Below, one piece after another: positions 1 to 6,718 of a DNA stretch of 6,718 nt (its first letter is position 1; every line of letters begins with the position of its first letter). Under the pieces are notes generated by a model. It saw nothing but the letters and a program-made list of their open reading frames with translations. It ran no database searches and was not told the DNA's origin. Source of the stretch: Nitrospinae bacterium RIFCSPLOWO2_12_FULL_45_22 (GTDB lineage Bacteria; 2-12-FULL-45-22); the NCBI GenBank assembly GCA_001803565.1, contig MHDQ01000113.1:1-6718 (forward strand). Reading direction: 5' to 3'. The translations under genes and the position numbers were made by a program.

Positions 1-1330
1 ATAAGAGTTGTCTATCGTTGAACATCTGATGCCAATAATTGTAGTTATAATTAAGCACCTGATCAGTATTATAGCCTGGTTCTATTACAACTTTAGGATA
101 GTCTACACCACTGTGTTCTAGCATACGGCTGGCCTTCTCATATAGTGCTCTATCAAAGTCATCAATTGGCAGATAGTTCTTTTCCCCATTTGGCATGAGA
201 ACAACTTTTGCATACATACGGTGCTGGGGTGGATGGCCTAGAGTCTTTACAGCCGCAGCGATAGGGAAGACATCCCTGCATTCAGGACAAGTCGCTTTGG
301 TCTTATTAGCAGGGCCCTCTTGTGGATTGTAGGTCACGTGGCATTGATCACATCTTGCTTTGTTATCCCTTATCAAAACTAAATTTATAGCACCACACTT
401 TGGACAAGTAGATTTAGCTTCGGGATATCGGCGTGAATATGCATGCTGCACAAAAATCCGATTACTAAAAAGGTCCACCAGATTTCCGCAGTTGGGACAG
501 GGAATAATCTTTACCCAAAAATAATAAAGTACATCCACAAGTCCATGATTTTTCAGTTTGGCTTTATAGTATGCCTTGATCTCGTTCGCTACATCTCTTT
601 CTATCGAAGAAAATGTTTCGAGCACTTCTGATTCAGAATAGGAATTGAGGGCATTTCTAACAAGAAAATAGGAAACGGGATTAATGTCTCTACCGATCAC
701 CCGGCACCCCAGTTTGTGGGATTCACCAACCGTAGTACCGCTTCCCATGAAAGGGTCATAAATAATAAAATCTGGAAATCGCACTGGTTTGTAAAACAAA
801 TCAAAAATATCTGTATCTATTGGTGTGCAAGCACCAATAATAATGGAACGGAAAACCGAGCCTAACCGCTGGGCCCACCATTTATGAATATGGTAAATGG
901 GACGATAAACTTCCTTTCGCCAGGACTCGATTTCAGCAAGTTCGGTAATCCTTTCGATTGGGAATGATGACTCAATAGCCTTTCGATTAATTGTGTTACT
1001 AGCTATTTTATAAACAGGTTGTTCTTCGGCTACTTTGAGATAATTGGTATCTTTAAACAGACTTTGCCTTAACCGATCTGTCGTTTTTCTTGGGTCAGTT
1101 TCAATCAAAGGCATCCACTCTTGAGGAACTCGGCGGGCAAGTAACATAAGTTCATCCTGCTCTTGGTTCAATACCTTAGCAAGCTTTTGAACCACTGCTT
1201 CGGAGGGCAAAACTTTGCCATTTTCTAAACGCGAGAGATAACTCCGGTCAATAGATATTTTTGCAGCAAGGGTTTTTAGAGAAATTTCTTTGGCTCTTCG
1301 TAATTGGCGAATGTAGCCTCCAAATTTCAT
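1..1330 (-). CDS. XRE-HTH / zinc-ribbon DNA methyltransferase fusion, 3' end cut by window
   Basis: The gene reads open for 443 codons from ATG at 1330 to the window edge, with no stop, so its C-terminus is missing. Residues about 4-65 form an XRE-type helix-turn-helix (IRQLRRAKEISLKTLAAKI, then SYLSRLENGK). Residues 144-155 (PIYHIHKWWAQR) resemble the HxWWARR segment of zinc-ribbon adenine-specific methylases (COG1743/DUF1156-like). DPFMGSGTT at 192-200 is the SAM-binding motif I, followed by GRDINP at 213-218. Four CxxC pairs at 278/281, 309/312, 327/330 and 348/351 form one or two zinc ribbons. The WHQMFNDRQLL stretch near the cut resembles the segment that precedes the catalytic DPPY motif, which should lie just outside the window. 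Expected role: modification methyltransferase, probably N6-adenine (from family knowledge), protecting DNA against the nuclease encoded upstream. In place of the usual family N-terminus it has an HTH, which suggests self-regulation like a C protein. No Shine-Dalgarno sequence lies at normal distance before the ATG; GGAG is 13 nt away. Confidence 0.85.
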   Translation of the reverse strand, partial: MKFGGYIRQLRRAKEISLKTLAAKISIDRSYLSRLENGKVLPSEAVVQKLAKVLNQEQDELMLLARRVPQEWMPLIETDPRKTTDRLRQSLFKDTNYLKVAEEQPVYKIASNTINRKAIESSFPIERITELAEIESWRKEVYRPIYHIHKWWAQRLGSVFRSIIIGACTPIDTDIFDLFYKPVRFPDFIIYDPFMGSGTTVGESHKLGCRVIGRDINPVSYFLVRNALNSYSESEVLETFSSIERDVANEIKAYYKAKLKNHGLVDVLYYFWVKIIPCPNCGNLVDLFSNRIFVQHAYSRRYPEAKSTCPKCGAINLVLIRDNKARCDQCHVTYNPQEGPANKTKATCPECRDVFPIAAAVKTLGHPPQHRMYAKVVLMPNGEKNYLPIDDFDRALYEKASRMLEHSGVDYPKVVIEPGYNTDQVLNYNYNYWHQMFNDRQLL

Positions 1331-1337
1331 AGTGCTA

Positions 1338-1367
1338 ATACTACTCCATGGTTGACTAAATTGTCAA
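1338..1367 (-). promoter_or_regulatory. Methyltransferase promoter, nearly leaderless
   Basis: On the minus strand, TTGACA (1367-1362) and TAGTAT (1343-1338) are separated by 18 bp. Only seven bases lie between the -10 box and the ATG at 1330, so transcription would begin at or next to the start codon. This agrees with the absence of a well-spaced ribosome binding site. Leaderless mRNAs are common for restriction-modification control genes. The call is by motif only. Confidence 0.5.
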
Positions 1368-1369
1368 CC
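1350..1369. promoter_or_regulatory. Palindromic operator, probable site for the HTH domain
   Basis: GGTTGAC and GTCAACC form a perfect 7-bp inverted repeat around the 6-bp spacer TAAATT. It starts 20 bp upstream of the methyltransferase ATG and overlaps the -35 box of that gene's promoter. Such palindromes are typical binding sites of XRE/C-protein dimers, and the adjacent gene encodes an XRE domain at its N-terminus. Negative autoregulation by occluding the -35 box is the natural reading. Binding is inferred, not shown. Confidence 0.55.
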
Positions 1370-1380
1370 TTTAATATCTT
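1352..1380 (+). promoter_or_regulatory. Candidate divergent promoter, antisense to the nuclease gene
   Basis: The other arm of the palindrome gives TTGACT at 1352-1357. After 17 bp comes TATCTT at 1375-1380, matching the -35 consensus at 5 of 6 positions and the -10 consensus at 4 of 6. RNA from here would start near 1387 and run rightwards into the nuclease gene as antisense. A weak -10 box leaves this uncertain. Confidence 0.3.
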
Positions 1381-1537
1381 TATTGTCTATTGGCTTTACT
1401 CCCCCGAAAATTTTTTAACGCCTTATTTTATAGGGCTTTTGGGTGATTACCATTGAGAAACTCCTAAATCATGAAATCCTTCTAAAAATCAGCGGTTACG
1501 ACTATATTGGTGGAGCTAAGTCAATAGGCAATAATGA
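1377..1537. repeat. 161-bp element with imperfect terminal inverted repeats
   Basis: The segment 1377-1396 matches the reverse complement of 1518-1537 at 17 of 20 positions; the cores are TCTTTATTGTCTATTG and CAATAGGCAATAATGA. The repeats bound a 161-bp segment in the spacer between the nuclease and methyltransferase genes. This could be a small non-autonomous transposon-like (MITE) element or a pair of distant regulatory sites. No clear target-site duplication is visible, and no transposase is encoded. Confidence 0.3.
1415..1453 (-). CDS. Possible 12-residue leader peptide or gene remnant
   Basis: On the minus strand an AGGAG (1465-1461) stands 7 nt before ATG (1453-1451), a textbook ribosome binding site. 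The frame encodes only MVITQKPYKIRR before TAA. It lies 84 bp ahead of the methyltransferase start. It may be a chance match, the 5' remnant of a lost gene, or a leader peptide on read-through RNA from the nuclease gene. There is no further support. Confidence 0.15.
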   Translation of the reverse strand: MVITQKPYKIRR

Positions 1538-1583
1538 ATTACCATTTCGGGCCACTGGAGTGATTTTCTTAGCTCTCTCGTAA
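1443..1583 (+). CDS. Possible 46-residue small protein, doubtful
   Basis: A GTG-initiated frame of 46 codons runs on the plus strand through the nuclease/methyltransferase spacer. Its product starts ITIEKLLNHEILLK after the initiator and ends ATGVIFLALS. The composition looks protein-like, but no good ribosome binding site precedes the GTG. The opposite strand is also partly open here. It would lie on the RNA from the candidate divergent promoter at 1352-1380. Its right-hand part extends past the inverted-repeat element. I recognise no family. Confidence 0.15.
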   Translation: MITIEKLLNHEILLKISGYDYIGGAKSIGNNELPFRATGVIFLALS

Positions 1584-1616
1584 GTATTTCAAGTATTGGC
1601 TTTCTATGATCGAATT

Positions 1617-2506
1617 TCACATGGGTTCAATTGGCAGCTTGAACTTTCCCCGGGGTTGTGTGCGGACTTCACGCGAGGGCGTTAGGAAAGGATTAGTCAA
1701 ATCCTTGAGTTTGTGATCTCGTGGAATGTCTCTTGTTCTCCGATAGCAATAGAAAAGATGTTGTTCCTTGTCCAACGAGCGGAATAATCTATACACCAAT
1801 TTTAAATCTTTATAAGACAGCGGCAAATCGTGAGCCGGGTGGATAAGTGTAACTGTCCGGTCCAGTTCAGGAGTGCCTAATGGATTGGCGAAGATAAACA
1901 TAGGTCTAGTCCTATCCGCACCATTACGATAACTTCCAAGATTTATTTTCTTCTCCCTTGGACCTACTATTGAGCAATAAAGGTCAAAATCTTGATTCAG
2001 CACATTACCATCGCATAGGGCCAGGGCAGTTACTTTATAAGTGTTTGTATTTTTAGGAATGGGTTCCTGACAAACAAATAAATAGAAACCGCGAATATCC
2101 AGGGGGATATTATTTGCATCATATATTCGAACTGTTCCACAAGGGGGGTAGTGTTATAGTCTAGTCCAGACGCTCTTGCTACCGTCCCTCCTTTCGTCCT
2201 TTCAACTTTTTTCACCTCAACTGCGGCTATTCTAGTCAAGTCATTACGAAGCTTCTCCTTAACAACACCATTACACAGTTTCGGTCGGAAGATTACAAAG
2301 TCAGGAGAGATAAGTGGGCCAGAAGATTTCTCGCAAATTGCATTTTTGATTTCTTCTGTCAGAACATGGTGGATATATTCATCTAGAGGGTCATCCTGGG
2401 TATTGAGTTTGTCGCGAAGGGAGTACGGTTTTGGACTACCATTTGTATCAAAGAAGTAGTCACTAAGTACCATAAATACTTCAACCATCAGATCAGAATA
2501 AGTCAT
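1617..2506 (-). pseudogene. PD-(D/E)xK restriction endonuclease gene split by a one-base frameshift
   Basis: The N-terminal part runs from ATG at 2506, with AAGGAAG at 2521-2515 as ribosome binding site, and shifts frame at the six-C run (2148-2143). Read straight on, it would end at 2030. Supplying one extra C joins it to the frame that ends at 1617, restoring about 296 residues. The restored joint reads YNTTP, then PCGTVRIYDANN and RGFYLFVCQEP, which is convincingly protein-like, whereas the unshifted tail is not. Residues P68-D69 (SPDFVIF) and E97-V-K99 (AAVEVKK) form a PD-(D/E)xK nuclease core. Later segments include DGNVLNQDFDLY, LGSYRNGADRTRPMFIFANP and a basic C-terminus. It lies on the same strand just upstream of a DNA methyltransferase gene, so a type II-like restriction role is inferred. 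The recognition site is unknown. The break may be a sequencing error, a real inactivation, or slippage on the homopolymer. Confidence 0.7.
2143..2148 (-). other. Frameshift site at a six-base homopolymer
   Basis: Six G on the plus strand (six C in the coding sense) mark the point where the nuclease reading frame changes. Seven would restore one continuous protein. With CCC in the ribosomal P-site preceded by another C, a -1 slip keeps perfect pairing at that codon, so slippage is possible as well as a simple deletion or base-calling error. Confidence 0.65.
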
Positions 2507-2572
2507 AATGATCGCTTCCTTTCATACATTTCAAGATTTGCAACTAACTGGAAGGCATTAATGTCACTTATT

Positions 2573-3670
2573 TTAGGTACGTTGGGTACGATAGTGGGCC
2601 TTCTTTTTGTGCCGTTCTATGGCCAATTCTATTAATCGGTCTAATAGCCGCGAGTACGGGATACCACTAGCCTCCCATAACTTAGGATAGACACTGGTAG
2701 CGGTAAATCCTGGAATAGTGTTAATCTCATTAAGATAAATTTTGTTAGTACCGTTTTCTAGAAAGAAGTCTACCCGGGCCATCCCACTGGCTCCAATGGC
2801 CTTGAAGGCCTTGATGCTTAGCCTCTGAACCTCACCGGTTATTGTGGCTGGTAAGGACGCCGGTATATGTATATTAACCAACTCATCAGAATATTTTGTC
2901 TCATAATCATAAAACTCATGTCCCGGGATGATCTCTGCCAGCACTGATGCCTCAGGCTCTTCGTCACCTAAGACCCCGCACTCTAATTCCCGGCAATCAA
3001 TGGCCTTTTCTACCAGTATTTTTTCCTGATAGAGACCCGCCTCAGCCACGGCATCTACTAATTCCTGACGAGCATTGGCTTTAGAGATGCCAATACTGGA
3101 GCCTAAAGCCGCTGGTTTAACAAAAACGGGATAACCCAGAGACTTTTCTATTTCCTCTGCTATCTGAAGAGACGAGGCTCTCCACTCTGTAAGTTTGAAA
3201 GTAAGAAAATCTACCACCGGTAGACCTGCTTCTCTTAATATGATCTTCATGTAGCCTTTATCCATACCTACCGCAGAGGCTAGCACTCCCGCACCTACGT
3301 AAGGTAAGTCTGCTATCTCACAAAAACCCTGAATAGTCCCATCTTCACCGTAAGGACCATGCAGCACAGGAAATACTAGATCAATCCCCTGGATAAAGGG
3401 TTCAAACCCGCGCTTGGATTCATTCGCTAGCAGGAGGAGCCCGCGAGGCATGCGGTTCAAAGAGGGCGTAACTACCTGGCCAGCTACAGGGGCCAGGGAG
3501 CTACTCTTATGGGCTAGTGACCATTCTCCTTCAGGAGAGATGATAACGGCGATAACCTCGTACTTTTCTTTATCCAGGGCCTCTACAACCGATTTAGCTG
3601 AGTTTAAAGATACTTCATGCTCGGCTGAGCATCCTCCCGACAAGACCAACACTTTTAGTCGCTTATCCAT
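2573..3670 (-). CDS. ddl: D-alanine--D-alanine ligase
   Basis: This cytoplasmic ATP-grasp enzyme joins two D-alanines, using ATP, to make the dipeptide that MurF adds to the peptidoglycan precursor. At 365 residues it is normal for the longer Ddl forms. Family motifs appear in order: GGCSAEHEVS (12-21, substrate-binding N-terminal loop), HGPYGEDGTIQG (104-115), VKPAALGSSIGISK (184-197, ATP-binding region), EFYDYETKY (252-260), ARVDFF (298-303) and LNEINTIPGFT (313-323, metal and substrate ligands). The KY pair at 259-260 is the dipeptide-ligase form rather than the His found in VanA-type D-Ala-D-Lac ligases. The start is supported by AAAGGG (3682-3677) six bases before the ATG. The basic tail HKKKAHYRTQRT is not part of the fold. 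No mur or fts genes flank it in this window. The split nuclease gene follows after 66 bp without a terminator, so the two may be cotranscribed. Confidence 0.95.
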   Translation of the reverse strand: MDKRLKVLVLSGGCSAEHEVSLNSAKSVVEALDKEKYEVIAVIISPEGEWSLAHKSSSLAPVAGQVVTPSLNRMPRGLLLLANESKRGFEPFIQGIDLVFPVLHGPYGEDGTIQGFCEIADLPYVGAGVLASAVGMDKGYMKIILREAGLPVVDFLTFKLTEWRASSLQIAEEIEKSLGYPVFVKPAALGSSIGISKANARQELVDAVAEAGLYQEKILVEKAIDCRELECGVLGDEEPEASVLAEIIPGHEFYDYETKYSDELVNIHIPASLPATITGEVQRLSIKAFKAIGASGMARVDFFLENGTNKIYLNEINTIPGFTATSVYPKLWEASGIPYSRLLDRLIELAIERHKKKAHYRTQRT

Positions 3671-3731
3671 AGATATCCCTTTAATTATTCCTTGCCTGGT
3701 TTTTTGTGCCCGACTTCACCTACCAGACAAG

Positions 3732-3760
3732 ATATTATGGCGGTCTTGAATGATTTGCAA
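3732..3760 (-). promoter_or_regulatory. ddl promoter
   Basis: On the minus strand TTGCAA (3760-3755) and TAATAT (3737-3732) are 17 bp apart, a good sigma-70-type arrangement. Transcription would begin near 3725, giving a leader of about 55 nt that includes the ddl ribosome binding site. Confidence 0.6.
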
Positions 3761-3837
3761 GGGCTTTTTTAGCTGGAGGAAAAGTCTCTGATTTTTGATG
3801 CGAGGCAGCAATTCACCGCAAAGAGGGAGTAAAAACG

Positions 3838-3879
3838 AAAAAGGGGATGACTTTTTTCATCCCCTTTTTGCCTTTTTTT
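3838..3879. terminator. Strong bidirectional intrinsic terminator
   Basis: A perfect 13-bp stem (AAAAAGGGGATGA at 3838-3850 with its complement at 3857-3869) encloses a 6-base loop. On the plus strand the stem ends in TTTTT and a second T7 run follows at 3873-3879. On the minus strand the RNA would end in CCCC, five U, CG and five more U. It therefore works in either direction. It sits upstream of the ddl promoter, between two divergently arranged genes, so it ends no annotated gene. Confidence 0.75.
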
Positions 3880-4054
3880 ATTCTCCCGATTCTCTAAGGG
3901 AGACTAAGGCAGTTATCTGCCTTACTCATACCGCGGATATGATAACCGCCCCCCCCGGCCTATTTGCGGCTAGAGGCCAAAAGGGGCTAGCTAAAGGAAA
4001 TTTATATACCTTAATCATACTAAGTAACATGGGCTTTCCCTTTCCTTACTTATT

Positions 4055-4082
4055 ATTATATGACTTCTTTTTATTTTTGCAA
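4055..4082 (-). promoter_or_regulatory. Candidate minus-strand promoter of a short RNA
   Basis: TATAAT (4060-4055) is a perfect -10 box on the minus strand, with TTGCAA (4082-4077) 16 bp upstream, the same -35 hexamer as the ddl promoter. RNA from here would start near 4048 and meet the intrinsic terminator around 3840, giving a transcript of about 210 nt without a clear coding frame. The region is AT-rich, so a chance match is possible. Confidence 0.35.
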
Positions 4083-4112
4083 ACGAAAATCTTTGATCAG
4101 AGATTTTGTTTG
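4080..4112. repeat. Hairpin-forming palindrome with bulge
   Basis: CAAAC-G-AAAATCT (4080-4092) pairs with AGATTTT-GTTTG (4101-4112), a 12-bp stem with one bulged G. The central bases 4093-4100 include the palindrome TGATCA. Neither strand has a T-tract after the stem, so it is not a terminator. Its left arm overlaps the -35 box of the candidate promoter at 4055-4082. Confidence 0.45.
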
Positions 4113-4193
4113 AGCAAAACATAGCTACAAAAGTTATTACCCAAATCTCTATCGTAACCGTGCAAGGGATCTCCAAACAGGGATATACAGGAT

Positions 4194-4263
4194 GGCGTAA
4201 GGGGTGAGGCGTAAAAAACATATAGGACATCACCCCTTACCACTTGCGACTCACGCCTTACGC
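4194..4263. repeat. Cluster of short direct and inverted GGCGTAAGGGGTGA-type repeats
   Basis: GGCGTAA occurs at 4194-4200 and 4208-4214, 14 bp apart. GTAAGGGGTG (4197-4206) recurs inverted and perfect as CACCCCTTAC (4231-4240), and GCGTAAGGGGTGA (4195-4207) recurs inverted with one mismatch as TCACGCCTTACGC (4251-4263). The right half thus contains two direct copies of TCACSCCTTAC, 21 bp apart. The result is a foldable, low-complexity intergenic repeat patch of unknown role. Confidence 0.45.
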
Positions 4264-4284
4264 TGTTCATCTTGATATGGCGTT

Positions 4285-4313
4285 TTGACATTAAGGTCTT
4301 TTTGGGCTAACTT
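4285..4313 (+). promoter_or_regulatory. Candidate promoter of the plus-strand operon
   Basis: A perfect TTGACA (4285-4290) is followed after 17 bp by TAACTT (4308-4313), a weak -10 box. It lies about 50 bp before the first gene start at 4362. Position and the -35 match favour it; the poor -10 lowers confidence. Confidence 0.35.
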
Positions 4314-4361
4314 ATTCCCTGGAAACAGATAAGCGATAGGAGCGCAAGTGAGGGATAGACT

Positions 4362-5216
4362 ATGATATTTCAGGAAAAGTTGATGCCTAAATATGGAGCA
4401 TTATTGGATAGGCTCAAAGCCTTTGTGGTAGCTTCTTCTATCAACCTTAAATATTTTGATATTACCCCATTTGGTCTCAAGATAGCCGCAGAAAATATCA
4501 TTAACCCCTTACGGACAGATTCTCAGCCGTTTCTGAGCCTGCTCCAAGTCCTTGACAGGAAAGCCTTTGGCTCGGGGGAAGCGGGAGAATTGACGGCACC
4601 TAAATGGTTATTTTATGATTGTGCGGAGTTCCCTGGGGGTATCTTTGGCTTTGGCTTTCAGGGTAAAGAATCATCTCTCCAGGCTAAGCAGCTTATGGGA
4701 CTGGATAAAGATTACCGGGGGCTAGTACCTATCTCTATGTTGATTACTATACCTATGATCGAGCCCGGCGTTTGGATGAGCCATACCTTGAGTTCTCTTA
4801 GTCAGGCTTTGCCAGGCGAGGGATTGGCTGGTCTTGGCGCCTTAACCAAGACACTAGCAATAAAGGTTTTTAGGGTAAGGATGTTATACGGTGCTACCCA
4901 GTGGGATAATCCCAGTGTTTATATTCATGCAAAATTTGGCCCCCTAAAACTGGTCACGGCTTACACGCCGGCCCATTCATTGGAAAATACCTTCACCTAT
5001 TGTGTGGATATCAATGATGAAGTTTTAATCAGGATACTTACGGATGATTCCCCGAGAACTTCCGACTACAGCTTCTTTTTAGCGGTGGATGATATTGCCA
5101 AGATGAAAGAAATGCAAGGTCAGATCGAAGAGCATAAGGCGGAGTACTGGATTGCTGGCCCACCCTGCAGAAAAGATAATAAGGCCTTTGTCCCAATAAA
5201 GATGACACCCTGCTAA
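4362..5216 (+). CDS. Conserved-looking protein of unknown function
   Basis: I cannot assign a function to this 284-residue product. It looks like a real gene: GAGGG (4350-4354) stands 7 bp before the ATG, and composition is normal throughout. A second start at residue 8 (ATG 4383) also has AGGA at proper spacing, so MPKYGALLDRL could be the true N-terminus. It shows no signal peptide, no clear membrane helix and no nucleotide-binding or familiar catalytic motif. Distinctive stretches likely to define the family are WLFYDCAEFPGGIFGFGF (82-99), LVPISMLITIPMIEPGVWMSH (121-141), GATQWDNPSVYIHAKFGPLK (177-196) and VTAYTPAHS (198-206). The C-terminus ends in TPC. The downstream AsmA-like gene begins 30 bp later on the same strand, so an envelope-related role is possible but only inferred from context. 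Confidence 0.75.
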   Translation: MIFQEKLMPKYGALLDRLKAFVVASSINLKYFDITPFGLKIAAENIINPLRTDSQPFLSLLQVLDRKAFGSGEAGELTAPKWLFYDCAEFPGGIFGFGFQGKESSLQAKQLMGLDKDYRGLVPISMLITIPMIEPGVWMSHTLSSLSQALPGEGLAGLGALTKTLAIKVFRVRMLYGATQWDNPSVYIHAKFGPLKLVTAYTPAHSLENTFTYCVDINDEVLIRILTDDSPRTSDYSFFLAVDDIAKMKEMQGQIEEHKAEYWIAGPPCRKDNKAFVPIKMTPC

Positions 5217-5246
5217 TAGGCAAAGCCTGGGTCTTTATCAATAAAT

Positions 5247-6718
5247 ATGGGTGAAAAATCTAAAAAGAAAAGCATAATAACGGCCATCTGCCTGTCACTC
5301 TTCTGTTTCATCCTCCTGGCATCTCTCTTGCCTTATCTAGTTACCTCGGCGCGGGTAGAAAAATATATCACCTTAAAGCTAAGCAGCTTTTTACAAACAA
5401 AAACCAGCTTGCAGAATATAAGCCTGAGTCTCTGGCCCCCAATAGGGATCAAGGTAGCGGGCCTGGAGATTAAAGATATAGGTCCGGGCGAGGAAAATCT
5501 TATCCAGCTAGAAGATTTGTCTCTAAAGGTCTCCCCCTTACCCCTTCTCTGGGGGCAAGTATCCCTAAAAGAGGTAAGGCTGAAAGGTCTGACTCTAAAT
5601 ATTAAGCGGAACAGCCAGGGAGAGACAAACCTTGCCCGTCTTTTAATGGTGAATGAAAGAACTAGCCCGAAAAGGTGGTATTTACCATTTTCTTTAAAGA
5701 TAAAAAACCTGATAATAGAGCATGGGCAAATCATCGTCCGGGATGAGGCATTAACCTCCGCCCCTTTTACTTTTGCCCTGAGCGATGTTGGTATAAGTAT
5801 TCGGGGAGTTTCCTTTGATCGGCCTTTCCCCTTCCAGTTAGAGGCCCAGCTACCGGATAGCATACGACCCGCTAAGATTGCACTACAGGGTAAAATCATT
5901 CCTCCACCCAACCATCAGAGTTGGTCAAAATATAGAATAGACAGCACTATCCAGATAAGTTCTTTACCTCTGGCTCAATTTACCCCTATCCTGGCCAGCA
6001 AAAGGCTAGGGGGTTGGATAGATATAACCGGTAACTACTCAGGAGAGATAACTGGCCCTTTCTCCTCTTCTTTCCAGGTTAAGTTCCTTTCCCTTGACCT
6101 CGATGATCCCCGGTTATTTCAACAACCCATATACTTGCCCGAAGGGCAACTCAGTTTTAAGCTCGATAATGTTGATAAGCGATTAGCCCTGGAGGATATA
6201 TTACTTACAACTGGCGTATATTCCCTAAAAGGGTTTTGCCGTTTAGAGAACCAGGAACTCCATGCCCAATTTAATTCTGCGTCTCCTGTACTGCTGACTT
6301 CTATCAAAGACCATTTACCCCAGCAGATATTTCCTAAGCCCATCTACAAATATATCCAGAAGAGGATGCTGCGGGGTCAGATTGATAACTTCAGCTTAGA
6401 GATTAAAGGTGGGCTGAGAGAGATTACCAATAAAGAACTAATAGCTAAAAAGAATCTAATAATGGCCCAGACAAGACTTTCTGAGGTAGAGTTGACCTTT
6501 GATGATCATTTCCATTCTGTGGAGGAGGTAAAGGGCCTGGTGAGCTTCCGGCAGGGTAAGCTGATCTTCTCTGACCTGCAAGGTCGTTACAAAGGCTCTG
6601 GGCTCCTAAGAGGCTCCGGGCAAATAGACCATCTCTTAGGGCTTCCTGTCTTAAGCCTATCTATTGAAGGGCCTATACGGGTAGAGGACCTGGGAGCGGA
6701 TTTTGCCGCTGATAAATC
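5247..6718 (+). CDS. AsmA/DUF3971-like envelope protein, 3' end cut by window
   Basis: The gene reads open for 490 codons from ATG at 5247 to the window edge. A basic N-terminus (MGEKSKKK) precedes one hydrophobic helix at about residues 9-32, giving an inner-membrane anchor with the rest in the periplasm. Then follows a region rich in short beta strands, starting with ISLSLWPPIGIKVAGLEIKD (58-77), typical of the AsmA/YhdP/TamB group. The part near 430-450 (GLVSFRQGKLIFSDLQGRY) fits DUF3971-type YhdP relatives. Those proteins are thought to form lipid-carrying grooves between inner and outer membrane, or otherwise affect outer-membrane assembly, so the organism is probably diderm. No Shine-Dalgarno sequence precedes the ATG; an in-frame stop at 5217 rules out a much longer N-terminus, so translation may be coupled to the gene ending at 5216. 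Assignment to the superfamily is fairly firm; the exact subfamily is not, since the C-terminus is missing. Confidence 0.75.
   Translation, partial: MGEKSKKKSIITAICLSLFCFILLASLLPYLVTSARVEKYITLKLSSFLQTKTSLQNISLSLWPPIGIKVAGLEIKDIGPGEENLIQLEDLSLKVSPLPLLWGQVSLKEVRLKGLTLNIKRNSQGETNLARLLMVNERTSPKRWYLPFSLKIKNLIIEHGQIIVRDEALTSAPFTFALSDVGISIRGVSFDRPFPFQLEAQLPDSIRPAKIALQGKIIPPPNHQSWSKYRIDSTIQISSLPLAQFTPILASKRLGGWIDITGNYSGEITGPFSSSFQVKFLSLDLDDPRLFQQPIYLPEGQLSFKLDNVDKRLALEDILLTTGVYSLKGFCRLENQELHAQFNSASPVLLTSIKDHLPQQIFPKPIYKYIQKRMLRGQIDNFSLEIKGGLREITNKELIAKKNLIMAQTRLSEVELTFDDHFHSVEEVKGLVSFRQGKLIFSDLQGRYKGSGLLRGSGQIDHLLGLPVLSLSIEGPIRVEDLGADFAADK

What the first reader, a model, noticed from the sequence alone, without database searches (positions are those of the whole stretch)
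1..1369. Methyltransferase with a built-in control-protein domain and its own palindromic operator
Seen: an XRE helix-turn-helix (residues about 4-65) is joined to a COG1743-like zinc-ribbon methyltransferase, and a perfect palindrome lies 20 bp upstream over its -35 box. Known: many restriction-modification systems use a separate C protein, and some methyltransferases such as M.EcoRII and M.SsoII repress themselves through N-terminal extensions. Inference: here the C-like function is fused to a zinc-ribbon methylase that usually has a different N-terminus, so modification level and gene expression may be coupled in one protein.
Basis: partly seen in the sequence, partly recalled or inferred. 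Interest (0 to 1): 0.6.

Follow-up and report, generated by a model that had tools for sequence, protein, structure and literature searches.

The report
Self-repressing DNA methyltransferase of restriction system
A bacterial DNA-modifying enzyme that protects the cell from its own DNA-cutting enzyme carries a built-in gene-switch domain, and nine related genes from distantly related bacteria share the same switch site in front of them, so the enzyme most likely turns its own gene down once enough has been made.

Summary
Window 1330..2 (-) encodes an XRE helix-turn-helix fused to a COG1743/DUF1156-like zinc-ribbon amino-methyltransferase, cut off by the contig end; full-length orthologues (about 825 aa) carry the missing TDPPFF motif IV. 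The 1350-1369 palindrome is not a chance repeat. All nine HTH-fused genes found (five or more phyla) have GTTGACA-N4-(T/A)GTCAAC (right half decayed in three) over the -35 box of a promoter that ends 6-7 nt before the ATG, predicting a leaderless mRNA like those of C-protein genes. None of 37 HTH-less homologues has the site; it is unique in the 3.67-Mb host genome and forms a sharp phylogenetic footprint. HTH-less relatives have M and R in one operon; HTH-fused ones have M in its own transcription unit. Best reading: a type II R-M system whose methyltransferase represses its own gene. It works like M.SsoII/M.EcoRII, but on an unrelated N6A/N4C-type enzyme: a new variant of a known kind. Binding and repression are untested.

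The parts
2..1330 (-). M gene: XRE-HTH fused to COG1743/DUF1156-like amino-methyltransferase, 443 aa, C-terminus cut off by the contig end
1139..1324 (-). XRE/Cro-type HTH domain (aa 3-64), similar to C proteins and SinR
   Evidence: Pfam HTH_3/HTH_31; PADLOC Control_protein; for orthologue L003, PDB C.AhdI by sequence and SinR by fold
731..757 (-). methyltransferase motif I, DPFMGSGTT (aa 192-200), AdoMet binding
   Evidence: nearly all positions invariant in the alignment
278..499 (-). zinc-ribbon region with four CxxC pairs (aa 278-351)
   Evidence: C278, C281, C309, C312 invariant; the others at least 90%
1350..1369 (.). operator: GGTTGAC-N6-GTCAACC, conserved before all HTH-fused orthologues
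1338..1367 (-). M promoter: -35 TTGACA (1367-1362), 18-nt spacer, -10 TAGTAT (1343-1338), 7 nt to ATG; predicted leaderless mRNA
1617..2506 (-). R gene: PD-(D/E)XK-type restriction endonuclease homologue in two frames (2506-2145 and 2144-1617), broken by a frameshift
   Evidence: fold of orthologue L003 R
2143..2148 (-). run of six C (G on + strand) at which the R reading frame shifts
2210..2305 (-). putative catalytic motif of R: PD (aa 68-69) to EVK (aa 97-99)
   Evidence: conserved in all six R orthologues aligned
1379..1532 (.). MITE-like repeat with imperfect terminal inverted repeats, directly upstream of the operator; separates R from M
   Evidence: 73% identical copy at C85:10496-10647 of the same genome

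Best explanation
The locus is a type II restriction-modification system. R (2506-1617) is the endonuclease and M (1330-2) the protecting N6-adenine or N4-cytosine methyltransferase. M carries an N-terminal XRE/C-protein-like HTH joined by a flexible linker. Two M molecules bind the GTTGAC-N6-GTCAAC dyad through their HTH domains, cover the -35 box and spacer of the strong leaderless M promoter and keep RNA polymerase off. M is thus made fast in a naive cell and then throttles itself to a maintenance level. Shown here by sequence: the fusion, the conserved operator-promoter unit, its tie to the HTH, and the R partner. Inferred: HTH binding to the dyad, repression, the dimer, and the gain for R timing (M is its own transcription unit, so self-repression does not also shut off R).
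For: All nine HTH-fused genes carry TTGACA with the dyad centred -27 to -29 from the ATG and a -10-like hexamer 6-7 nt before it. TTGAC-N6-GTCAA occurs in 79 loci only before HTH-fused M genes, and in 0 of 37 HTH-less homologues (Fisher p=9e-6, not corrected for relatedness). GTTGAC-N6-GTCAAC is unique in the host genome; across nine genomes six sites are M promoters and three lie elsewhere, equal to the three of the reversed-pattern control. Footprint: 22/22 identical operator bases against 16-17/47 just upstream (L004-L006), 20-21/22 against 10-16/47 (L003, L078, L079). L078 and L079 were found after the motif was noted and kept the promoter, the left half-site and the spacing. R homologues lie next to M, and the top fold matches of R are nearly all type II endonucleases. 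HTH-fused M is in an operon with R in 0 of 7 cases, against 25 of 27 without HTH. The model gives a folded HTH, a disordered linker at aa 87-105 and a folded catalytic part. Precedent: M.Ecl18kI binds GGACAAATTGTCC over its own promoter and competes with RNA polymerase (PMC3695355).
Against: No experiment. In three members (L003, L078, L079) the right half-site is degenerate (TTATCA), so the dyad is not perfect everywhere and its dyad score alone is not significant. The window's own R is frameshifted and its M is incomplete in this assembly, so this copy may be inactive. The operon and operator contrasts are not corrected for phylogeny; two HTH-less relatives (L032, L035) are also convergent with R.
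Confidence: 0.8

Rival explanations
1. True C-protein-like action: the HTH-methyltransferase both activates and represses, and directly controls the R gene through operators at R.
For: The HTH scores against C-protein models and C.AhdI; the leaderless promoter is typical of C genes (PMC4824078).
Against: One dyad only, over -35/spacer; no second site in register nearby and no site with up to 3 mismatches within 250 bp before any of seven R genes; the HTH is not encoded upstream of R.
Confidence: 0.08
2. The dyad is a methylation target of M, and the promoter is controlled by methylation of its recognition site, not by HTH binding.
For: Control by methylation of recognition sites in the M promoter is known in R-M systems (PMC3874152); the operator sits in the M promoter; GTTGAC counts are half the reversed control in G000.
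Against: HTH-less homologues lack the site; GTTGAC is not avoided in four genomes with HTH-type systems (G003, G004, G005, G007), and genomes with HTH-less systems (G008, G009) show a moderate deficit too.
Confidence: 0.06
3. The HTH is an extra target-recognition or DNA-scanning domain of the methyltransferase, and the palindrome is the site of an unrelated host regulator.
For: XRE domains are common DNA binders; there are no binding data.
Against: HTH-less homologues keep the whole catalytic and recognition part and the R partner; the site occurs only with the HTH fusion, in unrelated host phyla, and at background elsewhere in the genomes.
Confidence: 0.05
4. Decaying locus: the self-repressing fusion is functional in relatives, but the window copy no longer works as a system (frameshifted R, element inserted between R and M). 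This is compatible with the best explanation for the family.
For: R is broken at a C6 run; a MITE-like repeat lies at 1379-1532.
Against: The HTH-methyltransferase frame is intact over 443 aa with motif I, zinc ligands and operator conserved; one homopolymer error in a metagenome assembly would explain the R break equally well.
Confidence: 0.3

Closest known systems
Regulatory m5C methyltransferases M.SsoII / M.Ecl18kI (also M.EcoRII, M.MspI, M.ScrFIA, M1.LlaJI)
   Same: N-terminal C-protein-like HTH of about 70 aa joined by a flexible linker to a type II methyltransferase; inverted-repeat operator at the M promoter; the cores look alike (M.Ecl18kI site GGACAAATTGTCC against GTTGACAAATCTGTCAAC here) (PMC3695355, PMC3978073).
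   Different: The catalytic part is an amino-methyltransferase (N6_N4_Mtase, DPPF) with zinc ribbons and about 825 aa, not a 379-aa cytosine-C5 enzyme; R is convergent or tandem, not divergent from a shared promoter region; the M mRNA is predicted to be leaderless.
C (controller) proteins of type II R-M systems, e.g. C.AhdI, C.Kpn2I
   Same: XRE-type HTH, short symmetric operators over or near -35, leaderless regulatory transcript; C.Kpn2I inhibits the M promoter at -35 while R has its own weak promoter (PMC6237814, PMC4824078).
   Different: Not a separate small protein; single operator; no sign of activation or direct control of R.
C-REase fusions (NsoJS138I)
   Same: A control-type regulator covalently joined to an R-M enzyme, both parts active (PMC3850674).
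   Different: There the regulator is joined to the endonuclease, here to the methyltransferase.
COG1743 / DUF1156 zinc-ribbon methyltransferases
   Different: A described partner set is a SNF2-helicase nuclease and a DUF499 protein (PMC7641849); here a small PD-(D/E)XK endonuclease and a fused HTH; DUF1156_antiphage score far below cut-off.

Membership tests
Autorepressing (regulatory) DNA methyltransferases of the M.SsoII/M.EcoRII type | HTH domain N-terminal to a DNA methyltransferase in one polypeptide | tested here: met
Autorepressing (regulatory) DNA methyltransferases of the M.SsoII/M.EcoRII type | Inverted-repeat operator overlapping the M promoter | tested here: met
   Dyad over -35 in nine genes, right half decayed in three
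Autorepressing (regulatory) DNA methyltransferases of the M.SsoII/M.EcoRII type | Operator distinct from the methylation site | tested here: inconclusive
   Only indirect: GTTGAC is not avoided in four of the genomes; the methylated motif is unknown
Autorepressing (regulatory) DNA methyltransferases of the M.SsoII/M.EcoRII type | Cytosine-C5 methyltransferase catalytic domain | tested here: not met
   Pfam N6_N4_Mtase, motif IV TDPPFF, no C5 methylase match: it works like these, but is not one of them
Autorepressing (regulatory) DNA methyltransferases of the M.SsoII/M.EcoRII type | Binds the operator and represses its own transcription | not testable with these tools
   needs gel shift and reporter
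C proteins of R-M systems | Separate small HTH protein encoded upstream of and with R | tested here: not met
   the HTH is part of M; no C gene next to R
C proteins of R-M systems | Paired operators (OL/OR) upstream of the regulated gene | tested here: not met
   a single dyad at each M promoter within 250 bp, none at R
C proteins of R-M systems | Leaderless regulator mRNA | tested here: inconclusive
   -10-like hexamer 6-7 nt before ATG in nine genes; the start was not mapped
Type II restriction-modification system | Adjacent endonuclease gene with a nuclease motif and fold | tested here: met
   R homologue beside M in 31 of 43 loci (weak E-values for the HTH-less ones) plus L078, L079 and the window; PD...EVKK; fold ranks led by EcoRV/SwaI/HincII, best E 0.009, Z up to 6.4, so moderate support
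[quoted passage not shown]
   recognition sequence unknown
NCBIfam DUF1156_antiphage (NF042963) | Score above the curated cut-off of 1000 bits | tested here: not met
   48 bits (window fragment), 109 bits (full-length L003)

The most novel reading that the evidence does not exclude
A whole C-like regulatory cassette (operator, leaderless promoter and HTH reading frame) was captured in front of a zinc-ribbon amino-methyltransferase gene. This went along with breaking the ancestral M-R operon, so that convergent transcription from the unrepressed M promoter runs into R and delays it: a one-protein timing circuit in a methyltransferase class not known to regulate itself.
Probability: 0.35. Interest if true: 0.62.

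Novelty: new variant of a known kind. Interest (0 to 1): 0.5.

Why it matters
Methyltransferase autorepression through a fused HTH has been described as typical of cytosine-C5 enzymes, with six experimentally confirmed cases (PMC3695355). This would extend it to the amino-methyltransferases and show that the same circuit arose on an unrelated catalytic scaffold. With nine natural variants, a predicted operator and HTH-less sister systems as controls, it makes directly testable whether self-repression of M replaces M-R operon coupling. The partner endonuclease family is also unnamed in Pfam, NCBIfam and PADLOC.

Tried and rejected
(1) Chance palindrome: by itself not excluded, rejected on comparative grounds. 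(2) Finding the rest of the M gene in the same genome: only other methyltransferases matched (C73, C6, C192). (3) Relatives in viral contigs: none; phages: one weak partial match; plasmids: 178 records, but the 20 listed all start at query residue 96 or later, so none of these shows the HTH. (4) Same phylum as the window: only two genomes held, no second copy. (5) A family name for R: no Pfam, NCBIfam, PADLOC or PDB sequence match. (6) Operator as recognition site: no avoidance of GTTGAC in four genomes with the system. (7) L028 carries a different, shorter HTH-like N-terminus (HTH_31 E=4e-5) without the dyad: treated as a separate case, not counted. (8) One origin of the HTH: the tree needs two changes (one gain and one loss, or two gains); deep forks are open and the window branch is long, so this is undecided. 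(9) The Sorokin et al. 2009 list of C-box motifs could not be read (not held). (10) My first promoter-scan script skipped the last 40 bases and was replaced by the fixed-register table.

Full report
WHAT IS THERE. The window is one whole 6718-bp contig (C113) of a metagenome-assembled genome of 3.67 Mb, 85% complete. Position 1 is therefore an assembly end, not a biological one. The reading frame 1330..2 (-) gives 443 residues without a stop. Residues 3-64 are an XRE/Cro-type HTH (HTH_3 E=5e-13, HTH_31 E=1e-12), with matches to C-protein models. From about residue 115 the protein is a DNA amino-methyltransferase: the HIHKWWAQR block, motif I DPFMGSGTT (aa 192-200) and four CxxC pairs between 278 and 351 are conserved across 13-25 relatives. 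The NCBIfam DUF1156_antiphage model hits at 48 bits, far below its cut-off.

THE MISSING HALF. A scan of 84,980 species genomes gave 43 relatives. Complete ones with the HTH are about 825-830 aa and carry motif IV as TDPPFFDNVHYS: motif I first, then zinc ribbons and about 400 residues, then motif IV. The AlphaFold model of orthologue L003 (mean pLDDT 82) has a compact five-helix HTH, a disordered linker (aa 87-105) and a folded catalytic part. Its weak structural neighbours include CcrM, M.PvuII and, for the HTH, SinR.

HOW COMMON THE FUSION IS. Of the relatives, six begin with this HTH (L003, L004, L005, L006, L018, L037); the rest start near residue 59-120 of the query. Searching 395 genomes from each of two phyla, 95 from a third and 64 from a fourth added two more (L078 from G643, L079 from G755) and more HTH-less homologues. 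With the window that makes nine, from hosts labelled Nitrospirota, Thermodesulfobacteriota, Myxococcota, Latescibacterota, Methylomirabilota and the window's own sparsely sampled phylum. On the methyltransferase tree the HTH group needs two changes of state against a shuffled mean of 8.4: clustered, but one or two origins cannot be told apart.

THE OPERATOR. All nine promoters start GTTGACA and continue with a 16-18 nt spacer to TATCAT, TAACAT, TAGTAT, TAATAT, GATAAT or TATATT, then 6-7 nt to the ATG (the hexamers are read from the printed sequences). Six have the full GTTGAC-N6-GTCAAC; three (L003, L078, L079) keep the left half and a decayed right half (TTATCA). The dyad centre lies at -27 to -29 in all. 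In the 79 loci held (about 650 kb by the later count) the pattern TTGAC-N6-GTCAA occurs only there. In the window's genome GTTGAC-N6-GTCAAC occurs once, at this spot. Over nine genomes six of nine sites are these promoters, and the other three equal the count of the reversed control pattern. None of 37 HTH-less homologues has it near its start. The footprint is sharp: 22 of 22 bases identical in the operator against 16-17 of 47 just upstream among L004-L006. As a single sequence the palindrome would not have been convincing (shuffle p=0.11).

Upstream of M on the same strand, 2506-2145 and 2144-1617 are two frames of one protein. It is 53-56% identical to the 300-residue protein encoded next to M in L003, with relatives in L004-L006, L032, L035, L078 and L079. 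It holds (T/S)PD...EVKK, the layout of a PD-(D/E)XK nuclease, and no database names it. The fold model of L003 R (pLDDT 71) ranks EcoRV, MutH, SfiI, BglI, HincII and Sau3AI in Foldseek (best E 0.009), and SwaI, EcoRV, HincII, BglI and NlaIV with Z 5-6.4. Each match is modest; the agreement of nearly all top rows on restriction enzymes is what counts. Distant versions of R also sit next to the HTH-less methyltransferases. In the window the frame shifts at a run of six C (2143-2148). This may be a real lesion or an assembly error.

GENE ORDER. In HTH-less systems M and R form tight operons (25 of 27: 21 M-R and 4 R-M, gaps up to 24 bp; two are convergent). In all seven HTH-fused systems with R visible, M is its own transcription unit: six are convergent with R (L003-L006, L078, L079), and in the window R precedes M with a 286-bp gap and M's own promoter. 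Fisher p=7e-6, not corrected for relatedness. No operator-like site precedes R. This makes sense if M represses itself: in an operon, self-repression would cut R as well. That the convergent M transcript hinders R until M has shut itself down is my inference; promoter competition is documented for Ecl18kI (PMC3695355).

MECHANISM AND COMPARISON. M.SsoII and M.Ecl18kI bind a 15-bp inverted repeat (GGACAAATTGTCC core) with two molecules, compete with RNA polymerase for the M promoter and so keep M low (PMC3695355, PMC3978073). That type of control was described as typical of cytosine-C5 enzymes, with six confirmed cases. The system here has the same parts on an N6A/N4C-type enzyme, and a related-looking core (GACAAATnTGTC). 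C proteins share the HTH type, short dyads and leaderless transcripts (PMC4824078), but use paired operators and act on R. C.Kpn2I is the nearest in logic, since it inhibits the M promoter at -35 while R is constitutive and weak (PMC6237814). Fusions of a C protein to the endonuclease are known (PMC3850674). I found no report of the HTH-zinc-ribbon methyltransferase fusion in the held library; REBASE and subscription papers were not searchable.

VERDICT. Observation confirmed; interpretation supported with the amendments above. It works like a regulatory methyltransferase, but fails the C5-catalysis criterion of that family, so it is a new variant of a known kind. Shown: fusion, conserved operator-promoter, association with the HTH, R partner, gene-order shift. 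Not shown: binding, repression, methylated motif, R activity, and whether the window copy is functional.

Noticed in passing
window 1379-1532; copy at G000:C85:10496-10647 (L002): About 155-bp non-coding repeat with imperfect terminal inverted repeats (TTATTGYCTATTGRCTTWRCT-like ends) and a 73% identical copy elsewhere in the genome; looks like a MITE lying directly upstream of the M operator.
   Followed up: partly
window 2143-2148: R reading frame breaks at a homopolymer of six C; intact homologues read on through the same codons. Sequencing error, pseudogene or slippage cannot be told apart here.
   Followed up: partly
L028:5740-5920 (Sphingosinicella sp. LHD-64): A different, shorter HTH-like N-terminus on an otherwise HTH-less branch of the same methyltransferase family: possibly an independent fusion.
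   Followed up: no
downstream of M in L007, L010, L011, L014-L016, L019-L031, L033, L042: Large family of 250-300-aa endonuclease-like partners of zinc-ribbon methyltransferases, distantly related to R; the three tested (L010, L019, L029) have no Pfam match.
   Followed up: partly
G000:C73:9-1725 (L047, L048): Second relative of the same methyltransferase family in the window's genome, near a contig end, with no match to the HTH part.
   Followed up: no
window 2573-3670 (-): D-alanine-D-alanine ligase (Dala_Dala_lig_C E=2e-74), whose 3' end lies 66 bp upstream of the R start.
   Followed up: no
window 5247-6716 (+): Start of an AsmA/DUF748/YhdP-like protein, cut by the contig end; the gene before it, 4362-5216 (+), has no Pfam match.
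   Followed up: no
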